Of a stretch of DNA of 64,000 nt, positions 1 to 64,000 are shown in pieces. How positions within the stretch are numbered: the stretch's first letter is position 1; every line of letters begins with the position of its first letter. A program made the translations under genes and the position numbers. The stretch comes from Anaerolineaceae bacterium (GTDB lineage Bacteria; Chloroflexota; Anaerolineae; Anaerolineales; Anaerolineaceae), in assembly GCA_030653365.1 (NCBI GenBank), contig JAURZL010000007.1, positions 622,011 through 686,010 on the forward strand, in the 5' to 3' direction. The notes beneath the pieces are model-generated. The model was not told the DNA's origin and ran no database searches. It saw only the letters and a program-made list of their open reading frames with translations.

Positions 1-15
1 GGTCTATAATTTAAG

Positions 16-97
16 TGCGCTGAGAGGGACTTGAACCCTCACGCCTTTCGGCACATGGCCCTCAACCATGCCTGTCTGCCAATTCCAGCACCAGCGC
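16..97 (-). tRNA. tRNA-Leu (anticodon GAG)
   Basis: The reverse strand folds into a class II tRNA. The 7-bp acceptor stem begins GCGCTGG and pairs with TCAGCGC, closing with a G-U pair. The anticodon stem CATGG/CCATG encloses a seven-base loop with GAG at positions 34-36, which reads CUC and CUU leucine codons. A long variable arm (GCC-GAAA-GGC), typical of tRNA-Leu, precedes a T-arm with TTCAAGT. The discriminator base is A and CCA is not encoded, so it must be added after transcription. The gene has its own consensus promoter and is divergent from plsX. Confidence 0.97.
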
Positions 98-109
98 TAA
101 TGCTTCGTT

Positions 110-137
110 ATTATAATCTCTATTACATAGCTGTCAA
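110..137 (-). promoter_or_regulatory. Sigma-70 promoter of tRNA-Leu
   Basis: On the reverse strand a perfect TTGACA (137-132) is followed after 16 bp by a perfect TATAAT (115-110). The predicted start is near 103, about six bases before the mature tRNA 5' end at 97. It is the only full-consensus pair noticed in the window, as expected for a highly expressed stable RNA. Confidence 0.9.
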
Positions 138-277
138 GAAAACACTCTGAAAAATCATCAATAAATTGATAGTAAACTGAATAATAATAATCCACATAAT
201 GGTATATCTAAACAAGAAATTTTAATAAAAAAATTCAAGAATAACCATTCAATAACGCTAAGTTAAGGGAGTGAATT

Positions 278-1273
278 ATGACAATTATATTGGACGCAAT
301 GGGAAGTGATAATTATCCAATTCCAGAAATTGAAGGTGCCATGATGGCGGTTCAAAACCTGGGAGTTGAAATAGGTTTAGTTGGTAAAACAGAAATTATT
401 AAACAACATTTACCAGATAATTTTGATTCTTCCAAGATAAAAATTATTGAAGCAGCGGACATTTTGGAAATGACCGACAAACCAGTTGAAGCTTCGCGGA
501 AAAAACCAAATAACTCAATGGCTGTGGGATTAAGGTTGCTCAAAGAAGGTGAAGGGAAAGCTTTTGTAACAGCTGGTAATACAGGAGGAGCCCTTTTTAA
601 TGCTATTTCTATTCTTAAAAGGATGCAGGGTGTTCAAAGACCAGCATTGACAGCTGTTTTTCCGACTCGGAAAGGGCATTGTGTCGTTTTGGATATTGGA
701 GCAAATGCTGACTGCAGACCAGACTTTTTTGTGCAATTTGGGATCATAGGATCCATTTTTTCAGAGAAAGTTCTGGGCAACAACAAACCTCGCGTTGCGA
801 TGCTCTCAAATGGTGAAGAAGAAGGAAAAGGAAATCAATTAATCAAAGATTCCAAAGAAATGATGAAAAACGCAGGATTCAATTTTGTTGGAAATATAGA
901 GCCGAAAGAAATCTTTGCAGGTGAAGCTGATGTGATCGTTTGTGATGGATTTACCGGCAATGTTTTTCTAAAAACAAGTGAAGCGGTTGGAAGATTGATG
1001 ACTGATATTATTAAGGAAGATATTAAATCAAGTTTTATCACTTCTTTAGGTGGTGCCCTTGTAAAACCAGCATTTAAACGAATTAGATTAATGATGGATC
1101 CGAGTGAAGTTGGTGCAGCAAGATTGTTGGGGGTAAATGGTTTGGTATTTATCGGCCATGGCCGTTCCAATGCTACAGCAATATTCAATGGAATTAAGGC
1201 TGCTCACACAGATGTGAAACTTAACTTGATAAACGAAATCCAAATAGCAATCGAAAACCAATTGTCAACGTAG
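278..1273 (+). CDS. plsX: Phosphate acyltransferase PlsX
   Basis: Converts acyl-ACP and phosphate to acyl-phosphate, the donor for PlsY at the start of phospholipid synthesis. It acts in the cytoplasm at the membrane. The 331-residue length is normal for PlsX. The N-terminus ILDAMGSDNYP matches the family start DAMGGD, followed by conserved segments around AGNTGGA, GHGRSNATA and DGFTGNVFLKTSE. The start ATG follows AAGGGAG at a good distance. It is not beside fabH, fabD, rpmF or acpP as in many bacteria. FakA and DegV homologues at 33.9-36.5 kb could supply acyl-phosphate from free fatty acids to PlsX; that link is an inference. Confidence 0.96.
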   Translation: MTIILDAMGSDNYPIPEIEGAMMAVQNLGVEIGLVGKTEIIKQHLPDNFDSSKIKIIEAADILEMTDKPVEASRKKPNNSMAVGLRLLKEGEGKAFVTAGNTGGALFNAISILKRMQGVQRPALTAVFPTRKGHCVVLDIGANADCRPDFFVQFGIIGSIFSEKVLGNNKPRVAMLSNGEEEGKGNQLIKDSKEMMKNAGFNFVGNIEPKEIFAGEADVIVCDGFTGNVFLKTSEAVGRLMTDIIKEDIKSSFITSLGGALVKPAFKRIRLMMDPSEVGAARLLGVNGLVFIGHGRSNATAIFNGIKAAHTDVKLNLINEIQIAIENQLST

Positions 1274-1285
1274 GGAAAAGGACTC

Positions 1286-1993
1286 ATGAAAATTTACATT
1301 GATCAAAAAGCTGTGAAAAGGAATGCATTAATTGGAAAATTTCTTCGTTGGATAAGCCTGGGGTGCATGCTCATTGGTTTAATCGCTGTATTTTCTCAGG
1401 AAATATCAGCAAATACCACATTATTTTCAATATTTTTTTCCATAATGATTGTTGGCGTTTTGCTCTCTTCGGTAAGTGCTTTCTTTACAACAAGATATGG
1501 AAAATCTCCCAGACCAGATGAAATGATTGATAAATCATTTAAAGGCTTCGATGATCGCTATCAAATTTTTCATTATCAATCATCAATTCCTCATTTATTA
1601 GTTGGACCCGCTGGTATCTGGTCAATTACACCTACCTTTGTGGATGGCGAGATTACTTTCGACGAAAAGAAGAATAATTGGATACACAAGAAGAACTCAT
1701 TATTAAATAGATTTCTTTCCAAAGAATATTTTCCCAATCCAGTTTCCGACTTAAAACACCATCAACAAGAACTTGAAAAAATTATTGGGTCTTCAGGTAA
1801 TCTCAATGATTATGAGTTAAATTCTCTCGTAATTTTAATGCACAGAAATGTTAAACTAACCGGTTTATCTGAAAAAAATAATATTTTCATTTTGCCTTTT
1901 GAAAAAGTAAAAGATCGATTCAGAAAAATGGTAAAAAACAATGAAAAAATTGCTGGTTGGGAAGTTACAATTCTTGACAAATTAATAAGTTGA
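1286..1993 (+). CDS. Two-TM membrane protein with NERD-like segment
   Basis: Unknown function. Two hydrophobic segments (about residues 17-39 and 44-67) form an N-terminal hairpin, followed by a soluble part of about 165 residues. That part contains HLLVGPAGIWSI near residue 105, which resembles the start of NERD nuclease-related domains (pattern hVLVGP.GVfvI), but I cannot see a full NERD catalytic set. It lies 12 bp behind plsX with AAAAGGA before ATG, so it is probably co-transcribed, and is followed by a convergent hairpin. The NERD link is tentative; a structural comparison would settle it. Confidence 0.7.
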   Translation: MKIYIDQKAVKRNALIGKFLRWISLGCMLIGLIAVFSQEISANTTLFSIFFSIMIVGVLLSSVSAFFTTRYGKSPRPDEMIDKSFKGFDDRYQIFHYQSSIPHLLVGPAGIWSITPTFVDGEITFDEKKNNWIHKKNSLLNRFLSKEYFPNPVSDLKHHQQELEKIIGSSGNLNDYELNSLVILMHRNVKLTGLSEKNNIFILPFEKVKDRFRKMVKNNEKIAGWEVTILDKLIS

Positions 1994-2027
1994 AAAAGAA
2001 TCTTTTCAATTAAATCCATTTTTAGTG

Positions 2028-2053
2028 TTTTTGGTTGGAATTGTCACCAAAAA
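2028..2053. terminator. Possible bidirectional terminator hairpin
   Basis: TTTTTGGT (2028-2035) and ACCAAAAA (2046-2053) form an 8-bp stem with a 10-base loop between two convergent genes. The stem is AT-rich and only three pairs are G-C, so this is a weak call based mainly on position. Confidence 0.4.
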
Positions 2054-2094
2054 TACGAAACACCAGTTTATCAAGATGATCCAAAAAAAACAGT

Positions 2095-2913
2095 CTATTT
2101 TTTTCGATAAGAAGTTTTTTCTTTATACGTTTTGTTTCTTTGATTTGGTGAAATTTTCCTAATTCTCCTCTTATTATCGAGAGAGTTTAGTTTTCCTTGT
2201 CCAGGCGTTTTTAATTGTTTTACTTCTTCAGGAGTAAGGTGACGCCAATCCCCTGATTTTAATGATCCGAGATTTATGCTAGCGATTCTTACACGAATAA
2301 GTTTTACAATCGGCAAACCTATAACCCGCCCTATTTCGCGAATTTGACGTTTGTGTCCTTCTCTAAGGATTACTTTTAACCATGCACCTTTTCCATGCCA
2401 TTTATGGATGGATACTTTTGTAGGGGCAGTTTTAAAGCCATCTTCTAACACAACACCTCTTCGCCAGATTTCAAGCTGCTCATCGTCAGGACGTTTTGCC
2501 ACCAGTACCATGTATTCTTTTTCGTGGCCGTATCTGGGGTGAGTTAATCGGTTTGTTAATTCTCCGTCATTTGTTAAGATCATTAATCCTTCACTTTCAA
2601 GATCTAATCTTCCAACAGTGAAGAAATGACCATTCAGATCAATTAAGTCTCTGACATTTTTTCTAGTATCAAGAGGTGCGTTATCTGATAAAACACCTCT
2701 TGGTTTATAGAGTGCCAGATAAACTGGGGCTTCCTCTTTTGGGATTATTTTATTGTCGACTGAAATTTCATCCTCTGCTGGATTTGCTTTCATTCCTAAA
2801 AATGCAATTTTTCCGTTAACTTTCACCCTGCCCGCAGAAATTAATTCTTCATTCGCTCTTCTTGATCCAAAACCAGCTTTTGCCAGTATTTTCTGTAAAC
2901 GATCTTCAGCCAT
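2095..2913 (-). CDS. rluB: 23S rRNA pseudouridine synthase, RsuA/RluB family
   Basis: Predicted to convert a 23S rRNA uridine to pseudouridine (U2605-type). An S4 RNA-binding domain spans about residues 3-60 (RLQKILAKAGFGSRR). The catalytic core has GRLDLESEGL with the nucleophilic Asp at about residue 104, then LTNDGEL and GHKRQIREI. The C-terminal 35 residues are a basic Lys/Arg-rich tail common in RluB proteins. The start lies 2 bp from the stop of scpB, and scpB-rluB is a widely conserved pair. RsuA (16S target) cannot be excluded by sequence alone, but the scpB context favours RluB. Confidence 0.93.
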   Translation of the reverse strand: MAEDRLQKILAKAGFGSRRANEELISAGRVKVNGKIAFLGMKANPAEDEISVDNKIIPKEEAPVYLALYKPRGVLSDNAPLDTRKNVRDLIDLNGHFFTVGRLDLESEGLMILTNDGELTNRLTHPRYGHEKEYMVLVAKRPDDEQLEIWRRGVVLEDGFKTAPTKVSIHKWHGKGAWLKVILREGHKRQIREIGRVIGLPIVKLIRVRIASINLGSLKSGDWRHLTPEEVKQLKTPGQGKLNSLDNKRRIRKISPNQRNKTYKEKTSYRKK

Positions 2914-2915
2914 GT

Positions 2916-3488
2916 TTAATCCTTTAGCAACCCATTTCCATTTAGAGGTTTATCCTCAACATCAGTAAATAGTTCTGGAAGTTCATTAATTGAACCCAAA
3001 CCAAAATATTGTAAAAATTCTTGAGTTATCCCATATAATATTGGTCGACCAGGACCTTCAGTTCTTCCAATTTCTTCGATTAGTCCTTTGCTTAATAAAC
3101 TTTTAATCACTGCATCACTATTAACACCTCTGATTGAATCTATTCCTGGCCGTGTGATTGGTTGTTTGTAGGCAATTATCGCTAATGTTTCTAATGCAGC
3201 TCTTGATAACTTAGATGTTGTTTCTATTCCTAAATACTTTTCGATAATTTCAGAAAACTCGGGTGATGAAGTTAGCTGGATCTTCCCGGAAAACCTTTGC
3301 AGTCTGATTCCTCGTCCGTTGATTAAATCGTGTTCCAGAATATCAAGACTTGCTTCTATATCTTTTCCAGTAACATTAAATGTTTCTGCTAAGTGCGAAA
3401 CATGAACTGGGGAACCAGAAATAAATAATATTGCTTCTATCCCTGAAACTAGATTAATTGATGTAAGTGATTCAATATTTTCTATCAT
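2916..3488 (-). CDS. scpB: Segregation and condensation protein ScpB
   Basis: Kleisin-associated winged-helix subunit of the SMC-ScpAB condensin, used in chromosome segregation. At 190 residues it is the usual size. Two winged-helix units are visible, with the family segment LSRAALETLAIIAYKQPITRPGID followed by IRGVNSD and GRPILYG. It is first in a pair with rluB. ScpA, normally just upstream, is absent: a divergent lipoprotein gene lies there instead. On the reverse strand a TATAAT (3524-3519) about 30 bp before the ATG may be its -10. Confidence 0.95.
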   Translation of the reverse strand: MIENIESLTSINLVSGIEAILFISGSPVHVSHLAETFNVTGKDIEASLDILEHDLINGRGIRLQRFSGKIQLTSSPEFSEIIEKYLGIETTSKLSRAALETLAIIAYKQPITRPGIDSIRGVNSDAVIKSLLSKGLIEEIGRTEGPGRPILYGITQEFLQYFGLGSINELPELFTDVEDKPLNGNGLLKD

Positions 3489-3569
3489 GCTATAATTGCC
3501 TAGTTATAATAAAACAAAATTATACCTGATTATCATGACAAGGTAAGTATTATCACTGTGATGCCCTAG

Positions 3570-5159
3570 ATGATTAATAATCAACATAATATCCGACTTC
3601 TTATTACTTTTTTATTATTTTTGTTATTTATTTCAGGATGTGAGAGTCAGCCTGAAATTTCCACTGTACCAATTGCAATAAACCTTGATAATCAAGTAAT
3701 AAATTATGATATAGAAATTGGTACAACCATTCAAACTGTTCTGTCATTAAACCAGATCAAACTTAATCCATTAGATAAGGTAAATCCACCGGTTTTTTCT
3801 GTAATTACTGAGCCAATCACCGTTGAAATAACCAGGGTTGAGGAGACTTTTGAATCTGAAGAAATTGTGATTCCTTTTGAGCAACAAACTGTTCGAAACG
3901 AATCTCTTCCAGAACGTCAAACAATACTAATTCAGCCAGGTGTAAACGGTTTACGGGAAATTACCTACCGCCTTTTATTTGAAAATGAACAATTATTTTC
4001 GAGAACTGAAGTTAGAAGGGTAGATATTATTAGCCCAAAACCAGAAATCATGATGGTAGGAATTCAGACTCCGTTTACATCAATCCCAATTAATGGAAAA
4101 ATTGTTTATCTATCTTCCGGTAATGCGTGGTTAATGGAAAATGAAACATCAAATCGAAAACCAATTATTACAAATGGAAAGCTGGATGGCAGAATTTTAG
4201 AGCTTTCAGAGAATGGAAGATGGCTATTATTTACCCAGATAAGCGAAGAAGATGAGAAAATCAATGAACTTTGGGTAATAGACCTTGAAAAAGAAGAAAT
4301 AACCCCGCTATATCTTAAAATTGATAATATTATTCATTTTGCAAATTGGGTTCCTGGTAATACGCTGTCTGTAATGGTTTCTACAGTCGAACCGAGAGAT
4401 GTAGCTCCTGGATGGCAAGCTAATAATAATTTAATCCGATTGACACTTGGAGCAGATGGAAAGCTTTTGCGATCACAAGAAATAATCGAAAGTAATTCTG
4501 GTGGGATTTATGGATGGTGGGGTACAAATTTCCAATTTAGTCCTGATGGAAAATACCTTTTGTTTATCCGTCCTGATGGTTTAGGCCTTGTAGATCTTAA
4601 AGAAGAAAAATTAGAATTTTTATCTAATATCACCCCATACCAAACTAAAAGTGATTGGGCGTGGGTATCACCTATTTCCTGGTCAACTGATAATCATTTC
4701 GTCTATTGGGTCGATCACAAACATGATACATCCCTTGAGAATCCTGAATTATCTCCATTTTTTGATCTCAAAGCAATTGATATAAAGACAAACCGAACGC
4801 TAAACACAATTGATAACGTTGGTATGTTTGCATCCCCTACTGCTTTTTTTAGTCAACAGAAATCGGGAGGATTCCAAATTGCATTCCTACAAGCTATTTT
4901 TCCTGACAATAGTGATTCGAGTCGATACCAGCTTATGCTTAGTGACCGTGATGGATCAAATTTACAAAGAATATTTCCAATCGATGACATGCAAGGACTT
5001 GAACCACAGAAAATTTTTGTCTCACCATGCAATCAAGATATTAATTGTCAGTTGGGTTTTATTTATCAAGGAAATTTTTGGATTATTAATTTATACGAAC
5101 AACTTTCTACCTTTCAAATCACAGGTGATGGTTTAATAACACAAATAGAATGGAATTGA
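3570..5159 (+). CDS. Lipoprotein with DUF348/G5-like N-terminus and beta-propeller
   Basis: Predicted exported lipoprotein. A hydrophobic signal segment ends in a lipobox (FISGC, Cys about residue 24). Residues 30-90 resemble DUF348 repeats and residues 95-165 a G5 domain ([13 protein letters not shown] near the start, MMVG at the end). Both are extracytoplasmic modules usually attached to cell-wall enzymes. From residue 175 on, repeated segments such as [12 protein letters not shown] and [15 protein letters not shown] indicate a TolB/WD40-like propeller. No catalytic domain is recognised. The ATG has no clear Shine-Dalgarno sequence, but no later Met precedes the lipobox. It heads a forward operon running to 8338. 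Confidence 0.75.
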
Positions 5160-5164
5160 AAATT

Positions 5165-6121
5165 ATGCGGATATTAATTACAGGTGCAGCAGGTTTTTTA
5201 GGTTCACATCTTTGTGAAAGACTACTGTCAGAAGGACATTCAGTAATTGGTATGGATAATTTTCTAACAGGTGATCCTCAAAATCTTGCCCATTTGACAA
5301 CAAATGAAAATTTTTCTTTTATTAGACACGATGTGTCTAATTTTATTTTCGTTCCTGGAAAACTAGATGCAGTGTTACACTTTGCATCACCTGCAAGTCC
5401 GAATAAAAATTCTCCTTATGGTTACCCAAACCTTCCAATCCAAACAATGAAAGCTGGGGCTTTAGGAACCCATAATGCACTTGGCGTAGCTAAAGCAAAT
5501 AATGCAACTTTTTTACTCGCTTCAACCAGTGAAATTTATGGTGATCCCGAAGAACATCCTCAAAAAGAAACTTATTGGGGACATGTCGATCCTACTGGAC
5601 CACGATCGATGTATGATGAAGCCAAACGTTTCGCTGAAGCATTAACAATGTCTTATCATAGATTTCATGGTATTGACACAAGAATAGTGAGAATTTTTAA
5701 TACTTATGGGTCAAGAATGAGATTGGATGACGGAAGAGTAATTCCAAATTTTATACAACAAGCCCTGAGGAACGAACCACTCACAATTTATGGTGAAGGG
5801 AAACAAACCCGTAGTTTTTGTTTTGCTGATGACTTAATTGAAGGTATTTATCGTTTACTATTGTCTGGTATTCATGAACCAGTGAATATTGGTAATCCCG
5901 TAGAAATGACCGTATTGGAACTGGCTGTGAAAGTAAATGAAATAATTAATAATCCTGCAGGCTTAATAATTAATGAAGATCTTCGTCTGGGCAATGATCC
6001 GGAGCGAAGAAGACCGGATATCACAAAAGCAAGAGAACTTCTTAATTGGGAACCTCAATATACATTAGTTCAAGGATTAGAAAAAACAATTCCATATTTT
6101 AAGATGAAATTAGGAATATAG
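5165..6121 (+). CDS. NAD-dependent sugar epimerase/decarboxylase (UDP-glucuronate decarboxylase-like)
   Basis: Extended-type SDR that probably makes or rearranges a nucleotide sugar for surface polysaccharide. The Rossmann motif GAAGFLGS is at the N-terminus, and the catalytic pattern is S/T plus YDEAK (YxxxK). Segments [25 protein letters not shown] and [11 protein letters not shown] match UXS1-type UDP-xylose synthases closely, so UDP-glucuronate decarboxylase is the favoured function; dTDP-glucose dehydratase is less likely. I chose the ATG at 5165 (MRILITG), because the longer frame from 5150 overlaps the lipoprotein. The GtrA gene follows with no gap, consistent with a role in envelope glycosylation. 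Confidence 0.88.
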
Positions 6122-6580
6122 ATGATTATTTCCAATCGAAAAGAACAAAAAAGATTCATAAAATTTGGTCTTGTCGGGGCGTTTGGGTCATTAATTGACT
6201 TTGGTGTGTTTAATGTATTAATTCATTTAATAAAATTCAGACCCATTAATGCCAGTATCATATCTTTTATCTGTGCTGTAATCAGTAATTTCTTGTTGAA
6301 TCGATTTTGGACTTATCCCGATTCAAGAACAAAACAATTTCGAAGACAATTTCTTCAATTCTCAATGGTCAGTATTGTTGGTTTAGGGATACGTAGCTTA
6401 TTGTTTGGTCCTTTAGAAAAAATCTTTCTCTCGATAGCTTACGATTTAATCCCTGTAACTTTTGTATTATCACCTGAGTTTTTTGGATATAATTTCACTT
6501 TGGCCGTTTTAATCCTCGCAGTGATGTTATGGAATTTCTTTGCCAATCGATTTTGGACCTTTAATGATGTCAGCAGTTGA
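6122..6580 (+). CDS. GtrA family membrane protein
   Basis: Small integral membrane protein with four predicted TM helices. The family signature is seen at both ends: FGLVGAFGSLIDFGVFN in helix 1 and LNRFWTY / ANRFWTF repeats after helices 2 and 4. Members are thought to help move polyprenyl-phosphate-linked sugars across the membrane for glycosylation of cell-wall polymers. It starts directly after the nucleotide-sugar enzyme stop codon. The GT39-type enzymes at 11-22 kb would need flipped lipid-linked sugars, so GtrA could serve them; that is an inference. Confidence 0.92.
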   Translation: MIISNRKEQKRFIKFGLVGAFGSLIDFGVFNVLIHLIKFRPINASIISFICAVISNFLLNRFWTYPDSRTKQFRRQFLQFSMVSIVGLGIRSLLFGPLEKIFLSIAYDLIPVTFVLSPEFFGYNFTLAVLILAVMLWNFFANRFWTFNDVSS

Positions 6581-7775
6581 TCAGAACGAAAAAGAAGTAG
6601 ATAAATCTCCTTCTGATTTTAATCCGGATTTTTCCAGCATACGATCATTAAAAGAATTGATTGAAAAGGTATCCGGAAAAGATATCAAGCCGTATGATTA
6701 TCAAGATACTGGTATCGCTGAACCATTATTTTTCCCATTTCTAGCCATTGTTGGGCAATTCGAAATGAAACTGGCATTAATACTCTCCATTATTAATCCA
6801 AATATTGGAGGTGTTTTATTAATTGGTCCCAGAGGGACTGCTAAGACTACCTCAGTTAGAGGGTTATCCGAAATTCTCCCTTTGGTTGAAAACAGCATTT
6901 GTCCATCCGGTTGTTTACCTGAAGAAATAGAAAATTATGGAATTGACGCAGTTTGTCCTGATTGTGCTCAAAAATATGGACAAAACTTACCAATTTCTAA
7001 AAAAACAAAAGTTAACATTGTCGAATTACCTTTAAATGCCCAACTTGATAATGTTATTGGTAGCCTTGATGAGAAATACCTCAACGAACATCGTATGCGC
7101 CTGAAAAGGGGTGTTTTGTCCCTTGCAGACAATAATATTCTATATATTGATGAGGTTAACCTATTGTCTAATGAAATAATAAATTCCATTCTTGATGCTT
7201 CTGCAATGGGAAAATATACTGTTCGTCGAGGATCTGTATTTGCTACATTTCGATCCAGGTTTACACTGATCGGATCGATGAATCCTGAAGAAGGAAATTT
7301 ACGACCACAAATAATGGACAGATTTGGCCTTCGAGTTGTTACAAGTGGTTTGACTGATAGCTCTGATAGACTTGAAGCATATAATCGTGCGAGCCAATAT
7401 CTTAGGAATCCAAATGAATTTTTAAATAATTATATCGATGAGAATTTGCAAGCAAGAAACGAAATCGAAACCGCGAGAAAATTTGTCAGAAACGTAACCA
7501 TTAATAAGAAAATAGCAACGATTGGGATTGAATTGATCAGGGACCTTAATATTCATTCATTGAGAGCAGAAATTACATTATTTGAGGCAGCGAAAGCTTT
7601 AGCAGCGACTGAAGCTCGCGACCAAGTCAGTATCACCGATTTACAGACTGTAGTGCCAATGGCATTGCGATTAAGAAGGTCTCCATTCATAACAAATTTC
7701 ATTGAAAATAACAAGCAAGAAGAAATAGAAATTTCTACTTATTTAGACAGAAAAATGAATAGTGGTACTGGTTGA
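6567..7775 (+). CDS. BchI/ChlI-like AAA+ ATPase (orphan magnesium-chelatase subunit I homologue)
   Basis: AAA+ ATPase closest to magnesium-chelatase subunit I. Walker A is GPRGTAKT, Walker B is ILYIDEVNLL, followed by a sensor/arginine-finger region (GSMNPEEGNLRPQIMDRFGLRV) typical of BchI. A four-Cys insertion (CPSGC...CPDC) sits after Walker A and could bind zinc. The vWA (BchD) and BchH subunits are absent from the window and no pigment genes are nearby, so chlorophyll synthesis is unlikely; an unidentified MoxR-like remodelling role fits better. I place the start at ATG 6567 (or 6564), overlapping the gtrA stop; the longer frame needs a TTG at 6540. Confidence 0.85.
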   Translation: MSAVDQNEKEVDKSPSDFNPDFSSIRSLKELIEKVSGKDIKPYDYQDTGIAEPLFFPFLAIVGQFEMKLALILSIINPNIGGVLLIGPRGTAKTTSVRGLSEILPLVENSICPSGCLPEEIENYGIDAVCPDCAQKYGQNLPISKKTKVNIVELPLNAQLDNVIGSLDEKYLNEHRMRLKRGVLSLADNNILYIDEVNLLSNEIINSILDASAMGKYTVRRGSVFATFRSRFTLIGSMNPEEGNLRPQIMDRFGLRVVTSGLTDSSDRLEAYNRASQYLRNPNEFLNNYIDENLQARNEIETARKFVRNVTINKKIATIGIELIRDLNIHSLRAEITLFEAAKALAATEARDQVSITDLQTVVPMALRLRRSPFITNFIENNKQEEIEISTYLDRKMNSGTG

Positions 7776-8338
7776 GCACATTGAGAATTATTGCTGGTTC
7801 CGCAAAAGGTATGAGAATTCATGCCGTCCCTGGTGATAGTACCCGTCCTATTACGGATCGTGCAAAAGAAGCTTTATTTAATATTATTTCTTCTGATGTA
7901 ATTGAATCTACCTGGTTAGATTGTTTTGGCGGAACTGGAAGCGTAAGCATTGAGGCATTGAGTCGTGGTGCAAGAATGACAACTATCATAGATTTACATC
8001 CTTTGGCCATTGAAACAATAAAAAGAAATTTGATTCAAACGAAATTTAATCGTAAAGCAGAAGTAATCAAATCTGATTCATTAACATATTTAAAGAAAAC
8101 ACCAAATAATTCCTTCGAATATGTGTTTATCGCACCGCCCCAATACAAAGGTTTATGGGAAGAGACTTTGAGAGTGATTGATTCTAATCCAAATTGGGTG
8201 TCTGAAGATGGATGGATAATTGTGCAAATCCACCCAATTGAATATAAACCAATATTGATGGATAGTTTTATTGAATTTGATAAACGTAAATATGGATCAA
8301 CTTTATTTGTTTTCTTCCAAAAACCACTTGAAGAATAA
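7772..8338 (+). CDS. rsmD: RsmD-like 16S rRNA guanine-N2 methyltransferase
   Basis: SAM-dependent methyltransferase related to RsmD, which methylates G966 of 16S rRNA. The N-terminus RIIAGSAKGMRI and RPITDRAKEALFNI are RsmD signatures, and FGGTGSVSIEALSRGA (residues 52-67) is the SAM-binding motif. Unusually, the catalytic (D/N)PP(F/Y) motif reads APPQY at residues 121-125, so the base-binding acidic/amide residue is Ala. The TTG start overlaps the previous stop (TTGA), implying translational coupling; a second TTG lies at 7781. Convergent with the Nudix gene, with a 5-bp gap. Confidence 0.88.
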   Translation: MSTLRIIAGSAKGMRIHAVPGDSTRPITDRAKEALFNIISSDVIESTWLDCFGGTGSVSIEALSRGARMTTIIDLHPLAIETIKRNLIQTKFNRKAEVIKSDSLTYLKKTPNNSFEYVFIAPPQYKGLWEETLRVIDSNPNWVSEDGWIIVQIHPIEYKPILMDSFIEFDKRKYGSTLFVFFQKPLEE

Positions 8339-8343
8339 TTAAA

Positions 8344-8841
8344 CTATTTAAATTCCATTCTTAATTGTCCACCCTCATTGTCATAATAATAATATCCAAA
8401 TAATATTGAATTATTACAATCTAGTAATTTTGGAATAAGGATATGTAAATCCTCCACCAATTGAAAATTTGAAAGTTCTTCAATTTTTACCCACTCAACA
8501 TTGCCTTCGCTGCCATGATTTAATTCTTTTTTTGTTGTTTCACCTAAAAAGACGAAGAGTGTAATTCCCTGTTTTTTTTCTACATCAATATTTATAACAG
8601 CTTTTAAGTTAAGTTCTAATCCGTGAATCCCAGTCTCTTCGAAAAGCTCACGTTTAGCTGCATCTAAAATATTTTCCCCTCTTTCAATGTGCCCACCAAT
8701 CCCATTGTAATATCCAGGCCAGATTTTTTTATCTGGAGCTCCTTTAATTAATAATATTTCATCTTTATTAATAATAAAAATTAACGACCTGGGAACTACC
8801 ATATATCTATCAGGCAATAAAATTTGTTTGGCATTTTCCAT
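8344..8841 (-). CDS. Nudix hydrolase
   Basis: Hydrolyses a nucleoside diphosphate linked to another moiety; the substrate is not predictable. A perfect Nudix box is present: G-x5-E-x7-REL-x-EETGI, within GGHIERGE to RELFEETGI at about residues 47-71. An MutT/8-oxo-dGTPase-like role is possible from the compact size (165 residues). It lies downstream of pfk on the same strand but is separated from it by a strong terminator, so it probably has its own promoter. Confidence 0.9.
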   Translation of the reverse strand: MENAKQILLPDRYMVVPRSLIFIINKDEILLIKGAPDKKIWPGYYNGIGGHIERGENILDAAKRELFEETGIHGLELNLKAVINIDVEKKQGITLFVFLGETTKKELNHGSEGNVEWVKIEELSNFQLVEDLHILIPKLLDCNNSILFGYYYYDNEGGQLRMEFK

Positions 8842-8852
8842 AATTTACCTGT

Positions 8853-8881
8853 AAAAAATGGGCGATGACGCCCATTTTTTT
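8853..8881 (-). terminator. Rho-independent terminator of the PFK transcript
   Basis: ATGGGCG (8858-8864) and CGCCCAT (8869-8875) form a GC-rich stem with a four-base loop ATGA, flanked by A5 and T6 runs. Read on the reverse strand it begins at the stop codon of the phosphofructokinase gene and ends in a U-tract, so it should end that transcript before the Nudix gene. Confidence 0.9.
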
Positions 8882-10052
8882 AGCTTAAGAACATTGGAAC
8901 GCCCATAAAATCTTTAATTTTGGGCTTATATTGCTCAATATCATAAAATGCAGGTACATCAACACGTTTTCTACCAGCTAAAACCATTTCAATCGGTACT
9001 GTTGTGTATTTTCCACCATGTAAAGCTACCAATTTTCCGGTTTCTTTTCTCCGTAATAATTGTGATACCAAATTTCCAAACGACATAGCTACCATTCTAT
9101 CTAATGAATCTGGAGCACCAGACCGCATTAAATATCCTAATTGTTGGACCATAGTGTTTTGGCCAGTTATCTCTTTGATTTTTTCGGATAGAATAATGCC
9201 AATCCCCCCTAATTTTTTATGACCATAAGCATCTTCTTCGCCAGTTTCATAAACATCGTAACCCTCAATGATTGCACCTTCTGAAATAGTCAATATTGAA
9301 TAATTAGAAGGATTTGCGCGTTTATCTTCCAAAATGAAATCACATAATTTTCCTAATGAAAATGGTACCTCAGGGATTAAAGCACGGTCAACATAGGCAA
9401 GATAAGCACTAATTAAACTGGTCTCACCAGAATTTCGACCAAATAATTCAATAATACCTACTCTCTCATGAGACCCAACTGAAGTCCTCATATTCGTTAT
9501 AAATTCTACGCTCCGGGTAATCGCAGTGGAAAAACCAATACAGTAATCTGTTCCAAAAACATCGTTATCCATTGTCTTTGGTATACCAATGACTGGATAT
9601 CCTTCTTTGTGTAATCTCACAGCAAAACTTAGGGTATCATCTCCCCCAATCGAAACAAGTGAGTCAATACCTAAATTACCAAGAACATTAATTGTGTAAT
9701 CAGTAAAATCGACATAACCATCCAATCCCTTTAAAGGTTTTCCCCATTTAGAATTTTTGAGAAAACCAGGCACATCATTTTCTTTTACTTTTTGTGGATT
9801 GGTTCGCGATGTATGCAAAAAAGTTCCACCAGTCCGGTCAATTGTCCTTACATCATTATAAGTTAACTCTTTAATATAATAATCATGGGTTGATGGTTCA
9901 TTTAAATCATAATGTAGAAGCCCCGCCCATCCCCGTCTAATTCCAAAAACCTTATAGCCCATTTCCATTGCACCGGCAACAACAGATTTAATTGCAGGAT
10001 TAAGCCCAGGCACATCTCCACCACCAGTGAGAATCCCAATCGTTTTTGACAT
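8880..10052 (-). CDS. 6-phosphofructokinase, PPi-dependent type by motif
   Basis: Phosphorylates fructose 6-phosphate in glycolysis. The N-terminal loop is GGGDVPGLN. Two diagnostic positions both match the pyrophosphate-dependent type: GGDD at residues 136-139 (ATP enzymes usually have GGDG) and PKTMDND at 158-164 (ATP enzymes have G in place of the Lys). In the family, Asp and Lys at these sites block ATP and favour PPi, and make the reaction reversible. The length of 390 residues suits bacterial group II/III enzymes. It lies 24 bp downstream of the histidine kinase and ends in a strong terminator. PPi use is inferred from the motif, not shown. Confidence 0.9.
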
Positions 10053-10076
10053 AAAAACTCCTAAAAAAATAAAAGA

Positions 10077-11153
10077 TTATTCATTATCTACTGATTTGAT
10101 CGGAGCAGTTAATGTTATTCGGCATCCTTGATCCAAAGAGCTGTCAAGATCAAAAGAACCACCTAGCATCTCTACTCGATCACGTATCAATTTCAAACCT
10201 AAACCAGAACCTGGTTTTAAATCATCTGGATTAAATCCTTTTCCATTATCCGCAACTGCTAATTTAATCTGATTTTCATCCAAAGCAATTTGTATACTGA
10301 TTTGAACTTTAACAGGTTGCTCTTGATTATGTTTTACAGAATTACCCATTATTTCTTGTAATGCCCTAAAAAACATTACCTCTAAATATGGCTCTAATCT
10401 ACGGTCCTGACCATTAATAGAAAGATTTACATCAATTCCATATTGATCTTTAAAAAGTTCAATATGTTTCTTAATTGTCGGCATTAACCCTAAATCATCA
10501 AGACTCATTGGACGAAGTTCTGAAATAAAATTTCTGACTTTTTGAAAAGTGGACATTGCTGCACCTTTCAAATTTTCTAATTCAATTTTTGCCCTCTCTT
10601 TATCAATTTCAAATAATCTGGATGCGATTTCGGTCTGAACAATAAAATTTGAAAGTGCCTGTGCAGGACCGTCATGCATTTGCCGGGAAAGTCTTTGGCG
10701 CTCAGTTTCTTGAGAATTTATCATCATTTCCAATATCGTCAAATCATCATTTGAACCATATAGGCTTGTAGAACTATTTTTACTTGTTTTGCCAATAAGT
10801 GGTTGATCAGGAAAGAACTCTCTGATCTCATCAATTAGGGTCACCCTTTTCTTAAGGTTTGATTGATCATTTTGAAGTTTTTCAAGTTGTGATCTCATAA
10901 CAAGCATTCTTTGTTGCGAATCAAGAGCTGAATTATAAGCTTGTTTGATATCACTTCTGGGAACCGTATCAAATTGATTCTGGATTTGCTGCAAATGTGT
11001 GCTGGCAGAAGTATTTCTTTGAATTAATTTAGATAGTTCAGATTGACTTTGATCAAGCATCATATCGATCTCTTTTAAAGTCTTTTGAGCTTGATCGTAT
11101 TCTGACTCTAGTTCAGATAAAAAATCTTTTATACTTGTAACGTTTCCAGACAT
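10077..11153 (-). CDS. Soluble DegS-like sensor histidine kinase (HisKA_3)
   Basis: Two-component sensor without TM segments, so cytoplasmic. Residues 1-115 are a long coiled coil like that of DegS. The HisKA_3 dimerisation motif ERQRLSRQMHDGPAQALSN carries the phospho-acceptor His160. The ATPase domain has NSVKHN (N box), ADNGKGF (G1) and GSGLGLKLIRDRV (G2). Kinases of this family pair with NarL-type regulators; none is in the window, and the OmpR-type regulator at 24.5 kb is an unlikely partner. AAGGAG precedes the ATG. Close spacing to the PFK gene suggests one transcript. Confidence 0.93.
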   Translation of the reverse strand: MSGNVTSIKDFLSELESEYDQAQKTLKEIDMMLDQSQSELSKLIQRNTSASTHLQQIQNQFDTVPRSDIKQAYNSALDSQQRMLVMRSQLEKLQNDQSNLKKRVTLIDEIREFFPDQPLIGKTSKNSSTSLYGSNDDLTILEMMINSQETERQRLSRQMHDGPAQALSNFIVQTEIASRLFEIDKERAKIELENLKGAAMSTFQKVRNFISELRPMSLDDLGLMPTIKKHIELFKDQYGIDVNLSINGQDRRLEPYLEVMFFRALQEIMGNSVKHNQEQPVKVQISIQIALDENQIKLAVADNGKGFNPDDLKPGSGLGLKLIRDRVEMLGGSFDLDSSLDQGCRITLTAPIKSVDNE

Positions 11154-11241
11154 GATGACTCCTTATTCAATCTGATGACAACCACAGTATCATAACAAAT
11201 CGATTGATATTTTAGCATACTGTACTAATTAATTCCAAAAT

Positions 11242-12714
11242 TTAATCATTCCAAATATAAATCTTCATATTTTCACCGCCAGCTTCCGGTGAAAATATGC
11301 TTTCTGTAGTGTATATCTCCCTTTTAGTTGCTTCTAAATCTACATACCAATTGGGGAAAACAACTAAATAATCTGCCCCATTCTCATTTAGATACTTTGC
11401 CAATAAAGCTTCATCTCTAATAAATGGTATGACTTCCGGAGAAATTAGTCCAGCGAGATCAAGTATATGTCTTTCAGAAAAGAATCCTAATGCACCAATA
11501 TCATGGGCTGCGATAATGGCATCCTCTTCTAAATTTTCATTTATCCAAATGGCCGTTTTTACCATTTCTGATTCAATTATTGCCACATCTATTGCATAGG
11601 CTTTCCCGCCTAAATAGAAGAAAACCACCAAAATGATAAAAATAGCTGCTTTATATCCAAAAATAAATGACTCTTTAATATTCACAAATTTATTTTTCAT
11701 CTCATTTAATCCCAAAATAGATAATAATAAAAATATTGGAATTGTTGGGATTATATATCGGCCGTGTTGATAGGTAACGGGTAAACGGATCGCATAAATA
11801 ATAATGTAACCAAAAAACCATAAATAAATTGATATGATTTCCCAATTTTTAACTTTTATCATTTGGTACAAATATGATATGAATCCAGGCGCTAGCATCA
11901 CACCAACACCAGTAAGGGGTATCAAGAATAAATCAACTATTCTCTTTAGGATTGATGCACTGTATAAAATTTCGTATTCTGCTTGTTTGGCATAAAAGGT
12001 ATTAGGAAAAAATTCACCTGATAATCTATGATTGAATATTGCATAAAAACCGAAAAAGATAAGTACTGGAAAAATTCCCATTATTATTTCTTTGATCCAA
12101 TTTTTATTTCTCTTTACTGACCTGAGAACTGTAATTAACAGAAAAGGACCCAATAAAGTTATTCCATCTGGTCTGATAAAAATGATAACACCAAGAAGAA
12201 TACTGATATACCAGGATTTATGAATATCATTTTGAATTAACAAAAAAAATAAAATTATAAAAAAAATATAAAGAATTGTTTCCATACCGGAATTTGTAGC
12301 CCAGATAATATGCCATTCAAGCACCAATAAAATACCCGCCCAGGGAATTTTCATACTTTTTCTACTAATTATTTCAAATAACCGTTGAAATAATATCGAT
12401 GAAGTGATTAACAAAATACCGCAAATAAATAACGTCCAGAAAAAATAAAATTCATTTTTAAAAAAATGACCAGGGGTAAGGAGTATTGACCAAAAAGGTG
12501 ATGTTGATCCAGCAGAAGGAATCCCAGGAACAAAATACCAATCCTTGAATAAAACAAGATTCTTTGCATACGTTTGGTGGATCCACGAATCATCCAATGG
12601 AAATCCAGTCTTATTTGTGATCGCAGAAAGTACAAGATAAAAGAATTGAGCAATTATTCCAAAAATTAAAATCAACCAATATTTTCTTAAGTTTTGACTA
12701 TTGAGGATTTTCAT
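11242..12714 (-). CDS. GT-C fold membrane glycosyltransferase (GT39-like)
   Basis: Polytopic membrane protein, 490 residues with around ten or more hydrophobic helices. The first extracytoplasmic loop carries FPLDDSWIHQTYAKN, the acidic pair expected of GT-C enzymes that use polyprenyl-phosphate sugars. A soluble C-terminal domain starts near residue 385 (INENLEEDAIIAAHDIGALG), typical of such proteins in Chloroflexota and Bacteroidota. Acceptor and sugar are unknown. Last of four overlapping reverse genes (16982 to 11242); its start overlaps the preceding gene by 17 bp. Confidence 0.8.
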   Translation of the reverse strand: MKILNSQNLRKYWLILIFGIIAQFFYLVLSAITNKTGFPLDDSWIHQTYAKNLVLFKDWYFVPGIPSAGSTSPFWSILLTPGHFFKNEFYFFWTLFICGILLITSSILFQRLFEIISRKSMKIPWAGILLVLEWHIIWATNSGMETILYIFFIILFFLLIQNDIHKSWYISILLGVIIFIRPDGITLLGPFLLITVLRSVKRNKNWIKEIIMGIFPVLIFFGFYAIFNHRLSGEFFPNTFYAKQAEYEILYSASILKRIVDLFLIPLTGVGVMLAPGFISYLYQMIKVKNWEIISIYLWFFGYIIIYAIRLPVTYQHGRYIIPTIPIFLLLSILGLNEMKNKFVNIKESFIFGYKAAIFIILVVFFYLGGKAYAIDVAIIESEMVKTAIWINENLEEDAIIAAHDIGALGFFSERHILDLAGLISPEVIPFIRDEALLAKYLNENGADYLVVFPNWYVDLEATKREIYTTESIFSPEAGGENMKIYIWND

Positions 12715-14284
12715 AAATTTTTATATCTAATGGTCCATCATAAATTAAAGAATATTTTTCATTAAGAACATCAAAATGCCCTTGTCCAAATTTTTCAGGC
12801 AAGTTTTGATCTAAAACTATAAATTTTACATTCAGAATTTTGACCAGCTCCATTAATTTTTCTGGATCTGAATTTGGCATGACCACACTCCACCGCTCTG
12901 TAGAATAATGGTATCCCAATGGATTATTTATCATAATTACATCTTGTTTATCTACTGAATATTCTGAGATAATTGCTTCAATATTTTCGTATTTCTGATA
13001 ATCACGTTGCCATTTTCCAAATTCACCGTCTCCAATAACATCATTTTTATAAATGATGAAAGTGAAAATTAAAATAATCAAAATAAAACCTGAACCAAAC
13101 ATCTTTTGACTTCTTTGTAATTTCCAATTCCTTTTACGGATACCCCACTCCAAAAAACCTTGCAAACCATCAGCAATTATTATCCATAGGATCACTTGAT
13201 TAGCTGAGGATGCATGTAGAAATCCTCCTCGTGGTCCAGCCAGTGGAAATATAAAAGTCATAATAAAAAAAATAAGCAGTAAATGAATTATGCCTATGCG
13301 CAATAATAAATTTCGAAAATTTCTTTTTATACCAACAATAAATAGAGGTAAGCCAACAATTAGCAGTTGTACACCTAGCAGTGTTCCAAAATTTAATTTA
13401 ATGGCTTCTAGAATTTGAGTAGCTCGCAAAGCCAATCCATTTTGAATCCAATATCCAGGAGAAAGTTGAGAAGCTGGATATATAAATGTATCATCATAGG
13501 TAGCAATCCACATAGCCCTTGATGATGCTGGTGAAAAAATGGAATGGAATGAATTTAGATTATTGAAAAACCACCAGCTCATTATTAAACTGTAAGCTGC
13601 GACAAAAACCAAAAAGCTGGAGAACCATAAAGTTAATTTCAAATTCGTTTTATTAGTAATCAAATAATAAAAAATTACAAAAATTCCTAATAATAAGAAA
13701 ATAATTCCATCTACCCTTGAGAGATGTAAAAGACCAGAAACAATTCCAAGAATGAAAATTTTTATAAATTGATTTTTCGGTAAATCACTATTTAATAGAA
13801 TTTTTTCTGCAAATATAAAAAATATAGCTCCTAAATATATGGAAATCACCACTGTCTCGGGAATTGTTAATAATTTAAAGTAATATCCACTAAAAATTGC
13901 TATTGATCCAGCAATAATGCTAGCAAATCGATTAGCAGTTATTTTGTAACCTACATAATAAGTAAACGGTGCTAAACCAGCAGCAAGCAGCAATAAAACG
14001 ATTCGACTACCATTAAAGGTTGAACCAAATATTGTCATTGAAATTCCTGAAACTATCGATGCCAATGGCATCCAATATGAAAACAAAGGATGCGGTAACG
14101 TCTCTGGATCATCAAGATAATTCCAAATTACCGGAAGAGAAACTTCTCCATCGGATAATTGTCTTCCTCCTAGATAATAATACTCAGAGTCCATATATCC
14201 AGGAGCTTTCTGAAAAAAAAGATTTATTGACAAAAACAACAATGAAAAAAGATAAAGAAAGATTAGATCAAATCTCTTCATCAT
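12698..14284 (-). CDS. GT-C fold membrane glycosyltransferase (GT39-like)
   Basis: 528-residue polytopic membrane protein with an N-terminal TM helix, then PGYMDSEYYYLGGRQLSDG, where the acidic D-x-E pair sits in the first outer loop as in GT-C enzymes. About a dozen hydrophobic stretches follow, and a C-terminal soluble part (from about residue 430) includes NNPLGYHYSTERWSVVMPNS. It would transfer a sugar from a lipid-phosphate donor outside the membrane to an unknown acceptor. The start overlaps the upstream stop in an ATGA (14284-14281), implying translational coupling. No pathway partner identifies the sugar. Confidence 0.8.
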   Translation of the reverse strand: MMKRFDLIFLYLFSLLFLSINLFFQKAPGYMDSEYYYLGGRQLSDGEVSLPVIWNYLDDPETLPHPLFSYWMPLASIVSGISMTIFGSTFNGSRIVLLLLAAGLAPFTYYVGYKITANRFASIIAGSIAIFSGYYFKLLTIPETVVISIYLGAIFFIFAEKILLNSDLPKNQFIKIFILGIVSGLLHLSRVDGIIFLLLGIFVIFYYLITNKTNLKLTLWFSSFLVFVAAYSLIMSWWFFNNLNSFHSIFSPASSRAMWIATYDDTFIYPASQLSPGYWIQNGLALRATQILEAIKLNFGTLLGVQLLIVGLPLFIVGIKRNFRNLLLRIGIIHLLLIFFIMTFIFPLAGPRGGFLHASSANQVILWIIIADGLQGFLEWGIRKRNWKLQRSQKMFGSGFILIILIFTFIIYKNDVIGDGEFGKWQRDYQKYENIEAIISEYSVDKQDVIMINNPLGYHYSTERWSVVMPNSDPEKLMELVKILNVKFIVLDQNLPEKFGQGHFDVLNEKYSLIYDGPLDIKIYENPQ

Positions 14285-15789
14285 TTAACTCCGCATGAAA
14301 AGACAATCAAATCTCCAATGGTTATTTCATTAATTTCTTGCTTAAACCTCTCTTCTAATATTTTCAGAATTGGATGGGTTACCCCTATAGATTGATATTC
14401 ATCTAAAGTTTTTTGAAAAGTAATAAAAACTAATTTATCCTCATTGAGGAATTTTTCAATATTCTCCATTGCAATATAACCGAGGGCCAATTGGGACTTA
14501 TAGGCTAAGGTATCATTCGGAGAGCCCTGGATATCCATTAAATAATATTGGTTTTCAGTCTCACTATGAAACATCACGGGGAAAAAAGATAATTTATTGT
14601 CATGAATGATCGGCGTATTATCGTTGTATTCGGTTTGAATAAAACCAGATAACTCTTTAAAAGGTGATCTTGGAAAATCATTAAACTTATAAAAAAATGG
14701 CAGGGAAATACAACTTATAAGAATAAACAAAACCAGATTTATTTTTCCAATACCTTTATTCCAACTTTCCGCGATAAAAGAGGAAATTAAAAGAAAAAAC
14801 CAGACTGAGCTTGAAATAAAAATTCTTGGAACAAATACAGGTTGAATCAGATAGGACATTATAAACAGCAAAATTGGAGGCAAAATTAAGAACAAAAAAA
14901 TCATCCAATTTTTTTTATTCTTATTTCTGAACAAGTAAACAACCAAAATAATTATGCTTTGAATAATGATTATCAGGGTAATAGCCGTGAAAATGATTGG
15001 CATCGGTAAAAAAGAAAACAGTGTTAATAAACTCTGAATAATGTCTAAAAATCCAGGTTCGACTGTCCAAAATGCGTGTTGCACTTTATAAATTTGTTGC
15101 GGTAGAAGAAAAAGCCAGGGGGTTGACAATAACAAAATAAATAATTGAGGTACCAGTAATTTTTGAAATATGGAATTTCCTCTCTTAAATAATAAAATGA
15201 TGTTTATGGATAGTAGTCCAATAAAGCCAAGATTATGAGCGTACATGGAAACAGTTCCAAAGAATACTGCCAGAAGTGTCCATAATTTATAGTTTTTATT
15301 TTCTAAACTTATCGTTTTAAATATTGCATAAAAAAAACCTGCTTGCCCCATTAATAAAAGACTATACATACGCAATTCCTGAGAATGATAAATCTGAAAT
15401 GGGGAAATAAGGAAAAGTAAGAAAGCTATGCTAGCTGTTTTGCCGGAAAATAATTGTTTCGCTAATTTATAAACCAATATTGCGGTAAATAAGTTTATCA
15501 GGGTGTTTAACAATCGTAAATACCCTAAGTTAGTGCTAATTTTCATCCAAAAATGCAACAAATAATAATACAAAGGAGGCATCGTATCAGCAAGTGTTCC
15601 AGAAATGATGGTGTTCAAATCACTCCTGGCTAAAAAATAACTAAAAGCATCATCATAAGCAATATCCCGTGAATCAATCCAAAGACATCTTAAAACGATC
15701 CCAATAACAAAAATCAGACCAAGTAATAATTTATCTTTTTTTTGTTTTATGAATTCAATATATTTTTTACTGGATTCTCTACCCACCAT
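14281..15789 (-). CDS. GT39 family membrane glycosyltransferase
   Basis: About 502 residues from the chosen ATG at 15789 (MVGRESSKK). A longer frame to 15939 exists but lies inside the upstream gene. The first loop carries IAYDDAFSYFLAR with the GT-C acidic pair, then TMPPLYYYLLHFW, closely matching ArnT/PMT-type GT39 proteins (the PPLYY motif is characteristic). Eleven or so TM helices and a C-terminal soluble domain follow. It should use a polyprenyl-phosphate-linked sugar. The 43-bp overlap with the GT87 gene upstream and the ATGA overlap downstream mark an operon. Confidence 0.82.
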   Translation of the reverse strand: MVGRESSKKYIEFIKQKKDKLLLGLIFVIGIVLRCLWIDSRDIAYDDAFSYFLARSDLNTIISGTLADTMPPLYYYLLHFWMKISTNLGYLRLLNTLINLFTAILVYKLAKQLFSGKTASIAFLLFLISPFQIYHSQELRMYSLLLMGQAGFFYAIFKTISLENKNYKLWTLLAVFFGTVSMYAHNLGFIGLLSINIILLFKRGNSIFQKLLVPQLFILLLSTPWLFLLPQQIYKVQHAFWTVEPGFLDIIQSLLTLFSFLPMPIIFTAITLIIIIQSIIILVVYLFRNKNKKNWMIFLFLILPPILLFIMSYLIQPVFVPRIFISSSVWFFLLISSFIAESWNKGIGKINLVLFILISCISLPFFYKFNDFPRSPFKELSGFIQTEYNDNTPIIHDNKLSFFPVMFHSETENQYYLMDIQGSPNDTLAYKSQLALGYIAMENIEKFLNEDKLVFITFQKTLDEYQSIGVTHPILKILEERFKQEINEITIGDLIVFSCGVK

Positions 15790-16982
15790 CTCACCCAATA
15801 TAGACCAATAACTAAAAATAACGGTACAGGAAAAAACATTATTGGATTCTGGATCGGTTGATACCCAAAATCTATTGTTCGAATAAAAATCAACCAGGGA
15901 ATAAAAAATAACAACAATAAATAAAATAGTATGATCCACTGCCCTTTTTTATCCCAACGATTTTCAATCATACGAAAGATTAATATAATCGCAGGAAACA
16001 TTATTACAAAATTACCTGGATCGGTTTGAATATTGATCCATTGTCCTAAAACCAAAGTTATTGAGGATACCCAAATGAACTTTAATTGGTGAGATGTTTT
16101 ACCTAAATACCATTCTACTAATAAAATTAATCCACTGATTGCTGATAATAATAATCCTAATTGTCTGCCTATTCCAGGCAATAATTCAAACAATGCTGAC
16201 GCAGGTGTTCCAGGAGGGTTATAACCTGGGTATCGCAATATTTCCCTGATGAATTCTACTGGCCAATTTGGCATTAAGAATAATCCTAAAACAAAAAGAC
16301 CAATAAATGTTGCAACAAACCAAAACAAAATTTTGTATCTACGGTTGACCAAACTCCAGATAATAATAAAGACTATAAATGCCAGCACTACTTGTGGTTT
16401 GATCGTTACTAATGCTAAAAAAAAGCCAGCTAATTCATCCTGTTTGTTTAGTATCGCATAGAGAACCATGATTACAAAAAATAAAATTAAAACAACCGCA
16501 TTACCATTTATGATTGATCTGAGACCATGGTACCAAAATAAACTAAAGACAATAATTAAAAATGTAAATAGAAAATTTGGTTTCCAATTAACAATTTTTA
16601 TAACCAATATTGTCGAAAAAATAACCGCAAATTCCAATAAGGTCATCCATAAAGCTCTTGCAATTGAAAAATCTTCCAACAAAGAAAATGGCAAGAATAA
16701 AAATATAGAATAAAAAGGATAAGCGACCCTTAACTCATGTTCACCTTGCAAGGCTGGTCTTCCATAAACCAAATCTTGTATTTCCAAAGCGACATCGTCT
16801 GAATATGGGCTGATACCGTCTTTAATAAAAGACTGTGTTCCAACCCAATGAACTAAAAAATCATTTCCACCTGGATTTTTTCTTGTATACTCGATATTAC
16901 CAAATATGAAAAGTCCAATGACAATTAAAATTATCAAAAATTGAAAGATTTCTTTAATGGTTCTTTGTTGATTTCGATTCAT
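15747..16982 (-). CDS. DUF2029 / GT87 family membrane mannosyltransferase-like protein
   Basis: 411 residues, nearly all membrane-embedded. The outer-loop segment NPGGNDFLVHWVGTQSFIKDGISPYSDD and later LALVTIKPQVVLAFIVF match the GT87/DUF2029 pattern (D-F-x2-Y/H, then K-PQ), known in actinobacteria as polyprenol-phosphate-mannose-dependent alpha-mannosyltransferases. It is the first gene of the four-gene GT-C operon and is divergent from the amidase gene with only 44 bp between the start codons, so the promoters must be packed or overlapping there. The sugar specificity is not known for this organism. Confidence 0.82.
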   Translation of the reverse strand: MNRNQQRTIKEIFQFLIILIVIGLFIFGNIEYTRKNPGGNDFLVHWVGTQSFIKDGISPYSDDVALEIQDLVYGRPALQGEHELRVAYPFYSIFLFLPFSLLEDFSIARALWMTLLEFAVIFSTILVIKIVNWKPNFLFTFLIIVFSLFWYHGLRSIINGNAVVLILFFVIMVLYAILNKQDELAGFFLALVTIKPQVVLAFIVFIIIWSLVNRRYKILFWFVATFIGLFVLGLFLMPNWPVEFIREILRYPGYNPPGTPASALFELLPGIGRQLGLLLSAISGLILLVEWYLGKTSHQLKFIWVSSITLVLGQWINIQTDPGNFVIMFPAIILIFRMIENRWDKKGQWIILFYLLLLFFIPWLIFIRTIDFGYQPIQNPIMFFPVPLFLVIGLYWVRWWVENPVKNILNS

Positions 16983-17026
16983 ATAATTCCCAAGGAATGC
17001 TAATCCATTTATTATAAAAGATAATT

Positions 17027-17830
17027 ATGAATATCACATTTTCTATCGTTCAAATAAATTGTGCTGTCAACCAATTCGAATCAAATTTTCTGAAAATAAA
17101 TAATTTTCTTGAAAAATTACCTATAACTGAGCGACATCTGGTGGTTTTACCTGAACTATGGAGTAGTGGTTTCACCGGCAAACTTTCCCAGGCTCATAGT
17201 AAAAACATTGAGATAATCGAATCGCTAAAATTAATTGCTAATTCGAGAAATTTATTAATTGCTGGTAGTTATATTATTCTTGAAAACGACCTTTATTACA
17301 ACCAATTGAAGGTAATAGGTCCTGGAAATATCGAATTGATAAAATACAACAAAAATCATCTTTTTCCACAAATGAAGGAGATTCATTATTTTACCAAAGG
17401 AGACGAGTTATCCATATTGGAAATTTGGGGCATAAAAATTGGGATGGCTATTTGTTATGATCTTAGATTTCCCGAGTTGTTCCGAAATTATGCTGCCAAT
17501 AAAACAGAAATTTGCATTCTGCCGGCACAATGGCCAGAAAAGAGAATTGATCATTTTAAGACGTTGTTACAAGCAAGGGCAATTGAAAATCAGATGATCA
17601 TGATTTCTTCCAATGTATGTGGAAAAATTCAGAATACAAATTTTGGAGGTCATAGTTCAATCATTGACCACATGGGAAAAATTAGAGCTAAGATAATCGA
17701 CAGCGAGTCTTCATCTACCTTTCAAATTAGCATTGATGATTTACGCCAATGGCGTAATGATTTTCCTGTCTTGATTGATGCAAATTTGAAGTTTGAACAA
17801 GCAATAAAAATATACAAAGTTGAAGAATAA
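17027..17830 (+). CDS. Carbon-nitrogen hydrolase, nitrilase superfamily (omega-amidase-like)
   Basis: Cytoplasmic amidase with a complete Glu-Lys-Cys triad: Glu43 in LPELWSSGF, Lys109 in KYNKNHLFP and Cys143 in AICYDLRFPE. The overall pattern (CYDLRFPELFR, PAQWPEKR, ARAIENQ) is closest to the Nit2/YafV omega-amidase group that clears alpha-ketoglutaramate or ketosuccinamate. The length of 267 residues is normal. It is a single forward gene set inside the GT-C block and shows no functional link to it. A different amide substrate is possible. Confidence 0.9.
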   Translation: MNITFSIVQINCAVNQFESNFLKINNFLEKLPITERHLVVLPELWSSGFTGKLSQAHSKNIEIIESLKLIANSRNLLIAGSYIILENDLYYNQLKVIGPGNIELIKYNKNHLFPQMKEIHYFTKGDELSILEIWGIKIGMAICYDLRFPELFRNYAANKTEICILPAQWPEKRIDHFKTLLQARAIENQMIMISSNVCGKIQNTNFGGHSSIIDHMGKIRAKIIDSESSSTFQISIDDLRQWRNDFPVLIDANLKFEQAIKIYKVEE

Positions 17831-17868
17831 TTTTTAGATATACAATTCAAATTATCTGCACAGAAAAA

Positions 17869-19383
17869 TCAATCAGGTTTTATCATAACGATTGAGATAT
17901 CATCTTTGAAAATTGTTTTCCATAAGTCAGCAGATAATTTTTCAATGATAGGGCGATCGTTTTCGAGGATCACGCAATTGACGTTGTAATAATCGAACTT
18001 TTCACCCCATTTCTGTCCGCCATTAACCATCTCAATCCAATCTTGAATTATCACTTCGCCATATAGATCCGTTCTGCCATCAATAAAAATTTTCTTCTCT
18101 GGTAACATCCAGGACAAGTACCCGCCCCATGCGTAAGAATTTAAGCAACGCAGATCGTTATTATCATTTGTTAGAAGATAATTACTTGCCATTTTTGGAA
18201 AAATGCTCATTTCGTAATAATTGTAAATTGTTGGGGAACCTAAATATATAATTTTTCCTATTGTTAAAAACCATAAACATCCTATAAATATTAAATTAAT
18301 AATTTTTGAAAATAGATAATTAGGATCTTTATTGAATTTCTTTAAAATGTTTAACCAGCGAGTATATATGTACGATTCTTTTATGTACTGATCATAAAAT
18401 CTTTGCAATTCAAGACTGAGAACAGGAATTGAAAATATCGCAAAATAGACATAATTCCTTCGGGAAATAAAACCTAAAGCCCCCAACAAAACAAACGGAA
18501 TAATAACTGTGAAAGAGTATTTGGATTTATTAGCCAGGAGTAAAAAAACCAAAATTATCCAAAGCCATAAAAATGGTTGCTGATATAACTCATGAAAATC
18601 AGGCGATGCCCATTCTGGAATTAAATTTTGCAAAGAAGGAATAGACATGGTGGAAAATTGAACTTTCCATATTCCAGATCCATTCGGATTAACCATCACA
18701 ATTAATGAGCAGATCGCAATTAGAATCAACCAGTAAACAATTAATTTGTATTTCTCTTTTCCAATTTTTTCATTTGAAAACAGAATGTCAAGGAATAACC
18801 CAACTATGAAAGTTCCTAATAATAAAATTCCAATACTAAAACCAGCGTGTAAATTTCCCCAAATTAAAAACAAGATAGGGAAGGCAAATAAGATCCATCT
18901 ATTTTGAAAAACTTCTTTTTCAAATAATAAATAAGTCAGGATTGAAAATAATACGAGTGAAAGCAATTGAGGTCTAGGAGACCAAACAACTGCTGTGGTT
19001 AAAACACAAAGTAAAATAGTAAAGCCATTAAATATTTCATTGTTCTTTAGTCGTCTATAAACAAAATATTGACTGAGCGTAGCCAGGATTGCGACCCCAA
19101 TCATCACACCAACATTTCCAAATATAGAAAATAAGAAAAAATAAAATATTTGAGATAGCCAACTATGGTTGATCCAGGGGGAATTAAACGCTGTAAAAGA
19201 AGTCAGGTCTTGCAGAACTGGAGTTTTATTTTCTATGCTCAATTGACCCGCGCGAATATGCCACCAAAAATCAGAATCCAATGGTAATCTCAAAGCCATA
19301 AAAAAAATTAATGTAAAGATAATTAATCTGAAAAATTTTCTTTTTTGATCCTGACGTGCACTTTCACTTAAATTCTTTGTCAA
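17869..19383 (-). CDS. Polytopic membrane protein, GT-C-like
   Basis: 504 residues with about ten TM helices. The first outer loop has LPLDSDFWWHIRAGQLSIENK and then INHSWLSQIFY. This D-x-DFWWH-x-RAG pattern recurs in uncharacterised bacterial membrane proteins that look like GT-C glycosyltransferases, but the family has no settled function. A C-terminal soluble part contains AWGGYLSWMLPEKKIFIDGRTDLYG, also typical of that group. The start overlaps the stop of the upstream GT39 gene by 20 bp, so the two form an operon. I would not assign a sugar or acceptor. Confidence 0.72.
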   Translation of the reverse strand: MTKNLSESARQDQKRKFFRLIIFTLIFFMALRLPLDSDFWWHIRAGQLSIENKTPVLQDLTSFTAFNSPWINHSWLSQIFYFFLFSIFGNVGVMIGVAILATLSQYFVYRRLKNNEIFNGFTILLCVLTTAVVWSPRPQLLSLVLFSILTYLLFEKEVFQNRWILFAFPILFLIWGNLHAGFSIGILLLGTFIVGLFLDILFSNEKIGKEKYKLIVYWLILIAICSLIVMVNPNGSGIWKVQFSTMSIPSLQNLIPEWASPDFHELYQQPFLWLWIILVFLLLANKSKYSFTVIIPFVLLGALGFISRRNYVYFAIFSIPVLSLELQRFYDQYIKESYIYTRWLNILKKFNKDPNYLFSKIINLIFIGCLWFLTIGKIIYLGSPTIYNYYEMSIFPKMASNYLLTNDNNDLRCLNSYAWGGYLSWMLPEKKIFIDGRTDLYGEVIIQDWIEMVNGGQKWGEKFDYYNVNCVILENDRPIIEKLSADLWKTIFKDDISIVMIKPD

Positions 19384-20980
19384 TTCCTAATTCCTCAGGT
19401 GTAATTTTTTTTGATAGTTTATAAAAAATATGATAATCAGCAATTTCTTTGTAAGAATAATTAACTTCTTGTTTTTGAAAATAGATTCTAAGCAAATTAT
19501 CTAATTCGTAATTCTTTGTTGTTACATAAAAATAAGAACCACCATTCTCAATAATGTCATTATATTTAGAAATCCGATTATCCCTATCTGTATATCTTAA
19601 GTCATTATGATACGGCAATCGAGGAACTGAAATAATGGTTTCATCGCTGATAAATGCTAATGGATACGAAACCCAATAGTTGGAAAATCCATAGTACTCT
19701 TCTTCATTAATTAGAAATTCTTCTAATTCATAAATTCTGCTATGATCAACTTGAGCAATTGAGTAAAACTGAGTAGTAATATAAGGTTCTTTTAATCCTG
19801 AAATAATAACTCCATACAATTGAAAAACAATAACAACAGAAGCAAGAATCGTAATTGGTTTTTTATTAAATTTTTTAATTGTATACCCTGCCAACACACT
19901 CAAAGGGAAGAATAATGGTAAAAAATACCTCCCCGACGGGTCAACCCCAAATGATGTAAAAATGAAACCAAAAATGACAAAAACCATTATTCCGATTAAT
20001 GAAAGGATTTTTTCTGAGTTTTCAGTTATTGATTTGTATTTAAGAATAATGAATGAAAAAATAATCACCCAAAATAAGACAACCAAAGGAATAACGTATG
20101 TTCCAATCCATTCAACCCCCCATGGTGGGCGAAGACCCATAATCACAGTCGGTCCAAATAAAAAAAAGCTCACAAAGTGGGTCATACTTTTCGACAAGAA
20201 AGATGTTTCTTCAACTGCTATCGCGCTACCGCCTATTTCTTGAATGACAGAAAACCCATTACTAAAAAATAAAGAATACCAAAACAAGGATGATCCAAGA
20301 AAGAAACCAATTAAGAAAACAGGAAGTAATTTTTTAATAGTTTTCTGGAAGGTTGAATATCGAAAAATTATTACTGATAGATAAGTACACGCTGGAATTA
20401 TCATTGTCAGACTTATGGGATTGATATAAAGACCTAATCCCAGAAGTAAACCTAATGTCCCTAAAATTTTCGAATTTAAATATCTATCGTCCTTTAGCTC
20501 TCTACTAAAAAGTTCAACCAGATAAAAACTAAGTACTCCTAGCAATAATGCCTCACCATATCCACCAAGCGAGACTGTTGTATATAGAACGACATTAACA
20601 GTTGGAAAAATTATGAACAAAGATGAAATAAAAGCCATTTTCTTGTTTCCAAATGCCAGATCCACATATAAGTAAGAAAAAATTATTGTCAAACCATAAA
20701 GTAGGACCTGGATGAGTCTAATCACCCAAATTTTTTCTCCAAATATCGAGAAACCCAAGGCAACCAGGTATGCATCCACGCTTCCCATATAAGATTGTCC
20801 ATAAAAATAAAGAAAATTCTCACCATCAAGAATATGCTTTGCCATTAAACCGACAACTGCCTCATCTGAATTAAAAGGAAAAGCATCAATATTTAAGAGA
20901 ATAATTCGAAATAGAAAATGGAAACTGAGTAAAATTACTATAGTAACTAATTTATTATCGATGATTTTTTGAAGAGTCAT
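19364..20980 (-). CDS. GT39-like membrane glycosyltransferase
   Basis: 538-residue polytopic membrane protein. FNSDEAVVGLMAKHILDGENF in the first loop holds the acidic D-E pair of GT-C enzymes, and FYGQSYMGSVDAYLVALGF follows, a pattern seen in GT39-like proteins annotated as hypothetical in many genomes. About eleven TM helices and a soluble C-terminal domain from about residue 420. The start codon at 20980 overlaps the start codon of the divergent next gene in a CATG, so there is no intergenic space for a promoter. Confidence 0.8.
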   Translation of the reverse strand: MTLQKIIDNKLVTIVILLSFHFLFRIILLNIDAFPFNSDEAVVGLMAKHILDGENFLYFYGQSYMGSVDAYLVALGFSIFGEKIWVIRLIQVLLYGLTIIFSYLYVDLAFGNKKMAFISSLFIIFPTVNVVLYTTVSLGGYGEALLLGVLSFYLVELFSRELKDDRYLNSKILGTLGLLLGLGLYINPISLTMIIPACTYLSVIIFRYSTFQKTIKKLLPVFLIGFFLGSSLFWYSLFFSNGFSVIQEIGGSAIAVEETSFLSKSMTHFVSFFLFGPTVIMGLRPPWGVEWIGTYVIPLVVLFWVIIFSFIILKYKSITENSEKILSLIGIMVFVIFGFIFTSFGVDPSGRYFLPLFFPLSVLAGYTIKKFNKKPITILASVVIVFQLYGVIISGLKEPYITTQFYSIAQVDHSRIYELEEFLINEEEYYGFSNYWVSYPLAFISDETIISVPRLPYHNDLRYTDRDNRISKYNDIIENGGSYFYVTTKNYELDNLLRIYFQKQEVNYSYKEIADYHIFYKLSKKITPEELGIDKEFK

Positions 20981-22277
20981 GATTCAATATTTTTATACAA
21001 AAAAGAAAATTCTTTTATATGTTTTATTAGTGATTTTAGCCATATTTTGGTCTTTTTTTTATTTTAAAAATATCATAACAGTTCCATTTCACCCGGATGA
21101 AGCAACTCAAATTTTTATGAGTGAAGATTTTAAACTTTTATTCAATAATACATCAGATTTATTTTATAACAGAGATCCAGCTTCACCAATCAAACAGAAT
21201 TATCGCCTGCTCGATGCACCGCTTACGAAATATACGATCGGATTTTGGCGAATGATATTTGGGATTGAAGGACTACAATCAGATTGGAATTGGAGTAAAT
21301 CCTGGGAACTGAACTCAGCAGCACTTCCTGATCATAATTTATTATTACTTTCTAGAATTAGTTTGTCGATTTTCTTTCCTTTTTCAATATTTTTGTTTTA
21401 TTTTATCGCTCAAGATTTATTCAATCACAATAAAATCTTAGTCCTTTCGTCTCTTCTTCTATTTTCAACAAATTCACTCCTTTTATTGCACACCAGACGA
21501 GCGATGGCAGAAGGATTGCTAATCTTTTTCTTAATTTTTAGTCTTTATACATTGAACAAACTTCCCAAAAAGTGGATTTTTCTTTCTGCAATTCCTATTA
21601 CTTTCGCGATAAATGCAAAACAAAGCCTCATATTTTTAATACCAATAGCACTAATTTTAATGATCATTTACTACAAAAAAAATATTAAATCCATAGCTAT
21701 ACAGACTGTAATGTTTTTTATTTTGATAATTGGAATTTCATATCTTCTTAATCCAATCTCGTGGCAAGAGCCAATTAAGGTGGCAAAACTCATGATCATT
21801 GAGAGACAGGAATTATCTCAAGATCAAGTGTCAGCGATTTCGTCTGTGACACCAGAATTTCCAACTATCAAATTTAAAGAAAAAATTACAGCCTTTATCG
21901 CACAAATTTTTGTTTTACCTCCTTCCCCGCAGGAAATTAGTAATTATCAGGAACAATTGAATCAATCAATATACGAATATTTTAAAAATCCAATTCAAAA
22001 GGGGTATTTCCGAAATTTAATAATTGGAACCATATTTTTTTTATTGTCTTTTTATGGCTTTATAATTTCCATTTTTATTCTTCCAATCAAACAAAAAATC
22101 ATCTTCTCTTTAGGTTATTTGTTATTAATTTTTGAGATATTCCTTTTTGTTGATTTACCATTTCAACGTTATTACCTACCGACGATCCCATTTGTAATAT
22201 GGTTTACATTCATTAGTCTATCTGATCTTTCTTCAAAAATAAGCAAACTACCTCGTTTGAACCACCAGCAGTTATAA
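20979..22277 (+). CDS. GT-C type membrane glycosyltransferase-like protein
   Basis: 432 residues. An N-terminal TM helix, then VPFHPDEATQIFMSEDF in the first loop (the GT-C acidic D-E), and a later DAPLTKYTIGFWRMIFG motif resembling PMT/GT39 proteins. About nine more TM helices follow. The usual soluble C-terminal domain is missing or very short, unlike its neighbours. Start codons of this and the reverse neighbour interlock (CATG). A weak GAAGAG sequence lies just before the ATG. Followed by a 425-bp non-coding region. Confidence 0.78.
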   Translation: MIQYFYTKKKILLYVLLVILAIFWSFFYFKNIITVPFHPDEATQIFMSEDFKLLFNNTSDLFYNRDPASPIKQNYRLLDAPLTKYTIGFWRMIFGIEGLQSDWNWSKSWELNSAALPDHNLLLLSRISLSIFFPFSIFLFYFIAQDLFNHNKILVLSSLLLFSTNSLLLLHTRRAMAEGLLIFFLIFSLYTLNKLPKKWIFLSAIPITFAINAKQSLIFLIPIALILMIIYYKKNIKSIAIQTVMFFILIIGISYLLNPISWQEPIKVAKLMIIERQELSQDQVSAISSVTPEFPTIKFKEKITAFIAQIFVLPPSPQEISNYQEQLNQSIYEYFKNPIQKGYFRNLIIGTIFFLLSFYGFIISIFILPIKQKIIFSLGYLLLIFEIFLFVDLPFQRYYLPTIPFVIWFTFISLSDLSSKISKLPRLNHQQL

Positions 22278-22702
22278 AGTCATTGCATTAACTAGATTAG
22301 TTTTCAAATCACTCGATGGTTTTTATAAGTACAACCACCCATGCCAATAATCAGACCCCTATTCTTTAAATTTACAATCACACCAACTTGTTTTAATTCT
22401 TTATAAAAATATAGTTAAGTATCCTAAAAAAGTCTTTTCATTGGAAAAAAATCTACTCTTTTTGTATATTAATCTACTTTTGCTAACCTACAATTTTTTC
22501 AATAGAATCCTAAGAAAGCCATTTTTACAAACCAAATTAAAGAAATTTCGAATTATTAAATCAGTTGTATGGTGTGTATCGCCACTAATAATACCTGTAA
22601 ACCCCATATTATTGAGATGACACTTTATTTCTTTATAATAATTTTTTTGTCATGTACAACTAAATGTTTCATACAATCCAGCTATAATAGAAGTATCAAA
22701 TT
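22278..22702 (+). other. 425-bp AT-rich intergenic region upstream of murA
   Basis: The longest gene-free stretch of the window. It has no open frame with a ribosome binding site, no recognisable RNA fold or riboswitch, and no repeat that I could find. Near its right end lies the murA -10 (22683-22688). The rest may be the decayed end of the glycosyltransferase block, but no fragment of a coding sequence was identified. Confidence 0.6.
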
Positions 22703-22710
22703 ATGGAGGT
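22683..22710 (+). promoter_or_regulatory. murA -10 element and ribosome binding site
   Basis: TATAAT (22683-22688) is followed by a strong Shine-Dalgarno GGAGGT (22705-22710) four bases before ATG at 22715. The Shine-Dalgarno overlaps the earlier in-frame ATG at 22703, which rules that codon out as the start. No good -35 was found at the proper distance; TTGTCA at 22647 is too far upstream. Confidence 0.6.
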
Positions 22711-22714
22711 AACA

Positions 22715-23989
22715 ATGGAGAAATTTATCATTGAAGGTGGTCATGCATTACAAGGCGAATTTACACCTTCTGGTAACAAGAATGCCGCATTACCAATACT
22801 GGCAGCAACTTTATTAACCGATGAACCAATAATTTTGCATAATATGCCAAACATTTTGGATGTTATCGCAATGAAAAATCTTTTGGAAAGTCTTGGAGTT
22901 AACATCGAAGAGTTGAATGAAAATTCATGGAAAATTCAAGCCAAAGAAATTTCTTTCAAAAATTTAGATCCTGATTTATGTAGAAAAATTCGTGCTTCGA
23001 TATTATTAGCCGGACCTATGGTCGCCCGTACTGGGAATCTAATTCTCCCCCCACCAGGTGGAGATGTAATAGGGAGAAGACGATTGGATACCCATATTCT
23101 GGCGTTAAAGAAATTAGGGGTTGAGGTCAATTATGACCGTTCTTTCCATTTCTCTGCAAAATCCTTAGTAGGTGCTGATATTCTCCTTGATGAAGCAAGT
23201 GTCACTGCGACTGAAAATGCGATCATGGCTTGTGTAACGGCTAAAGGACAATCAATCATAAGAAACGCCGCATCAGAACCTCACATCCAGGAATTGTGCC
23301 ATTTTCTAAATAAAATGGGAGCAAAAATTGATAATATTGGCTCAAATACGCTGCATATCGATGGTGTTAACAAATTACATGGATGTGAATTTACCATTGG
23401 GCCAGATTATTTGGAAGTAATTTCCTATGTTGGAGCTGCAGCAGTGACAAAAGGAGAAATTACTATCCATAATGCGGGTAACCAATATCTGGATATGATT
23501 CGCCTTGTCTTTCAAAGAATAGGCGTGGTTTGGGAAACAAAAGGTACTGATTTATTTGTGCCAAAGGATCAACCATTGTGTATTGAACCGGATTTAGGAA
23601 ATGCAATTCCAGAAATTAGTGTCATGCCATGGCCTGCATTTCCAACTGATCTTATGAGCATTGCTATCGTCGTTGCCTCTCAATCAAAAGGTTCAATGTT
23701 ATTTCACGATTGGATGTATCCGAGTAGAATGTACTTTACCGATAAATTAGTTGGAATGGGTGCCCAAATTGTTCTTTGTGATCCCCACCGATGTATCGTT
23801 CAAGGACCAACCCAATTATTTAGTGAAAATCTTGAGAGTCCCGATATTCGTGCAGGTATGGCATTAGTATTGGCAGCATTATCAGCCAATGGAACATCTA
23901 TTTTACGAAATATACGACAAATTGATCGAGGGTATGAAAAAGTTGAGAAGAAATTATCAATTTTAGGTGCAAGAATTACCAGGGAATAA
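22715..23989 (+). CDS. murA: UDP-N-acetylglucosamine 1-carboxyvinyltransferase MurA
   Basis: First committed step of peptidoglycan synthesis: transfers enolpyruvate from PEP to UDP-GlcNAc in the cytoplasm. Motifs include GNKNAALPILAA at the N-terminus (Lys-Asn in the active site) and a typical C-terminal RGYEKVEKKL. The usual active-site Cys loop (RC in GGCAIG-type enzymes) appears here as PPPGGDVIGRRRLDTHI, so Cys is replaced by Asp, a change known to give fosfomycin resistance in some bacteria. The start was moved to 22715 on the evidence of GGAGGT. The gene stands alone and is followed by a bidirectional terminator. Confidence 0.94.
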   Translation: MEKFIIEGGHALQGEFTPSGNKNAALPILAATLLTDEPIILHNMPNILDVIAMKNLLESLGVNIEELNENSWKIQAKEISFKNLDPDLCRKIRASILLAGPMVARTGNLILPPPGGDVIGRRRLDTHILALKKLGVEVNYDRSFHFSAKSLVGADILLDEASVTATENAIMACVTAKGQSIIRNAASEPHIQELCHFLNKMGAKIDNIGSNTLHIDGVNKLHGCEFTIGPDYLEVISYVGAAAVTKGEITIHNAGNQYLDMIRLVFQRIGVVWETKGTDLFVPKDQPLCIEPDLGNAIPEISVMPWPAFPTDLMSIAIVVASQSKGSMLFHDWMYPSRMYFTDKLVGMGAQIVLCDPHRCIVQGPTQLFSENLESPDIRAGMALVLAALSANGTSILRNIRQIDRGYEKVEKKLSILGARITRE

Positions 23990-24024
23990 TAATTTCTATT
24001 CTAAATTACAAAAAATTTTAATTA

Positions 24025-24056
24025 AAAAGTCCTCAACGCTTATTATGAGGACTTTT
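24025..24056. terminator. Bidirectional terminator between murA and trxA
   Basis: AAAAGTCCTCA (24025-24035) and TGAGGACTTTT (24046-24056) pair perfectly over 11 bp with a 10-base loop. A/T runs on both sides provide U-tracts in either direction. It lies between two convergent genes, murA and trxA. Confidence 0.9.
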
Positions 24057-24073
24057 ATTTAATTCAAATTAAT

Positions 24074-24418
24074 TTAATTTTCGGTTATTACTTCCAAAAA
24101 TTGATCGACCACATCTCTTAACATGCCTTCTGGTAAAGCTCCTACCTGACGGTGAGCGATTTTACCTCCGCTTACAAAAAGCATTGTTGGAATTCCTTGC
24201 ACGCCAAATTTTGTTGCCCAATCCGGATTTTCATCCGTATTGACTTTTGTTACCAGTAATTTTCCTGAATATTCTTTTGCCAATTTATCTAAGATTGGTG
24301 CAACCATTCGACATGGTCCACACCATGGTGCCCAAAAATCAACAATAACAGGTATATCAGCCTGTAAAACAACTTTTTCAAATGACGCATCAGTTACATG
24401 CACGGGCTCTGAAATCAT
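24074..24418 (-). CDS. trxA: Thioredoxin
   Basis: General cytoplasmic disulfide reductant. The active site FWAPWCGPCRM has Cys33 and Cys36, with the conserved cis-Pro segment GIPTMLF and the buried Asp in VDFWA. The length of 114 residues is standard for TrxA. AGGAG precedes the ATG. No thioredoxin reductase is in the window. The promoter carries a 21-bp palindrome on its -10, suggesting specific control of expression. Single-gene transcript, ended by the terminator shared with murA. Confidence 0.96.
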   Translation of the reverse strand: MISEPVHVTDASFEKVVLQADIPVIVDFWAPWCGPCRMVAPILDKLAKEYSGKLLVTKVNTDENPDWATKFGVQGIPTMLFVSGGKIAHRQVGALPEGMLRDVVDQFLEVITEN

Positions 24419-24444
24419 TTTTATCTCCTAAATTCTTTTTCTTT

Positions 24445-24467
24445 ATATACTCCAGGAGAGTATATCA
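24445..24467 (-). promoter_or_regulatory. trxA promoter with overlapping palindromic operator
   Basis: On the reverse strand an extended -10, TG-A-TATACT (24467-24459), precedes trxA. It is embedded in a perfect inverted repeat: ATATACTC (24445-24452) and GAGTATAT (24458-24465) around a 5-bp centre. A repressor bound there would cover the -10 and the start point. No regulator is identified; the -35 is poor. Confidence 0.65.
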
Positions 24468-24503
24468 TAATTTCTGTATCACAAATCAAAATTTATAAAT
24501 TTC

Positions 24504-25217
24504 TTATAATCTTTTATAATCCACAAACCTGTATCCAACACCTCTTTCAGTTAATAAATAGATTGGATTGGATGGATCTTTCTCAATTTTTTGTCGAAGA
24601 TAATTAATATACAATCTGACATAATGAGGCTCATCTCGGTATTCATACCCCCAAACCCGAGATAATATCTGATCATATGTTAGAACCCAACCTGCATTCT
24701 TCACTAAATGGTAAAGCAACCTGTATTCTGTAGGTCTTAATTTGACAATTTCACCATTTAACCAAATCTCTCTTTTCGAAAAATCTAATTTAAGATGTTC
24801 GTCAACTGTAATAATGTCAGGAGATTCCGTAGAACTTGATTCTACACGGCGTAAAACAGCTCTAACCCTACTTACTAACTCTCTAGGACTGAAAGGTTTC
24901 GTTACATAATCATCAGCACCCAGCTCCAGTCCTCTTACACGATCATCTTCTTCCCCTTTAGCTGTTAACATGATTACAGGGACGTTACTAATTTCGCGCA
25001 ACATGCTTAAAACCTCAAATCCATCTATATCAGGCATCATTACATCTAATAAAACCAGGTCTGGCAAAGAATCTCTATATTGTTGCAAAGCCTGCATTCC
25101 TCGATAAGCTTCTACAACCCGGAATCCATCATGTTCTAAATTCAATCTTATGAATCGAGCCATTCTTTCTTCGTCATCAACTACTAATATCGTTTTATTT
25201 TTTAATAAATCTTCCAT
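24504..25217 (-). CDS. OmpR/PhoB-family response regulator
   Basis: 237 residues. The receiver domain (about 8-120) has the acidic pair Asp14-Asp15, phospho-acceptor Asp58 in LVLLDVMMPD, Thr in MLTAKG and Lys in VTKPFSPRE. The C-terminal winged helix has LRPTEYRLLYHLVKNAGWVLTYDQIL and ends RGVGYRFV, typical of OmpR/PhoB. No HisKA-type kinase is near, so it is an orphan here; the kinase at 10 kb belongs to a different pairing class. It follows the 79-residue gene by 2 bp and is the last gene of the run from 30264 down, so it may be part of the Ser/Thr phosphorylation cluster. Confidence 0.95.
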   Translation of the reverse strand: MEDLLKNKTILVVDDEERMARFIRLNLEHDGFRVVEAYRGMQALQQYRDSLPDLVLLDVMMPDIDGFEVLSMLREISNVPVIMLTAKGEEDDRVRGLELGADDYVTKPFSPRELVSRVRAVLRRVESSSTESPDIITVDEHLKLDFSKREIWLNGEIVKLRPTEYRLLYHLVKNAGWVLTYDQILSRVWGYEYRDEPHYVRLYINYLRQKIEKDPSNPIYLLTERGVGYRFVDYKRL

Positions 25218-25219
25218 GG

Positions 25220-25459
25220 TTATTCTCTAACGAAGGAGATAATCTCATCTTCTTTAACATCTTGAATCAATTCAATAAATGTTATTCGATGAAATGGCCA
25301 GATAACCTGAGTAACATTTGGTTCTAAATATTGAACATCTTTGCCATCTTTTCTTCTTGGGTTTTTAACTAGAATATTTTGATCCTCAGGTTTTGGTATT
25401 TCGTCAACTTCTCCCATTACAGGGTCTTCATTATTAATATGAACAATTACAGTGATCAT
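25220..25459 (-). CDS. Small conserved-looking protein of unknown function
   Basis: 79 residues with no known domain recognised. It is acidic and predicted mixed alpha/beta, starting with a beta strand MITVIVHINNE, then a Pro-rich turn and a C-terminal IELIQDVKEDEIISFVRE. AGGAAA precedes the ATG. It is packed between the FHA gene (9 bp) and the response regulator (2 bp), so it is almost certainly translated as part of that operon. It might be a small adaptor or the target of the kinase/FHA system; that is speculation. Confidence 0.75.
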   Translation of the reverse strand: MITVIVHINNEDPVMGEVDEIPKPEDQNILVKNPRRKDGKDVQYLEPNVTQVIWPFHRITFIELIQDVKEDEIISFVRE

Positions 25460-25468
25460 TTTTATTTC

Positions 25469-25996
25469 CTACTTAATTAATATTTGAATTCTTAATTTTC
25501 CTAATGCAATCTGATCATTATGGGTAATAGGATAATCCACGTGTGGCACAATTTTTTGTCCATTAACCCTTGTGCCATTCGATGAGCCAAGGTCCATAAC
25601 GGCTACACGATTTTTGTTAGTTTTAAGGGCAGCATGCAAACGAGACACTCCTTGTGCATAAGCGTCAAAGGGAGATAAATCTACATCGGGTAAAATTGGC
25701 TGACCTTCAGCAACTCTACCCAATGTATATTCATTTCTGCCAGCTAATTGTAATGTTTGTTTTGCGTCGATTAAATAAAGGGCTAAGTCTGCAACGATTA
25801 CCTGGTTACTTAGAATATCTTCAGTAGTTTCATTATCATAGTTTACTTCCTCCCCATTTTCTTCTAAATAATCAGAATTTGATTTTTTAATCGACTGCGT
25901 AGTTAAATAATCCAGAGAGATTAATCTGGCACCACATTCACTACAAAAAAGGGCACCTGGTAATTCTTTATTGTGACAACTCGGGCAAACAATCAT
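25469..25996 (-). CDS. Zinc-ribbon FHA-domain protein
   Basis: Phosphothreonine-binding adaptor. A four-Cys zinc ribbon opens the protein (Cys4, Cys7, Cys18, Cys21), then an acidic linker to about residue 70, then an FHA domain (about 85-160) with GR at 93-94, SRLH at 118-121 and SSNGT at 138-142, the residues that contact phospho-Thr. No TM segment, so cytoplasmic. The start overlaps the stop of the J-domain/vWA gene. With kinase and PP2C in the same operon it likely reads phosphorylation by the kinase; the zinc ribbon may recruit another partner. Confidence 0.93.
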   Translation of the reverse strand: MIVCPSCHNKELPGALFCSECGARLISLDYLTTQSIKKSNSDYLEENGEEVNYDNETTEDILSNQVIVADLALYLIDAKQTLQLAGRNEYTLGRVAEGQPILPDVDLSPFDAYAQGVSRLHAALKTNKNRVAVMDLGSSNGTRVNGQKIVPHVDYPITHNDQIALGKLRIQILIK

Positions 25997-27462
25997 TAAT
26001 CCTCCTGTGATGGTGCTGGCAACATTAACAAAGATCTTGTTCCATATTTAATTTTTTTCTTTCCTAATTCCGAATAATTTTCTGAATCCTGAAGGTTTTC
26101 AACTTCCTTTAAAACAGTTTTTGCGAGATCTCTGTTTCCTTTGGAAATCAAATGAGTTGCTAAGTGGTGTAATCGCCTAGTCGCATTATCAAATTTTCCA
26201 TTTTGGACATCTTCTCTAGCTTTTTCCTGAAGACGATATAAAGATAAACTCGATAAGGCGTTTATAATAATTGGAGGAATTTTTTCTTTTTCAGTTTGAG
26301 CTAAAACGGGTCTACTAAAATCATAATTCAATCGATTCATAATAATATTATTCGAAGGTGTTTCAACTTTTATTGATCCATGAGATAATCTAAGTTCTGT
26401 CATTTCGGCCGGTAATTCATCGATAATAAATTCAAAAATCACTCTTATATGTTTTCCTGAGTACAAACTTCCCAAGTTTATTTCTGGAGAAACTTCCAGA
26501 CGAGATAGATCCGGATGCAAACGAAATATATAATTATTCTTCACCTTTGGGTGTAAATTGAAGGATATTTTTACTGATTTTGAGTAAATTACTCCAAAAG
26601 TGGTTAACTTCTCTTTCAATAAATTATACAGTTCTTGAGATGTTGTTACAAATTGAGTTTCTCCACCAGCAATTTTTGATAAATTATCCAGGAAATCATC
26701 ATTCCAATCCTGACCAACCCCAACAGCTTGAAAGATTATTCCTTCATCATTTGCTTCTCTAATAACTTCTAAACATTGGTCTTCGTCTCCATATGTCTGA
26801 CCATCGGTTATCAAAAACAATAATTTTGCTTGTTGTTCATTTTCTACTTGATTAAGATTTTTTATTCCTTCTTGTAAACCTTTTAATATTTCTGTGGAAC
26901 CAGAGGCATTTATTGTAAGAATTTTTGAAAATTCTTTTCCAATATCCTTTATTTTACAAGGTGGAATAACTGTTTCTGCCCAATCACTAAAACTTACTAA
27001 GGATACTATATCGTCATCCTTCAACAATTTAATTAGGTTTAATATTTCTAATTTCAGATTATTCAGCATATCTCCTTGCATTGAAGTAGATCGATCTAAA
27101 ACAATGCAAAGATTCAACGTCGGTAATTCATAATCATTTATGTCTCTGGTAGAAAAAATATCCAGCAGCAAATAAAATAATTGTTGTTCAGGCAATAATG
27201 GTAATACAGATCTGCTGTAGTACGCATTGATCTGCAATGACTCGTCTTTTTTTACAACATTCTTAAATAATGAATCATAATTTTTTCTGGTTTCCTCATT
27301 TATGAGCGTTTCATAAGCATTTTGAATTTGAATAAAATGATCATTCTTTTGTAAAGTTTTAGTCACATCTGGGTGAAATTTTTTGGCAGAATCAAAATAA
27401 GCTTTTCGTATTTCTTCCTGGGTTGCATCAAAAGATATTTTTAAAAGATTATAATAATTCAT
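25996..27462 (-). CDS. J-domain / von Willebrand factor A fusion protein
   Basis: 488 residues. Residues 2-66 are a J-domain with the HPD motif at 30-32, which in DnaJ proteins stimulates Hsp70 ATPase. A vWA domain follows (about 115-290) with a full MIDAS: D-x-S-x-S at 123-127 (DRSTS), a Thr/Ser-containing loop in NASGSTEI and ITDGQT. After this come a beta-rich segment (300-375) and a helical C-terminus. No signal peptide, so intracellular. It is flanked by PP2C and FHA genes. TerY-type vWA proteins occur with PP2C and kinase in known triads, but the J-domain fusion is unusual. No dnaK is nearby. Confidence 0.92.
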   Translation of the reverse strand: MNYYNLLKISFDATQEEIRKAYFDSAKKFHPDVTKTLQKNDHFIQIQNAYETLINEETRKNYDSLFKNVVKKDESLQINAYYSRSVLPLLPEQQLFYLLLDIFSTRDINDYELPTLNLCIVLDRSTSMQGDMLNNLKLEILNLIKLLKDDDIVSLVSFSDWAETVIPPCKIKDIGKEFSKILTINASGSTEILKGLQEGIKNLNQVENEQQAKLLFLITDGQTYGDEDQCLEVIREANDEGIIFQAVGVGQDWNDDFLDNLSKIAGGETQFVTTSQELYNLLKEKLTTFGVIYSKSVKISFNLHPKVKNNYIFRLHPDLSRLEVSPEINLGSLYSGKHIRVIFEFIIDELPAEMTELRLSHGSIKVETPSNNIIMNRLNYDFSRPVLAQTEKEKIPPIIINALSSLSLYRLQEKAREDVQNGKFDNATRRLHHLATHLISKGNRDLAKTVLKEVENLQDSENYSELGKKKIKYGTRSLLMLPAPSQED

Positions 27463-27466
27463 GTTT

Positions 27467-28369
27467 TTAGAAAATCTTAATTAAAATAACACTTATATTA
27501 TCCGGCCCACCGGCTTTATTTGCTGATTCAACCATTTTCGAACAAGCGATTGATGGTGATTCTGAATTTGTGGCTAACCTGAACAACTCATCATCTCCAA
27601 CAGAACCCCATAATCCATCACTACAAATCAAGATATATCCAGGTTTGGGTATAGTCAAACTCATTAAATCAGGTCGAAATGGTTCAGACTGCCCTAATGC
27701 ACGATACAACACATTCTTATTTGGATGCGTTTTAGCTTCATTTTCTGTTATTTGACCGAGATCAACAAGCCTTCTAACCAAAGAATGGTCATTAGTTTTA
27801 GTTTCGATTCTTCCATCAGGATATAAAAAGTACAATCTAGTATCACCAACATGACCAATAGTTATTTGATCCCCAATAATCAATCCTGCAGTGATGGTAG
27901 TTCCCCCACCTGGAGCTTTTTGCATCACAGCATTTTGGGCTTTTTTAATGCTTTGTTCAATAATTTCCTGAATACTTTCACTCGGTGCCTCGGAAGAACT
28001 TGCGCTAAACAATGGAAAATACAGCTTCTTAATTATATTTTCTCCTACTATTTTTGAAGCTACACTACTTGCTACTTCCCCAAATTCATGACCACCCATT
28101 CCATCTGCTACAACAAATATCCCAAAATTTACATCTTTTACGCTATTGGCAAAATTAGAACTAAAATAAAATAATGCATCTTCATTATGGTCTCGTTGCC
28201 TTCCAACCGACTGCCCTACTCCAACCAATAATTGTGAAGGTGAAACAACTGGATCTTCTTTTGTCACAATTGTTAATTGTTCTACCGATAACGGTGCAGT
28301 TTCGACGTTAACATTTACTTTTTTTGATTTTCTTCCAAATAATTTCTCAAAAATTTCCACTTTTATCAC
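27467..28369 (-). CDS. PP2C-type Ser/Thr protein phosphatase
   Basis: Mn/Mg-dependent phosphatase expected to reverse the neighbouring kinases. Motifs: RDHNEDA (60-65), VADGMGGHEFGE (Asp89-Gly90 metal site), GGTTITAGLI, GHVGDTRLYF, CSDGLWGSV and GPDNISVI. Residues 1-45 form a basic, flexible N-terminal extension. No TM helix. The first start is GTG 28369; GTG 28360, with AAAGGTG before it, is an equally good alternative. It sits between kinase and vWA genes in one operon, and in gene order takes the place of Bacillus prpC. Confidence 0.95.
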   Translation of the reverse strand: MIKVEIFEKLFGRKSKKVNVNVETAPLSVEQLTIVTKEDPVVSPSQLLVGVGQSVGRQRDHNEDALFYFSSNFANSVKDVNFGIFVVADGMGGHEFGEVASSVASKIVGENIIKKLYFPLFSASSSEAPSESIQEIIEQSIKKAQNAVMQKAPGGGTTITAGLIIGDQITIGHVGDTRLYFLYPDGRIETKTNDHSLVRRLVDLGQITENEAKTHPNKNVLYRALGQSEPFRPDLMSLTIPKPGYILICSDGLWGSVGDDELFRLATNSESPSIACSKMVESANKAGGPDNISVILIKIF

Positions 28370-28386
28370 CTTTCAAGAAATATAAT

Positions 28387-30264
28387 TTATGCGTAAAAAG
28401 CATAAATTATATGGTCACTCGATCCAATGTATAAAATTTCATTTGCAATCACAGGAGAACCGCTAATTACATCATCTGTCTTAAATTTCCATCTTTCTTG
28501 TCCATTTTTTAGATCCAGACTATACAACATACCATCTGCTGACCCACAATAAACAGAATTATTATGGATAACAGGAGAACCGCTTACTTGGTGTTCGGTT
28601 TTATATCGCCAAATTTCTCTTGCATTTCCTGCTTCCAAACAATAAATATGATTATCTGCTGATCCAAACACTATGTAATTTTCTGATTTACATGGTGATG
28701 ATATTGACCCTTTTTCCATCCTGAAACGCCAAACAACCCATCCAGATTTTGCATCAAGTGCATAAAAAGTTGAATCTAGAGAAGCAAAAAATACCAATCC
28801 ATTATCAACAATAGGCGAAGATGTTATCGCTTTTTTTGTTTTAAATCTCCATTTAATTTGACCTGTAAAATCGATACAAAAAAATTCACCATATTCATTT
28901 CCAAAAAACACATTATCTTTTGTTATAAATGGTGTAGTCCTAACTGCGGAGCCCGAATCAATTCTCCAAGTCAATCGATTTGATATCAGGTTTACAGCGT
29001 ATAAATATCCATCATCGGATCCAAAAAAGATATGCCCTTCAGCTATCTTAACTGAACTACGTATTGGCCCATCCGCCTGAAAAGACCAAGATTCTTTTCC
29101 AGTCCGGGTAGAAATACTATAAATCTTTTTATCCTCAGATCCAAAAAATACATTGTTATCGTATATTGTAGGCTTTCCAACAATTCCACCTAAAGCAGGA
29201 AACTTCCATATAAACGATCCGTCAGATGCATCTAAAACATAAAGATTGTTATCATAAGAACCACTATAGATTTTCCCATTATCATATGTTACAGATCCTC
29301 TGATTTCATCTTCACACTTAAATGTCCACAAAGGTTTAATGATTTGTGTATCATTCTTCTTTGTAATTGGAATCCGGGATAAAGCACCAGTTTTTTTTGC
29401 AACTGATAATAATGCATTTTTAAAATCAGTAATATTTTGATATCGATCTTCAGCATTATATTGGAGAGATAGGTTGATAACAATTTCCAGGTCATTTGAA
29501 ACTCTTGGATTGATTGAGCGAATCTTCCTTTCAGAGAAAGAAAAAGGCGCTTCTATTCGTGGATCCCGATTCGTTAATAAATGATGCAAGGTTGCCCCAA
29601 GGGCATATACATCCGCAACAGGTGTAGCTTCACCGCGATATTGTTCTGGTGGTGAATAACCCTCTGTTCCGATCATTGTTCCTTTTTGACCAGTTTTGAA
29701 ATTTTTTGCAATTCCAAAATCAACCAGAATGACTCTTCCTTGCTGATTGATCATAACATTGCTTGGTTTCATATCTCTAAAAATTATTGGTTCTGGTTTG
29801 TAAGAATGTAGATATTCCAGAACATCGCACAATTCGATTGCCCACGCGATTACATTGTCTTCCAGAATGGGGTCATTGTTTTCAGAAAGCAAAGCTTCCA
29901 AATCTTTTCCATGAATATATTCCAAAACAAGATAAGATTTTTCATCAACTGAGAAAAAATCAAATATTTGAGGAATCGAAACATGATTTAGGGTAACTAA
30001 AATGTTCGCTTCACGTTCGAAGTTTTGAATAATTGTCTTTCTCACCAAAGGATCCGGGGCGTTATTAATCATTTCCTTGACCGCAACCAATTTAATTACT
30101 TTGGGAAAATGAAGATCCCGTGCTCGATAAACAGAACCCATACCACCAATTCCAATCACATCCTGGATTTGGTAGCGGTCAAATAATATAACACCTGTTT
30201 CCAATTGCTTTACAGCATTTGAAGATTGTGAATTAAAACTGGAAGTGATACGTCGAGTTTCCAG
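28387..30264 (-). CDS. Ser/Thr protein kinase with C-terminal eight-repeat PQQ-like propeller
   Basis: Eukaryotic-like kinase followed by a sensor propeller. From the TTG at 30204 (605 residues): Gly-rich loop GIGGMGSVYRA, Lys43, catalytic loop FRDMKPSN (142-149, Phe replacing His of HRD), DFG 162-164, and SPPEQYRG. Residues 293-605 are eight consecutive repeats of about 40 residues, each starting W-x-[FYI] and containing FxGSxDxxxYxLD, so an eight-bladed PQQ-type propeller. No TM helix separates the parts, hence a cytoplasmic propeller. The frame extends upstream to a CTG at 30264, four bases after AGGAGGG, which I prefer as the start. Confidence 0.92.
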   Translation of the reverse strand: METRRITSSFNSQSSNAVKQLETGVILFDRYQIQDVIGIGGMGSVYRARDLHFPKVIKLVAVKEMINNAPDPLVRKTIIQNFEREANILVTLNHVSIPQIFDFFSVDEKSYLVLEYIHGKDLEALLSENNDPILEDNVIAWAIELCDVLEYLHSYKPEPIIFRDMKPSNVMINQQGRVILVDFGIAKNFKTGQKGTMIGTEGYSPPEQYRGEATPVADVYALGATLHHLLTNRDPRIEAPFSFSERKIRSINPRVSNDLEIVINLSLQYNAEDRYQNITDFKNALLSVAKKTGALSRIPITKKNDTQIIKPLWTFKCEDEIRGSVTYDNGKIYSGSYDNNLYVLDASDGSFIWKFPALGGIVGKPTIYDNNVFFGSEDKKIYSISTRTGKESWSFQADGPIRSSVKIAEGHIFFGSDDGYLYAVNLISNRLTWRIDSGSAVRTTPFITKDNVFFGNEYGEFFCIDFTGQIKWRFKTKKAITSSPIVDNGLVFFASLDSTFYALDAKSGWVVWRFRMEKGSISSPCKSENYIVFGSADNHIYCLEAGNAREIWRYKTEHQVSGSPVIHNNSVYCGSADGMLYSLDLKNGQERWKFKTDDVISGSPVIANEILYIGSSDHIIYAFYA

Positions 30265-30275
30265 TTTTCCCTCCT
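30262..30275 (-). promoter_or_regulatory. Shine-Dalgarno and CTG start of the propeller kinase
   Basis: On the reverse strand AGGAGGG (30275-30269), the strongest Shine-Dalgarno of the neighbourhood, is followed by AAAA and CTG (30264-30262). The CTG is in frame with the kinase; an in-frame TAG lies at 30276-30274 and no ATG, GTG or TTG occurs before the TTG at 30204, which has no Shine-Dalgarno. Confidence 0.65.
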
Positions 30276-30486
30276 AAAATTTAACAAATTTTTAATATGA
30301 AGATGATTATAAACATCAACGATAGGAAATGCAAACAAAATTTGATTGTGTTATCTGCTAAATTTATATTTGAAAATAGACATAGAGACCAAGATATCGG
30401 ATTGGGTTATTCGCAATAAATGAAAATAATAATAATTATAGAATTTTCAAAAAAGAAAAAATAAGTGATTCGGGTTTCGTAAATTT

Positions 30487-30858
30487 CTAAAGATTTTTAT
30501 TATTAGAATTTCGGTTTTTTATGCATTCTTCACAACTGCATAGAGCTCGTAAATACAGCCAGGTATAAATTCCATAATTGTGTCCGTCTTCCCAGTGCAC
30601 GGTTAACCCATAGCTTCCCACCATATCAACTTTTTCTAACCTGGTCAAAGCTGATTCTGGAAGAACTATCTCAAACATACTGCTATCAGGTTCCTGTTTC
30701 ATATTTTCATGTCCACCACGACAAGATGCGCAAGGACATGCTGCGCGTAATAAACCAAAATCGATGTTGGATTTATGTCCATCATTCCAATCGATATATA
30801 TTTTTCTTTCTATTTTGTCTGCTTTTATTTTTATTGGGACTAATTTTTGATCCTGCAT
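30487..30858 (-). CDS. DUF971 domain protein
   Basis: About 123 residues. DUF971 is the N-terminal domain of gamma-butyrobetaine hydroxylase-type proteins and also occurs alone next to iron-sulfur cluster genes; its role is not established. The family signature is clear: IYIDWNDGHKSNIDFGLLRAACPCASCRGG, and GLTVHWEDGHNYGIYTWLYLRALC. Extra Cys pairs (CSCEEC near the C-terminus) could bind metal. The start at ATG 30858 is chosen because AGGGAG lies 5-6 bases before it; the longer frame overlaps the SH3 gene. Confidence 0.88.
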   Translation of the reverse strand: MQDQKLVPIKIKADKIERKIYIDWNDGHKSNIDFGLLRAACPCASCRGGHENMKQEPDSSMFEIVLPESALTRLEKVDMVGSYGLTVHWEDGHNYGIYTWLYLRALCSCEECIKNRNSNNKNL

Positions 30859-30868
30859 AACTCCCTTT

Positions 30869-31333
30869 CTATGGAACAGTAACGATTTGTAAATACTCAT
30901 CAACCGACCAGCCGTTTCTATTCTTATCATATGGGGCTTCTAAATACCACCAAACAAAATCATCTGCTGCTACGGGTCCATCAATGACTTCAAAAACTTC
31001 TGCGTCCAATCCAATTAAATTAACACTGTTACTTCTTCCGGGACCAGATCGTAAGCGTAATCCATCACCAGAAGTTCCAGCAATTTGAACAAAATCACCT
31101 AATTTGAATTTAAAATTACTTGAAGTTATCACCGTACTTTCTGCTGTCGGCGTAGGAACGATCGTCAATCCTATCACAGGTGTGGAACTAGCTGCAGGTA
31201 TGACAGTTATTAATGCAATGGTATCATCTTGAATTTGGTTTTGTGGCAGAAAAATTAAGAATATAAAAATAGTAATCAGAATCACTAAAGTTAAGATGAA
31301 TCCTATAATTAATGGTAACCAGTTTCTTTTCAT
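30869..31333 (-). CDS. Membrane-anchored bacterial SH3 domain protein
   Basis: 154 residues. One N-terminal TM helix (about residues 8-30) anchors the protein with the rest outside. A short Thr/Ser/Pro-rich linker leads to an SH3_3-type domain (about 78-150): DGLRLRSGPGRSNSVNLIGL, then WWYLEAPYDKNRNGWSVDEYL. Such domains often bind cell-wall peptides. It is divergent from the tail-anchored kinase (132 bp between starts) and 10 bp before the DUF971 gene. It might supply the outside-facing sensor that the kinase lacks; that is only suggested by position. Confidence 0.85.
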   Translation of the reverse strand: MKRNWLPLIIGFILTLVILITIFIFLIFLPQNQIQDDTIALITVIPAASSTPVIGLTIVPTPTAESTVITSSNFKFKLGDFVQIAGTSGDGLRLRSGPGRSNSVNLIGLDAEVFEVIDGPVAADDFVWWYLEAPYDKNRNGWSVDEYLQIVTVP

Positions 31334-31443
31334 TGATAATTTAATCCTGTTTTATGGGTTCTTTCTGAGATCACAACACAATTCTTTTCCTTCATAATAC
31401 TCTCAATCATTTTAACCGATTTTTTAAAATGATCTTTTGCCTA

Positions 31444-31452
31444 TGATATAAT
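31444..31452 (+). promoter_or_regulatory. Extended -10 promoter of the tail-anchored kinase
   Basis: TG-A-TATAAT at 31444-31452. The predicted start point near 31459 leaves only about seven bases before the ATG at 31466, with no Shine-Dalgarno, so the mRNA may be nearly leaderless. The -35 position (about 31424) has only TTAAAA. Confidence 0.65.
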
Positions 31453-31465
31453 CGCATCAAGTAAA

Positions 31466-32521
31466 ATGAGCGAAAATCTTAATCCAGCTATACCAATTCT
31501 TGCAAATAGATATCAGTTACTCCAGACATTGGGTTCTGGTGGAATGGCGGTTGTCTACCGCGCAAAAGATTTAACATTAGAGAGATATGTTGCTGTTAAG
31601 ATTTTGCGCCCAGATTTTTCGAAGGATGATGGATTCCGAAAACGGTTTCATCAGGAAGCGAAGGCTGTCGCTAATCTCTCTCATCCAAACATTGTAACTG
31701 TTCATGATTTTGGTTTGGATGGTGAACGATTATTCATCATTATGGAATATGTGCCTGGTGTAAATTTAAAAGCAATGATCCGGGAACTACAAGTAATTCC
31801 AATTGATAAAGCATTAGATTTAATAATTCAAGCATCACAAGGGATTGGATATGCCCACAGAGCTGGTCTAATTCATTGTGATATTAAACCACACAATATG
31901 TTGGTAACACCTGACGGAAGACTTAAAGTAACAGATTTTGGTATTGCCAGAGCGTTAACAACAATTCTTCCTGATGAAAAAAATGCTTATGTTTGGGGCT
32001 CGCCACAATATCTATCACCAGAACAAGCAGTGGGCTTATCTCCGTCTCCAGCATCTGATGTATATTCATTAGGGATTGTTTTGTACGAAATGATCACCGG
32101 AAAACTTCCGTTTTATTCCAAAGATGCTTCTGAATTAACAAGAATGCATAAAGAAGTTTTACCAATCTCAACCAGAAATTTTAATCAAGAGATTCCACCT
32201 TCCTTAGATCAGATTATTTTAAAGGTGTTATCAAAAGAACAAACGAGCCGCTACCGAACTGCAGATCAATTTGGCCGTGTACTCAGCAATCTGAGAGAAA
32301 CATTTAAACCAAACAATCAATTTGGGCAAAATCTAAATCATGATATTAATATCCAATATGAAACTGTAAAAGAACAGGTAGAACCGATTAATTCAACAAA
32401 AAAAATAAATGGTTCTTTTGATTGGAAAACTGCTCTATTAGCTTTACTCGCATTTCTGCTTGCAGGGGGTTTGATCCCCTTCTGGTTATTTATATGGTTT
32501 TCCTTAAATTCAAGCAGATAG
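31466..32521 (+). CDS. Tail-anchored Ser/Thr protein kinase (PrkC positional counterpart)
   Basis: 351 residues. Kinase domain about 16-275: GSGGMAVVYRAKD, Lys45, catalytic loop HCDIKPHN (137-144, Cys replacing Arg of HRD), DFG 157-159, SPQYLSPEQA and SDVYSLGIVLYEM. A linker of about 45 residues leads to one C-terminal TM helix (about 322-347) that ends the protein. No PASTA or other outside domain, unlike PrkC/PknB. It is followed at 7 bp by rpe, matching the Bacillus prkC-cpgA-rpe region. The missing HRD Arg suggests activation without classical activation-loop control. Confidence 0.93.
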   Translation: MSENLNPAIPILANRYQLLQTLGSGGMAVVYRAKDLTLERYVAVKILRPDFSKDDGFRKRFHQEAKAVANLSHPNIVTVHDFGLDGERLFIIMEYVPGVNLKAMIRELQVIPIDKALDLIIQASQGIGYAHRAGLIHCDIKPHNMLVTPDGRLKVTDFGIARALTTILPDEKNAYVWGSPQYLSPEQAVGLSPSPASDVYSLGIVLYEMITGKLPFYSKDASELTRMHKEVLPISTRNFNQEIPPSLDQIILKVLSKEQTSRYRTADQFGRVLSNLRETFKPNNQFGQNLNHDINIQYETVKEQVEPINSTKKINGSFDWKTALLALLAFLLAGGLIPFWLFIWFSLNSSR

Positions 32522-32528
32522 GATATAA

Positions 32529-33176
32529 ATGATAATTTCAGCCTCTATAATTTCATTAAATTTTTTATCATTTGAAAAAGAATTGCAACAGGCTGAACAA
32601 GCAGGTGTTGACTGGCTTCATATTGATGTGATGGATGGACAATTTGTACCGAATATTACAATTGGTCCCTTGTTTTTACCTTTTTGTAGAAAAGCAACAA
32701 AATTACCTCTTGATGTTCATTTGATGATCAATAATCCTGAAAACCACATAAAAAATTTTGCAGATGCCGGTGCAGAAATCATTAGTATTCATGTAGAAAA
32801 TAATCCAAATGTCTTACGTACCATTCAAGAAATAAAAGAATTGGGTTGCAAAGCAGGTATTGTTTTAAATCCTGGAACCACAGCTGAAGCCATCACCAAT
32901 ATTCTCCCATTTGTTGATTTGGTGCTGGTCATGACAGTAAATCCAGGTTATTCTGGTCAAAAATTTTTACCAGAAATGTTGCCAAAAATTAAGAAAATTA
33001 GAAAAATGATAGATCAAATAAACTCAAAAATTATTCTTCAGGTTGATGGAGGTGTAAACAAAGAAACGATTACATCTGTCATTGAATCAGGAGCAAGTGC
33101 GATTGTTGCCGCAACTGCAATTTTTAAATTCCCAGAAGGAATTAAGGCTGGAACTGATGCTTTACGAAACAATTAA
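32529..33176 (+). CDS. rpe: Ribulose-phosphate 3-epimerase
   Basis: Interconverts ribulose 5-phosphate and xylulose 5-phosphate in the pentose phosphate pathway. TIM-barrel motifs: ISASIISLNFL, HIDVMDGQFVPNITIG (metal His and Asp), DVHLMI, VMTVNPGYSGQKF, QVDGGVNKETI and GASAIVAATAIF. The 215-residue length is normal. It follows the kinase gene closely and is convergent with rpmB, with a hairpin between them. Confidence 0.96.
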   Translation: MIISASIISLNFLSFEKELQQAEQAGVDWLHIDVMDGQFVPNITIGPLFLPFCRKATKLPLDVHLMINNPENHIKNFADAGAEIISIHVENNPNVLRTIQEIKELGCKAGIVLNPGTTAEAITNILPFVDLVLVMTVNPGYSGQKFLPEMLPKIKKIRKMIDQINSKIILQVDGGVNKETITSVIESGASAIVAATAIFKFPEGIKAGTDALRNN

Positions 33177-33186
33177 TTATTTAAAC

Positions 33187-33209
33187 AAAAATCACGGCTT
33201 GAACCGCGA
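33187..33209 (-). terminator. Terminator of rpmB
   Basis: Read on the reverse strand, TCGCGG and CCGTGA (33209-33204 and 33197-33192) form a 6-bp stem with one G-U pair, followed by UUUUU (33191-33187). On the forward strand the same stem has an A-C mismatch, so it favours rpmB, but T runs after it may also stop rpe transcripts. Confidence 0.65.
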
Positions 33210-33240
33210 CTTTCGTTTTTTTAGCAAATCAAAAAACGGA

Positions 33241-33426
33241 CTATTTTACAGATTTAACCAATGTACGAATACAGCGAGTACAAAGTACTTTCTGGATTTT
33301 CCTGCCACCTTCAAAAACAGAAACCTTTTGCAAATTGGGTTTAAATTTCCGGTTGGTAGCACGCATGGAAAAACTGCGGTTATGTCCAAATGTTGTTGCC
33401 TTTCCACATTTCTCACATTTTGCCAT
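33241..33426 (-). CDS. rpmB: 50S ribosomal protein L28 (zinc-ribbon form)
   Basis: 61 residues from ATG 33426 (MAKCEKCGK), chosen because AAAGGA lies before it; the 68-residue frame is too long at the N-terminus. FGHNRSFSMRATNRKFKPNLQKV is the L28 signature. Cys pairs at the N-terminus (CEKC) and C-terminus (CTRC) mark the zinc-binding form. It is divergent from asp23, the same arrangement as rpmB and yloU in Bacillus. Confidence 0.97.
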   Translation of the reverse strand: MAKCEKCGKATTFGHNRSFSMRATNRKFKPNLQKVSVFEGGRKIQKVLCTRCIRTLVKSVK

Positions 33427-33497
33427 AATAAAGGATCCTTTCACCAATGAGTGCTAATAATTTCGCGTCTGTCATGTTTTACACACAACAATCTGAT

Positions 33498-33526
33498 ATA
33501 TTACCACACACCGTATCTTTTTTCAA
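33498..33526 (-). promoter_or_regulatory. rpmB promoter
   Basis: On the reverse strand TTGAAA (33526-33521) and TAATAT (33503-33498) are 17 bp apart. The forward strand has TGATATATT at 33494-33502 within the same bases, a possible extended -10 for the asp23 operon, so the two divergent promoters may overlap and compete. Confidence 0.7.
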
Positions 33527-33556
33527 GATCTGTGTTTTTGTAAGGGGAGATTATAA

Positions 33557-33913
33557 ATGAAAGAGATAAAAAATCCAATGGGTAATGTTTATGTTTCTCA
33601 TCGTGCCATCTCGACGATTGCTCACCAATCCGCCATAGAATCTTATGGTGTAGTTGGTTTAGCAGCCAAAAATTTTGCTGAAGGTATCGCGCAAGCCATC
33701 GTGAAAGATCCTACAATGGGTGTAAATGTTAGATATGATGGACATAGTATTGAAATCGATTTATTTATTATTGTTGAATATGGTACCCGGATTAAGATGG
33801 TAGCTGAATCCGTCAGTAATAATGTCCGCTATCGGGTTGAAAAAACGATTGGTATTCCTGTCGAAAAAGTTAATGTTCACATTCGCGGTCTTCGCATAAG
33901 TGATACAGATTAA
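33557..33913 (+). CDS. Asp23/Gls24 family envelope stress response protein
   Basis: 118 residues. The Asp23 family pattern is evident: GNVYVSHRAISTIAHQSAIESYGVVGLA, VRYDGHSIEIDLFIIVEYGTRIKMVAESV and VNVHIRGLRISD. In Staphylococcus Asp23 proteins attach to the membrane; the homologue YloU lies next to YloV (FakA) in Bacillus. Here it is 35 bp before the FakA homologue. AGGGGAG precedes the ATG. The exact function is not known. Confidence 0.93.
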   Translation: MKEIKNPMGNVYVSHRAISTIAHQSAIESYGVVGLAAKNFAEGIAQAIVKDPTMGVNVRYDGHSIEIDLFIIVEYGTRIKMVAESVSNNVRYRVEKTIGIPVEKVNVHIRGLRISDTD

Positions 33914-33948
33914 TTTCTTTTTCACAATACCAACACTATAGGAGAATT

Positions 33949-35601
33949 ATGAAGCAAGAAGCAAAAACTTTTGAATCCGTGGACGGTCATTTATTTAAAT
34001 TGTTAATCGAAGCTGGTCTAAATTGGTTGCGTACTAATCAACAATTAGTTAATTCTTTGAATGTGTTTCCAGTGCCTGACGGAGATACGGGCACGAATAT
34101 GTTGTTAACTATGCAAGCTGCCTTTAACGAAATTCAGAATTCAGGTGAGAAAAAAATATCAAAAGTTGCTCATTCTGTCGCTCAAGGGGCATTGATGGGT
34201 GCAAGAGGAAATTCAGGAGTTATTTTATCCCAATTATGGAGGGGGTTTTCTCGATCAATAGACAACCATGATTCGATTAATATGGCTGAATTTTCAAAAG
34301 CACTTACTGAGGCGAAAAATACTGCGTATAAGGGTGTAGTCCGACCAGTTGAAGGAACTATTCTAACTGTAGCGAAAGACATTTCTATTGCTAGCGCTGA
34401 AATAATATCCAAAAAGGTCGATTTGGAACAATTTCTTGATTATATTGTGAAAGCTGCTGATATTTCAGTTCAAAATACACCGGAACTCCTGCCCATTCTC
34501 AAACAGGCTGGTGTAGTTGATTCAGGCGGAAAAGGTCTGTATTTCATTCTCGAAGGCTTCCTAAAATTCCTTCGGGGAGAATCACTTGAAACAGCCACTG
34601 CAAAATTAGTTCAACCAATTGCATTAATGAATGGCGGCGAAATGGAAGAAATTGAACCCGGACAAGATTTCGAAGTTATAGTCGATTTTAGGCCAGCTAA
34701 TCCCCTAAATCTTGAGGTCTTTTATTCTGAGCTTACAGAAATGGGTACATCGATTCAAGTTGGGGAAGGAGATGGCATGTATCGAATGCATATCCATGTT
34801 CCAACCGAAAATCGTTATCTTCCAATAGACTATACTATGAAGCTCGGCACGATTACAAAAGTATACATTGAAAATTTGATCGACCAAATGGAACAGAAAG
34901 ATGCAAATCAAAAACAACAATTATCACTAACGCCAATCGAGACAGGTCAGTTGGCCATAGTAGCGGTATCACCAGGATTTGGACTCTCTCAAATTTTTGC
35001 GAGCCTAGGCGCCACCGCAATTGTTCAGGGTGGACAAACCATGAATCCTAGCACAGAAGAAATTTTGCATTCATTTGAGAACCTGCCCACTGATAAAGTG
35101 ATAATTCTTCCTAACAATAAGAATATTTTTCTTGCAGCCAAATCCGCAAAAGAAGCAACTGTAAAACAGGTTGAAGTATTACCTTGTAAATCGATACCTC
35201 AAGGATTGTCTGCTATGTTACGGTATGATCCGGCAGGCGATATTAATGAAATATTTGAAGAAATGCAGGAAGCTATTCTTGAAGTTGATACTGGTGAAAT
35301 TACTGTCGCTACTAGGTCGGTAGAAATCAACGGAGTAAACGTTAAAGAAGGAGAAGCGATTGCTCTTTTTAATTCAGAATTAATATCTTCTTCGAAATCT
35401 ATCGAAAAAGCTTGTTTTGAAATCTTAAAACGCGTTGATATGGATGAACGTGAAAGATTAACATTATTCTTTGGTTCTGATATTTCAAATCAGGATGTTA
35501 ATCCAATCGTCGATCATATTAGAGAAAAATATCCTCAATTTGAAATTGAAATTCATGAGGGTGGTCAACCACACTATCAATTCATAATTGCCATTGAGTA
35601 A
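33949..35601 (+). CDS. fakA: Fatty acid kinase catalytic subunit FakA (DAK2 family, YloV-like)
   Basis: 550 residues. The N-terminal DAK2 domain (about 8-205) has NVFPVPDGDTGTNMLLTM, with metal-binding Asp residues, and GARGNSGVILSQ. Middle and C-terminal domains follow the YloV pattern, with PNNKNIFLAA and MHIHVPTE. FakA transfers phosphate to a fatty acid presented by FakB (DegV family), giving acyl-phosphate. The DegV gene begins 2 bp downstream. Together with plsX at 0.3 kb, the organism could feed external fatty acids into phospholipids. Confidence 0.93.
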   Translation: MKQEAKTFESVDGHLFKLLIEAGLNWLRTNQQLVNSLNVFPVPDGDTGTNMLLTMQAAFNEIQNSGEKKISKVAHSVAQGALMGARGNSGVILSQLWRGFSRSIDNHDSINMAEFSKALTEAKNTAYKGVVRPVEGTILTVAKDISIASAEIISKKVDLEQFLDYIVKAADISVQNTPELLPILKQAGVVDSGGKGLYFILEGFLKFLRGESLETATAKLVQPIALMNGGEMEEIEPGQDFEVIVDFRPANPLNLEVFYSELTEMGTSIQVGEGDGMYRMHIHVPTENRYLPIDYTMKLGTITKVYIENLIDQMEQKDANQKQQLSLTPIETGQLAIVAVSPGFGLSQIFASLGATAIVQGGQTMNPSTEEILHSFENLPTDKVIILPNNKNIFLAAKSAKEATVKQVEVLPCKSIPQGLSAMLRYDPAGDINEIFEEMQEAILEVDTGEITVATRSVEINGVNVKEGEAIALFNSELISSSKSIEKACFEILKRVDMDERERLTLFFGSDISNQDVNPIVDHIREKYPQFEIEIHEGGQPHYQFIIAIE

Positions 35602-35603
35602 AC

Positions 35604-36467
35604 ATGTCAAAAATCGCCATCATTACGGATAGCACAGCGCAATTTCCAAATCCTAATTTTTTAGGCAAAGATCTGGTTCGATTAATTCCTTTGAACATTC
35701 AAATCAATGATACTGTTTATAAAGAAGGATTAGGAGTAAGAACAAATGATTTGCCAATTTCCACGACCGAAGGAAATAATGCCAAAATTATTATTCCCAC
35801 GCCTGTTGAAATCGCGGAACAATTTTCTTTTTTATTACGAAAATTTAATGAATTATTAGTCATAACAAATTCTGCAAATCTAACAACACTTTATGAAAAT
35901 TCTGTTGAGGCTGTTAAATTAATCCAGGGTGAAACGAGTATACAGGTGATCAATTCACAATCAATCGCTACTGGATTGGGAATGATTGTTCAGGCTGCAG
36001 CAGAATTCATAACAAATGGGGGCACCTTAACAGAAACAGATCGTCAGGTTCGCCAACTTATCCCTCATGTTTATACATTATTTTGTACTCCTTGTTTAAA
36101 ATATTTATTCAATATTGGAATTCTTGAACATTCTCAAGCAGTTGTTGGAGAGATGTTGAATCTTCATCCAATTTTTACACTCGAAGAAGGATATCCACAG
36201 GCAATCTGTAAAGTAAGAAATTTTAGACACGCCCAGGATTATTTTCAAGAATTTATTGAAGAATATGATGACTTAATTCATATATCTTTGTTAAAAGGAA
36301 TTCATACACAAGGAATAGATAATCGAGTTCTTAAATTATTTGTTCAGGAGAATTTTCCTGAGACACCTTTTAGTGAACACAGAATAAATCCTTATTTAGG
36401 AGCTATTTTCGGCCCAAAAACACTTGGATTAATAATTTTTGAACGTCCATATTCGCTTTCAGGCTAA
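35604..36467 (+). CDS. DegV family fatty-acid-binding protein (FakB-like)
   Basis: 287 residues. The N-terminus IAIITDSTAQFPN matches the DegV start (ITDSt), followed by LVITNSANLTTLYENS and NSQSIATGLGMIVQAA, which corresponds to the DegV second motif. The normal length is about 280. DegV proteins bind one fatty acid and present it to FakA, whose gene is immediately upstream, so FakB is a reasonable function. The chain specificity cannot be read from the sequence. Confidence 0.9.
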   Translation: MSKIAIITDSTAQFPNPNFLGKDLVRLIPLNIQINDTVYKEGLGVRTNDLPISTTEGNNAKIIIPTPVEIAEQFSFLLRKFNELLVITNSANLTTLYENSVEAVKLIQGETSIQVINSQSIATGLGMIVQAAAEFITNGGTLTETDRQVRQLIPHVYTLFCTPCLKYLFNIGILEHSQAVVGEMLNLHPIFTLEEGYPQAICKVRNFRHAQDYFQEFIEEYDDLIHISLLKGIHTQGIDNRVLKLFVQENFPETPFSEHRINPYLGAIFGPKTLGLIIFERPYSLSG

Positions 36468-36482
36468 ACGACTATTAAGTAA

Positions 36483-38915
36483 ATGTTGCCTTCACTAGAA
36501 AAATTATCTAAGTTTCTAATGTTAGAAATTGAACGGAACTATGACAATCGTTCTGTTATTGGTGGTTTAGAAAATATTTGTCAAACATGGAAACAAGAAG
36601 CTTTGATACAGGGTGTTTCATTTGATCTTGCCAATTGGATTTGTGAAACGTTGTCTGCTTATTCTTTGATGGATCATAACAAAAGAATTAATTCCATAAA
36701 AATTATTTTGGAAAAAATTAAACCAGTAGAGATAGACAAAACAAATAAGACTTCCGACATTGAAATCAAAATAAATAAAGCTGCTTATCAAGAAAATTCA
36801 GAGAGTATACAAAAAAATATTCAAAAAAAAGCTGAATTTGATATTGAAGAAGCATTATCGCATCCAGTCACCAATGTTCCTGGTATAGGGAAATATCGAG
36901 CGCAGGGATTATCAAAATTAAATATTTACTCAATTAAAGACCTGATATATTATTTTCCAAGAAAACATGAAGATTTCAGTAATTTAAAAACAATTAATAA
37001 GATTGAATTCGGAAAATCAATTTCTATTGCAGCAACGCTCAAAAGTATTTATTCAAGAAATCTTAGAGGTGGAAAACAAAAGATTACGGAATTGGTTCTA
37101 GAGGATGATACTGGAAACCTACGGGTTACATTTTTCAACCAGCCATACCTCGAAAAATCACTTAGACCTGGTATTCGAATTATTGTTTCAGGAAAAGTTG
37201 AAATGTATATGGGGAGATTCGTTCTGAATAATCCTGAATGGATTGAATTGGGACAAGGTGGCGTGAATCCTAATCGTTTATTTCCATATTATGCCTTAAC
37301 CAAAAATATTACACAAAAATGGTTGCGAGAAATAATTGCCAAACAAATTCAGATGTGGGCGCCAAAGGTTTCAGATTTTTTCTCAGTGGAATTCTTGAAA
37401 AAAGCCGATTTACTCGATTTGCCAACTGCTCTGGTAAATATTCACTTTCCAGAAAACGCTGAGCTAAAGAAAAAAGCAGAGGAACGGTTTTCCTTTCAAG
37501 ACACATTTTTCTTGCATTTATCTATGTTGAGACAAAAAAAGCAATGGAAACAAGTTTCAGCAAAGAAAATAATTTTTTCTAATGAGTTTCATGAAGATCT
37601 TGTTCATAGTTTGCCTTACTCACTGACAAATGCACAATCGAAATGTATTTCCGAGATTTGCAAAGACTTGACATCAGGACAACCAATGAGCCGCCTGGTG
37701 CAAGGCGATGTCGGTTCTGGCAAAACAATCGTAGCTGCAATTATTATCGCAGGTGTAATAAAAAATGGTTATCAATCTGCAGTTATGGCTCCAACGGGTA
37801 TTTTAGCAGAACAACTCTATAATAATATTCGAGATTTTCTGATAACAAATCAGATACTCTCGAGTGATGAAATCTGTTTTCTGTCGGGTGATACTTCAGA
37901 AAAAGAAAAAATTCGAATAAAAGACAGGTTAAAGAATGGCAGTATTAAAGTTGCTGTTGGAACGCATGCACTAATTGAGGATCCAATAGAATTTAAAAAT
38001 CTTGAATTCGTCGTGATTGATGAACAACACAGGTTTGGGGTCATGCAGAGAAAGCGGATTCGATCTAAAGGTGCTTCTTCACATCTACTGGTAATGACTG
38101 CTACACCCATCCCCAGAACATTAGCCTTGACAATCTATGGTGATTTGGACTTATCAATAATTTATGAAATTCCCCCTGGAAGAAAAGAGATTAAGACATC
38201 AATTGTTAAACCTGCAATCAGAAATCAAGCTTACAATTTAATTAAAAACCAGATTAATGATGGTTTTCAGGCATTCATTGTCTATCCACTGATTGAATCT
38301 GATGATATTGCATTATTCGAATCTAATGCTGCTGTTAATGAATTCAGTCGTCTGAAAAAGGAAATCTTTCCAGATGCAAAACTTGGATTATTACATGGAA
38401 GAATGCGATCTGAAGAAAAAGAAAAAGTAATGAAAGAATTTCGAAATGGTTATTTCCAAATTTTAGTTACGACAACAGTAATTGAAGTTGGTGTTGATGT
38501 GCCTAATGCGACATTGATGATGATTGAAGGGGCAAATCGTTTTGGATTGTCACAATTGCACCAATTACGAGGAAGAGTTGGTCGAGGATCACACCAATCA
38601 TACTGTTTACTGGTAGCAGAGAATGAAGATGCAGTAGAAAATGAACGACTAAAAGCAATGATTGAAACAAATGACGGTTTTAGACTGGCTGAAATTGACC
38701 TGAACCAGCGAGGTCCCGGTGATTTTATTGGTACCAGACAATCTGGCTATAAAGAAATTCGTTTTTCTACTATAATGAATGTGAAATTAATCGATAAAGC
38801 CAGAACATTTGCAAGGGAAGTAATCGAAAAAGACCCTACTTTTATTAATGACGAAAGTCATCTATATAAGATAATAATGAATGAATACTTGCAAAAAATG
38901 ATTGGAGAAAAATAA
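36483..38915 (+). CDS. recG: ATP-dependent DNA helicase RecG
   Basis: Remodels stalled forks and branched DNA. 810 residues, longer than E. coli RecG (693), owing to an N-terminal extension of about 120 residues before the HhH-like GIGKYRAQGLSKLNI. The OB-fold wedge spans about 165-260. Helicase motifs: GDVGSGKT (I), DEQH (II), MTATPIPRTLA (III), then LLHGRMRSEEKE, TTTVIEVGVDVPNAT and QLRGRVGRG (VI). The C-terminus has the RecG-specific DLNQRGPGDFIGTRQSG. Operon with degV and coaD. Confidence 0.96.
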   Translation: MLPSLEKLSKFLMLEIERNYDNRSVIGGLENICQTWKQEALIQGVSFDLANWICETLSAYSLMDHNKRINSIKIILEKIKPVEIDKTNKTSDIEIKINKAAYQENSESIQKNIQKKAEFDIEEALSHPVTNVPGIGKYRAQGLSKLNIYSIKDLIYYFPRKHEDFSNLKTINKIEFGKSISIAATLKSIYSRNLRGGKQKITELVLEDDTGNLRVTFFNQPYLEKSLRPGIRIIVSGKVEMYMGRFVLNNPEWIELGQGGVNPNRLFPYYALTKNITQKWLREIIAKQIQMWAPKVSDFFSVEFLKKADLLDLPTALVNIHFPENAELKKKAEERFSFQDTFFLHLSMLRQKKQWKQVSAKKIIFSNEFHEDLVHSLPYSLTNAQSKCISEICKDLTSGQPMSRLVQGDVGSGKTIVAAIIIAGVIKNGYQSAVMAPTGILAEQLYNNIRDFLITNQILSSDEICFLSGDTSEKEKIRIKDRLKNGSIKVAVGTHALIEDPIEFKNLEFVVIDEQHRFGVMQRKRIRSKGASSHLLVMTATPIPRTLALTIYGDLDLSIIYEIPPGRKEIKTSIVKPAIRNQAYNLIKNQINDGFQAFIVYPLIESDDIALFESNAAVNEFSRLKKEIFPDAKLGLLHGRMRSEEKEKVMKEFRNGYFQILVTTTVIEVGVDVPNATLMMIEGANRFGLSQLHQLRGRVGRGSHQSYCLLVAENEDAVENERLKAMIETNDGFRLAEIDLNQRGPGDFIGTRQSGYKEIRFSTIMNVKLIDKARTFAREVIEKDPTFINDESHLYKIIMNEYLQKMIGEK

Positions 38916-38920
38916 TAAAA

Positions 38921-39445
38921 ATGGTAAGAGCTTTGTTTCCTGGAACTTTTGATCCCATCCATAATGGTCACATCGATATTGCGACCAGAGCAGCAAAAAT
39001 TTTCGATGAGGTTGTTGTTGCTGTCTATGATCGACCATTGAAAAATTTGCTCTTTCCACCTGAAGAACGGCTTTTACTTACAAAAGCCACATTATCTCAT
39101 ATAGAAAACATCAAAGTTGTAGGATATAGTGGATTAACAGTAGCTTTTGCACAAAAAATTGGAGCCAAAGTTATTGTTCGTGGATTGCGTGTAATTTCAG
39201 ATTTTGAACATGAATTTCGAATGGCTTTAGCCAATAAACACCTTGCCCCGGATATTGAGATGGCAGCATTAATTACCAATGAACAATATACATTTTTATC
39301 TTCATCCACAGTCAGGGAAATAGCTTCATTAGGCGGTGATTATTCCCGGATGGTTCCAAAAATTGTAAAAGAAGCATTGGGTAAACGATTTTTAGATCTG
39401 GGTGAAGACCAAAATGTAGTACAACCAACTTATTTACGTGATTAA
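38921..39445 (+). CDS. coaD: Pantetheine-phosphate adenylyltransferase
   Basis: Fourth step of coenzyme A synthesis: 4'-phosphopantetheine plus ATP gives dephospho-CoA. Nucleotidyltransferase motif GTFDPIHNGHIDIATRA, RGLRVISDFEHEFRMALAN, and LSSSTVREIASLGG in place of the family ISSTxVREIA. 174 residues, normal length. 5 bp after recG; recG-(rsmD)-coaD is a common order in Clostridia. Confidence 0.96.
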   Translation: MVRALFPGTFDPIHNGHIDIATRAAKIFDEVVVAVYDRPLKNLLFPPEERLLLTKATLSHIENIKVVGYSGLTVAFAQKIGAKVIVRGLRVISDFEHEFRMALANKHLAPDIEMAALITNEQYTFLSSSTVREIASLGGDYSRMVPKIVKEALGKRFLDLGEDQNVVQPTYLRD

Positions 39446-39485
39446 TTTTTTTATAAACTCATTTTAGCGATAACCTGGAGGATCC

Positions 39486-39950
39486 ATGGACATCTTACAT
39501 CTTGTTGATCGATTGGAAGAATTATTCAACGAAAGCCGCCCACTACCGATGATGCGTAAAGTTATCGTTGATGAAGATAAAATGTTGAGTATTATTGATC
39601 AAATGCGTGTTTCAATTCCAGAAGAAATTAAAAAGGCCCAACAATTAGTTGCCCAAAGAGATCGATTAATTGCGCAAGGGCAAGAAGAAGCAAATAGAAC
39701 CCTTCAATTAGCAAGGGAAAAAGCCAGTCAATTAGTTGAAAAAGATGCAATTGTTCAAAATGCTCAAATGAGAGCAGGTCAAATCATTGAACAGGCTAAA
39801 CAAGAAAGTGAGATCAATCGGATTGAGGCTGATCAATATATAATTACCTCGCTAACTGACCTGGAAAAAGAATTGGAAGTATTACTCGTTCAGGTCAAAA
39901 ATGGAATAACAGCCCTCCAAAGTATTGCAAAGCCTTCTGCTGAAAATTAA
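39486..39950 (+). CDS. Coiled-coil protein of unknown function
   Basis: 154 residues. The segment from about residue 45 to 125 is a continuous charged coiled coil rich in Ala, Glu and Gln (for example AQQLVAQRDRLIAQGQEEANR), resembling ATP synthase subunit b or DivIVA-like proteins, but with no TM helix or family signature. A short N-terminal part MDILHLVDRLEELFNESRPLPM could bind a partner. Strong TGGAGG before ATG. Last gene of the asp23-coaD operon, abutting convergent lon. Function unknown. Confidence 0.8.
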   Translation: MDILHLVDRLEELFNESRPLPMMRKVIVDEDKMLSIIDQMRVSIPEEIKKAQQLVAQRDRLIAQGQEEANRTLQLAREKASQLVEKDAIVQNAQMRAGQIIEQAKQESEINRIEADQYIITSLTDLEKELEVLLVQVKNGITALQSIAKPSAEN

Positions 39951-42416
39951 TTATTTTTCTTTGGTCTTCTTCGCAGGTTTTTTTGTCTCAGTTAATGGTT
40001 CCGCAGGTAAAAGCACTTCTTCAATTACTTGATCCATATGTTTGACAAGTACAATATCAAGTTGTTTTTTGACTTTTTTTGATAAATCTATCAAGTCTTT
40101 TTCATTTTTAATAGGAATGATGATTTTCGAAATTCCCGCACGATGAGCCGCCAATACTTTTTCTCGAATTCCTCCAACTGGAAGTATTCTGCCTCTGAGT
40201 GTAATTTCTCCAGTTAAAGCCACATCTTTTCGAATCTTTCTATTTGTAAACGCAGAAATTAATGCACAGGCGATTGTTATGCCTGCACTCGGTCCGTCTT
40301 TTTGAATTCCACCTTCTGGAATATGGATATGGACATCCACATTTTCATATATTTCAGGATCTACCTCAAAAACACCTGATTTTGATTTCATATAGGACAT
40401 AGCAGCCTGTGCAGATTCCTGCATTACCTCCCCGATTTGGCCGGTTATTTGAAGATTTCCTTTTCCATCAATGATTAATACTTCTACCGGCATGATGTCC
40501 CCCCCACTTTCCGTCCAGGCCATCGCTGTAGCTACACCAATTTCATCTTCATGTTCAGCTTCTAAATCAAATATCTGTTGTGGCCCAAGAAACTTTTCTA
40601 TATGGGATGATTCAATTTTTGAAGGATAACTTTTGCTTTCAGTTTTTAACCTGGCAATTTTTCGGCATATTCTTCCAATCTCTCGCTCTAGATTTCTAAC
40701 ACCTGCTTCATAGGTGTAATTCCGAATAATCTGCCGAATGGATCCTTCTGGAAATTGGATATTCAAATCTTCAATACCTGTTTCGTGAATCTGTCTTGGA
40801 ATTAAGAATAATTTGGAAATCATTACCTTTTCATCTTCGATATAACTAGGGAATTCAATTACTTCCATTCGATCCAATAATGCTGGTGGAATTGACATTG
40901 CTGTGTTTGCTGTCGTGATAAACATTACTTTTGACAGATCATAGTCGAGTTCCAGATAATGATCTGAATATTCTTTATTTTGCTCCGGATCAAGAACTTC
41001 TAGAAGTGCAGCTGAAGGATCACCTCTAAAATCTGATCCCAATTTATCAATTTCATCCAGCATAAATAATGGATTATTTGTTCCAGCCTTTTTCATCGTT
41101 TGAAGGATACGACCTGGTAATGCCCCAATGTAAGTTCTTCGATGACCGCGAATTTCAGCTTCATCCCTGACACCACCTAATGAAACTCTTACAAATTTTT
41201 TGCCTAATGCTTCAGAAATGGAACGACCCAAGGATGTCTTTCCAGTACCAGGAGAACCAACAAAACATAAAATGGGTTGTTTGGTATCTTGTGGTTTTAA
41301 TTTCTGAACAGCAATGTATTCGAGTAATCGATCTTTTACTTTACCTAAACCATAATGATTCTTTTCAAGAACTTGATTTGCGTGCTGTACATCCAAATTA
41401 TCATCTGTCGTCTCAAACCAGGGCAAATCGATTATCCAATCAATATAGGACCGAATAATCCCCGTTTCAGGTGACATTGGCGGCATCTGGTTTAACCGGT
41501 CAATCTCTTTATTCACAACTAACCTTGCATCATCAGGTAATTGCTTATTCTTAACTTTCTCTTTCAACTCTGATAATTCATTGATAAAAGGATCGCCTTC
41601 CCCTAATTCAGATTGAATTGCTTTCAATTGCTCTCGTAAATAATATTCACGTTGAGATTTATCGACCTCATTTTGGATCTTGATTTGAATTTCATCCTCT
41701 AATTCAAGGACATCCAATTCTTGAGCCAAAATTCCATTCAGGTATTTCAACCTTTCTCTCGGATTGATCTCAGCAATCAATTTCCTTCGATCATCTGGAT
41801 TAATCGATAAGGCAGAAGATATCATATCTGTCAACCAGGATGGATCTTGAATGTTTACTGCAAATAAATGTGCTTCATCTGAAATGCTTTTATCTAATTG
41901 AACACATTTTTCAAAAAGATCTTTGCTGATTCTCATCAAAGCCTTTATATGTCGATCTTTGCTGGTTGGTTCATTAACGATTCTGGCTTTTACTTTAAAG
42001 TAAGGTTCTTCTTGTATTATTTCAATGATTTCAACCCTTCGTCTGCCCTGGATTAATGCTGAATAATCACCTTCAGGAAGAGTCATAATTTTTCCAACTG
42101 AAATTTCAGTAGCAATGGGTAAAAATTCTGGTTGTCCATCTGACAAGTTTTCTGGATCAAAAACATAAAGAGCAACCAGTGTTTCAAAATTCTTTAAAGC
42201 GTTTTGGATTGCATTGTAATTTATGCCAATATTAATCAATATTGGTGTGATCATTCTTGGAAAAACAACTAAATCTCTGACGATGATTGCAGAACACTCA
42301 AATTCTCCATTTGAATCAGGTTCAAAATTTGGAAATTGATACAATTCATCTGATCTATGTTTCAATGGTATTGGAAATTCCTCAGTATTATCTAAAAACC
42401 AATTATCATTTGTCAT
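39951..42416 (-). CDS. lon: ATP-dependent protease Lon
   Basis: Cytoplasmic AAA+ protease for damaged and regulatory proteins. 821 residues: N-terminal substrate domain (about 38-240), coiled coil, AAA+ module with Walker A GSPGTGKTSLG and FMLDEIDKLGSDFRGDPSAALLEVLDPEQN, and a C-terminal protease with the Ser of DGPSAGI and Lys of REKVLAAHRAG forming the Ser-Lys dyad. Lys-rich C-terminal tail. The start overlaps the folC stop by 4 bp. No HrcA or CIRCE element is visible nearby. Confidence 0.97.
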   Translation of the reverse strand: MTNDNWFLDNTEEFPIPLKHRSDELYQFPNFEPDSNGEFECSAIIVRDLVVFPRMITPILINIGINYNAIQNALKNFETLVALYVFDPENLSDGQPEFLPIATEISVGKIMTLPEGDYSALIQGRRRVEIIEIIQEEPYFKVKARIVNEPTSKDRHIKALMRISKDLFEKCVQLDKSISDEAHLFAVNIQDPSWLTDMISSALSINPDDRRKLIAEINPRERLKYLNGILAQELDVLELEDEIQIKIQNEVDKSQREYYLREQLKAIQSELGEGDPFINELSELKEKVKNKQLPDDARLVVNKEIDRLNQMPPMSPETGIIRSYIDWIIDLPWFETTDDNLDVQHANQVLEKNHYGLGKVKDRLLEYIAVQKLKPQDTKQPILCFVGSPGTGKTSLGRSISEALGKKFVRVSLGGVRDEAEIRGHRRTYIGALPGRILQTMKKAGTNNPLFMLDEIDKLGSDFRGDPSAALLEVLDPEQNKEYSDHYLELDYDLSKVMFITTANTAMSIPPALLDRMEVIEFPSYIEDEKVMISKLFLIPRQIHETGIEDLNIQFPEGSIRQIIRNYTYEAGVRNLEREIGRICRKIARLKTESKSYPSKIESSHIEKFLGPQQIFDLEAEHEDEIGVATAMAWTESGGDIMPVEVLIIDGKGNLQITGQIGEVMQESAQAAMSYMKSKSGVFEVDPEIYENVDVHIHIPEGGIQKDGPSAGITIACALISAFTNRKIRKDVALTGEITLRGRILPVGGIREKVLAAHRAGISKIIIPIKNEKDLIDLSKKVKKQLDIVLVKHMDQVIEEVLLPAEPLTETKKPAKKTKEK

Positions 42417-43810
42417 TGGTTCCCTTTCATTGTCGACTTTTTGTCTTGCATTTCAAACCACACGTCTCTCATTCCACCTGCAACAAAAATACTTCCTGCA
42501 ATCAATATTAAATTTTCTTTCCCAGCCAAAGTTAAAGCTTTATCAAATGCTTCTTCTAACGATTGGGTGGGGATCGCTCGAACGCCCATTTGATTTGCTT
42601 TTACAACTAGATCCTCTGGAGAAATCGCCCGTGGATGGATTGACTTAGTAGTAATCACGATTTTTACTCGTGGCAATAATTCTACCAACATTCCATCGAT
42701 ATCTTTATCTTCGGAAGCACCAAACACAAGGACGACTGGAATTCCAGGAAAATAATCATCAACAGCGTTTCTTAATCTTAATGCAGATTCTCGATTATGA
42801 GCAGAATCAATCACAATAAATGGTCTCCGGCTCAGGACTTCAAATCTACCAGGCCAATTTACATTTGAGAATCCCTTTCGAATGCTCTTATCAGTAATAT
42901 TGAGTCCATTTTGGCGAAGTACCATTAGCGTTGTGAAAGCGGTTGCTGCATTTTGTACTTGATGAAACCCAAGTAATGGAATATGAAATTTCGTAGGTTC
43001 CCAATCCTCTCTACCTGCACTTTCAATATATGCATTTACTGCAATTTGATCTTCTTTTGGCCATACAAAAAATTTTTGACCACTTAAAGATTTTGCTGCT
43101 TGTGCATATAAGTAATCTTTTCCTACCTGAAAAATTTGTGAGTTTCTTTCTTCAGCGATTTTATTAAGAACAAATGAAGCTTCATCTTTTTGAGGTGCTA
43201 TAACAACAGGCGTATTTGGTTTAATAATTCCACCTTTTTCAAAAGCTATTTTTGCTAAAGTGTCTCCTAAAACGTTCATATGATCTAAAGATAAAGACGT
43301 AATAACCGAAATCAACGGACTAACAATATTGGTAGCGTCTAATCTACCCCCTAGACCGACCTCGATAACTGCAAAATCAACATTTTTCTTTTTAAAATAG
43401 ATAAAAGCCATTGCAGTCATCAACTCAAATGTAGTAATTTCTTCAACCATTGGAATTTTCGGTCGCATTTCGTCAACAATTTCTATCATTTCCTCATGTC
43501 TCAATGGAGTGAAATTCACCTGAATTCGTTCACAAAAATCATGTAAATGGGGAGATGTATAAAATCCAACTTTATATCCCTCTTCAAATAGTGCCTGAGC
43601 AATTAATGCAGAAGTGGACCCTTTGCCTTTTGTTCCAGCAACATGAATAATTGGATATGATTTTTGTGGACTATCAAATAAATTCATAAAATTATGCATT
43701 CGACCCAGATTGAACTTATCCTCTGTATATCTCATATTTCTGGTCATACTATAATCAATGAATGTATATAAATAGTCCAAAGCTTCCTGATATTGTTTTT
43801 CGATATCCAT
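42413..43810 (-). CDS. folC: Dihydrofolate synthase / folylpolyglutamate synthase
   Basis: Adds glutamate to dihydropteroate and folates. Mur ligase-type P-loop HVAGTKGKGSTSALIAQAL, then FAVIEVGLGGRLDATNIV, TSLSLDHMNVLG and IDSAHNRESA. About 465 residues. The ATG at 43810 follows GGGAG at a good distance, so I prefer it to the GTG at 43822, which is part of that Shine-Dalgarno. It overlaps lon by 4 bp and would be co-transcribed with it. Confidence 0.95.
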   Translation of the reverse strand: MDIEKQYQEALDYLYTFIDYSMTRNMRYTEDKFNLGRMHNFMNLFDSPQKSYPIIHVAGTKGKGSTSALIAQALFEEGYKVGFYTSPHLHDFCERIQVNFTPLRHEEMIEIVDEMRPKIPMVEEITTFELMTAMAFIYFKKKNVDFAVIEVGLGGRLDATNIVSPLISVITSLSLDHMNVLGDTLAKIAFEKGGIIKPNTPVVIAPQKDEASFVLNKIAEERNSQIFQVGKDYLYAQAAKSLSGQKFFVWPKEDQIAVNAYIESAGREDWEPTKFHIPLLGFHQVQNAATAFTTLMVLRQNGLNITDKSIRKGFSNVNWPGRFEVLSRRPFIVIDSAHNRESALRLRNAVDDYFPGIPVVLVFGASEDKDIDGMLVELLPRVKIVITTKSIHPRAISPEDLVVKANQMGVRAIPTQSLEEAFDKALTLAGKENLILIAGSIFVAGGMRDVWFEMQDKKSTMKGNQ

Positions 43811-43935
43811 TAATACTCCCACATACTAGATTAGATTTGAATTCTACCTAACGCAATTTGATTACGCAAGTACAATTTACTACGATGAGAAATTTACTGT
43901 TCATTTTGTCCAAATAACTAAGGTTATATTTTAAT

Positions 43936-44220
43936 ATGTCGTTATGCTATCTTGAAATAAAAGTTGATTTGCCGCTTTCACAAAATATTAAAGACAAAAG
44001 GGGAATACTCAAATCATTAATTTCCCGAGTATCAAATAAATTCAATGTATCAATTGCTGAAATCGGTTTACATGATTATTGGAAATCATCTTTAATCGGT
44101 ATAGCGATAGTCGCAAATGACGGAAAAATTTTTGATTCCATGGTTGAGTCAATCATTTCGTTTATCGAATCCTCATATCCAAACATTACCATCTCCATCG
44201 AGAATAGAGAATTTTTATGA
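43936..44220 (+). CDS. DUF503 family protein
   Basis: 94 residues of the DUF503 (YlxP-like) family: LSQNIKDKRGILKSLISRVSNKFNVSIAEIG is the typical N-terminal half, with DYWKSSLIGIAIVANDG next. In Firmicutes the gene lies between infB and rbfA and is thought to be linked to ribosome maturation, but that context is absent here. No clear Shine-Dalgarno; an AAGG sits about 13 bases before the ATG. Divergent from folC. Confidence 0.88.
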   Translation: MSLCYLEIKVDLPLSQNIKDKRGILKSLISRVSNKFNVSIAEIGLHDYWKSSLIGIAIVANDGKIFDSMVESIISFIESSYPNITISIENREFL

Positions 44221-44246
44221 GGAGAAAGGTGTCATCTCAATAAATA

Positions 44247-44291
44247 AGTGTTGGCGGGTGTTTTTCACTAGTCTTACCGCAAAAAAACACT
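44247..44291 (+). other. Possible structured leader before the SDR gene
   Basis: Between DUF503 and the SDR gene three nested pairs are possible: AGTGTT (44247-44252) with AACACT (44286-44291), GCGG (44254-44257) with CCGC (44277-44280), and an inner GTG/CAC. The fold is imperfect and no known RNA class is matched, so this is a low-confidence element; it might also act as a terminator or attenuator. Confidence 0.25.
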
Positions 44292-44327
44292 CTGTCCTAA
44301 AAGGTGAAAAGAAACGGAGAAAGTCAC

Positions 44328-45119
44328 ATGGATTTAAATTTAGATAAAAAAGTTGTGTTTATCGCTGGCTCAAGTAGAGGTTTAGGATATGCAACTGCGG
44401 CACAATTAGCGCGAGAAAAAGCGATTGTAATTATTAATGGCAGAGACAAAGAGAAACTTGATATTGCTGCAGAAAATTTAACCAATTTAACTGAGGTAAA
44501 AATATATCCATTCTATGGAGATGTAACTGATTCCGAGTTTCCTGAGAAATTATTGGAGTTTATTAAAAACAAATTTGCGAAATTGGATATATTGATTACA
44601 AATGCAGGAGGACCTCCTCCTGGAGGTTTTGAATCAATAACAGACAATGCCTGGCAAAATGCTTTCGAATTATCTTTCTTAAGTCATGTACGCTTGATCA
44701 GGACTTTACTACCATTACTGCGATTATCTAAAACTGCGAATGTTTTAACAATCACCTCGTATTCGGTAAAACAACCGATACCCAACTTGATTCTTTCCAA
44801 CTCAATAAGGGCTGCAACAATAGGATTAACGAAAACGTTGGCACTTGAATTGGGGCATGAAGGTATCAGATTTAACTCGGTCTTACCTGGGTGGACAAAA
44901 ACCGAAAGAGTAAATACACTGATGGAAAATCGTGCGAAATTAAATAATTCTTCAATTGAAGAAGAAATAATAAAACAATCTCATGAAAGTCCATTAAGAA
45001 GAATGGCTGAGCCTGCAGAATTTGCCGATATCGCAACTTTCTTGGTCTCACCCAGAGCTTCATACTTAACTGGCACAATGCTTTCAATCGATGGAGGAAT
45101 GGTCAAAGGAATTTTTTAG
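44328..45119 (+). CDS. SDR-family protein with altered catalytic motif
   Basis: 263 residues. Rossmann motif GSSRGLGYA (residues 14-22) and NAGGPPPGG (92-100). The catalytic tetrad deviates: Ser144 is present, but the YxxxK motif reads Ser157-x3-Arg161 in NLILSNSIRAATIGLTK. This matches the atypical 3-oxoacyl-ACP reductase-like SDR subgroup, whose reaction is unknown. The C-terminus SYLTGTMLSIDGG is normal. ATG 44328 is chosen for the GGAGAAAG before it. Confidence 0.88.
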   Translation: MDLNLDKKVVFIAGSSRGLGYATAAQLAREKAIVIINGRDKEKLDIAAENLTNLTEVKIYPFYGDVTDSEFPEKLLEFIKNKFAKLDILITNAGGPPPGGFESITDNAWQNAFELSFLSHVRLIRTLLPLLRLSKTANVLTITSYSVKQPIPNLILSNSIRAATIGLTKTLALELGHEGIRFNSVLPGWTKTERVNTLMENRAKLNNSSIEEEIIKQSHESPLRRMAEPAEFADIATFLVSPRASYLTGTMLSIDGGMVKGIF

Positions 45120-45182
45120 TGGTTATGGTTTTCAAGTACAATTGGAAAACTTCATTATTATTTATTGGTTGTAGGAGAAAAC

Positions 45183-47093
45183 TTGGAAAAAGGTAATTCA
45201 CTATTTTATCAATTAGAAAAAATTCTTCCATTGGTTGAAAAACCCGGCAGATATGTCGGTGGAGAATATAACTCTATCGTAAAAAATTGGGAATCAATTG
45301 AAACCAGTATTGCCCTGGTTTTTCCTGATATTTATGATATTGGCCTCTCAAATCTTGGATTACAAATTCTTTATGAATCCATTAATCAAAGAGCAGACTG
45401 TCTTGCAGAACGATCATATTCTCCCTGGCAAGACATGGAAAAAATGTTAATTGAACATAATATCCCACTTTACTCACTTGAATCAAAAATTCCACTAAAA
45501 GAGTTTGATATTATTGGAATAACCCTCCCCTATGAAACGCTCTATACAAATACACTTAATATTTTGAGTCTGAGTCAAATACCCGTTCGTACGAATGATC
45601 GTGGCAAAGAGTTCCCGTTGATTGTAGCGGGCGGACATGCAACTTATAACCCAGAACCAATGGCTCCATTTATTGATGCGTTTTTGATCGGTGAAGGTGA
45701 AGAGATATTAATGGATGTAATTAATTGTTTTCAAGCCTGGAAAAAAAGCGATCAATTGAAACAGGATTTACTTGAAAAGTTATCAACCATTAATGGCGTA
45801 TATATCCCGTCTTTTTATGAACCACAATACAATTCTGATGGCACGTTTCAGAAACTTCACTCTTCTCATAAAAAAGCTCCCAAGAAGGTTACAAAACGTA
45901 TCATGGGGAAATTACCTTATGCACCAACCCGTTTCATTGTCCCTTCAATTGGGGTTGTACACAATCGCATCGCAGTCGAAATAATGCGTGGTTGCACGAG
46001 AGGTTGTCGATTCTGTCATGCTGGTATGATTAACCGCCCAATTCGGGAAAGAACGGTCAAAGAAATTATTAATACTATCGAAAAATCACTGGAAAGTACT
46101 GGTTTTGAAGAAGTAGCCCTTTTATCATTATCTTCTAGTGACTATACGAATGTTCTGGAGTTAGTGGAAGAAATTAGTGAAAAATTTGTTGGAAAGAATC
46201 TTACGATTTCATTACCATCCTTAAGAATTGATTCGTTTTCTGTTGAATTGATGGAGAAACTTAAAGGTTCGCGGCAAGGAGGATTTACTCTGGCTCCGGA
46301 AGCAGCATCTGAAAGAATGCGTAATATTATTAATAAACCTATTTCTGAAGAAATGTTACTCTCAACTGCATATGAGATTTTTAAACGAGGTTGGCATACA
46401 TTAAAACTTTATTTTATGATTGGACATCCATCTGAGACAATGGAAGATGTGGCAGAAATTGCTGCCTTGTGCAAAAAAGTACTTGGCGTTGGAATTAAAG
46501 CAATCGGAAAACGGGCAAAAGTTCATGCAGGAGTATCTACTTTTGTGCCCAAACCACATACTCCTTTCCAATGGGTAGCCTGTGACCAGGAAGAAATTAT
46601 CTATCAAAAGCAGAGGTTTCTCCGGGAAGAACTAAAAGGTCCGGGATTAAAGTTTAATTGGACAGATCCAAAAGAGACAATGAAAGAAGCCTGGCTATCC
46701 AGAGGAGATCGTAAAGTCGCGGATGTCATAGAAATTGCATGGAAGAACGGAGCAAAATTCGATGCCTGGCAGGATTTTAAGAACTATGATATCTGGATGA
46801 AGGCTTTCTCTGAAGCAAATCTCGACCCAACTTTTTATATCCATAGAGAACGGAATCTCGATGAGGTATTTCCATGGGATCATATACATCCCGGTGTAAG
46901 AAAATCATATATAAAAACAGAATATTTAAATAGTTTGTCTTTGCAATTACGTGGTGATTGTAGAGACGAATGTTATGCATGTGGAATCACACAAGCTTTT
47001 AATCATTTAAGAAAAGAAGATCCAGGGATAATCTGGAAATGCCCTAACCTTTCGCCAAGCAGGAGTAAGAATGAACTATCGTTATCGAATTAA
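45183..47093 (+). CDS. TIGR03960 family B12-binding-like radical SAM protein
   Basis: About 636 residues. N-terminal B12-binding-like fold (about 20-190, VFPDIYDIGLSNLGLQILYE), then a radical SAM core with RGCTRGCRFCHAGM, i.e. the CxxxCxxC that binds the 4Fe-4S cluster. The C-terminal region includes GDCRDECYACGI. The function is unproven. The partner DUF2344 gene overlaps its 3' end by 23 bp; in other genomes the two are adjacent or fused. The TTG at 45183 with GTAGGAG before it is preferred over the TTG at 45165. Confidence 0.9.
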   Translation: MEKGNSLFYQLEKILPLVEKPGRYVGGEYNSIVKNWESIETSIALVFPDIYDIGLSNLGLQILYESINQRADCLAERSYSPWQDMEKMLIEHNIPLYSLESKIPLKEFDIIGITLPYETLYTNTLNILSLSQIPVRTNDRGKEFPLIVAGGHATYNPEPMAPFIDAFLIGEGEEILMDVINCFQAWKKSDQLKQDLLEKLSTINGVYIPSFYEPQYNSDGTFQKLHSSHKKAPKKVTKRIMGKLPYAPTRFIVPSIGVVHNRIAVEIMRGCTRGCRFCHAGMINRPIRERTVKEIINTIEKSLESTGFEEVALLSLSSSDYTNVLELVEEISEKFVGKNLTISLPSLRIDSFSVELMEKLKGSRQGGFTLAPEAASERMRNIINKPISEEMLLSTAYEIFKRGWHTLKLYFMIGHPSETMEDVAEIAALCKKVLGVGIKAIGKRAKVHAGVSTFVPKPHTPFQWVACDQEEIIYQKQRFLREELKGPGLKFNWTDPKETMKEAWLSRGDRKVADVIEIAWKNGAKFDAWQDFKNYDIWMKAFSEANLDPTFYIHRERNLDEVFPWDHIHPGVRKSYIKTEYLNSLSLQLRGDCRDECYACGITQAFNHLRKEDPGIIWKCPNLSPSRSKNELSLSN

Positions 47094-47706
47094 CTACGCG
47101 AAAGAAGATGGGATGCGCTACACTTCAAACCTTGATGTCCATAAGATGTGGGAACGAACATTCAGAAGGGCAAAGCTTCCCCTAGTATATAGCCAGGGTT
47201 TTCATCCACAACCAAAAATTCAACAGGCAAGTCCATTACCCCTAGGGTTTCTAAGTAAAAATGAACTTGTTGATTTTTTATTGGATCAGGATATTAATAT
47301 AGACAGTTTGAAGGAGAATTTATCATCAACGTTACCTTCTGGTATTGTCATAAATAATATTATTCAGATCGATCTTCAGGAACCTGCCTTACAAACGCAA
47401 ACCGAAGCATCAGAGTATCATATATTCTTCCTGGACCCGATTGATGAAAAATTGCTAATAAAACAAATCTCGGCATTATTGTCAGAAACTTCTATCAAGC
47501 GAATTCGTAGAGGAAAATCTTATGATCTACGTCCTTTGATTTTGGAAATAGATCTTGTCACAGAATCTCCCCTTTTGTTAAAAATGCTCCTGAAATCTAA
47601 AGAAGGTGCAACTGGTCGTCCAGAGGAAGTTCTGAGTGAATTGAATATCCCTGTCGAATCTGCGCGAATCATTAGAAATCAAATTATCCTTATAGATTCA
47701 AATTAG
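47071..47706 (+). CDS. DUF2344 (TIGR03936) family protein, partner of the radical SAM protein
   Basis: 211 residues. Signature RINYAKEDGMRYTSNLDVHKMWERTFRRAKLP..., with YSQGFHPQPKIQQASPLPLG, is that of TIGR03936/DUF2344. It is found almost always beside or fused to the TIGR03960 radical SAM protein, often near RNase G and L21/L27 genes, so an RNA-modification role has been suggested; those genes are absent here. The 23-bp overlap and AGGAGTAAG before ATG point to translational coupling. Confidence 0.9.
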   Translation: MNYRYRINYAKEDGMRYTSNLDVHKMWERTFRRAKLPLVYSQGFHPQPKIQQASPLPLGFLSKNELVDFLLDQDINIDSLKENLSSTLPSGIVINNIIQIDLQEPALQTQTEASEYHIFFLDPIDEKLLIKQISALLSETSIKRIRRGKSYDLRPLILEIDLVTESPLLLKMLLKSKEGATGRPEEVLSELNIPVESARIIRNQIILIDSN

Positions 47707-47720
47707 ATCCTGCTAATCAA

Positions 47721-48386
47721 ATGAAGGAAATAGAATTGTATTTAATCAGGCAATGTAAAAATAACCTATGCAATTTCCGATATCCTGCGCCCGCTAATTC
47801 AGGTATTGGGGTTAATTGTCCTAAATGTAAATATGATACGGAAATTATTCATCACATCAATCTTACCCATACAGAAATTTCTAAAAACAATGTTCAAAAA
47901 CCTGGAATAAATCTTGAGATTGCTCTGGATAATATTCGCTCAACTTTTAATGTCGGAGCCATTTTTCGATCTGCAGATGGTGTTGGGATAAAAAAATTAC
48001 ACCTATGTGGTATCACCCCATCACCCACGAATATTAAGGTTCTCAAAACTTCCCTTGGTTCGGAAAAAACAATGAATTACGAATCACACCACAATGCGCT
48101 GACATTGGTTAAGAATATGAAACAAAAAGGGTATAGAATTTGGGCATTAGAGATAACAGCATATTCACATTCAATATTTGATTATGAGATTACCAACAAC
48201 TCAGAACCTACTTTACTCGTAATTGGAAATGAAATAACAGGAATTGATCCGGATGTTTTGAATGAATGTGAACTCCATTTACACATTCCAATGGTCGGAA
48301 TCAAAAATTCATTGAATGTCGCCATCGCCTTTGGAATAGCGGTTTATTCTTTGGTTGGAAGAAATTTTTCAATAATACAGGTGTAA
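47721..48386 (+). CDS. SpoU/TrmH-family RNA 2'-O-methyltransferase with N-terminal zinc ribbon
   Basis: 221 residues. The first 40 hold a four-Cys ribbon (CKNNLC and CPKC). The rest is a SPOUT fold: LDNIRSTFNVGAIFRSADGVG (motif 1), LLVIGNEITGIDPDVL (motif 2) and IPMVGIKNSLNVAIAFGIAVY (motif 3) are complete. It should methylate a ribose 2'-OH in tRNA or rRNA; which one cannot be read. The zinc ribbon is not part of usual TrmH proteins. Between DUF2344 and fmdB genes with short gaps. Confidence 0.9.
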   Translation: MKEIELYLIRQCKNNLCNFRYPAPANSGIGVNCPKCKYDTEIIHHINLTHTEISKNNVQKPGINLEIALDNIRSTFNVGAIFRSADGVGIKKLHLCGITPSPTNIKVLKTSLGSEKTMNYESHHNALTLVKNMKQKGYRIWALEITAYSHSIFDYEITNNSEPTLLVIGNEITGIDPDVLNECELHLHIPMVGIKNSLNVAIAFGIAVYSLVGRNFSIIQV

Positions 48387-48388
48387 AT

Positions 48389-48610
48389 ATGCCAATTTAT
48401 GAATATGTTTGTAAGGTTTGTAATTATAAATTTGATGCGCTAAGAAAGATTTCACAAGCTGATATTTTGATACAATGTGAACGATGTCAATCAAACGAAA
48501 CAAGTAGACAAATTTCCCTGTTCAATGCATCCAGTCAAGGCAAATCTTTGACGAATAATCAAAGTTGTTCATCTTGTTCTGGGGGTTCTTGTTCTACATG
48601 CAATCAGTAG
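48389..48610 (+). CDS. FmdB-type zinc ribbon protein
   Basis: 73 residues. N-terminus MPIYEYVCKVCNYKFDALRKIS with a second Cys pair CERC is the FmdB regulatory-type zinc ribbon. The C-terminal 25 residues are rich in Ser, Gly and Cys (CSSCSGGSCSTC), a feature seen in many FmdB proteins, possibly metal binding. The family was named after an amide/formamide regulator, but most members have no known role. Two bases after the SpoU stop. Confidence 0.9.
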   Translation: MPIYEYVCKVCNYKFDALRKISQADILIQCERCQSNETSRQISLFNASSQGKSLTNNQSCSSCSGGSCSTCNQ

Positions 48611-48619
48611 AGGCGACCT

Positions 48620-49447
48620 ATGAAATTTGATTTTAATAATAAGAATATTATAGTGACTGGTGGTTCAAGTGGAATTGGCCTGGCATTGGTTCAGAAATTG
48701 ATTCAATCAGGTGCTAATGTCTGGATAATCGCAAGAAATGAAGAGAAAATCTTAGAGGTTATGAATCAATTGGGTGATAAAAAAAACCAATTGAATTATT
48801 TTTTGGCTAATGTTCAGGATTTTTCAGAGATTAAACGAATTTCAGAAAAATTAAATTACGAGAATATCAAAATAGATGGACTCATTAATTCCGCAGGAGT
48901 TGCCCATCCAGCTGAATTTAACTCTATGGAAATTGAACAATTTCATTGGTTAATGGATATTAACTATTTTGGAACGGTTCATTGTATTAAGGCATTTCTC
49001 CCTCTTATGAATTCTGGTTCATTCATTGTAAATATTTCTTCAATGGCAGGTGTGATTGGAGTCTACGGCTATTCAGCATATGGAGCCAGTAAATTTGCTG
49101 TTCGTGGTTTTAGCGATTGTTTACGAAGTGAATTAAAACCCAAAAATATACAGGTCTCAATTATTTTTCCACCCGATACGGATACACCACAGTTAGAATA
49201 TGAAAGTGAGTTCAAACCAGAAATAACAAAAAAAATAGCTGGTTCAGCAAAAGTGATGAGTGCTCAAAAAGTAGCTCTTGAAATCCTTGATGGGATAAAG
49301 AAAAAGCAATACATCATCATCCCAGGCTTCGAAAGTAAACTGATTTATCACTTAAGCAATTTTCTTGGTCCACTCGTTTATCCGATTATGGATTTTATGG
49401 TTTTTCATGCAATGAAGGAGATAAACCATAAAAAACAACCTGATTGA
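48620..49447 (+). CDS. SDR oxidoreductase, 3-ketodihydrosphingosine reductase-like
   Basis: 275 residues. Canonical SDR: TGGSSGIGLA cofactor loop, NSAG, catalytic Ser in NISSMAG and YGASK (YxxxK). The stretch IIFPPDTDTPQLEYESEFKPEITKKIAG, with the C-terminal hydrophobic helix (LGPLVYPIMDFMVFHAM), is typical of the KDSR/FVT1 group that reduces 3-ketosphinganine, but the substrate in this organism is unknown. GAGGCGA precedes ATG. Its last 53 bp overlap the convergent ctaA gene. Confidence 0.88.
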   Translation: MKFDFNNKNIIVTGGSSGIGLALVQKLIQSGANVWIIARNEEKILEVMNQLGDKKNQLNYFLANVQDFSEIKRISEKLNYENIKIDGLINSAGVAHPAEFNSMEIEQFHWLMDINYFGTVHCIKAFLPLMNSGSFIVNISSMAGVIGVYGYSAYGASKFAVRGFSDCLRSELKPKNIQVSIIFPPDTDTPQLEYESEFKPEITKKIAGSAKVMSAQKVALEILDGIKKKQYIIIPGFESKLIYHLSNFLGPLVYPIMDFMVFHAMKEINHKKQPD

Positions 49448-50318
49448 TCCATAGAATAAAAATAATCCAAATAATATCTGCTAGCAATAGATGAATAATT
49501 TGCATCCAAATAGGGGCTAATAAGATAACATTTAAGACCCCAAAGAATAATTGGAAAATGAACAAGCCTGCGATGTACTTAAAATATGTATTGAGTCTTT
49601 TATTCTTTGATGTTGACAATAGATTTGTGTGAATGATATATAAACTTAATCCGATCGACAACGCGATTAATGGATGGTAGACACGTAATTGCAATAAAAA
49701 GTTACTTCCCCCCATATCCTGTTTTAATCCTTCGACAAGGGATTCTGCTGGAAATAATGTGTCACCAAGCGCAGTTATTGCACCGCTTGCACCCAGTGCT
49801 AAGAATAAAATTACTACGATAAAAACAATCTGTTTTCCATTTTTGGAAAGCATTATTTTCTCAGGTTCTCCGAAACGTAACCATTCATATAGCAATGCAT
49901 TACTCGCCAATAATAAAAATGTATTTACCAGATGTAATGCAATTACGATCGCTCGGGTCATGGAAGAATTCTCACCAACAAGTTCGAACAGAACAAGTCC
50001 TGCTCCAATTAAAGCTTCAACGATAATAAATATCAAAACAAATAAAGCAGCTGTCCTGATTTTGGATTTTTTTCTATGTGTTTTATAAACCCAAATAAAA
50101 AGAATAATAACCAAAATAATCGTCAATCCACTCGTTAACCGATGTGAAAATTCAATAATGGTTTCAAGTTGAGGAGAAGTAGGAATAATTTCGCCCTGGC
50201 AGGATGGCCAATGTGCTCCACAACCAGCACCAGATCCCGTAGCCCTTACCAAAGCACCGACTAAAATCACAAATATGTTATAAGCTAAAACAAATAAACT
50301 AAATTTTTTTAAAGTCAT
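49395..50318 (-). CDS. ctaA: Heme A synthase CtaA/Cox15
   Basis: Oxidises heme O to heme A for aa3-type oxidases in the cytoplasmic membrane. 307 residues, eight TM helices. All four heme-ligand His are present: His59 (IIEFSHRLTSG, with Glu56), His129, His215 and His276. The outer-loop Cys33/Cys40 pair (GCGAHWPSC) is also kept, so it looks functional. No ctaB, ctaC-E or oxidase gene is in the window. The 3' end overlaps the convergent SDR gene by 53 bp. Confidence 0.94.
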   Translation of the reverse strand: MTLKKFSLFVLAYNIFVILVGALVRATGSGAGCGAHWPSCQGEIIPTSPQLETIIEFSHRLTSGLTIILVIILFIWVYKTHRKKSKIRTAALFVLIFIIVEALIGAGLVLFELVGENSSMTRAIVIALHLVNTFLLLASNALLYEWLRFGEPEKIMLSKNGKQIVFIVVILFLALGASGAITALGDTLFPAESLVEGLKQDMGGSNFLLQLRVYHPLIALSIGLSLYIIHTNLLSTSKNKRLNTYFKYIAGLFIFQLFFGVLNVILLAPIWMQIIHLLLADIIWIIFILWINQVVFYGLSPSLHEKP

Positions 50319-50417
50319 TCAAAACCTTTCTGCAGGAATTTTTTATTAGAAATTTGTGACAATGACATTTTATGTACAATATTATTCCGAATATCCATTT
50401 TAACTGATCTTAGCTTA

Positions 50418-50426
50418 TGTTATACT
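50418..50426 (+). promoter_or_regulatory. Extended -10 promoter of argF
   Basis: TG-T-TATACT at 50418-50426, 45 bp before the ATG of argF. The -35 (about 50399, TTTAAC) is weak, as is common with extended -10 elements. A good AAGGAGA Shine-Dalgarno lies before the ATG at 50471. Confidence 0.6.
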
Positions 50427-50470
50427 TTTTGATCATCATTTGAATTATTTTTTATTGTAAAGGAGACCAA

Positions 50471-51397
50471 ATGAAGAAAGATTTTATCGCTATTACTGAT
50501 TATTCCTCGTCTGAATTGCAGGGTATGTTGGAATTGGCCATTGAATTAAAAAAAGAATGGAATGCAGGGCAAAATCAGCTAATTCTGAAGAACAAAGTTA
50601 TGAGTATGATTTTCCAAAAACCAAGTTTACGTACACGTGTTAGTTTTGATATGGCTATGCGCCATCTTGGTGGAGACGCTCTTTATTTATCACCAAGTGA
50701 AATCGGGCTTGGAAAACGTGAGTCAATTGCTGATGTAGCCAGAGTCATTTCTGGATATGTGGATATCATTATGGCTCGTGTATTTGACCACGAACACGTT
50801 TTAGAATTGGCAAAATGGGCTGATATTCCCGTTATTAATGGCTTGAGCGATTATAACCATCCATGCCAGGCAATGGCAGACGCATTGACTATTCTTGAAG
50901 ATTTCGGAAGTATGAAAGGGTTGAACGTAACCTTTATCGGAGATGGGAATAACGTTGCAGTTTCTTTACTACATATATGTTCAAAACTCGGAGCCAATTT
51001 CACTCAAAGCGGTCCGGAAGGATACGATATGCTGCCATCTGCTGTAGAATTGGGAAAGCAAATTGCTGCGGAAACAGGATCGAAAATAAATTTCACGAGA
51101 GATCCACATGCAGCAGTCAAAAATGCCCATGTTATCTACACAGACACCTGGACATCGATGGGTCAAGAGGAAGAATCAAAGAAGAGAGAAGCTGTTTTCC
51201 CACCCTACCAGGTTAATGAAGGCCTTGTTAAAGAAGCTGATAAAGACGCGATTGTTCTTCACTGTCTCCCCGCACATCGTGGGCAAGAAATAACTGATGA
51301 AGTAGCTGATGGATCTCACTCAAGACTATTCCCCCAGGCTCACAATAGACTTCACGCTCAAAAAGCAATAATCGTAAATTTATTAAAAGGTATATAG
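50471..51397 (+). CDS. argF: Ornithine carbamoyltransferase
   Basis: Joins carbamoyl phosphate and ornithine to citrulline, or reverse in arginine breakdown. Carbamoyl-phosphate motif SLRTRVS, HPCQAMAD and HCLPAHRG (the ornithine-type Cys loop) are all present; 308 residues is normal. The next gene, an ornithine aminotransferase, starts one base after its stop, so the operon links citrulline, ornithine and glutamate semialdehyde. ArcA, arcC, argG and argH are not in the window, so the direction cannot be decided. Confidence 0.95.
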   Translation: MKKDFIAITDYSSSELQGMLELAIELKKEWNAGQNQLILKNKVMSMIFQKPSLRTRVSFDMAMRHLGGDALYLSPSEIGLGKRESIADVARVISGYVDIIMARVFDHEHVLELAKWADIPVINGLSDYNHPCQAMADALTILEDFGSMKGLNVTFIGDGNNVAVSLLHICSKLGANFTQSGPEGYDMLPSAVELGKQIAAETGSKINFTRDPHAAVKNAHVIYTDTWTSMGQEEESKKREAVFPPYQVNEGLVKEADKDAIVLHCLPAHRGQEITDEVADGSHSRLFPQAHNRLHAQKAIIVNLLKGI

Positions 51398-51398
51398 A

Positions 51399-52601
51399 AT
51401 GAAATCAAAAGATTATATTGAATTAGAAGAAAAATACGGCGCGCACAATTACCATCCGTTAGATGTTGTAATCGAACGCGGCGAAGGTGTTTGGGTTTAT
51501 GATGTCGATGGAAATAAGTATTTGGATTGTCTGAGTGCTTATTCTGCATTAAACCAGGGTCATGTGCATCCAAAAATATACGAAGCTTTGGTTGAACAGG
51601 CTAAAAAAGTTACTTTAACATCACGCGCCTTTCGTAATCAACAACTCCCACTTTTTTATCAAGAATTATCCGAAATGACAGGTTACGAAATGTCTTTACC
51701 GATGAATAGTGGTGCAGAAGCAGTGGAAACCGCGATCAAATTGGCAAGAAAATGGGGTTATAAAGTTAAGAATATCCCCTATTTTGAAAGTGAATTAATT
51801 GTGGCAGGTGGAAATTTCCATGGTAGAACAATCACGATCATTTCATTTTCAACTGAAGAATATTACAAAAAAGAATTCGGACCATTCACTCCCGGATTTA
51901 AGACTGTAAATTATGGAGATATCAAATCATTAGAAGCAGCAATCACATCGAAAACAGCAGCCATAATGCTTGAGCCAATTCAGGGTGAAGGTGGTGTAAT
52001 TATTCCACCTTCTGGTTACCTGCAAAACGTACAAAGAATTTGTAAGGAAAACAACATCCTTTTCATTGCTGATGAAATCCAAACTGGTCTTGGCAGAACG
52101 GGAAAGCTTTTTGCTTGTGACCATGAAAACGTGAGACCAGATATGATTATCATTGGTAAAGCCTTATCGGGTGGGTTTTACCCTGTCTCTGCTGTCCTTG
52201 CAGATACTGAAATCATGGGATTATTCCAACCAGGCGAACATGGATCTACTTTCGGTGGCAATCCCCTGGGTGCTGCTGTCGCGAGGGCTGCACTAAAAGT
52301 TATCCAGGATGAGAAATTAATAGAAAGATCATTGGATCTAGGTAATTATTTTATAAATGAATTGAGAAAAATAAATAGCACACATATAAAGGAAATTAGA
52401 GGAAAAGGTTTATTAATTGGTGTGGAATTGAAATCAGAAGCCGGTGGGGCTCGAAGATTTTGCGAAGTTCTTAAAGAGAAAGGTATTCTGGCAAAAGAAA
52501 CACATGATAATGTAATTCGGTTTGCCCCACCACTAATTATTGATAAAGAAACAATAAATTGGGCTATTCCAATTATTCGTGAAACATTAATGATGAAGTA
52601 A
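51399..52601 (+). CDS. rocD: Ornithine aminotransferase
   Basis: PLP-dependent class III aminotransferase, ornithine to glutamate 5-semialdehyde. NSGAEAVETAIKLARKWGY, LEPIQGEGGVIIPP, FIADEIQTGLGRTGKLFACDHE and the PLP Lys in GKALSGGFYPVSA match OAT well; ArgD (acetylornithine) is the main alternative, but MKSKDYIELEEKYGAHNYHPL is typical of RocD. 400 residues. Co-transcribed with argF and ended by a strong hairpin. Confidence 0.93.
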   Translation: MKSKDYIELEEKYGAHNYHPLDVVIERGEGVWVYDVDGNKYLDCLSAYSALNQGHVHPKIYEALVEQAKKVTLTSRAFRNQQLPLFYQELSEMTGYEMSLPMNSGAEAVETAIKLARKWGYKVKNIPYFESELIVAGGNFHGRTITIISFSTEEYYKKEFGPFTPGFKTVNYGDIKSLEAAITSKTAAIMLEPIQGEGGVIIPPSGYLQNVQRICKENNILFIADEIQTGLGRTGKLFACDHENVRPDMIIIGKALSGGFYPVSAVLADTEIMGLFQPGEHGSTFGGNPLGAAVARAALKVIQDEKLIERSLDLGNYFINELRKINSTHIKEIRGKGLLIGVELKSEAGGARRFCEVLKEKGILAKETHDNVIRFAPPLIIDKETINWAIPIIRETLMMK

Positions 52602-52624
52602 ACTTCAAAAAAAATTTTTATTCG

Positions 52625-52655
52625 AAAGCCGCCAAATTACCAGGCGGCTTTTTCT
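52625..52655 (+). terminator. Rho-independent terminator of argF-rocD
   Basis: AAAGCCGCC (52625-52633) and GGCGGCTTT (52643-52651) form a perfect 9-bp GC-rich stem with a nine-base loop, followed by T run. It lies 23 bp after the rocD stop codon. Confidence 0.95.
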
Positions 52656-52660
52656 TGTGA

Positions 52661-52689
52661 TTAAGAGAAAAAATCAATTGCTATATAAT
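52661..52689 (+). promoter_or_regulatory. pyk promoter
   Basis: TTAAGA (52661-52666) and a perfect TATAAT (52684-52689) are 17 bp apart, right after the rocD terminator. The start near 52696 gives a leader of about 27 bases to the ATG at 52723 and supports that shorter start. Confidence 0.7.
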
Positions 52690-52722
52690 CAATCTATAGA
52701 TATGAAAAAAATAGGTGAAATT

Positions 52723-54183
52723 ATGGATAGAAGAGCAAAAATAATTGCAACATTAGGTCCTAGTAGTGATGATGAATTCACATTAAGAAAATTAATTGAA
52801 GAAGGCCTTGACATTGTCCGTTTGAACTTTTCTCATGGAACACATGATGATCACTTAAAAAATATAGAATTGATCAGAAAATTATCTGATGAATTACATA
52901 AACCAATAACCATTCTTCAAGATTTACAGGGACCAAAACTGCGCGTTGGAAAACTTCCACCGGAAGGAATTCTTCTAATTCACGGCCAAAAAATAGCTTT
53001 GACCCCCATTGATCAAGGCGAATATCAAGATCCAGATCACTTAGTTACAGATACTATTACTCTGCCATTAGACGTTCCAAATCTGGCTCGAAGTGTGAAA
53101 CCCAAGAATAGGATTTTATTGGATGATGGAAACCTTGAACTCGAAGTAATCGAAGTTGTTAAAGACACCGTTTTCGCGACTGTTATTCTTGGCGGAATAC
53201 TAACCTCCAATAAAGGTGTTAATTTACCGGGAACTGACCTGAAAATTCCCGGCTTTACGGAAAAAGACAAAGAAGATTTAGCCTTTGGATTAGCGAATGG
53301 CATCGATGCAGTTGCAATTTCATTTGTTTCCTGTCCAGAAGATGTAATCCTTGTCAAAAATACGATTAAAGAAATGGCTCCAAATCGTATTCCACCTCCA
53401 GTGATTGCAAAATTAGAAAGACCCCAGGCAATCGACAGGTTGGAAGATATCATTTCGGTAGCCGATGGTGTCATGGTTGCCAGAGGTGATTTGGCTGTGG
53501 AGACATCTCCTGCCTGTGTACCAATCTTTCAAAAGAAAATTATTGATTCCGCCTATAAAAAGGCAAAATTTGTTATCACTGCAACCCAGATGTTAGACTC
53601 GATGATTAACAGTCCGCGTCCGACAAGGGCTGAAGCCTCCGATGTAGCCAATGCAATTCTGGATGGTAGTGATGCAGTAATGCTGTCTGGAGAGACAGCG
53701 ATAGGCAAATATCCATTAGAAGTAATTTCTATGATGGTTTCCATCATTAAAGAAGCGGAAGCGAATTATCATCTTTGGGGTTATCTAAAAAAACATTCAT
53801 TGGATCAAACGCAGGATGATGCTGTAGCATTAACCCGTGCAGCAGGTGAATTGGCTTTTGATCGCGATGTTGCCTATATCGCAGTACTTACCCAATCCGG
53901 CAGAACAGCGTTATTAATGTCCAAAGTTCGTCCAAAAGTCCCGATATTAGCATTTACACCAGAGATAGAAACTTTTCGAATGTTGTCTCTATTCTGGGGA
54001 GTCAAACCTTATCAGGTTCCTTATGCAACAACCATTGAAGATATGGTTTCATTTGTAGAAGAAGCAATAATTGCTACAAATCCAATTAAGAATGGTCAAC
54101 AAATCATTTTTGTTTCCGGCCTTCCTATCGGTGATATGCGGCCACCAAATTTCTTATTATTACGCACGATAGGAAAGAAATGA
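52723..54183 (+). CDS. pyk: Pyruvate kinase
   Basis: Phosphoenolpyruvate and ADP to pyruvate and ATP. From ATG 52723 (MDRRAKIIATLGPSS) the protein has 486 residues, the normal size; the longer frame would start before the promoter. GGTGA lies just upstream. Motifs: RLNFSHGTHDDH, LQDLQGPKLRVG, catalytic Lys in VIAKLERPQAI, VMVARGDLAVE and ATQMLDSMINSPRPTRAEASDVANA. With PPi-type PFK it completes the window's glycolytic genes. Followed one base later by the sulfurtransferase. Confidence 0.96.
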   Translation: MDRRAKIIATLGPSSDDEFTLRKLIEEGLDIVRLNFSHGTHDDHLKNIELIRKLSDELHKPITILQDLQGPKLRVGKLPPEGILLIHGQKIALTPIDQGEYQDPDHLVTDTITLPLDVPNLARSVKPKNRILLDDGNLELEVIEVVKDTVFATVILGGILTSNKGVNLPGTDLKIPGFTEKDKEDLAFGLANGIDAVAISFVSCPEDVILVKNTIKEMAPNRIPPPVIAKLERPQAIDRLEDIISVADGVMVARGDLAVETSPACVPIFQKKIIDSAYKKAKFVITATQMLDSMINSPRPTRAEASDVANAILDGSDAVMLSGETAIGKYPLEVISMMVSIIKEAEANYHLWGYLKKHSLDQTQDDAVALTRAAGELAFDRDVAYIAVLTQSGRTALLMSKVRPKVPILAFTPEIETFRMLSLFWGVKPYQVPYATTIEDMVSFVEEAIIATNPIKNGQQIIFVSGLPIGDMRPPNFLLLRTIGKK

Positions 54184-54184
54184 A

Positions 54185-55048
54185 ATGAAGAAATCTTTTT
54201 CTAACTTTATAAAAATTGAAGATCTTCTTGAAATATTGAATGATTCTGATGTCATTATCATAGATTGCCGATTTGATCTATTGAATCCTGCGTGGGGATT
54301 TGAAGATTATTTGAAAGGCCACCTTCCAGGAGCTATTTATGCAGATCTTGATAATGACTTATCTGGAAAACTATCCGAACATACTGGCAGACACCCATTA
54401 CCGGAACCAGAATTTTTCATTAATACATGCTCCAATTGGGGAATTGATCAGTCAAAACAAGTTGTTGTTTATGACACTACCTTCGGCTCGTATGCGGCAA
54501 GGCTGTGGTGGATGTTAAGATATTTTGGTCATCGAAAAGTCGCTTTACTTGATGGCGGATTTACCAACTGGATTCAAGCTGGTTTTCCAGTAGTTTCAGG
54601 TACTTATTCGAATGAACCAGCTGAATTTATTGGAATTCCCGATAATTCTCTATTAGTAACTACAAATGAAATGGAATCAATCATTTCTAGAGATGGATAC
54701 ACTATTATTGACGCTAGATCAAATGAGAGATATCGGGGAATAGAAGAACCAATTGACAAGATAGCAGGTAGAATTCCAAGTTCGATCAATTTCTTTCATC
54801 AGAATAACCTGGACCCACAAGGAACTTTATTGCCTTACGAAACTTTACGTCTAAAGTATTGTCAATTGTTAGGAAATCAAATTGATAATGAAAAAATTGT
54901 TTATTGTGGATCAGGGGTAACATCCTGTTTGAATATTGCTGTGATGAATCATATCAATCTATCAAATACCAGGCTATATCTTGGCTCATGGAGCGAGTGG
55001 ATCCAGAATCCTGACCATCCCATAGCTAAAGAATCATCCTTTATTTGA
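54185..55048 (+). CDS. Sulfurtransferase, thiosulfate/3-mercaptopyruvate type
   Basis: 287 residues, two rhodanese domains. The N-terminal one (about 10-140) lacks Cys; the C-terminal one has the active-site loop CGSGVTS with Cys241. CGSGVT(A/S) is the loop of 3-mercaptopyruvate sulfurtransferase (SseA), while thiosulfate enzymes have CRKGVT, so MST is favoured. The start overlaps the pyk stop region, so it is probably co-transcribed with pyk. Confidence 0.92.
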   Translation: MKKSFSNFIKIEDLLEILNDSDVIIIDCRFDLLNPAWGFEDYLKGHLPGAIYADLDNDLSGKLSEHTGRHPLPEPEFFINTCSNWGIDQSKQVVVYDTTFGSYAARLWWMLRYFGHRKVALLDGGFTNWIQAGFPVVSGTYSNEPAEFIGIPDNSLLVTTNEMESIISRDGYTIIDARSNERYRGIEEPIDKIAGRIPSSINFFHQNNLDPQGTLLPYETLRLKYCQLLGNQIDNEKIVYCGSGVTSCLNIAVMNHINLSNTRLYLGSWSEWIQNPDHPIAKESSFI

Positions 55049-55058
55049 AAAAAAAATA

Positions 55059-55084
55059 TTTTTTTGATTCTTTATTCAAAAAAA
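55059..55084. terminator. AT-rich hairpin between convergent genes
   Basis: TTTTTTTGA (55059-55067) and TCAAAAAAA (55076-55084) form a 9-bp stem with an 8-base loop, in the 47-bp gap between the convergent sulfurtransferase and korB genes. Only one G-C pair, so the terminator function is uncertain. Confidence 0.35.
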
Positions 55085-55095
55085 CAACTGACCAA

Positions 55096-56151
55096 TTATG
55101 ATTGCTTCATAAATAATGCGCGGTTGATTTCATCCAATGATTTCTCTGACGGTCTTAATTTACTTGATTCTAAACGGTTTAAAGGCTCATCAGGCAAATC
55201 ATACCGATCAAACAATGTTTTGGCGTTAGGATCAACAAATAACAGCCCTGTAATCAACGTATTTTCTCGTTCAGCCTCTTCCATTATCCTCAAAGCTTCG
55301 TATCTGTTGGTTGGATCATATTCTTTATCCAATTTCTTTAACAACATAATCGACCCATCATGAAGTGCTACTTCTTTTGAAGAACCAGGCTCGAAATCTT
55401 CAATCGTAATTTCATCTCTCGCCTGAACAAATTCTATATCATGTAGTTGAACCTCATGTTCTTTACCCCATAAATATGAATGATATGAATTTTCTTTATT
55501 ATGAAAAGTCACACAAGGACTTATGATATCCAGAACAGCCAATCCATTATGACTGAAAGCAGCTTTAATGAGGTTTTTCATTTGCTTTGGATCACCAGCG
55601 AAACCTCTCGCAACAAATGATGCATTCGTTACCAACGCTTCCATACAAATATCGACTGGTAAATATGTATTAATTCCCTGTCTTTTTAATAACAAACCTT
55701 CTTCTGCAGTCGCAGAAAATTGACCTTTTGTTAATCCATAAACACCATTGTTCTCAACAATATAAACCATTGGCATGTTACGACGGGCTAAGTGTTTAAA
55801 TTGACCCATCCCAATGGATGCGGTATCCCCATCTCCACTAATACCTAATCCCTTAACACGAATATCTGCAAACAAAGCGCCGGTAGCGATTGATGGCATA
55901 CGACCGTGTAAGCTGTTAAATCCAAATGATCGATTTAAAAAATAATTGGGGCTTTTACTGGAACAACCAATTCCACTGAATTTGACGATTTTTTCCGGGA
56001 TTAATCCTAATTCGAAACAAGCAGCCACAATTTGACTGGAGATTGAATTATGCCCACACCCCTGACAGAGAGTACTGGGAGAACCACGATAATCAGCACG
56101 TGTTAACCCTGCTGAATTCTCATTGCCTGTTTTTATGACTGAATCTACCAT
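55096..56151 (-). CDS. korB: 2-oxoacid:ferredoxin oxidoreductase beta subunit
   Basis: TPP-binding subunit. CQGCGHNSISSQIV (in place of the usual CPGCGH), GIGCSSKSPNYF, and GDGDTASIGMGQFKHLARRNMPMVYIVENNGVYGLTKGQ give the TPP/Mg site. 351 residues with a C-terminal extension, typical of 2-oxoglutarate-type (Kor) enzymes paired with an alpha subunit carrying a fused gamma domain. Start overlaps the korA stop by one base (TAATG). 2-Oxoglutarate is the favoured substrate, but branched-chain 2-oxoacids cannot be ruled out. Confidence 0.93.
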   Translation of the reverse strand: MVDSVIKTGNENSAGLTRADYRGSPSTLCQGCGHNSISSQIVAACFELGLIPEKIVKFSGIGCSSKSPNYFLNRSFGFNSLHGRMPSIATGALFADIRVKGLGISGDGDTASIGMGQFKHLARRNMPMVYIVENNGVYGLTKGQFSATAEEGLLLKRQGINTYLPVDICMEALVTNASFVARGFAGDPKQMKNLIKAAFSHNGLAVLDIISPCVTFHNKENSYHSYLWGKEHEVQLHDIEFVQARDEITIEDFEPGSSKEVALHDGSIMLLKKLDKEYDPTNRYEALRIMEEAERENTLITGLLFVDPNAKTLFDRYDLPDEPLNRLESSKLRPSEKSLDEINRALFMKQS

Positions 56152-57998
56152 TATTTTTTCTCCTCTACATTCAGGATCTCATTAACAATCCATTTAGCTG
56201 ACAATGGCATACCATCAATTTTGTTGATTTTCTTGATCTTTGAGGCTAGATCCGGAGCTTTTAATGTAATGATTTGGGCTAGTTGTCCATCTCGATTTAA
56301 TTCAATAATGTATACGTTTTCATGGTCTCTGATGAAATCAACTACTTCATCATGCAATGGAATTGTTCTAATTCTCATATAATCAAAATTCATATTTTTT
56401 GCAGATAATAGATCTATCGCTTCCTCAACAGGAAAAGCAGCCGAACCGACACAAATAATTCCGTTTTTGTTAGAATTGGACTTTATAACAGGTTTAGGAA
56501 GAAATTGTTTTCCGTTTTCGATTTTCCGTTTGATACGCATCAAACTCTCTTCCCAAATCTCTGGATCTTCAGTATATTTCCCATATTCATCATGACCAGT
56601 ACCTCGGGTAAAATAAGATGCCTTTGGATGTTGGTTACCAAATAAAGTTCGATAAGTTATTCCATCACCGTCTAAATCCTTATAGCGTCCAAATCCATCC
56701 TTGAATTTGTCAAGCATTATTTGTAAATCATCTTCCCATAAAATTTTTCCTCTATCCATTGGTTGATCTGGATAGGTGAACTTTGGAGTCATCCATTCAT
56801 TCATACCCAAATCAAGATCACTCATCACCACAACGGGAGTTTGCAATCTCTCAGAAATATCAAGAGATTTCCAGCCAAATTCAAAACATTCATTGACTGA
56901 ACCTGGAAAAATCATGATCATATCTGTATCCCCATGTCCTATGAAATTCACAAAAGTGATATCACATTGTGCGGTTCTGGTAGGCAATCCTGTACTTGGA
57001 CCAACCCTTTGCACATCCCAAATTACCACCGGAATTTCCGCATAATAAGCCAATCCCAAGAATTCTGTCATCAAACTTAAGCCCGGACCGGACGTAGATG
57101 TCATTGATCTCAGCCCACCCCAACCTGCGCCAATAGCCATACCGATAGCAGATAATTCATCTTCTGCCTGAACAATTACAGATGTTTGTTTTCCCGTTAT
57201 GGGATCGGATCTTAATTCTGGAATATATTCATGGAGCGATTCAGCAAGACTCGATGCAGGCGTAATAGGGTACCACGCAGTAAATTGAACACCGCCATAT
57301 ATGGAGCCTAATGCACCAGCTGTATTTCCATCAGACATTATCCAGCCTTCATTTCCATTTGTAGGTTCGACATAATAAGCATCTATTTTCGTTAGGTTTT
57401 CTTTTGCCCATTCAGCAGATTTACCAATTACTTCCATATTTAGATTTACTGGTTTTTCTTTATTTTTGAAATGGAATTCGAGTGCAGACTTTATTATTTC
57501 TAATTCAATTCCCAACATTTGTGCAAGTACTCCAACATAAACCATATTAGCAATATAGTCCTTCAAACTGGGATTTACCTCTGATTCTTTGATTATTTTT
57601 CTAATAGGCATCGGGTAGTAAACGATATCCTCCCGTTTATTGATTATCTTCAAATCATCAGGATAGAAAAGTACACCACCTGGAACGATATAATCCATCT
57701 CTTTATTGATCGTAGCTGGATTCATCGCAACTACAATGTCATCTTCTTCAATTCTTGCTAAATAACCATTCTTACTTAAACGCAATGTATACCAGGTGGG
57801 CAAACCCTGAATATTTGAAGGAAAAATATTTTTTCCAGAAACAGGAATACCCATTTGGAAAAAAGATCTCATTAAAGTTGAGTTTGCAGTAGCGCTGCCC
57901 GATCCATTTACAGTTCCGAATGTTATACAAAAATCATTTATAATTTTCTTTTTTTTGTCACTCATTTTTATATCTTTATTTTCTTGAATTTTTGACAT
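56151..57998 (-). CDS. korA: 2-oxoacid:ferredoxin oxidoreductase alpha subunit (gamma-alpha fusion)
   Basis: 615 residues. The N-terminal gamma domain (about 13-200) starts FGTVNGSGSATANSTLMRSFFQMGIPV, then comes the alpha pyrimidine-binding domain (about 225-410) with PASSLAESLHEY, IGAGWGGLRSMTSTSGPGLSLMTEF and GPSTGLPTRTAQCD. The latter is typical of Kor alpha subunits. AAGGAG precedes the ATG. It is 24 bp after the GntR-type regulator on the same strand, so regulator-korA-korB form one operon. Catalyses CoA- and ferredoxin-dependent 2-oxoacid oxidation in anaerobic metabolism. Confidence 0.94.
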   Translation of the reverse strand: MSKIQENKDIKMSDKKKKIINDFCITFGTVNGSGSATANSTLMRSFFQMGIPVSGKNIFPSNIQGLPTWYTLRLSKNGYLARIEEDDIVVAMNPATINKEMDYIVPGGVLFYPDDLKIINKREDIVYYPMPIRKIIKESEVNPSLKDYIANMVYVGVLAQMLGIELEIIKSALEFHFKNKEKPVNLNMEVIGKSAEWAKENLTKIDAYYVEPTNGNEGWIMSDGNTAGALGSIYGGVQFTAWYPITPASSLAESLHEYIPELRSDPITGKQTSVIVQAEDELSAIGMAIGAGWGGLRSMTSTSGPGLSLMTEFLGLAYYAEIPVVIWDVQRVGPSTGLPTRTAQCDITFVNFIGHGDTDMIMIFPGSVNECFEFGWKSLDISERLQTPVVVMSDLDLGMNEWMTPKFTYPDQPMDRGKILWEDDLQIMLDKFKDGFGRYKDLDGDGITYRTLFGNQHPKASYFTRGTGHDEYGKYTEDPEIWEESLMRIKRKIENGKQFLPKPVIKSNSNKNGIICVGSAAFPVEEAIDLLSAKNMNFDYMRIRTIPLHDEVVDFIRDHENVYIIELNRDGQLAQIITLKAPDLASKIKKINKIDGMPLSAKWIVNEILNVEEKK

Positions 57999-58022
57999 AT
58001 TTTCTCCTTGATATTGTCAAAC

Positions 58023-58724
58023 TTATTCAAATCTTTGTGATGGTTGGTTCTTATTATTTTTAATCATTAAGTCTTTATGTTCAAGGAATGCGTCAAAGGA
58101 TTGGTTAAGATTCCCTGTTTGAATTCCTTCCATTACCAATCGATGGTAATGCCAAACTCGTTTTAAATAATCCAGATCATTTATAATGGCGTAACCCTGG
58201 TATTCATATACATCCCAATATACAGAAAATACCGATTGGGCAAATGTGTTTTGTGTTTTTGAGAAAATTGTTGCATGAAATTCTCTATGTTCTGGATGTG
58301 GTAATTGCGGAGGATTAGAGAGTATTTTTTCCTCTGCATCTTTAACAATCTGATCTAATTTTTCGATATCATTTCTGGTTAATTTTGCTGCAGATTCCAT
58401 GAAATATGCAGCTTCTAAATGATTTCGAAAATCTCTGAATTGATCAAAATAATCTGGAGAGATCGTTATCGAGTAATAAACTGATAATAACATGGAGGGG
58501 GTAAAGTTATAGGGAAGCCATCGAATACCAGTCTTCGGTTTTATTTCAACAAATCCTAAAACTCTGGCAACTTCCAATTGTTCCCGTAAACTTGCAATAC
58601 TGACCTGCAATTCCTTACTTAATAAAGCAAGTGGTGGGATTCTTTCCTCCCCCAAAGCGGATTTTTTGGCAATATATCTTAAAAATTCCGATAATAGATT
58701 GGTTGATTTAGAAAACATCACCAT
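58023..58724 (-). CDS. GntR family transcriptional regulator with FCD domain
   Basis: About 233 residues. N-terminal winged helix-turn-helix (about 12-72): RIPPLALLSKELQVSIASLREQLEVARVLGFVEIKPKTGIRW. C-terminal FCD effector domain with FRNHLEAAYFMESA, HREFHATIF and YHRLVMEGIQTGNLNQSFDAFLEHKDLM, which keeps the metal-binding Asp/His set. FCD domains sense small carboxylates, which suits control of the adjacent 2-oxoacid oxidoreductase. Starts at 58730 (GTG), 58724 (ATG, after GGGTG) and 58718 are possible. It likely represses its own operon through the repeat at 58742-58766. Confidence 0.93.
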   Translation of the reverse strand: MVMFSKSTNLLSEFLRYIAKKSALGEERIPPLALLSKELQVSIASLREQLEVARVLGFVEIKPKTGIRWLPYNFTPSMLLSVYYSITISPDYFDQFRDFRNHLEAAYFMESAAKLTRNDIEKLDQIVKDAEEKILSNPPQLPHPEHREFHATIFSKTQNTFAQSVFSVYWDVYEYQGYAIINDLDYLKRVWHYHRLVMEGIQTGNLNQSFDAFLEHKDLMIKNNKNQPSQRFE

Positions 58725-58741
58725 AAACACCCATAAACCTA

Positions 58742-58766
58742 ATAATCAGATTAATCAGATGATTAT
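58742..58766. promoter_or_regulatory. Putative operator of the GntR regulator
   Basis: Two tandem TAATCAGAT units (58743-58751, 58752-58760) are followed by GATTAT; the outer ATAATC (58742-58747) and GATTAT (58761-58766) form an inverted repeat. It lies directly downstream of the predicted transcription start (about 58768) and before the regulator gene, a typical autorepression site. Binding is inferred. Confidence 0.6.
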
Positions 58767-58774
58767 CACCAACC

Positions 58775-58802
58775 AGTATAGCATTTATCGAAAGTCAGTC
58801 AA
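58775..58802 (-). promoter_or_regulatory. Promoter of the GntR-korAB operon
   Basis: On the reverse strand TTGACT (58802-58797), 16 bp spacer, TATACT (58780-58775), with TG at the extended -10 position. It is the second-best promoter of the window. The predicted start near 58768 is followed immediately by the operator-like repeat. Confidence 0.85.
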
Positions 58803-58860
58803 GAGAACTATGTAATGCTATCTATATATATTTAGTCCAGTATTAAGATGACCAATGAAT

Positions 58861-60054
58861 TTAATTTGAACAAGATAGAAAACCAAGCTGGTCTATCATG
58901 CCGAGCAGACAGGATACTGAAACTGGTATAACTTTCTCATCGAAATCAAATTTAGGATGGTGATGTCCGAAAACAAGATTTTTTTCCTGGTTTGCGGATC
59001 CGACGAAGAAAAAACAACCCGGAACCTGGTTTAAGAAAAATGAAAAATCCTCTGAAACCATTGATTGATAATTTGGATCAAAATCGAATGTTGGAAAGTA
59101 TTCTTGAATTACATTCGAGAGTTTTGAGACTATTTGTGGGTTATTAACAACCGCTGGAGTTATTTCATCGATATGAAATTCAACTTTACAACCCATTCCT
59201 TCGCCTAAAGAAAGGCAAATTTGTTCAATTCGCTTAATTATTAATTCCCTGATCATTGGATCAAATGTACGGATTGTCCCAGTCAGAAGTACTACATCTG
59301 GAATCACATTAAATGTTGATCCTCCATTAACACTTCCAAAGCTAATGACTGCGTTTTCCAAAGGTGAAATATTTCTAGTAATAATTGTTTGGATGGCATT
59401 AATTATTTGAGCTGCAGTGTTTATTGGGTCAATGGTTTTATTGGGAAGGCCACCATGCCCTCCTTTTCCAACAATTTTGATCTCAAATGTGTCTGCAGCA
59501 GCCATCATAGGACCAGTATTCACCCCGATCCAACCAAAAGGTTTTTCGTTCCAAATATGTAATCCTAAACAATAATCAGGTCGCGGATTTTCCAACACAC
59601 CATCTTGAATCATCGCAATTGCTCCACCTAATCCTTCTTCGGCAGGTTGAAATACAAATTTAATGGTCCCATTTAGCTGATTTTTTTGTTCACTAATAAT
59701 TTTTGCGACTGTCAATCCAATTGACATGTGACCATCGTGACCACATGCGTGCATGACACCAGAATTTGTAGAAATGTAGTCGTTGGAATTTTCTTCCTGA
59801 ATTGGCAAAGCATCCATATCAAATCGCAACAATAAATGATTGCCTGGATTATTGCCTTCCAAAAAACCAGTAACCCCTGTTCTTCCAACCCCTTTATGAA
59901 CCTCGTATCCAAAACTGTGTAATTCTTTAGCAATAATTCCAGATGTACGAAATTCTTCGAACCCCAACTCAGGATTTTTGTGAAAGTCTCTTCTTAATTT
60001 TTGAGAGTAGAAAAAATTATTTTCTGCAGATTCAAAAATATTATTATTTTTCAT
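58861..60054 (-). CDS. M20 family amidohydrolase (N-acyl amino acid or hippurate hydrolase-like)
   Basis: 397 residues. Zinc peptidase fold with metal ligands in ACGHDGHMSIG, catalytic Glu pair in FQPAEEGLGGA, and LGLHIWNEKPFG; the dimerisation lid holds GKGGHGGLPNKTIDP. This is the M20D group (amidohydrolase, IAA-amino acid/hippurate hydrolase type). Substrate unknown. No signal peptide. Start overlaps the ricT stop by 11 bp. The GntR promoter lies between this gene and the regulator, so it is probably in the upstream transcript. Confidence 0.93.
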   Translation of the reverse strand: MKNNNIFESAENNFFYSQKLRRDFHKNPELGFEEFRTSGIIAKELHSFGYEVHKGVGRTGVTGFLEGNNPGNHLLLRFDMDALPIQEENSNDYISTNSGVMHACGHDGHMSIGLTVAKIISEQKNQLNGTIKFVFQPAEEGLGGAIAMIQDGVLENPRPDYCLGLHIWNEKPFGWIGVNTGPMMAAADTFEIKIVGKGGHGGLPNKTIDPINTAAQIINAIQTIITRNISPLENAVISFGSVNGGSTFNVIPDVVLLTGTIRTFDPMIRELIIKRIEQICLSLGEGMGCKVEFHIDEITPAVVNNPQIVSKLSNVIQEYFPTFDFDPNYQSMVSEDFSFFLNQVPGCFFFVGSANQEKNLVFGHHHPKFDFDEKVIPVSVSCLLGMIDQLGFLSCSN

Positions 60055-61084
60055 TATTATTCTGATTCGATGGCCTTCTTTTTCGCCATTTTGGCCTTTT
60101 GCCTTTTCCGCTTTGTTGATTTCTGAAAGATTTTGATTCTCTTTCGGTTTGATTCGTATTTTGTGAATTTACCGGTAGATCTGATCCTTTTTCTTTTATT
60201 TCGATCGTATCATCTATCAATTTCGGTTTTGAAGGAACAGGTTGTTGTGATAATCCATCCATCAATTGAATGTCTGAATTAAAAAATTCTTTTCTTCCTA
60301 ATTCAGGTAATTCAACAATCACTGCCATTTTTAATGGTAGGACATCAATGACTTTTCCTTCACCGACAGGAGTCATCACTCGTTTGTTTCGTTTGGGTAA
60401 TTGTTTGCGATTTTCAGCATACATCTCATATTCATAAATTAAACAACATCGCAATCGTCCACACATTCCAGTTATCTCAGTAGGAGTGAGAGAAATGCCC
60501 TGCTCCTTAGCCATACGAATCGATATTGAACTGAAATCCGTTAGGAATTTAGAACAACATCTGGTTGGTAATCCGCAAGCCCCCATCCCACCAAATATTT
60601 TTGCTACATCTCTGGGTCCTATCTGTCTTAATTCAACCTGTGAATGCTGAACTTTTCTTGTGATTTCTTGTTTTAGATTTTTTAAATCAATTTTGTTATC
60701 ACTTTCATAGCTGTACAACACTGAAATTTTTGTTGCATCCAGACTATATTCAACCAAGACGGCTTTTACCCCATCCAAATGTTGTGCTTTTATCACATTT
60801 CGAATAAATTCCAATAATTCGTTTTCTTTTTCCTCATTGGATTTCCTTTGTGCAAAATCCTCAGAGGTCGCTTTCCGATCTATCCTTTTCCAGGATCCAT
60901 CCCCAACATTTGTTAAGTCTCCCACAATATGGGCAACCTCACCCAGTTGCCATCCACGGGCAGTTTCAACCACAACTTGATCGCCTACGATTAAGTCCAT
61001 TCCCGCTGCAGCTTCAAAATGGTAAAGTTTTCCGACTTTTGAAAATCTTACTGATACAACCGAATGTTGAGTTTGATTATCCAT
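60044..61084 (-). CDS. ricT: PSP1 domain protein RicT (YaaT-like)
   Basis: 346 residues. The PSP1 C-terminal domain core includes GWQLGEVAHIVGD and the family Cys clusters: GACGLPTRCCSKF and GMCGRLRCCLIYEYEMY. In Bacillus, RicT with RicA and RicF forms an iron-sulfur-bound complex that acts on RNA processing and sporulation; RicA and RicF are not in this window. The last 75 residues are a polar, Lys/Arg/Asn-rich tail, probably disordered. It lies 3 bp downstream of the Mrp ATPase gene, which fits an iron-sulfur link. Confidence 0.92.
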   Translation of the reverse strand: MDNQTQHSVVSVRFSKVGKLYHFEAAAGMDLIVGDQVVVETARGWQLGEVAHIVGDLTNVGDGSWKRIDRKATSEDFAQRKSNEEKENELLEFIRNVIKAQHLDGVKAVLVEYSLDATKISVLYSYESDNKIDLKNLKQEITRKVQHSQVELRQIGPRDVAKIFGGMGACGLPTRCCSKFLTDFSSISIRMAKEQGISLTPTEITGMCGRLRCCLIYEYEMYAENRKQLPKRNKRVMTPVGEGKVIDVLPLKMAVIVELPELGRKEFFNSDIQLMDGLSQQPVPSKPKLIDDTIEIKEKGSDLPVNSQNTNQTERESKSFRNQQSGKGKRPKWRKRRPSNQNNNEK

Positions 61085-61087
61085 ATA

Positions 61088-62170
61088 TTACTCTACAATC
61101 TCTATTTGAATACCAGGATTACTTTCTAAAGCTGCCACGCTTAATTTCGCAGCTAAAAGCTCAGAAATATTTTTTAATGCAATTGCTGCATTTGAATCTG
61201 GATGGGAAATAACGATAGGGATTCCATTGTCTCCACCAGCTCTCACATCCGGTGCTAATGGGATTTTTCCAAAAAATGTAGTGTTGGCTTCTAAAGCAAG
61301 TGTTTCGCCACCGCCATTGCCAAAAATTTCCATTTTTTCCCCATCCGGCATTTCAAGAAAACTCATATTCTCTACAACACCAAGTATAGGAATATCCAGT
61401 TGTTTAAACATATATAATCCGCGACTTGCATCTTCTATCGAAACTGCTTGAGGCATCGTAACAATCAATCCACCACTAATCGGAATTGATTGTGCAAGGC
61501 TTAATTGCGCATCCCCTGTTCCAGGCGGAAGATCAATCACTAAATAATCCAGCTCTCCCCAGGCTACATCAGATAAAAATTGTCGAATAGCAGAATGCAG
61601 CATAGGACCTCGCCAGATAAGCGGTTGTCCAGGTTTTACAAGAAATCCAATACTCATTACTTTCACACCATAAGCTTCAGCTGGAATTATTTTATTTTCC
61701 TCAAATGCTGGTAATTTATCCAACCCCATCATTGTAGGGATATTTGGCCCATAAATATCAGCATCCAATAACCCGACTTTCGCTCCAGCTTTTGCCAATG
61801 ATACAGCAATATTCACACTAACAGTAGACTTTCCTACACCACCTTTACCAGAAGCAATCGCCAGGACATTTTTTGCCTGCAAAGATAAATTACCTCGATT
61901 TTTTCCATCTGAAGGCACGTTAGAATCCATAATTATAACTACGCTTTTTACACCATCGATCGTCATAACTGCTTCTCTGGATTCTTTTTCAATTTTCGCT
62001 TTCAAAGGGCAAGCTGGTGTTGTAAGAACAATTGTAAATTTTATTTCTGAACCATTTATTGTTACATCCCTGATCATATTGAGAGTAACTAAATCTTTAT
62101 GTAATTCCGGTTCTTGTACTTTTGAAAGTGCACCAAGTACCATTTCAGTGGTTATATTGTTAGCTGTCAT
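61088..62170 (-). CDS. Mrp/NBP35 family iron-sulfur carrier ATPase
   Basis: 360 residues. N-terminal MIP18/DUF59 domain (about 8-85), then a deviant Walker A GKGGVGKST (108-116), DADIYGPNIPTMMG and IDLPPGTGDAQLSLAQ (switch). It should carry or transfer 4Fe-4S clusters. The C-terminal CxxC that bridges a cluster in NBP35/ApbC is missing: the site reads ENMSFLEMPDGEKMEIFG. The nearby nuo genes may be the clients (compare Ind1 for complex I). Good spacing to the next genes in the reverse operon. Confidence 0.93.
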   Translation of the reverse strand: MTANNITTEMVLGALSKVQEPELHKDLVTLNMIRDVTINGSEIKFTIVLTTPACPLKAKIEKESREAVMTIDGVKSVVIIMDSNVPSDGKNRGNLSLQAKNVLAIASGKGGVGKSTVSVNIAVSLAKAGAKVGLLDADIYGPNIPTMMGLDKLPAFEENKIIPAEAYGVKVMSIGFLVKPGQPLIWRGPMLHSAIRQFLSDVAWGELDYLVIDLPPGTGDAQLSLAQSIPISGGLIVTMPQAVSIEDASRGLYMFKQLDIPILGVVENMSFLEMPDGEKMEIFGNGGGETLALEANTTFFGKIPLAPDVRAGGDNGIPIVISHPDSNAAIALKNISELLAAKLSVAALESNPGIQIEIVE

Positions 62171-62190
62171 TTTTTCCTTCCAAATTTTTA

Positions 62191-62514
62191 TTAGGATTCA
62201 AATCCCTTATTTCGATTATCAATTTCAATTTTCGATTTCTCGAATAATTTTAATAGATCAATATCTTCCCCTCGATATCTTCTGATCGATTGTTGTGCGC
62301 ATTTGGTACAACCACGCATGGCTCTAAATGAATCTGCGTTACAGCCACTGCATCCAACGAGACGAACGATCATCAACACAAAAGCCAATTTCTCACTTTC
62401 GTTTGCATCATTTAAAATAAAATCAATCAATTGATCCCATTTTTCCCCTCGTAATCCCTTCAATCCAGGAATTGCTCTAACGGGAAATAATACTTCTGTA
62501 TCCGAATTGTACAT
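62191..62514 (-). CDS. Small protein with CxxC-x10-CxxC motif
   Basis: 107 residues, not recognised. Mostly helical; the centre has Cys55-x2-Cys58 and Cys69-x2-Cys72 (GCSGCNAD ... RGCTKC), which could bind zinc or an iron-sulfur cluster. RYRGEDIDLLKLFEKSK follows. No TM helix. It lies 26 bp after nuoI and 20 bp before the Mrp ATPase gene, so an assembly or electron-transfer role around complex I is possible but unproven. Confidence 0.75.
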   Translation of the reverse strand: MYNSDTEVLFPVRAIPGLKGLRGEKWDQLIDFILNDANESEKLAFVLMIVRLVGCSGCNADSFRAMRGCTKCAQQSIRRYRGEDIDLLKLFEKSKIEIDNRNKGFES

Positions 62515-62540
62515 GATAAATCTACCTTTAATGCCTTACG

Positions 62541-63155
62541 TTAAGATTCTTTTACTGCTTTTGCAGCTGCTTTTTTTGCTTCTTTTTCTTTTCTGGCATC
62601 ATCCTCTTCTTTAAATTGGGTCGGACGAATCTTTGCGTAATAAGATGCAGGTTTTAATAATTTCTCTAAATCATAAATGTGATGGGCAAATCGGTCAATA
62701 TTTGCGATTTCATAATCATGATCCATGCGAATTGCTTCAAAGGGACAATACTCTGCACACAAACCACAATTCATGCAAATATCAACATCAATAAAGAATT
62801 TCGCAGGTTTTGGAACTGGTTTTCCAGTTTCAGGATTTACAGAACGGGTTATCCAGATGCACTGTGGTGGACAAACTTTTGCACAGATACCACAAGAAGT
62901 ACATCGAATATCTCGCTCTCCATCTGCGCTTTCATCATAGACCAGAAATGGAATATATCGAAATTCTTCTGGTACAGCTATTTTTTCTTCTGGATATTGA
63001 ACTGTAAATATCCCTTTTGTGTCATATGACTTTCGATCTAAAATACCCGCTTCTGTTCCATATCTCTTACCTTTGTATTGAATATCGACCAGATAGGTTT
63101 CGATAAAATGTTTTAAGGTTATCCCCAGCCCTTTAATAATTCCGCTTATTTCCAT
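62541..63155 (-). CDS. nuoI: NADH-quinone oxidoreductase subunit I
   Basis: 204 residues. Two 4Fe-4S clusters are encoded: Cys85, 88, 91, 95 (CTSCGICAKVCPP) and Cys127, 130, 133, 137 (CMNCGLCAEYCPF), which form N6a and N6b in the connecting arm of complex I. The Lys/Ala-rich C-terminal tail (from about 180) is additional. AGGAGG lies before the ATG. It directly follows nuoD; nuoH, normally between them, is absent. A ferredoxin-linked or reduced complex I is possible. Confidence 0.94.
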   Translation of the reverse strand: MEISGIIKGLGITLKHFIETYLVDIQYKGKRYGTEAGILDRKSYDTKGIFTVQYPEEKIAVPEEFRYIPFLVYDESADGERDIRCTSCGICAKVCPPQCIWITRSVNPETGKPVPKPAKFFIDVDICMNCGLCAEYCPFEAIRMDHDYEIANIDRFAHHIYDLEKLLKPASYYAKIRPTQFKEEDDARKEKEAKKAAAKAVKES

Positions 63156-63164
63156 AATATCCTC

Positions 63165-64000
63165 CTATCGATCAACTTCGCCTAAAACAATATCTATTGA
63201 GCCAAGTATTGCGACGACATCAGCTACTTTTTGATTAAGACACATCGTTCTTAGGGAAGTAAGATTGATGAATGATGGAGCTCTGACGTGATATCTCCAG
63301 GGGTTTGGTTGGCCATTTGATACGACATAGAATCCAAGTTCCCCCTTTGGAGCTTCAACCCTTCCGTACGCCTCACCAGCTGGAACTTTTACCTGATATT
63401 GCGACCTCCCTTCAAAAATAGGTCCTTCAGGGATCTGTGTTATCGCTTGTTGGATTATTCGAACACTTTGGCGCATTTCTTCAATTCGGATTAGATATCG
63501 ATCATAAATATCACCATGGTAAAGGACAGGAATATTAAATTCAAAACGATCATAAATGCTATAAGGATCAGCCCGGCGAATGTCATAAGGGACACCACTT
63601 GCTCTTAGGATAGGTCCTGTAGCTGACATATTGATAGCTTCTTCACCAGTCAATACACCAATCCCCATGCATCTGGATCGAACAATTTCATTTTCCGTAA
63701 GAAGCTGATCTAATTCATCAACTTTTGCAGGCAATCGTTCAAAAGCCAGATTTCGGATTGCTTCAGGAATCCCAGCTGGTAAATCCCGGACAACACCACC
63801 AAATCTGAAATAATTACACATCATTCGGGAACCAGAGACAGCTTCAAAAACATCAAGAATTAATTCTCTCTCCTTCAAAGCATATAATGCTGGCGTGAAA
63901 AAAGCGCCTAAATCATTTAACAGAAAACCAGTAGACATGAAATGGCTGGCTATTCTTGTTAATTCCGCCATAATTACTCGAATGTATTCTGCCCTCTCAG
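63165..64000 (-). CDS. nuoD: NADH-quinone oxidoreductase subunit D (5' end outside window)
   Basis: The C-terminal 278 or so residues of NuoD (49-kDa subunit, quinone site with NuoB). The frame continues to the window edge: before the first Met inside, codons give [19 protein letters not shown], the conserved internal NuoD sequence, so the apparent start at 63971 is not the true start. [38 protein letters not shown] and [13 protein letters not shown] match NuoD; the C-terminus ends [14 protein letters not shown] as usual. The hydrogenase metal-binding Cys are absent. Confidence 0.95.

Follow-up and report, generated by a model that had tools for sequence, protein, structure and literature searches.

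What does a compact group of reverse-strand genes in an Anaerolineaceae bacterium (GenBank GCA_030653365.1, contig JAURZL010000007.1) do, and does it belong to any known system? The stretch analysed, referred to here as the window, comprises 64,000 nucleotides, and an initial annotation had proposed that it holds a Ser/Thr phospho-signalling operon of five or six tightly packed genes. Six open reading frames were found, all on the minus strand. They encode a Ser/Thr kinase with a C-terminal PQQ-type propeller (28387-30204 and 605 aa with a TTG start; a probable CTG start would extend it to 30264 and about 625 aa), a PP2C phosphatase with conserved metal-site Asp (27467..28369), a protein combining a J-domain, a vWA domain in a beta-sandwich and a four-helix bundle (J-vWA; 25996..27462), a zinc-ribbon-FHA protein predicted to be an ArnA-like reader (25469..25996; ribbon Cys 4, 7, 18 and 21, FHA domain at residues 90-166), a 79-residue protein predicted to form an Sm-like/SH3-like small barrel (SP79; 25220..25459) and an OmpR-family response regulator adjoining SP79 (24504..25217). 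The regulator was named in the initial annotation, though it lies just beyond the interval 25220-30264 which that annotation covered. Spacing is tight, with a TAATG common to the J-vWA and FHA genes, a gap of 9 nt between FHA and SP79 and a gap of 2 nt between SP79 and the regulator. Pfam matches above cut-offs were obtained for Pkinase, PQQ/BamB-type propeller, PP2C, DnaJ, VWA, FHA, Response_reg and Trans_reg_C, and these, with the packing and the conserved order described below, bear out the phospho-signalling assignment; the zinc ribbon scored slightly under its cut-off (23.2 vs 25 bits), and its four Cys are conserved. With regard to anti-phage defence, PADLOC matches in the operon were to generic kinase, phosphatase and receiver domains, and scanning the region for promoters and terminators gave approximately the shuffled expectation (35 vs 31.2 and 5 vs 3.3, respectively).

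The six-gene operon was confirmed as real and conserved, with chance grouping excluded because the gene order is conserved in other genomes. The co-occurrence that had been put forward as a check extends far beyond the genome itself: the order kinase-propeller, PP2C, vWA, zinc-ribbon-FHA, SP79 was kept in 108 of the 151 distinct SP79-holding loci (duplicates collapsed by sequence; L251 and L253, which have no SP79 call, omitted) and in 103 of 128 loci with at least 6 kb upstream, and it is present in several classes of one phylum, Chloroflexota. Among 40 distant loci, chosen by hand and spread over families from 93 genomes with an SP79 match, 16 kept the five-gene operon. Across 61 relatives, SP79 was present in 43/43 genomes with a J-vWA match at E<=1e-50 vs 6/18 others, at a threshold chosen post hoc with the list of 61 already known. 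A further set of SP79 loci comprised 80 of 195 relatives; 79 of these 80 carry Chloroflexota-type titles, and the sole exception (L139) is a 3.6 kb contig from a MAG titled Bacteroidetes, which may be misbinned. SP79 is Chloroflexota-wide, on sampling centred on Chloroflexota, and this is not a claim that it occurs only there; a plasmid collection gave no SP79 match at E 0.01. Alignments comprised 29 of 128 sequences for FHA, 49 of 64 for J-vWA and 32 of 80 loci for SP79, each with the window's own sequence added. In alignments some of which retained duplicates, the kinase, PP2C, FHA and MIDAS residues were intact at every aligned position apart from isolated exceptions in the FHA protein, and kinase Lys43, Asp144 and Asp162 were present in all orthologues aligned at these columns. 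Both the J-domain and the response regulator joined the operon as additions in particular lineages.

The predicted structure of the J-vWA protein (pLDDT 88.5) places the J-domain, a lineage-specific addition, at residues 1-63 (27274..27462, minus strand; HPD at residues 30-32), the vWA domain at 116-290 within a beta-sandwich (76-104, 292-387) and a four-helix bundle at 397-478. The MIDAS motif DxSxS occupies residues 123-127 (27082..27096, minus strand). Six Ser/Thr residues were at least 97% conserved. Five of them (S125, S127, T190, T219 and T223) belong to the vWA domain; the sixth, T475 (26038-26040, minus strand), is the sole invariant Ser/Thr beyond that domain (123/123). T475 lies within YGTRxL in the C-terminal tail (K469-L478, KxIKYGTRSL; 26029..26058, minus strand), a predicted phospho-acceptor and FHA ligand, and is followed by R or K at +1 in 123/123 and by L at +3 in 121/123. 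Read as sequence, this context fits an FHA pThr+3 ligand; the conservation of T475 may be structural rather than that of a phospho-acceptor. As a control on the tail motif, 19 paralogous vWA ORFs in 15 stretches were considered. The four from L260, which lie among kinase, FHA and PP2C genes, all end in T-x-x-[LV] with basic surroundings, and two of them carry [YF]xT[RK]; among the 15 others, T-x-x-[LIV] was found in two (L265, interrupted by a masked base, and L274) and [YF]xT[RK] in one (L261). This control is suggestive and not clean. In three regions inspected, cyanobacterial and Deinococcus plasmids carry relatives of the vWA protein next to MerR regulators and outside any kinase operon.

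Among known systems, archaeal ArnA-ArnB of Sulfolobus acidocaldarius comes closest. The J-vWA model aligned with ArnB (8s05_A) at Z 30.1 and rmsd 3.9 A over 371/381 residues, and with ArnE (5a8j) at Z 25.4. The ArnB-type architecture, a vWA domain inside a beta-sandwich and then a C-terminal helix bundle, is present in the model and is not unique to ArnB, since the best structural match was 4fx5 (Z 35.5 over 392 residues), which exceeds ArnB; one account describes the three-domain blueprint as widespread, naming YfbK and Sec23/24 (PMC12852372). When the zinc-ribbon-FHA profile was compared with PDB sequences, ArnA 5a8i ranked first (E 1e-15, profile positions 3-167) and ArnA in 8s05 second among 68 at E<=1. 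The vWA profile search placed 8s05_A fourth, amid unrelated vWA proteins and with the match limited to the vWA domain, and Pfam ArnB_C (PF18677) was not above cut-off in J-vWA (14.2 vs 26.3 bits) and appeared at E<=1 in only 2/50 vWA family members (best E 0.014). In Sulfolobus, according to the published accounts, the C-terminal helix bundle of ArnB is phosphorylated by ArnC, the FHA domain of ArnA binds the phosphorylated bundle, the ArnA zinc finger docks unphosphorylated ArnB, and the complex is dissolved by phosphatase (PMC6509490, PMC12852372, PMC7472852).

We favour, with slightly better than even confidence, the reading that the operon is a self-contained ArnA/ArnB-like phosphorylation switch in which T475 would be phosphorylated by the kinase, bound by the FHA protein and reset by PP2C. 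Before phosphorylation, the zinc-ribbon-FHA protein would be loosely docked on the vWA protein; the soluble kinase, perhaps sensing via its propeller, would phosphorylate T475 in the C-terminal tail, and the FHA protein would then bind pT475, with Leu at +3, in a tight, possibly oligomeric complex that PP2C would reverse by dephosphorylation. Where a J-domain is present, DnaK may remodel the complex. We infer every reaction, input and output of this switch, and build it on the observed gene order, the intact active-site and phospho-binding residues, the ArnB-like predicted fold, the ArnA-like profile match and the invariant Thr. If true, the FHA-vWA switch of Sulfolobus motility and DNA-damage control would also exist as a phylum-wide bacterial device, supplied here with a dedicated kinase and phosphatase and carrying a single predicted phosphosite; the entire cycle would therefore be testable with five purified proteins. 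A conserved small protein without a Pfam family would also gain a role and a predicted fold.

The same enzymes could instead form a general STK/PP2C/FHA housekeeping module, of which PknB-PstP-FhaA/B of Actinobacteria is an example, with a kinase that has many targets and a vWA protein that is one client or scaffold. The PP2C scored near the Stp1 equivalog (213.1 bits vs cut-off 230), the kinase matched PknB and AfsK models below cut-off, 10 FHA matches were found in the host genome, and three loci (L071, L080, L086) keep kinase and PP2C with SP79 and have lost vWA and FHA. However, the large majority of sufficiently long loci have vWA and FHA next to kinase and PP2C, and neither a PASTA domain nor a membrane segment was seen in the kinase; a general module is in our judgement unlikely, though still worth keeping in view. 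Less probable again is chaperone-linked quality control, in which the vWA protein would read unfolded client or DnaK state and relay it to kinase and FHA. Such a coupling of folding state to phosphorylation had been suggested at the outset, and HPD is retained in nearly all J-vWA proteins (H 97/100, P 99/100, D 97/99 aligned) of a family whose host genome here has two full-length HSP70 genes. Against it, 13 of 18 distant vWA proteins, from loci that keep the same operon, are without a J-domain, and the J-domain is also missing from some vWA proteins (L074, L091, L105) of the order to which the window belongs. Because the operon exists without the J-domain, folding-state coupling is unsupported as its core function.

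It is also quite unlikely that the true core is SP79 with the response regulator, a small adaptor paired with a transcription factor, and that the kinase operon merely feeds into it as one input among several. The regulator adjoins SP79 in 47/48 and 77/80 loci and keeps its phospho-Asp in 130/130 (duplicates uncollapsed), and in other lineages SP79 is found by itself, accompanied solely by FHA or solely by the kinase, or flanked by DprA and TopA; yet in distant loci the regulator is adjacent in only 2/38 by coordinates (three by order), vs 16/40 for the five-gene operon. Next to SP79, the regulator is an addition in the window's class.

Within the phosphorylation switch, SP79 may be the output, the boldest and least certain part of the proposal. 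Described as unknown in the initial annotation, SP79 had no Pfam match at E 0.1, and LSM/Hfq was absent among 12 Pfam families at E<=1 for 42 SP79 members. Its model, a small barrel of five strands that includes a 3-10 turn, resembles Sm/LSm barrels, which are its top PDB fold matches (Foldseek best E 8.9e-3, TM 0.62; VIA Z 7.1 against the Sm fold, with a warning from the tool that the arrangement is possibly common). SP79 differs from Sm/LSm and Hfq in having no sequence match to them, no N-terminal helix and a conserved NPRxRDGKD loop in place of Sm motifs. Hfq had no match in the host genome at E<=1 and was found in 7/301 Chloroflexota genomes. As a long shot, SP79 could be a new bacterial Sm-like family and the output of the switch, with a phospho-controlled vWA-FHA complex capturing or releasing an RNA- (or DNA-) binding Sm-like ring; if so, Chloroflexota, nearly without Hfq, would place nucleic-acid regulation under the direct control of Ser/Thr phosphorylation. 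The fold of SP79 and ArnA-ArnB as the closer relative were points absent from the initial annotation.

The link to TerY-P that had been drawn from gene content stood for that content (vWA, PP2C, kinase) and failed for TerY_C, TerD and TerY architecture. The triad of the R478 ter region likewise has adjacent vWA, PP2C and kinase genes, so that the two share three enzyme/domain classes grouped together; R478 TerY proteins score 38.5, 34.3 and 30.6 bits with the vWA profile, and blastp of the operon PP2C vs R478 gave E 1.6e-4 over 60 residues. In contrast to the operon, the R478 vWA is short (TerY proteins have 212-346 aa and lack the sandwich and the bundle), the kinase is different and the triad is without FHA, and the kinase and PP2C profiles had no match to their R478 counterparts at E<=10. 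TerY_C (PF15616) was absent from J-vWA by direct scan, which found it in R478 TerY as a positive control, and was not among the top families of 50 aligned J-vWA relatives; a host-genome search was also empty, with control genomes equally silent, and the direct scan is the better test. TerD (PF02342) had no match in the whole host genome (2/14 control genomes matched), and the earlier remark that no Ter genes are nearby holds for TerD. TerY-P membership was rejected vs plasmid R478 on the missing TerY_C and TerD and the differing vWA architecture, and we consider a TerY-P-type stress module extremely improbable.

The T6SS PpkA-PppA-Fha1 pathway has a kinase, PP2C, FHA and a vWA domain in common with the operon. 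This threonine phosphorylation pathway was rejected, the FHA protein scoring 21.5 bits for TIGR03354 (TagH) vs a cut-off of 120.25; in PpkA, vWA is fused to the kinase, unlike in the operon (PMC1262709). The GAP1-N2 theme shares the kinase-PP2C-vWA gene set and has DnaJ fusions in its wider family, but it is reported only from actinobacteria, with GAP1-N2 GTPases, and its zinc ribbon is on the kinase whereas that of the operon is on the FHA protein (PMC7159879). AfsK of Streptomyces (NCBIfam NF053615) is likewise a kinase with a PQQ propeller (208.7 bits), and the operon kinase is far under its equivalog cut-off of 1300. The 4fx5 entry is a single crystal structure of a bacterial vWA protein of Catenulispora acidiphila, for which no function was found. 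No description of the operon itself was found in searches of the open literature, in agreement with its being proposed as an undescribed system. ArnA-ArnB shares a vWA domain splitting a beta-sandwich with a C-terminal helix bundle, a partner protein with zinc ribbon and FHA, a C-terminal-bundle Thr as phosphosite (in the operon predicted) and a kinase/phosphatase pair, the Arn kinases being ArnC/ArnD (PMC6509490, PMC12852372). Arn, however, is archaeal and controls archaellum expression, whereas the operon is bacterial; the Arn phosphatase is PP2A and that of the operon PP2C; the operon has SP79, plus a J-domain in one class, and ArnB_C under the Pfam cut-off; and where ArnB has several redundant phosphosites, the operon has one invariant tail Thr, the proposed site, and carries its own dedicated kinase and phosphatase.

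The six reverse-strand genes recognised in the initial annotation were confirmed, running from 30264 down to 24504 (-) and encoding a kinase-propeller, a PP2C phosphatase, a vWA protein with an N-terminal J-domain (J-vWA), a zinc-ribbon-FHA protein, a 79-residue protein (SP79) and an OmpR-type regulator; five lie inside the interval originally assigned, and the regulator just beyond it. The kinase probably starts at a CTG codon (30262-30264, -), which is preceded by AGGAGG. Translation from this candidate start gives the N-terminus LETRRITSSF, a stretch present in 32 of 125 orthologues examined, where the codon at the same position is CTG in 22, TTG in 4, GTG in 3, ATG in 1 and CTA in 2. No clear membrane segment was found in the operon products using 19-residue hydrophobicity windows (top mean 1.29). 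At locus L062 (genome G001) the kinase-propeller ORF is in two pieces, by frameshift or assembly error. Upstream of the operon (30487-32521) lie a GBBH-like gene, a membrane-protein gene with an SH3-like stretch (our own reading) and a second Ser/Thr kinase gene; several other genomes (e.g., loci L087, L094 and L102) have these genes on its downstream side.

Conservation was assessed in 61 relatives, of which 60 carry J-vWA matches at E<=0.001, many being single-domain hits, and 43 at E<=1e-50, a threshold chosen post hoc once the match list was known. SP79 is present in 49 of the 61, comprising all 43 with a strong J-vWA match and 6 of the remaining 18. By manual tally, strict kinase-PP2C-vWA-FHA-SP79-regulator order is kept in 38 of 48 relatives' loci; the exceptions have a kinase inserted before SP79 (2), are cut at contig ends (4), lack vWA and FHA (3) or consist of SP79 and regulator only (1). 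Among the matches listed from 195 relatives, 80 loci came from named records, and order is kept in 66; 12 others are incomplete, almost all of them at contig ends, and the remaining 2 lack vWA and FHA. SP79 occurs in 93 of the 301 genomes of the phylum, and forty distant loci were hand-picked from these across families; 16, in the window's class and other classes, keep the five-gene order, and the rest are reduced to kinase-SP79, FHA-SP79 or SP79 alone, or have other contexts. The arrangement that the initial annotation had noticed in one genome recurs in order outside it, in 108 of 151 loci after collapsing duplicates, across several classes, and in 103 of the 128 loci having at least 6 kb upstream. 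Flanking genes vary among loci, which counts against conserved order as a mere lack of rearrangement. A 3.6 kb contig (L139) from a MAG titled Bacteroidetes, possibly misbinned, carries vWA, FHA, SP79 and regulator.

The J-domain is missing from 13 of 18 vWA proteins of distant loci; it is retained in four loci belonging to the window's class and, outside that class, in L231. The regulator adjoins SP79 in 47/48 relatives' loci and 77/80 named-record loci (among matches listed), and by coordinates in 2/38 distant loci (three by order, counting L235). Loci L098, L115, L145 and L235 have the regulator next to SP79 by gene order yet fail the coordinate test, likely from an upstream-extended ORF. 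Because J-domain and regulator are mostly missing in distant loci, the operon core is kinase-propeller, PP2C, vWA, zinc-ribbon-FHA and SP79. Read by eye, six loci (L079, L081, L106, L107, L119 and L124) have a second, NarL/LuxR-like regulator after the OmpR-type one; in the window a thioredoxin occupies this slot.

SP79 from the window had no match in Pfam, NCBIfam or PADLOC, and a single chance-level match (E 0.085) among PDB sequences. Across 42 sequences mean column identity is 65%, with H7, P34, R78 and the start Met invariant; because no Ser/Thr column of this alignment is near-invariant, SP79 is an unlikely Ser/Thr substrate. Its model (pLDDT 86.3) has five strands with a short turn before the last, and its highest-ranking PDB matches are either Sm/LSm proteins or spliceosomal-complex chains at places where one would expect Sm/LSm subunits (best E 8.9e-3, TM 0.62; Z up to 7.1). 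Since Z values below 8 may, by the tool's own warning, reflect a common arrangement, the modelled Sm-like fold is treated as a lead. Hfq is rare in the phylum, with matches in 7 of 301 genomes (1 of the 216 good ones) and none in the window's own genome. SP79 accompanies the kinase-propeller alone in two reduced operons (L221 and L230) and FHA alone in others, and at loci that have lost vWA and FHA it persists beside kinase and PP2C, company that fits a shared partner or output role; elsewhere, though, it stands by itself or is flanked by DprA- and TopA-like genes (named by reading sequences). Divergent SP79 relatives at L243:8864-9166 and L248:8980-9282 lie directly upstream of a topoisomerase-I-like gene, outside any kinase operon.

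In the literature, archaeal ArnA combines a zinc finger with FHA and ArnB is a vWA protein, which gave a test of the operon's vWA and FHA proteins. In the AlphaFold2 model of J-vWA (pLDDT 88.5, pTM 0.84), the J-domain is followed by two strands and the vWA domain, after which come the other strands of the sandwich and a set of four helices; PMC6509490 describes this layout for ArnB and its paralogue. Its closest solved structures are 4fx5 (Z 35.5) and then ArnB in 8s05 (Z 30.1; rmsd 3.9 A over 371 residues), and ArnE/vWA2 (5a8j) scores Z 25.4. In a search with a profile of 30 zinc-ribbon-FHA proteins, the top two PDB sequences were both ArnA (E 1e-15 and 1.3e-15), with other FHA proteins ranking lower; the window's zinc-ribbon-FHA sequence by itself reached ArnA only near E 0.04-0.05. 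The window's vWA sequence matches ArnB weakly end to end (E 5.2e-6), and in the vWA profile search ArnB ranked fourth, the match confined to the vWA domain. Pfam ArnB_C had one match in the whole genome, to the J-vWA helix bundle, below cut-off (14.2 bits, E 0.157). Fold and partner thus agree with ArnA-ArnB, while J-vWA falls outside the Pfam definition.

Among 123 distinct vWA proteins, six Ser/Thr positions are conserved at 97% or more: five inside the vWA domain (S125, S127, T190, T219 and T223) and T475 in the C-terminal tail. T475 is invariant (123/123); the residue at +1 is Arg in 120 proteins and Lys in the other 3, and that at +3 is Leu in 121. Residues beyond 481 vary freely. Binding of pThr by FHA domains is selective at +3. 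From these alignments T475 is a predicted phosphosite and a candidate FHA ligand, and the residues that such a switch would require are intact in kinase (Lys43 and Asp144, each 114/117, the others being gaps), PP2C (Asp176, Asp251 and Asp290, 118/118) and FHA (Ser118 and His121, 136/136). PMC6509490 reports phosphorylated peptides from the C-terminal bundle of ArnB, ETTRR and EQTR among them, and finds that loss of this bundle abolishes phosphorylation and weakens ArnA binding; according to PMC12852372, the ArnA FHA binds the last helix pair of ArnB, and docking to unphosphorylated ArnB is through the zinc finger. T475 could instead be conserved for structure; the ArnB sites are redundant and the paralogue control for the tail is not clean, points that weigh against the phosphosite reading.

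Two other loci are of note. L260 (G015:C251:14000-33500) is a larger phospho-signalling cluster in which kinases, one of them carrying a beta-helix domain, and PP2Cs occur together with four vWA proteins, zinc-ribbon-FHA proteins and an FHA-ABC transporter. L275:6890-8656 encodes a Synechocystis pSYSA protein that is annotated as macro domain and also matches vWA, next to CRISPR-associated genes.

TerY-P membership was tested against the triad of plasmid R478 and rejected. Kinase-PP2C-vWA triads appear in PMC7159879 for actinobacterial GAP1-N2 systems, as do kinase-propellers in PMC1262709, and PMC12852372 states that the ArnB blueprint is widespread. No description of the five-gene module was found in open-access literature. 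We rate the operon as a putative ArnAB-like switch of bacteria that brings its own kinase and phosphatase, together with SP79, of no known family.
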